DNA from: Chloroflexota bacterium
GTDB taxonomy: Bacteria > Chloroflexota > Anaerolineae > Anaerolineales > Villigracilaceae
Direction: 5' to 3'
Assembly: GCA_021796315.1 (NCBI GenBank)
Contig: JAJYOH010000116.1
Location: 1 to 12,107, forward strand
Length of the DNA stretch: 12,107 nt
The notes under the pieces are model-generated. The model was not told the DNA's origin. It worked only from the letters and a program-made list of their open reading frames with translations, and ran no database searches. Each line of letters starts with the position of its first letter. The stretch's first letter is position 1. Of the stretch, positions 1 through 12,107 are shown in pieces. A program made the translations under genes and the position numbers.

Positions 1-1584
1 ATGTTCTGGTCGTTCCGCCGGCCCAAACTGTTTTGGTTGTTGACCGTTTTGGCAATGCTGTGCTCTGCATTCAACCTTTGGATGATGGAATATTTCTTCT
101 TCCTTGAGTTGATGCGGCCATTCATCATTTTTATTTTTGTTCAACAAGATTCATCCCATGAAAAACAGCCCGGCGCAAAATATCTGGCCTCCCAAACTTT
201 TACGAAGTGGCTGCCTTATCTCCTCACCTGGCTGGCAGATGTTTTTTATCGTATGTTTGTGTTTTCCAATCAAGATTACAAAAGCATTCTGCTGACGGAT
301 TTACTCACCAAACCTATTACGACGATTCTCGATTTGATCAGATCGATCTTTTCGGACCTTTGGCTGGTCAGCGCAAAAGCCTGGGCGCTGGTCTTTCATT
401 TTCCCGTCCCATCCATCGATGGCCCTTTGACCACTTTGTTTTACGCGTTCGTGGTTGTCATCACTGCATTGTTGACTGTGGTTTTGCTTTGGTGCACGCG
501 TGAAAAAGTGCCACAAAAATATTCCTTTGCCTCGTGGCCGATCGGGTTGGGTCTCGTCACGATGCTTGCAGCGGGCATTCCGTATTGGCTGGCAGAATTT
601 GATGTGACGCTTGGTTTCCCCGCCGACCGTTTTACGATCTCATTCATGTTGGGCGTTGGGATTTTTTTGGCGGGCCTGCTCGAATTTTTCCCTGCACGCG
701 TTCGGCTTATATTAGTTGTTGCACTCGTCGCATTGGCGGCGGGACGCCAGGCCTTGTGGGCGGATTCTTTTCGACGCGATTGGACTTCACAAAAAACGTT
801 ATTCTGGCAAATGATCTGGCGCGCGCCGGGATTGGCGCCGAATACAACCATCCTGATGAATGAAGGGCCGTTTAATTATTATGCGGATAATTCTTTGGGC
901 GCGGCCCTGAATTGGATTTATGCTCCTGATAATAGTTCAGCGCAAATCCCTTATGTTTTATTCTATCCAACATCACGGATGCAACCCGGCGGTTCATTGC
1001 CCGGACTTCAAGCGGGGCTGCCGATCAAGTATGATTATGCCATCGGAAAATTTTCCGGCAACACATCACAAGTCGTTGCGTTTTATTTCCAGCCTCCGGG
1101 ATGTTTGCGTTTACTCGATCCTGAAATCGATTCCCAAAATCATTTCATCACTGATGGAAGCTTGATGCGTGACGCCGCGCAGTTATCCTCGTCAGCGTGG
1201 ATAAAGGCCGATCCAACGGCGCACATGCCCGAAGTCTACGGCCCCGAACCGGCGCATGGTTGGTGTTATTATTTTGAACGGGCCGACCTTGCGCGTCAGA
1301 TGGGCGATTGGAGCAGCGTCGTCAAGTTGGGCGACCAGGCTTTTAAGGTGAATGATTATCCCAATGATCCCATCGAGCGGTTTGTTTTTGTTGAAGGTTA
1401 TGCTCATGCTGGCAATTGGGAACGCGCCAAGGAACTTGCGATTGAATCACATAAGGTTTCGCCAAATTATGTTGGCCCACTTTTATGCAAGTTGTTGAAT
1501 CGATTGGATCGTGAAGTACCGGCCAGCAAAGACAAGCAAACTAGTCTAAACGAATTACGCACAAAATTTTCCTGTTTGCCGTAA
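1..1584 (+). CDS. Multi-spanning membrane protein with soluble C-terminal domain, unknown function (5' end possibly outside window)
   Basis: I do not recognise a named family. The frame is open from base 1, which happens to be an ATG, so this Met may be internal and the true start may lie upstream. About seven or eight hydrophobic segments are visible, near residues 10-29, 31-48, 71-88, 118-135, 142-165, 178-199, 210-230 and 232-253. From about residue 254 to 527 the chain is soluble. Residues about 419-490 look like a pair of TPR-type helical repeats (small and aromatic residues spaced as in tandem helices). The layout, a membrane bundle followed by a soluble TPR-like tail, recalls large bacterial membrane proteins related to glycosyltransferases of the PMT/TMTC type, but no catalytic motif is visible, so no function is assigned. 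A 140-bp gap separates it from the transporter genes, and nothing suggests it belongs to their operon. The coding call is firm; the function is unknown. Confidence 0.8.
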   Translation: MFWSFRRPKLFWLLTVLAMLCSAFNLWMMEYFFFLELMRPFIIFIFVQQDSSHEKQPGAKYLASQTFTKWLPYLLTWLADVFYRMFVFSNQDYKSILLTDLLTKPITTILDLIRSIFSDLWLVSAKAWALVFHFPVPSIDGPLTTLFYAFVVVITALLTVVLLWCTREKVPQKYSFASWPIGLGLVTMLAAGIPYWLAEFDVTLGFPADRFTISFMLGVGIFLAGLLEFFPARVRLILVVALVALAAGRQALWADSFRRDWTSQKTLFWQMIWRAPGLAPNTTILMNEGPFNYYADNSLGAALNWIYAPDNSSAQIPYVLFYPTSRMQPGGSLPGLQAGLPIKYDYAIGKFSGNTSQVVAFYFQPPGCLRLLDPEIDSQNHFITDGSLMRDAAQLSSSAWIKADPTAHMPEVYGPEPAHGWCYYFERADLARQMGDWSSVVKLGDQAFKVNDYPNDPIERFVFVEGYAHAGNWERAKELAIESHKVSPNYVGPLLCKLLNRLDREVPASKDKQTSLNELRTKFSCLP

Positions 1585-1630
1585 AATAGAGATGCAATAT
1601 TCTTCACGAAATAAAAGCTTCTTGGTAGAA

Positions 1631-1642
1631 TTGTCCAGACAA
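1631..1642. promoter_or_regulatory. Short inverted repeat upstream of the transporter operon, possible operator
   Basis: TTGTC, a 2-nt centre (CA), then GACAA form a perfect 5-bp inverted repeat about 83 bp before the lipoprotein start. It is the only obvious dyad in the 140-bp leader (1585-1724). I see no convincing -35/-10 pair and no purine-riboswitch core there. A 12-bp dyad can occur by chance, so this is only a candidate. Confidence 0.2.
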
Positions 1643-1710
1643 GTTGAAAGGAGGCGGTCGGTTCGAGGTAACAAAAGAATGCCTGCTCGATCTTGTAATT
1701 CAAATTCCAA

Positions 1711-1716
1711 AAGGAG
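1711..1716 (+). promoter_or_regulatory. Ribosome binding site that fixes the lipoprotein start
   Basis: AAGGAG lies 8 nt before the ATG at 1725, and the signal peptide begins exactly there. This excludes the longer in-frame start at 1644 (TTG), which would put 27 polar residues before the signal peptide. Confidence 0.8.
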
Positions 1717-1724
1717 AAGAAGAA

Positions 1725-3044
1725 ATGCGTAAGACAATTCTGCACGTCGCCTTATTGGTCGGCGCCCTTGCGATGATTTTATCTGCATGCGGCCCGGCAC
1801 CGACGGCTGCTCCCGTTGCCACGGAGGCTCCTGTCGCCACTCAAGCTCCAGCTACACAAGCTCCGGCCGTAACTGAAGCTCCCACTGCTGCACCAACCAG
1901 CGCTGGTTTCCAAATCCCCGATATTGCATCCGGAAAATTTAATGTGGCCGTAGTCCTCGTCGGTTTCCATGCTGACGGCGGTTGGTCACAGGCTCATACT
2001 GAAGGCGCTCAGTGGCTTTCGACTCAAGACCCGACAATTGCCGTTCAGTATGTTGAGCTGGTCAATCCCGGTCCGGATGCCGAAACTGTGATGCGCTCGT
2101 TGGCCCGTAAAGGTTTTGACCTGATCATTGGCACTACCTTTGAATATGGCCCGACCATGGATACGTTATCCCAGGAGTTCCCCAAGACCTACTGGCTGCA
2201 TGTCTCTGGCTATCGCAGTAATGGCACGAACTATGGCAACTTGTTTGGCTCGATGGAAGATATGAAGTATTTGGCGGGCATGATTGCTGGTGCGCGCGCC
2301 AAGGCAGATGGTAATACCAAGCTCGGATATGTTGCGCCCTGGCCGCTTCCTGAGGTCATTCGACTCGGCAATGCTTTCATGCTGGGAGTTAAACAAACCT
2401 GCGCAGCGTGTACGATGGAAGTCCGCTGGATCAACACCTGGTATGATCCCGATAAAGAGAAGCAGGCCGCCCAATCCCTGCTTGACGCGGGTGTTGATAT
2501 TGTGCTGATCGGTTCTGACACTCCCGGACCGCTGGTGGCCGCCGCCAATGCTGGCAAATGGGCTTTCACATACGACTATATCAACTCCTGCCAACCCGCT
2601 TCTGCCAAGTGTTTAGGCACACCATACTGGAACTGGGGCCCGGCCTATCTCGATATCATTAAGCAAATTCGCGCCGGAACCTGGAAACCAGGCAACGATT
2701 ATCGTGATGCCAGTTCCGGCATTGTCGGTTTGTACGGCTTCATGGCAGGACAGACTCCTCAGCCCGGCGTTCCGGCTGAAGTCATCCCGCTCGTTAAGGC
2801 CAAACTTGCCGACATGCTGGCGGGCAAGTTCACGCGCAAAGATGTATTTATGGGTCCGATCACCGATAACACCGGCAAAATCATCGTTCCGGCCGGTCAA
2901 TCGCTCACCGACGAAGATCTGCAGGGCATCGATGCGGCTACCATTAAATCCGGCAACCTTACCGGTCGCACCGCATGCACGTTCTGCATGAACTGGCTGG
3001 TGGATGGCATTCAGGGCGCCATTCCGGCCATGCCGGGTCCGTAA
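1725..3044 (+). CDS. BMP-family ABC transporter substrate-binding lipoprotein (probable purine nucleoside binding)
   Basis: 439-residue extracytoplasmic binding protein of the Bmp/PnrA/NupN family, whose characterised members capture purine nucleosides and hand them to an ABC importer. A type II signal peptide is clear: MRK, a hydrophobic core, then lipobox LSAC with lipidated Cys22. Residues about 24-56 form a Pro/Ala/Thr/Glu linker of imperfect TEAPVATQAP-like units, a common spacer between membrane anchor and binding domain. The periplasmic-binding fold follows (FNVAVVL, then MRSLARKGFDLIIGTT, then the family's INTWYDPDKEKQAAQSLLDAG segment and GADVI-like VDIVLIGSDT). Six Cys besides the lipid anchor fall in three close pairs: 226/229, 289/296 and 418/421. 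An ATPase and two permeases follow 83 bp downstream. The start is set by AAGGAG at 1711. The ligand is inferred from family and neighbours; riboflavin-binding members (RfuA) exist, so nucleoside binding is likely but not proven. Confidence 0.92.
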   Translation: MRKTILHVALLVGALAMILSACGPAPTAAPVATEAPVATQAPATQAPAVTEAPTAAPTSAGFQIPDIASGKFNVAVVLVGFHADGGWSQAHTEGAQWLSTQDPTIAVQYVELVNPGPDAETVMRSLARKGFDLIIGTTFEYGPTMDTLSQEFPKTYWLHVSGYRSNGTNYGNLFGSMEDMKYLAGMIAGARAKADGNTKLGYVAPWPLPEVIRLGNAFMLGVKQTCAACTMEVRWINTWYDPDKEKQAAQSLLDAGVDIVLIGSDTPGPLVAAANAGKWAFTYDYINSCQPASAKCLGTPYWNWGPAYLDIIKQIRAGTWKPGNDYRDASSGIVGLYGFMAGQTPQPGVPAEVIPLVKAKLADMLAGKFTRKDVFMGPITDNTGKIIVPAGQSLTDEDLQGIDAATIKSGNLTGRTACTFCMNWLVDGIQGAIPAMPGP

Positions 3045-3063
3045 AGTCTGTTGTTGGTAATTT

Positions 3064-3094
3064 GTTGGTGCAGGAGTCAAACTCCTGCACCAAC
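3064..3094. repeat. Perfect 14-bp inverted repeat between binding protein and ATPase genes
   Basis: Arms 3064-3077 (GTTGGTGCAGGAGT) and 3081-3094 are exact reverse complements around the 3-nt loop CAA. No T-run follows (the next bases are TCTATTATT), so it is not a typical intrinsic terminator. In many importer operons a hairpin at this place protects the upstream binding-protein mRNA and lowers expression of the ATPase and permeases. It could also be one copy of a dispersed genomic palindrome. The structure is certain; the role is inferred. Confidence 0.75.
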
Positions 3095-3115
3095 TCTATT
3101 ATTACAGTGTCCATC

Positions 3116-3120
3116 GGGAG
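3116..3120 (+). promoter_or_regulatory. Ribosome binding site that fixes the ATPase start
   Basis: GGGAG lies 7 nt before the ATG at 3128. The upstream in-frame Met at 2975 would overlap the lipoprotein gene and add 51 residues with no ABC homology, so 3128 is preferred. Confidence 0.7.
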
Positions 3121-3127
3121 CGGCTTA

Positions 3128-4651
3128 ATGAGTGAACCCATAAATGCTTTTGAAATGCGAGGGATCGTCAAGCGCTTTCCTGGCGTCCTCGCGAACGATC
3201 ATGTAAATTTTTCTTCGCGGGTGGGAGAGGTTCACGCGTTGTTGGGTGAAAACGGCGCGGGCAAAAGTACGTTGATGAATGTTCTAGGTGGTCTCTATAT
3301 GCCGGAGGCCGGTGAGATTTACATTGGGGGACAAAAGGTTTCCTTTCATTCTCCTCAAGACGCCATTGCTCATGGGATCGGCATGGTGCATCAACATTTT
3401 ATGTTGGTGCCGTCTCATTCAGTTGCCGAGAACATAGTACTTGGTTTGAATCGTCCACGTTTTTTTCTTAATTTATCACAGGTCGAAGAACAGGTGGCCG
3501 CCCTGGCCGAACAATATAACATGAATGTCAACCCGCGTGCCAGGATATGGGAATTGTCCGTCGGCGAACAACAGCGCGTCGAAGTTTTGAAGATGCTTTT
3601 CCGCGGCGCCAAAGTTTTGATCATGGATGAACCCACCGCGGTTTTGACTCCACAGGAAGTTGATTCGTTATTCCACACTTTGCGCGATATGACTCGGCAG
3701 GGACACACCATTGTTTTTATTTCACATAAACTGGATGAAGTGGTTGCCATCGCAGACCGCGTGACGGTTTTGCGGCGCGGCAAAGTAACCGCGGCGGGCG
3801 AATCCGCCAAGGGCGTCACAAAAGCCCAGCTTGCCAAGTTAATGGTCGGGCGCGAAGTTTTATTCCGCGTTATCAAGAAGAAGGCACAACCTGGTGACGT
3901 TGTCCTTTCAGCCAATGGACTGACCGCAAATAATGATCGTGGTCTTCCGGCCCTTCGTAATGTGTCTTTTCAACTGCGCGCCGGGGAAATATTTGGAATT
4001 GCCGGGGTGGCCGGTAATGGTCAGCGCGAGTTGGCGGAGGTTCTCACCGGCCTGCGACGCATGACTAGCGGCACTGCAAAATTTGGCAACGATCTATTGG
4101 ACCCTTCAACCAAGTGGCAAGAGATCGGTCAACGGCTGGCGCATATTCCCGAAGACCGCGCCGCGTTTGGAAGCGTCCCAAGTTTGAGCGTGGCTGAGAA
4201 TTTGATTCTTAAGTCCTTTAATCGCGAGCCTATTTCTTCTGGATGGGCGATCAATTCAAATGCAGTGCATGAAAATGCCGTCCGCCTGGTGGATGAATAT
4301 CAGGTCGCGACACCGACAGTCGAAACCGCGGTGCGGATGTTATCGGGCGGCAATTTGCAAAAAATAATTTTGGCGCGCGAAACGTCCGGGCATCCGGGGC
4401 TGATGATTGCGGTGCACCCGGCCCGAGGTCTGGATGTGGGCGCGATGGAATCGGTCCATAAAATCCTGATTGAACAACGCGATGCGGGCGCCGCCATCCT
4501 TTTGATCTCCGAGGATTTGGATGAATTACTTTCATTAAGTGATCGTCTGGCTGTCATGTATGAGGGGCAGATTATCGGCGAAATGCCCACTGACGGTGCG
4601 GATATTCAAACAATCGGGCTCATGATGGCCGGCACAAAGGTGGAAAAATGA
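3128..4651 (+). CDS. ABC importer ATP-binding protein, two fused nucleotide-binding domains (NupO/YufO, RbsA/MglA type)
   Basis: 507-residue cytoplasmic ATPase that powers the importer. The N-terminal domain is complete: Walker A GENGAGKST (40-48, Lys46), signature LSVGEQQ (143-149), Walker B LIMDEP (164-169) with catalytic Glu168, and switch His200. The C-terminal domain has a degenerate Walker A, GIAGVAGNGQ (290-299), lacking the GKS/T. It keeps an intact signature, LSGGN (405-409), and its Walker B has AVHPARGLD in place of a DEP motif. This one-active, one-degenerate pattern is normal for the sugar/nucleoside importer ATPases RbsA, MglA and NupO, so the second domain should not be read as damaged. 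Length is typical (about 500 residues). Its stop overlaps the next start as ATGA (4648-4651), so translation is likely coupled to the permease. Confidence 0.95.
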   Translation: MSEPINAFEMRGIVKRFPGVLANDHVNFSSRVGEVHALLGENGAGKSTLMNVLGGLYMPEAGEIYIGGQKVSFHSPQDAIAHGIGMVHQHFMLVPSHSVAENIVLGLNRPRFFLNLSQVEEQVAALAEQYNMNVNPRARIWELSVGEQQRVEVLKMLFRGAKVLIMDEPTAVLTPQEVDSLFHTLRDMTRQGHTIVFISHKLDEVVAIADRVTVLRRGKVTAAGESAKGVTKAQLAKLMVGREVLFRVIKKKAQPGDVVLSANGLTANNDRGLPALRNVSFQLRAGEIFGIAGVAGNGQRELAEVLTGLRRMTSGTAKFGNDLLDPSTKWQEIGQRLAHIPEDRAAFGSVPSLSVAENLILKSFNREPISSGWAINSNAVHENAVRLVDEYQVATPTVETAVRMLSGGNLQKIILARETSGHPGLMIAVHPARGLDVGAMESVHKILIEQRDAGAAILLISEDLDELLSLSDRLAVMYEGQIIGEMPTDGADIQTIGLMMAGTKVEK

Positions 4652-5856
4652 ATCTGCCATGGAAATCCTATCGCTTAAGAATCGAAACCCGCGCGGATAA
4701 CCCCGGCTGGATGGGAATCGTATCATCCATTTTGGGTGTAGTGCTGGCATTGGTTGTAGGTGGCTTTGTCTTGCGAGCGGCAGGTGCCACAGATCCTATT
4801 GGAACCTATCGCGAAATATTCAAGGAAGGCTTTGGCACATTGCAAGATTGGCAGGCGGGAATCCACGCCTTGTTGACCAACACCGATTGTCCAAAAGGAT
4901 CGCTGTGCTTCGGTCCAATCTCCGACACGTTGGTTAAAGCCTCGCCCATTCTTTTAACCGGTCTGGCTTGTATCCTTGCCTTTCGGATGAAGCTTTGGAA
5001 CATCGGCGCAGACGGACAGATGTTCATGGGTGCCTGGGCTGCCACCGGTGTTGCAATATTTCTTTTGCCAAAGAATACCGATCGCACTGTGATGTTGGCG
5101 ACGATGGCGCTGGCTGGTTTGATTGCAGGTTTTATCTATGGAGCCATTCCTGGTTTGCTCAAGGCCTGGCTCAACATCAATGAGATCATCATTACTTTGA
5201 TGTTGAACTATGTGGCCTACAAATGGCTTGAATATTTTATAGTGGTCGGACCGTGGAGTTTGGGAGACTTCGAGTCGACCGGTCGCTTCGCTACTTCCGC
5301 CACCTGGCCGCGCTTGACCGAATACTCGAAAAGCATTCCAATTCTGGCGGGATTAACCGCCCATCCCGGAATCTTCCTCGGGATCATCGCCGCAAGTATG
5401 CTAGCATGGATTATTTACCGCAGTCGCTGGGGATATGAGATCCGCGTGATAGGTGATAACCCAAAAGCGGCTCGTTATGCCGGCATCAATCTAGCGCGCA
5501 ATATTTTTTTGGTGATGGGGATTTCCGGCGCGCTGGCCGGTTTGGCCGGGATGAATGAAGTCGCGGCCTTGCGCGAACTCACTGGACGTTTTCAGCGCGG
5601 ATACGGTTTCACGGGCGTGATCGTGGCCTGGCTGGCACGACTTAATCCTCTGGCCGCGATTTTCGTTGCCATTCTTTTTGGCGGACTGTTGGTGGGTACT
5701 CAGTTGATCCAGCCTCAGGGTATTGCTTCCATGTTGCAGGGTGTAATCCTGTTTGTAGTAGTCGGCACTGAATTACTCTTTCGCTATCGCTTTCGGCTGG
5801 AGAAGATAACCTCCAGCGTAGTCACATCTGCTTCGGAGCCTTCCAATGTCAACTAA
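4648..5856 (+). CDS. ABC importer permease, NupP/YufP-like (BPD_transp_2 family)
   Basis: 402-residue inner-membrane subunit forming half of the translocation channel. A cytoplasmic N-terminus of about 22 residues leads into the first hydrophobic helix (about 24-47), then a roughly 45-residue hydrophilic loop that includes two Cys. About eight further hydrophobic segments follow. Family signatures are visible: NIGADGQMFMGAW from residue 118, NEIIITLMLNYVA, GDNPKAARYAGI (269-280, the cytoplasmic loop that contacts the ATPase) and GFTGVIVAWLARLNP. It overlaps the ATPase gene by 4 nt and the next permease gene by 11 nt, so the three are surely co-translated. The substrate is taken from the paired BMP lipoprotein and is likely a purine nucleoside. 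Confidence 0.93.
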   Translation: MNLPWKSYRLRIETRADNPGWMGIVSSILGVVLALVVGGFVLRAAGATDPIGTYREIFKEGFGTLQDWQAGIHALLTNTDCPKGSLCFGPISDTLVKASPILLTGLACILAFRMKLWNIGADGQMFMGAWAATGVAIFLLPKNTDRTVMLATMALAGLIAGFIYGAIPGLLKAWLNINEIIITLMLNYVAYKWLEYFIVVGPWSLGDFESTGRFATSATWPRLTEYSKSIPILAGLTAHPGIFLGIIAASMLAWIIYRSRWGYEIRVIGDNPKAARYAGINLARNIFLVMGISGALAGLAGMNEVAALRELTGRFQRGYGFTGVIVAWLARLNPLAAIFVAILFGGLLVGTQLIQPQGIASMLQGVILFVVVGTELLFRYRFRLEKITSSVVTSASEPSNVN

Positions 5857-6799
5857 CGCTTTGATCGCACTCGCGGCTACGATCATATTTGGTGCGCTGG
5901 TCAGCGGGACGCCGTTGCTGTTTGCAACGCTTGGAGAAATTTTGTCCGAACGCGCTGGTGTAATGAATCTGGGAATCGAAGGCATGATGCTGGTAGGCGC
6001 GATGGGCGGCTTCGCGGTCTGGTTCCACACCGGGAATACTTTCGTCGGGCTTTTGGTCGGCATGATATTTGGCGGCTTGCTTGCTCTTCTCCATGCTTTC
6101 ATCACCATTAGCTTGAGGGCCGATCAGGTCGTAAGTGGTCTGGCAGTCACTTTTCTCGGCACTGGTCTCTCGAGCATCCTCGGCGCGCCATACGTAGGCA
6201 AGGCTGTTCCACAGCCAATTCCCTTGACAGTGCCTCTTCTTGATCGTATCGAGCTCCAGCAATTAATTATGATTGTGGTGGGATTAGTGCTCGCGCCGGC
6301 AATTTGGTATTACCTGAATCGAACTCGCCCCGGACTTAACCTGCGCTCGGTGGGCGAGTATCCATCTGCTGCGGACTCGTTGGGAATCAATGTTTACCGA
6401 ACGCGTTACATGTACGTCATCTTTGGCGGCTTAATGAGCGGGCTGGGCGGCGCCGCCATGAGTCTTGTGGCCGACCCGGGTTGGGTGGACGGAAAAACTT
6501 CGGGCCTCGGCTGGATCGCTGTCGGCTTGGTAATCTTTGCGTCGTGGGATCCGCTTCGAGGGCTGTGGGTTTCGTATTTCTTCGGTCTGCTTCGCCGCCT
6601 GCCGCTCGATCTGCAGAATCCGGCACTGCCTTTTATTTCCACCGCCAACAATCCGCAGCTTGGCCGCATTATGGACATGTTGCCGTATCTTGCAACCATC
6701 TTTATTTTGATCCTCGGTTCGCGCGAAGCCATGCGCAAACGAATTGGCGCACCCGCCGCATTAGGCACACCTTATATTCGCGGCGAACGCGGGCTATAA
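5846..6799 (+). CDS. ABC importer permease, NupQ/YufQ-like (BPD_transp_2 family)
   Basis: 317-residue inner-membrane subunit, the second half of the channel. It opens with hydrophobic helices and carries the family signature ERAGVMNLGIEGMMLVGA (from residue 35), which aligns with the NIGADGQM segment of the partner permease. SLRADQVVSGLAVTFLG and a late GLGWIAVGLVIFASWDP segment also match the family. GGAG at 5835-5838, 7 nt before the ATG at 5846, supports the start; the gene begins 11 nt inside the preceding one. Its C-terminus is short and basic. A 142-bp gap with an 11-bp hairpin separates it from the FAD-subunit gene, so cotranscription with the hydroxylase genes is possible but not shown. 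Confidence 0.93.
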   Translation: MSTNALIALAATIIFGALVSGTPLLFATLGEILSERAGVMNLGIEGMMLVGAMGGFAVWFHTGNTFVGLLVGMIFGGLLALLHAFITISLRADQVVSGLAVTFLGTGLSSILGAPYVGKAVPQPIPLTVPLLDRIELQQLIMIVVGLVLAPAIWYYLNRTRPGLNLRSVGEYPSAADSLGINVYRTRYMYVIFGGLMSGLGGAAMSLVADPGWVDGKTSGLGWIAVGLVIFASWDPLRGLWVSYFFGLLRRLPLDLQNPALPFISTANNPQLGRIMDMLPYLATIFILILGSREAMRKRIGAPAALGTPYIRGERGL

Positions 6800-6803
6800 A
6801 TTA

Positions 6804-6829
6804 TGTAGAGCGGGGCTTCCCGCTCTACA
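6804..6829. repeat. 11-bp intergenic inverted repeat after the transporter operon
   Basis: Arms TGTAGAGCGGG (6804-6814) and CCCGCTCTACA (6819-6829) pair perfectly around the 4-nt loop GCTT, starting 5 nt after the permease stop codon. There is no T-tract, so terminator function is doubtful; it could act as an mRNA 3'-end stabiliser. From memory, palindromes of this kind (GTAGAG, a GC-rich core, then CTCTAC) are dispersed in many Chloroflexota and cyanobacterial genomes. This needs a genome-wide count. Confidence 0.7.
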
Positions 6830-6868
6830 CTTGCTAGTAAAATAAAAATCCATCGGTTCGGTGGTCGC

Positions 6869-6884
6869 TGATGTGTTCACATCA
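6869..6884. promoter_or_regulatory. 16-bp palindrome, candidate operator before the hydroxylase genes
   Basis: TGATGTG, the 2-nt centre TT, then CACATCA form a perfect 7-bp dyad centred about 66 bp before the FAD-subunit ATG. Size and symmetry fit a dimeric helix-turn-helix repressor or activator site. The regulator is not in the window, and no clear -35/-10 pair was found beside it (a TAAAAT hexamer lies at 6838-6843 without a matching -35). The dyad is certain; the role is inferred. Confidence 0.4.
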
Positions 6885-6927
6885 ACGGCGTTGGGCAAGC
6901 CCATCGAAAAGTACCGCCGTCCAAGAA

Positions 6928-6933
6928 AGAGGA
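6928..6933 (+). promoter_or_regulatory. Ribosome binding site that fixes the FAD-subunit start
   Basis: AGAGGA lies 8 nt before the ATG at 6942. The protein homologous to the family starts there (MNLWQNYLRPKTLSEAMDAF). The longer frame from GTG at 6861 would add 27 basic residues and run through the candidate operator palindrome. Confidence 0.6.
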
Positions 6934-6941
6934 CACCACCA

Positions 6942-7874
6942 ATGAACCTTTGGCAAAATTATCTTCGACCAAAAACTTTATCCGAGGCAATGGATGCGTT
7001 CGCTCATGCGCCGCGCCCACTTGCGCTGATTGCAGGCGGGACAGATTTATTATTGGATTTGGAACAAGGCCGACATTCTCCTGTTCAAACTTTAATTGAT
7101 GTTACTGAAATTAGAGAATTGCTTGTCCTCGATATTAGGGATGAATATCTTTTCATCGGCGCGGGCGTGCCGGTTAATCGCGTCGCGCTGGACCCGCTCA
7201 CGGCTCGCCACGCCCAAGCCTTGACTGAAGCCTGCAACTTGATCGCCGGACCGCAAGTCCGCAACGTCGCCACGCTCGGCGGAAACGTCGCCCACGCTCT
7301 CCCTGCCGCAGATGGGACGATTGCCTTGCTCGCGTTGGACGCGCAGGCAGAGATTGCCAACTTTGCTCAAGCCACCGTCCCCGGCGGCGAGGACGTCGCT
7401 GAGAGCAAAATAAAAACGCGTCGCATCCCATTCAAAGAATTATTTCTCGGCCCGGGAAAATCCGCGCTCAAACACGGGGAAGAATTATTGGTTGGTTTTT
7501 ATATTCCAATTCAAACCCTAAAAGTCTCTGAGACCTTTAGGGTTTCTTCATGTTTCAAGAGAATCATGCGCCATCAAGGAGTTGCGCTTCCTATTTTAAA
7601 TTGCGCGGTCTGGCTGGAACGTGAAAAGGATATCATCAAAGATATTCACATCACCGTCGGCCCCGGCGGCGCGACTCCCTTCCGCGCCACCGAAGCGGAA
7701 AATATTTTGCGTGGACAATCTCTCATAGATTCAACATTTGACTTGGCGCTGGATGCTTTGCTAGCCCAGGCCCAATTCCGCTCCAGCGCCCGCCGTGCCA
7801 GCGCGGACTATCGCAAGCACATCGTCAGTGGATTGTTCAAGGATACGCTCAAAGCCGCGTGGGAACGGGCTTGA
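6942..7874 (+). CDS. Molybdenum hydroxylase FAD-binding subunit (CoxM/XdhB family)
   Basis: 310-residue medium subunit of a xanthine dehydrogenase-type enzyme. It holds FAD and passes electrons from the [2Fe-2S] centres to NAD+ or another acceptor. FAD-binding motifs are plain: IAGGTDLL (Ala31-Gly32-Gly33-Thr34) and ATLGGN (110-115) within an RNVATLGGN segment. The C-terminal CO_deh_flav_C region ends with SADYRKHIVSGLF. The chain is a little longer than the usual 285-295 residues. Two stretches account for this: residues about 142-158, and residues about 190-203, where a 33-nt DNA palindrome (7513-7545) is translated in frame between the LLVGFYIP strand and the SCFKRIMRHQG segment. Base composition is patchy along the gene. 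Its stop codon lies inside the -35 box of the toxin-antitoxin promoter, and its final 28 codons have a diverged second copy at 8520-8615. Its partner is the fused subunit at 9065. Confidence 0.92.
   Translation: MNLWQNYLRPKTLSEAMDAFAHAPRPLALIAGGTDLLLDLEQGRHSPVQTLIDVTEIRELLVLDIRDEYLFIGAGVPVNRVALDPLTARHAQALTEACNLIAGPQVRNVATLGGNVAHALPAADGTIALLALDAQAEIANFAQATVPGGEDVAESKIKTRRIPFKELFLGPGKSALKHGEELLVGFYIPIQTLKVSETFRVSSCFKRIMRHQGVALPILNCAVWLEREKDIIKDIHITVGPGGATPFRATEAENILRGQSLIDSTFDLALDALLAQAQFRSSARRASADYRKHIVSGLFKDTLKAAWERA
7513..7545. repeat. Palindromic element translated in frame inside the FAD-subunit gene
   Basis: Outer arms AAACCCTAAA (7513-7522) and TTTAGGGTTT (7536-7545) pair perfectly. Inside them a single A/C mismatch (7523, 7535) is followed by a second dyad, GTCTC (7524-7528), centre T, GAGAC (7530-7534). 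That gives 15 of 16 paired positions over 33 nt. It encodes residues about 191-202 (QTLKVSETFRVS), a stretch with no counterpart in the CoxM-type proteins I know. It keeps the frame and adds no stop. It looks like an inserted repeat tolerated in a surface loop. Confidence 0.75.
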
Positions 7875-7899
7875 CTTAGTCCACTGGTTAGTCTACAAT
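7871..7899 (+). promoter_or_regulatory. Sigma-70-type promoter and operator of the toxin-antitoxin pair
   Basis: TTGACT (7871-7876) and TACAAT (7894-7899) are separated by exactly 17 nt, the best promoter match in the window. The -35 box contains the TGA stop of the FAD gene (7872-7874). The spacer holds TTAGTC twice (7876-7881 and 7888-7893), and GACTTAGTC (7873-7881) is itself a dyad. Repeats placed between -35 and -10 are what one expects for autorepression by a Phd/YefM antitoxin. The promoter match is seen; autoregulation is inferred from the family. Confidence 0.75.
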
Positions 7900-7916
7900 G
7901 CCTTTAGAGGTGTCAA

Positions 7917-8135
7917 ATGACTATTTTCAATATTCACGAAGCTAAAACCCACTTTTCAAAACTGCTTGAACGTGTTTTGAATGGCGAAGAAGTAGTGATT
8001 GCCAAAGCAGGGAAACCTATTGCGCGTATTTTGCCTGTGGTTTCGAATGTTTCCCAGCGCAAACCAGGCATTGACAAGGGTACGGTAGTCATCATGCCTA
8101 ACTTCGATGACCCGTTGGAGGAATTCGCAGTATGA
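7917..8135 (+). CDS. Type II antitoxin, Phd/YefM (VapB-like) family
   Basis: 72-residue DNA-binding antitoxin that should neutralise the downstream PIN-domain toxin and repress its own promoter. The N-terminus has the Phd/YefM pattern: MTIFNIHEAKTHFSKLLERV, then GEEVVIAKAGKPIARILPV, the fold that makes the dimeric DNA-binding domain. The tail (about 50-72, ending DDPLEEFAV) is acidic, as expected for the toxin-blocking segment. GAGG (7907-7910) lies 6 nt before the ATG. The stop overlaps the toxin start as ATGA (8132-8135), the usual translational coupling that keeps antitoxin in excess. It sits 42 bp after the FAD-subunit gene and has its own promoter. Confidence 0.92.
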   Translation: MTIFNIHEAKTHFSKLLERVLNGEEVVIAKAGKPIARILPVVSNVSQRKPGIDKGTVVIMPNFDDPLEEFAV

Positions 8136-8518
8136 AATACCTGCTCGACACGCATACATTCCTTTGGTGGAATATGGATGACTCGCAGTTATCCACTATT
8201 GCAAAGGAAATCATCGCAGATGGTAGTAACGAAATCTTCCTTAGCGCTGCCAGCGCATGGGAAATTGCCATTAAAGCCGCCCGTGGGCGTCTTGTTTTAC
8301 CAGAAGATCCCACGCACTACATTTCAAGTCGCATAAGCCTGCATGGGTTTCAAGCCCTGCCTGTACAAATCCATCATGCTGTGCAGGTCTATAAATTGCC
8401 CATGCACCATGCCGATCCATTTGACAGATTACTGATTGCCCAAAGCCAGGTTGAATCCATGCCGCTTCTATCGGTGGATGATGATATTCGGAAATATGAT
8501 GTCCAAGTGGTTTGGTAG
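8132..8518 (+). CDS. vapC: Type II toxin, PIN-domain ribonuclease VapC (Sll0205-like)
   Basis: 128-residue PIN-domain endoribonuclease; relatives cut tRNA or rRNA and stop growth when the antitoxin is lost. The acidic active site is complete: Asp6 in LLDTHTFLWW, Glu44 in SAASAWEIAIK, Asp98 in HHADPFDRLLIAQ, and Asp116/Asp117 in LLSVDDD. The DTHTFLWW and DPFDRLLIAQ forms match the Sll0205-like PIN branch usually paired with Phd/YefM antitoxins, as here. Length is normal and the toxin looks intact. One base after its stop, sequence related to the FAD-subunit 3' end begins (8520), so the module fits tightly between two copies of that gene end. The RNA target cannot be read from sequence. Confidence 0.93.
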   Translation: MKYLLDTHTFLWWNMDDSQLSTIAKEIIADGSNEIFLSAASAWEIAIKAARGRLVLPEDPTHYISSRISLHGFQALPVQIHHAVQVYKLPMHHADPFDRLLIAQSQVESMPLLSVDDDIRKYDVQVVW

Positions 8519-8519
8519 G

Positions 8520-8615
8520 CTCCACTCCCGCCGTGCCAGCGCGGATTATCGTCGGCACATTGTTATTGGTTTATTTAGGGAAATACTCGAAAATGTATGG
8601 AAAAGAGCAAATTGA
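8520..8615 (+). pseudogene. Remnant second copy of the FAD-subunit 3' end
   Basis: In the frame ending at TGA 8613-8615 this stretch encodes SRRASADYRRHIVIGLFREI and then LENVWKRAN. The FAD subunit ends SARRASADYRKHIVSGLFKD, then TLKAAWERA (7786-7874). Roughly two thirds of the residues agree, with conservative changes elsewhere. At DNA level 8527-8551 matches 7789-7813 at 24 of 25 positions, including 19 in a row; the rest has drifted and is more AT-rich. No start or N-terminal part remains, so it cannot make a working subunit. The matches are 738 bp apart, a multiple of three, and in the same codon phase. It is either the old gene end displaced when the toxin-antitoxin module arrived, or the tail of a lost tandem paralogue. 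Confidence 0.8.
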
Positions 8616-8692
8616 CGGTTGAGACGGAAAGACACACAGTTCTTTGATTAGTTTCACTTAGTATTTTGTGATGGAACAGGAACGGAGCTAAA

Positions 8693-9040
8693 ATGCAAAA
8701 AGTTGACCTATTTTCAATTATTGTAGAATCTGACCATGCGCACATCGAAATAAAGTCCACAGATTCACTCGAAGTAAAGTATTTTGGGAATCTCTTTGTT
8801 GAGAAGTTTGGTAATAAGTGGGGTAAACAGAATCGGCTCTGGATAAGTGAATATTCGTTACGGTTCACGCTCTATGACATTGAAATTATCGGATCTGATT
8901 TGTCTCATCTTACATCAGATCAAATCTATTTTCGGGATTTTGAGTGGTGGTTATTTCGCCTTGCAATTGAAAGAGGTTGGCGGCCGTTTTCGAATATAGG
9001 TACCTTTACCCGATTAACAGAATTTGATGCTTCTTTGTGA
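8693..9040 (+). CDS. Hypothetical protein, 115 residues, AT-rich orphan
   Basis: I do not recognise it. The product starts MQKVDLFSIIVESDHAHIEI and is soluble, with alternating beta-like stretches in the first half and a marked aromatic cluster, FRDFEWWLFRLAIERGW, near residues 81-97. No membrane segment, signal peptide, zinc motif or nuclease motif is seen. GGAG (8684-8687) lies 5 nt before the ATG. The gene is clearly more AT-rich than the hydroxylase genes on either side, and its 3' end is 24 nt before the fused subunit's ATG, so a transcript into the hydroxylase gene would include it. Together with the toxin-antitoxin pair and the remnant 3' end, it looks like part of an acquired segment. 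A small immunity or defence accessory role is conceivable but unsupported. It is probably a real gene; the function is unknown. Confidence 0.65.
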   Translation: MQKVDLFSIIVESDHAHIEIKSTDSLEVKYFGNLFVEKFGNKWGKQNRLWISEYSLRFTLYDIEIIGSDLSHLTSDQIYFRDFEWWLFRLAIERGWRPFSNIGTFTRLTEFDASL

Positions 9041-9064
9041 CACTAAACCACTGTGGCGGTTACA

Positions 9065-11872
9065 ATGAACAACCTAATCTCACTTACAGTTAACGGCATC
9101 AAACACACTCTCGAACCCATTGCGGGCGAAACCCTCTCCACCCTCCTGCGCGAGCGACTTCGACTCACGGGCACAAAGATCGGCTGTGATGAGGCCGAGT
9201 GCGGCGCGTGTACCGTCCTTGTGGATGGCGAGCCTGTGGTCTCGTGCATCTATCCTGCCGAGCGCGCGGATGGGAAAAATATTGTCACCATCGAAGGGTT
9301 GTCTTCCCTCACCCCTACCCCCTCTCCCTTAGGGAGAGGGGGACTCCACCCTCTTCAGGAAGCGTTTGTTGAACACGGCGCAGCCCAATGCGGATTCTGC
9401 ATCCCCGGCCAGATCATGACCGCGTATGCTTTGCTCAAGCGCAATCCGAATCCTGACAGTGACGATGTTCGTTTTGCTTTGAAAGATACACTCTGCCGCT
9501 GTGCGGGCTATCCTTCGATTGAGAATGCGATCCTCGCAGCAGCCGAATCTTTGAGAACGGGGGAACCTGTCAGGAAACCACATATCCCTGATTCGATTCA
9601 TGAGCATAAATCAGTTGGACATACCAACCTGCGACCCGATGGATTCGAGAAAGTCACAGGCAATGCCATCTATACCGATGACCTTGCGTTCGACGGCATG
9701 TTGTATGCCAAAGCGCGCCGTGCAATGATCCCGCATGGCTTCCTGAAGAAATTGGATATTTCAAAAGCAAAAGCATTGCCAGGCGTAGTAGCCGTTTTAA
9801 CTGCTGACGATATCCCTGGCGAAAAGAATCATGGACTGGTTATTTACGATTGGCCTGTGATGATCGGTATTGGTGAACGCGTCAGATATGTGGGCGATGC
9901 GCTTGCCATCGTTGCCGCGGAAACTCAGGAGATCGCCGAGCAGGCGTCGGCGTTGATTGAAGCGGAGTTCGAAATCCAGCCCGTTATCACGAATCCAGTG
10001 CAGGCACGGCAGGAGGGAGTCCCGCAAATCCACGAAAAGGGCAATCTGCTCAAGCACATCAAAGTCCGCAAAGGCGACATGGATAAAGGCTTTGCCGAAG
10101 CGGATGTGATCCTTGAACACACCTTCCACACGCCCACGACCGATCACGCTTTCATCGAACCTGAATGCAGTATCGGTGTGCCGTTGCCCGATGGCCGCAT
10201 GGAGATTTATGTCGGCTCGCAAATTCCGTATCAGGATCGGGAGCAAGTTGCGCGCGTGATGAGTTGGCCTCAAGAGCGCATCCGCATCGTTGGTCAATTG
10301 ATGGGTGGTGGCTTCGGCGGCAAGGAAGATGTGATGGGGCAGATCCATGTTGCCATGCTTGCCAATGTGACTCAGCGCCCCGTGAAATTATTGTTCGATC
10401 GCCACGAGAGTTTGCTCGTGCATCCGAAGCGGCACGCCACGCAGATCCGCGTCAAGATCGGCGCCAAGAAAAATGGCCGTCTCGTCGCGGTTGAAACGGA
10501 ACTGTACGGCGATACGGGCGCGTATGCGTCGCTTGGCGAAAAAGTGATGACCCGCGCCACCACGCACTCCGCAGGCCCATACGATATTCCCAACGTGCGC
10601 GCCGATTGTTACGCCATGTACACCAACAATCCGCCTGCGGGCGCGTTCCGTGGTTTCGGCGTCACGCAGTCTGCCTTTGCGGTTGAGTCGATGATGGACA
10701 TGCTCGCCGAAAAAATGAATCTCGATCCCATTGAATTGCGCCGCATGAATTCTCTTCATGTTGGCAGCATCACCAACACGGGACAGGAACTGCGCGAGTC
10801 GGTTGGCCTGATGGAGTGCATTGATAAAGTTGATGCGGAAATGCGGAAGCATACGCCGCTTCCTTTCGCCCCTCGAGTGGATTCCGCCAATCCGAATCTG
10901 GTGCGCGCCTGGGGCTTTGCTGCCGCTTACAAGAACACAGGACTCGGCGGTGGCGTGCCTGATATATCCAACGCGGAAGTTGAACTTTACGACAACGGAA
11001 AATTTGAAGTGAGAAGTTCCTCCGCCGAAATGGGGCAGGGACTGGTGACCGTGATGCAGACCATCGTCGCAGAAGAAATGTCTGTGTCGCCATCACAAGT
11101 GCACGTTCTCGTCATGGACACTGACCTGACTCCCAATGGCGGCCCGACAACTGCGTCACGCCAAACTTTCGTCACTGGCAATGCCTCGCGCTATGCCGCA
11201 ATGACTCTGCGTGAAGCGATCACTGCTACCATGGCTGAAAAATATGACGTGCGTCCCGAACAAATTCGATTCGAGAATGGCATTGTTCATGTCAACGGAC
11301 ATTCGATGACATACACTGATGTTGCAAAAGAAATGAAATCAATGGAACAACAGCCGCGCGCCCTCTATGAATACGAAGCGCCCAAGACCCAACCCCTCGG
11401 CACAGGCGGTGACATGCACTTTGCCTTCTCCTATGGCGTGCAGGCCGCTGAAGTGGAAGTCAATAAACTGACGGGCGAAGTCCGCGTTCTGAAAGTCATT
11501 TCCGCCAACGATGTGGGCATGGCGGTCAACCCGCTTGGCTTGCAGGGACAGATCGAAGGCGGCGTGATGATGGGCCTCGGCAACTGTCTCACCGAAGAAT
11601 TCATTATGGACAACGGCAACGTAGTTACCGATCATCTTGCCCGCTACCGCGTCCCTGGCATCATGCTAACGCCAGAGATCACTTCTATTATCGTTGAACA
11701 TCCCACCGCTGAAGGTCCCTACGGCGCAAAAGGAGTGGGGGAGATATGCAGTATCCCGACCACGCCTGCGATTACCAACGCAATTTATAATGCTGTCGGT
11801 GTGCGGATTGATAAGACGCCTGTGGATCAGGAGATGATTGCAAGGGAACTGTGGGAAAGAGAAAAGAAATAA
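9065..11872 (+). CDS. Molybdenum hydroxylase, fused [2Fe-2S] and molybdopterin subunits (xanthine dehydrogenase/purine hydroxylase type)
   Basis: 935-residue catalytic protein that hydroxylates a purine-type substrate at the molybdenum centre and sends electrons through two [2Fe-2S] clusters to the FAD subunit. The plant-type ferredoxin domain has Cys41, 46, 49 and 61 (GCDEAECGAC, then SC). The second cluster domain has Cys109, 112, 144 and 146 (QCGFCIPG, then CRCAG). From about residue 185 it is the large subunit: FIEPE (363-367), MGGGFGGKE (413-421), AFRGFG (527-532) and GAKGVGE with catalytic Glu893. Glu365 and Arg529 correspond to the substrate-orienting Glu and Arg of bovine xanthine dehydrogenase. 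The AYRCSFR loop of CO dehydrogenase is absent. Small-large fusion at about 950 residues resembles E. coli XdhD and Se-dependent xanthine dehydrogenases. A palindrome encodes extra residues about 80-93. A GTG at 9053 is an alternative start. A terminator follows directly. Confidence 0.92.
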   Translation: MNNLISLTVNGIKHTLEPIAGETLSTLLRERLRLTGTKIGCDEAECGACTVLVDGEPVVSCIYPAERADGKNIVTIEGLSSLTPTPSPLGRGGLHPLQEAFVEHGAAQCGFCIPGQIMTAYALLKRNPNPDSDDVRFALKDTLCRCAGYPSIENAILAAAESLRTGEPVRKPHIPDSIHEHKSVGHTNLRPDGFEKVTGNAIYTDDLAFDGMLYAKARRAMIPHGFLKKLDISKAKALPGVVAVLTADDIPGEKNHGLVIYDWPVMIGIGERVRYVGDALAIVAAETQEIAEQASALIEAEFEIQPVITNPVQARQEGVPQIHEKGNLLKHIKVRKGDMDKGFAEADVILEHTFHTPTTDHAFIEPECSIGVPLPDGRMEIYVGSQIPYQDREQVARVMSWPQERIRIVGQLMGGGFGGKEDVMGQIHVAMLANVTQRPVKLLFDRHESLLVHPKRHATQIRVKIGAKKNGRLVAVETELYGDTGAYASLGEKVMTRATTHSAGPYDIPNVRADCYAMYTNNPPAGAFRGFGVTQSAFAVESMMDMLAEKMNLDPIELRRMNSLHVGSITNTGQELRESVGLMECIDKVDAEMRKHTPLPFAPRVDSANPNLVRAWGFAAAYKNTGLGGGVPDISNAEVELYDNGKFEVRSSSAEMGQGLVTVMQTIVAEEMSVSPSQVHVLVMDTDLTPNGGPTTASRQTFVTGNASRYAAMTLREAITATMAEKYDVRPEQIRFENGIVHVNGHSMTYTDVAKEMKSMEQQPRALYEYEAPKTQPLGTGGDMHFAFSYGVQAAEVEVNKLTGEVRVLKVISANDVGMAVNPLGLQGQIEGGVMMGLGNCLTEEFIMDNGNVVTDHLARYRVPGIMLTPEITSIIVEHPTAEGPYGAKGVGEICSIPTTPAITNAIYNAVGVRIDKTPVDQEMIARELWEREKK
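9318..9342. repeat. Palindromic element translated in frame inside the fused hydroxylase gene
   Basis: CCCCCTCTCCC (9318-9328), loop TTA, GGGAGAGGGGG (9332-9342): a perfect 11-bp stem, extendable to a 12-bp dyad around T9330. It is preceded by CCCTCACCCCTA, the 5' flank this repeat often has. It encodes TPSPLGRGG within residues about 80-93, between the IEGL end of the ferredoxin domain and the LHPLQEAFVEHG start of the second cluster domain, where relatives have only a few residues. From memory, near-identical palindromes occur in intergenic regions of many bacterial genomes. Here one lies inside a conserved enzyme gene without breaking its frame. Confidence 0.8.
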
Positions 11873-11881
11873 GTTGAAATG

Positions 11882-11922
11882 AAAAAGGGGCTCTCAAGCT
11901 TTCAAGTCTGAGAGTCCTTTTT
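11882..11922 (+). terminator. Intrinsic terminator after the hydroxylase gene
   Basis: CTCTCA (11891-11896) pairs with TGAGAG (11909-11914). The stem extends through GGG/TCC with one G bulged, then through A-run/T-run pairing (11882-11886 with 11918-11922), and ends in a T-tract. It starts 10 nt after the stop codon. Because an A-run sits on the left arm, it could also stop transcription from the right. It separates the hydroxylase genes from the threonine synthase gene. Confidence 0.85.
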
Positions 11923-11948
11923 ATATTGAGCCATCTATCGGGTAAAAT
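11920..11948 (+). promoter_or_regulatory. Weak candidate promoter for the downstream gene
   Basis: TAAAAT (11943-11948) is a fair -10 box 21 nt before the ATG. The best -35 at 17-nt spacing is TTTATA (11920-11925), a poor match that lies in the terminator's T-run. The gene follows a terminator, so some promoter is expected here, but this assignment is tentative. Confidence 0.3.
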
Positions 11949-11969
11949 CAAGCCAGGAAAAGAGTCACT

Positions 11970-12107
11970 ATGTTAAAATTTACCGGCTATCGCTGTTCAT
12001 TGTGCGGGACCGAATACCTGCCCGGACAGGTCAAGTACACCTGTCCGAAAGATGGCGGCAATCTGGATATCGAGCTTGATTACCCGGCCATCAAGAAGAA
12101 ATTCCAG
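11970..12107 (+). CDS. thrC: Threonine synthase, N-terminal 46 residues (runs off the window)
   Basis: The product starts MLKFTGYRCSLCGTEYLPGQ and continues VKYTCPKDGGNLDIELDY. The CSLC and TCPKDGG pattern is a short zinc-ribbon-like head of the kind found at the N-terminus of many PLP-dependent threonine synthases, which convert O-phosphohomoserine to threonine. The PLP-binding Lys and the catalytic fold lie beyond the window edge, so the family call rests on this head alone. A related PLP enzyme such as cysteate synthase is the main alternative. AGGA (11955-11958) or AGAG (11961-11964) could serve as ribosome binding site. The gene follows a terminator and is likely a separate unit from the hydroxylase genes. 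Confidence 0.7.
   Translation, partial: MLKFTGYRCSLCGTEYLPGQVKYTCPKDGGNLDIELDYPAIKKKFQ

What the first reader, a model, noticed from the sequence alone, without database searches (positions are those of the whole stretch)
7781..8615. Toxin-antitoxin module bounded by an intact and a diverged copy of the same gene end, in the same reading phase
The last 28 codons of the FAD subunit recur as a drifted copy at 8520-8615, one base after the vapC stop. 8527-8551 matches 7789-7813 at 24 of 25 bases. The offset is 738 bp (3 x 246) and both copies are in the same codon phase, so recombination between them would remove phd-vapC and leave a full FAD gene with the alternative tail. This resembles elements that insert into a gene 3' end and supply a replacement tail (as e14 does in E. 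coli icd), but no integrase is present. Decay of a tandem paralogue is the alternative.
Basis: partly seen in the sequence, partly recalled or inferred. Interest (0 to 1): 0.75.

Follow-up and report, generated by a model that had tools for sequence, protein, structure and literature searches.

The report
Toxin-antitoxin pair inserted behind gene tail
A small toxin-antitoxin gene pair sits between two copies of the end of a metabolic gene, and the same arrangement recurs at other genes in related bacteria with other toxin-antitoxin pairs, which suggests that these pairs move between genomes by way of borrowed gene ends.

Summary
8520-8615 is a diverged second copy of the last 28 codons of the FAD-subunit gene, directly behind a phd-vapC pair. 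No relative examined shows a second full FAD gene in tandem, so paralogue decay is not supported.

It is one case of a recurrent pattern in Anaerolineales. At the FAD gene two TA families occur in the same sandwich. The same phd-vapC family lies behind methylmalonyl-CoA mutase (MCM), flanked by copies of that gene's end. In 1.2 Mb of one relative the five strongest short-spaced direct repeats include four around unrelated TA pairs. Seven of 20 toxin loci of five families in that genome are so flanked; none of 9 in E. coli K-12. Stacked arrays exist (tail-TA-tail-TA-tail).

At MCM the two tails differ mostly by synonymous changes (78 of 113 changed codons), so there they diverged as working gene ends, not by decay of one copy. 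I therefore favour insertion of a unit [gene tail + TA] by homologous recombination through the tail, without integrase, which swaps the gene's end and leaves the old end behind. 'Insertion with long target duplication', known for restriction-modification genes, is the main rival. For the window alone the two are not separated.

The parts
6942..7874 (+). FAD-binding subunit gene (CoxM family) of a xanthine/CO-dehydrogenase-type enzyme, complete
   Evidence: Pfam FAD_binding_5 2e-37 and CO_deh_flav_C 3.1e-20; full-length relatives
7780..7874 (+). gene-end copy 1 (last 28 codons, in use)
   Evidence: direct repeat with 8519-8608
7789..7813 (+). most alike part of copy 1 (24 of 25 with 8527-8551)
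7871..7899 (+). left edge of the TA unit: TTGACT-17 nt-TACAAT promoter-like block that also holds the FAD stop codon (7872-7874)
   Evidence: the same or nearly the same block precedes the pair in L086, L114, L113, L116, L117, L122, behind three different upstream genes; promoter role inferred
7917..8135 (+). phd-type antitoxin, 72 aa
   Evidence: Pfam PhdYeFM_antitox 1.2e-11
8132..8518 (+). VapC-type PIN toxin, 128 aa; overlaps the antitoxin gene by 4 nt
   Evidence: Pfam PIN 9e-15
8520..8615 (+). gene-end copy 2: displaced FAD 3' end; only a TTG-started ORF that begins inside vapC (8436-8615) runs through it, so probably not a gene
8693..9040 (+). 115-aa ORF of unknown function between the remnant and coxSL; further cargo of the same gap
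   Evidence: two homologues found, P0121 99% and P0122 57%
9053..11872 (+). fused [2Fe-2S]/molybdopterin subunit gene (coxSL), the usual right-hand neighbour of the FAD gene
   Evidence: Pfam Fer2_2, MoCoBD_1, MoCoBD_2; neighbour of FAD in relatives

Best explanation
The phd-vapC pair is a horizontally acquired addiction module that entered the 3' end of the FAD gene. Shown: it is bounded by two copies of that gene's end, the upstream one completing the gene and the downstream one left over; the same TA family and unrelated TA families occur in the same sandwich at this and at other genes in Anaerolineales. Inferred: what moves is a unit [gene tail + TA]. Homologous recombination between the incoming tail and the resident tail inserts it without an integrase, so that the gene body is joined to the incoming tail, the TA follows, and the resident tail is pushed downstream, where it decays. 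The addiction module then resists loss by the reverse recombination. Repetition through the same tail stacks modules. How the first joint between a toxin's end and a tail's start is made is not known.
For: FAD sandwich in six loci with two TA families, remnant starting at the same codons: window, L086, L112, L114 (type A), L002, L093 (type B); L092 and L098 keep only about the first 12 nt of the remnant, by eye. Type A at MCM with MCM tails in L113, L116, L117, L119, L123, L124 and behind an unidentified gene in L122. Of 62 testable TA-A/B homologue loci, 16 have the upstream flank repeated downstream above every reverse-strand control. Of 14 distinct MCM loci with a second tail, 8 have it begin at the same codon, with four kinds of cargo; the remnant reads GAG there in 8 of 8, the resident gene in 3 of 8 (others TCG, TCG, GAC, GAT, TGG), so the edge seems to travel with the unit. 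Changed codons between copies: MCM 78 of 113 synonymous (P 1e-12 even against my liberal bound of 0.36), RadC-like gene 4 of 4, coxSL of L006 2 of 2. L002's two tails point to different lineages. TA-A is 88% identical between window and L112, their FAD genes 66-69%: transfer. Arrays: L114 and L124 with three tails each. Repeat scan of 1.2 Mb: 4 of the 5 strongest pairs enclose TA pairs; 7 of 20 toxin loci flanked; 281 small ORFs as control gave 5 hits, all inside those TA intervals.
Against: Which copy is native could not be decided for the FAD loci: tail windows are no outliers against other windows among genes without an insert, and L112 and L114 have two copies alike. FAD copies pooled give 40 of 95 synonymous, P 0.13 against the liberal bound (L093 compared without allowing for an indel); coxSL L093 (1 of 3), the epimerase-like gene (2 of 7) and the DUF559-like gene (2 of 6) of G168 look like plain decay. 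Six of 14 MCM second tails do not begin at the common codon (L208, L210 further left; L119, L190, L194, L203 further right). The P0001 break (residues 241-255) lies 29-43 codons upstream of the remnant's edge (residue 284), which a circle holding only the tail does not explain; P0001 may be an assembly chimera, and C-terminal drops also occur in some pairs with a body of 90-92%. Some loci have nearly identical copies (L006 98%, L141 97%, L272 95.5%, L153 95%), as fresh target duplications would. Type A behind MCM in L120 has no remnant; 46 of 62 TA homologue loci, 13 of 20 toxins in G168 and 9 of 9 in E. coli K-12 show no such repeat. No circle or excision product was looked for or seen.
Confidence: 0.57

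Rival explanations
1. Insertion with long target duplication: the TA pair inserts by an unknown end-joining or template-switch process that duplicates about 40-150 bp of the target; copies are identical at birth and the downstream one decays. Gene ends are seen because only there does an intact copy remain.
For: Repeats of 39-147 bp around many TA families at many targets, including a non-coding one (L153, 42 bp, 95%) and the start of a gene that looks like an acyl-CoA dehydrogenase (L141 97%, L272 95.5%); L006 84 bp 98%. Some loci look like plain decay. Described for restriction-modification genes as insertion with long and variable target duplication (passages of PMC3874152, PMC1643837, PMC3031569).
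Against: Synonymous-dominated differences at MCM, the RadC-like gene and L006; the same remnant edge with different cargo at FAD and in 8 of 14 MCM loci.
Confidence: 0.3
2. Site-specific recombination by an integrase acting in trans, as e14 at icd (recalled): the unit carries an attachment core inside a gene tail and the enzyme sits elsewhere.
For: Common edge at FAD and in 8 of 14 MCM loci; second tails of FAD and MCM all on the gene's strand.
Against: Edges of different targets share no sequence evident to the eye (FAD, MCM, L122, ribonucleotide reductase, RadC-like, coxSL); coxSL edges differ between L093 and L006; no integrase among the cargo ORFs read in these intervals.
Confidence: 0.08
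3. Decay of a tandem FAD paralogue followed by an unrelated TA insertion.
For: Only that the remnant is FAD-like.
Against: No second FAD tail other than the remnants in 77 loci; same arrangement with other genes and other cargo; remnant starts at the same codons.
Confidence: 0.03

Closest known systems
Insertion with long target duplication of restriction-modification genes (Nobusato 2000; Furuta 2010, both known here only through citing papers)
   Same: Addiction-type genes, no mobility gene, direct repeats of the order of 100 bp made of target sequence
   Different: Here TA pairs of many families; target copies are mostly gene ends; copies at MCM differ as working genes do; modules stack; a common edge in many loci of one target gene
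e14 and similar elements at gene 3' ends (recalled)
   Same: Gene end replaced, old end displaced
   Different: No integrase, about 0.65 kb, cargo only a TA pair, several unrelated targets
ParDE-like pair behind MaOC1 in Microcystis, flanked by identical 152-bp direct repeats (PMC7935541, abstract and passages)
   Same: TA pair between long direct repeats downstream of a gene
   Different: Repeats lie downstream of the gene's stop codon, are identical and hold inner inverted repeats; one case
Type II TA of the Phd/YefM-VapC kind
   Same: Antitoxin and PIN toxin, overlapping genes
   Different: Nothing in the proteins; the novelty is the flanks

Membership tests
type II toxin-antitoxin (Phd-VapC) | Phd/YefM antitoxin followed by PIN-domain toxin in one operon | tested here: met
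   4-nt overlap
type II toxin-antitoxin (Phd-VapC) | toxin activity neutralised by antitoxin | not testable with these tools
   no bench work
insertion with long target duplication | direct repeats of target sequence, order of 100 bp, around the insert | tested here: met
insertion with long target duplication | copies identical at birth; one copy in the uninserted relative | tested here: inconclusive
   95-98% in L006, L141, L153, L272, L280; synonymous-rich differences at MCM, RadC-like gene, L006 speak against
integrase elements at gene 3' ends (e14 type) | gene end restored by the element's copy, original end displaced | tested here: inconclusive
   supported at MCM, L002 and P0001; not settled for the window
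integrase elements at gene 3' ends (e14 type) | integrase gene on the element | tested here: not met
   only phd and vapC in 7875-8518
decayed tandem paralogue | relatives with two full genes in tandem | tested here: not met
   77 FAD loci scanned for second tails

The most novel reading that the evidence does not exclude
TA modules of unrelated families form a class of recombinase-free mobile units that use the end of the neighbouring host gene as a portable homology arm: each insertion exchanges the C-terminus of the host gene for the donor's, leaves the old end behind, and can be repeated to build [TA + tail] arrays. In one Anaerolineales genome about a third of the toxin loci examined (7 of 20) would be such units.
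Probability: 0.38. Interest if true: 0.82.

Novelty: new variant of a known kind. Interest (0 to 1): 0.68.

Why it matters
How small chromosomal TA pairs move without transposons or integrases is an open question. If gene tails are their vehicle, each insertion site carries a readable record (new tail, module, old tail), insertions can be found and ordered in any genome by a simple repeat scan, and TA acquisition would also reshape the C-termini of core metabolic enzymes.

Tried and rejected
Tandem paralogue decay: not supported. Pervasive tail exchange in genes without an insert: first looked likely (body-tail correlation near 0 at MCM), dropped after a window-by-window control showed other windows to behave much alike. 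Shared codon phase as a functional feature: dropped. A common sequence motif at the remnant edges of different genes: none seen by eye, no motif program was run. Generality in E. coli K-12: 0 of 9 TA loci. Plasmid records: one match of 103 bp to an antitoxin gene. Repeats of other kinds, not counted as support: paralogous dehydrogenases and permeases, a Maf-like gene, a HIT-like gene, L104, L164, L188, L198. The first codon comparison of the window copies was out of frame by one base and was redone. Limits of the counts: MCM loci were chosen by identity, by TA and by a second hit, so 14 of 38 distinct loci (18 of 42 entries) is not a frequency, and three of the 14 second tails are short; the eight remnants were picked with a pattern taken, so that call is no independent proof of a common edge; the cut-offs that leave five repeats in the 1.2 Mb were set after seeing the list; four of the five toxin families searched in G168 were chosen after the four intervals were seen, and outside the 1.2 Mb 3 of 12 toxins are flanked; L116 and L117 are close relatives. 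Literature: no paper on TA pairs with gene-end duplications was seen in the listings; Furuta 2010 is not held and Nobusato 2000 was not looked up. When checking this report I found the common-edge claim at MCM too wide (8 of 14, not all) and lowered the best explanation from 0.60 to 0.57, the novel case from 0.40 to 0.38, and raised the target-duplication rival from 0.27 to 0.30.

Full report
Check of the observation. The repeat is real: 7789-7870 and 8527-8608, 72% over 82 nt, spacing 738, 24 of 25 in the first 25 nt, 18 of 27 residues and 57 of 81 nt over the coding part, local score 39 against at most 17 in 4935 random pairs from the window. Between the copies lie a Phd/YefM antitoxin and a PIN toxin. 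The FAD stop codon lies inside TTGACTTAGTCC, the start of a block that precedes this TA pair in other loci behind other genes too, so the unit brings the stop codon with it.

Relatives at the FAD gene. No whole genome is held for the window. One scan of genome contigs gave 15 loci and a search of 400 genomes of the order gave more. Of 75 distinct fetched loci (window, L112 and L114 not among them) 56 have FAD and coxSL within 250 nt, 18 have a gap of 522-1486 nt and one has no coxSL in range. A profile of the FAD tail run over six frames of 77 loci (76 fetched and the window) found a second tail in four (window, L002, L086, L093), all on the same strand, all between FAD and coxSL and all starting at profile position 6-7, iE at most 6.3e-6 against 0.031 for the next hit. 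L086 carries the window's type of pair (type A); L002 and L093 carry another Phd-PIN pair, type B. A search of 152 genomes of one family for the toxin added L112 and L114 with type A in the same sandwich. L092 and L098 have type B with only about 12 nt of the remnant left, by eye.

Transfer. Window and L112 share 88% of phd and of vapC residues but 66-69% of FAD residues, so the pair moved between lineages.

The pair at other genes. L113 has the type A pair (84%) behind methylmalonyl-CoA mutase (Pfam MM_CoA_mutase 8.8e-180), and that gene's end, not FAD's, is repeated behind vapC. Testing 65 toxin loci (62 long enough) for a repeat of the upstream flank behind the toxin gave 16 above every reverse-strand control: FAD (L112, L114, L115, L142, L144), MCM (L113, L116, L117, L119, L123, L124), an unidentified gene without Pfam match (L122), a ribonucleotide reductase gene (L149), a non-coding stretch (L153), the start of a gene that looks like an acyl-CoA dehydrogenase (L141, name recalled) and one other (L164). 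L115, L142 and L144 are the same loci as L086, L002 and L093. The other 46 show none; among them L120, where type A stands behind MCM without a remnant.

MCM as a second hot place. Among 42 entries (38 distinct loci, chosen partly for having a second hit) 18 entries (14 distinct) have a second MCM tail, all on the gene's strand; L190, L194 and L203 are short pieces. The cargo differs: type A (L113, L116, L117, L119, L123); a DUF2281-PIN pair in L207, and by likeness in L178; a pair with an antitoxin without Pfam match and a PIN-like toxin followed by type A in L124; a DUF4177 protein in L209; no gene in L208. Eight of the 14 (L113, L116, L117, L123, L124, L178, L207, L209) begin at the same codon, two begin further left and four further right. 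L124 reads tail-TA-tail-TA-tail, as L114 does at FAD, where the second module is a broken pair that looks like type B.

Repeat scans. Direct repeats of 35-260 bp spaced 250-2200 nt in 173 loci (1.03 Mb; many of them taken for a TA pair) gave 52 pairs. In loci taken for FAD and coxSL only, coxSL ends are repeated around a DUF433-DUF5615 pair (L006, 84 bp, 98%), a DUF2442-DUF4160 pair in antisense (L011; L053 by likeness) and a PIN gene (L093); other repeats enclose BrnT with a ribbon-helix-helix protein just below its cut-off (L010), DUF5615-DUF433 by likeness (L105), and MazE-like with ParE-like, then PIN by likeness (L090). In the first 1.2 Mb of G168, 43 pairs were found: 15 inside one ORF and 28 others, of which 9 were flagged as paralogues. 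Of the remaining 19, four enclose TA pairs: HicAB (HicB below its cut-off), DUF2281-PemK, a PIN gene, and DUF4160-DUF2442; these are four of the five that are at least 85% identical, at least 45 bp long and spaced 400-1200 nt, the fifth enclosing a HIT-like gene. Of 20 toxins of five Pfam families in the whole genome, seven lie between repeats of at least 47 bp (E at most 3e-10): the four named, L272 (PIN), L280 (HicA, behind a RadC-like gene, 111 bp, 96.4%, ending at the stop codon) and L281 (ParE, beside a UvrD-like gene); L276 has one of 26 bp (RadC and UvrD are recalled names). Of 281 small ORFs in the 1.2 Mb five had such repeats, all within the four TA intervals. Nine E. coli K-12 TA loci gave none.

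Mechanism. If a target were duplicated and the downstream copy decayed, differences should be mostly amino-acid changing: a simulation gives 0.15-0.24 of changed codons synonymous, and about 0.36 if the working copy also collects silent changes (my own bound). Observed: eight MCM loci 78 of 113; six FAD loci 40 of 95; ten other loci together 33 of 68, among them the RadC-like gene 4 of 4 and coxSL of L006 2 of 2, but also coxSL of L093 1 of 3, the epimerase-like gene 2 of 7 and the DUF559-like gene 2 of 6; window 9 of 18, P 0.0015 against the simulation. Against 0.36 the P values are 1e-12, 0.13 and 0.023. At MCM the copies therefore diverged as working gene ends, and the unit most likely arrived with a tail. 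In the eight MCM loci with the common edge the remnant reads GAG at its first codon in 8 of 8, the resident gene in 3 of 8, as expected if the joint toxin-end/tail-start is part of the unit. In the window's close relative P0001 the protein shares 98.75% over residues 1-240 and 76% over 244-310; six other pairs with a body of at least 98% share 96-100% there, while some pairs at 90-92% also drop to 69-73%. This shows a tail exchange near this place in one of the two, unless P0001 is a chimeric assembly; its DNA could not be had.

What is not settled. For the FAD loci neither copy could be shown to be the native one. Nearly identical copies at some loci fit target duplication. The two readings may both occur: duplication at first insertion, spread by recombination through the tails afterwards.

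Known context. A review states that some restriction-modification units insert with long and variable target duplications of the order of 100 bp, and that mobility of these and of TA systems is often ascribed to carrier elements (passages of PMC3874152; related passages of PMC2654758, PMC1643837, PMC3031569). One TA pair between identical 152-bp repeats is described in Microcystis (abstract and passages of PMC7935541). I saw no report of TA pairs with exchanged gene ends in the listings.

Noticed in passing
window 7875-9052 and L003, L005, L006, L010, L086, L089: The FAD-coxSL gap is a general hot place: besides TA pairs it holds ORFs that look like GxxExxY, Fic, LysE and NUDIX proteins (names recalled, not scanned).
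   Followed up: partly
window 8693-9040: 115-aa ORF with only two homologues at E <= 0.001 among 3 candidates from 5.8 billion proteins (99% and 57%).
   Followed up: no
L010 8179-8217, L105 1842-1880, L090 988-1057: In three loci TA pairs are flanked by terminator-like repeats of similar sequence (AAAAGGACTC..GAGTCCTTTT), which may belong to a different kind of unit.
   Followed up: no
L006 10657-10740 / 11494-11577 and L093 6779-6831 / 7415-7467: The few differences between the two coxSL gene-end copies cluster in the first 6-9 nt of the downstream copy (2 of 2 and 3 of 4).
   Followed up: partly
L272 2456-2544 / 3301-3389 and L141 1128-1216 / 1975-2063: A PIN TA pair sits at the start, not the end, of a gene that looks like an acyl-CoA dehydrogenase, whose first codons are repeated upstream.
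   Followed up: partly
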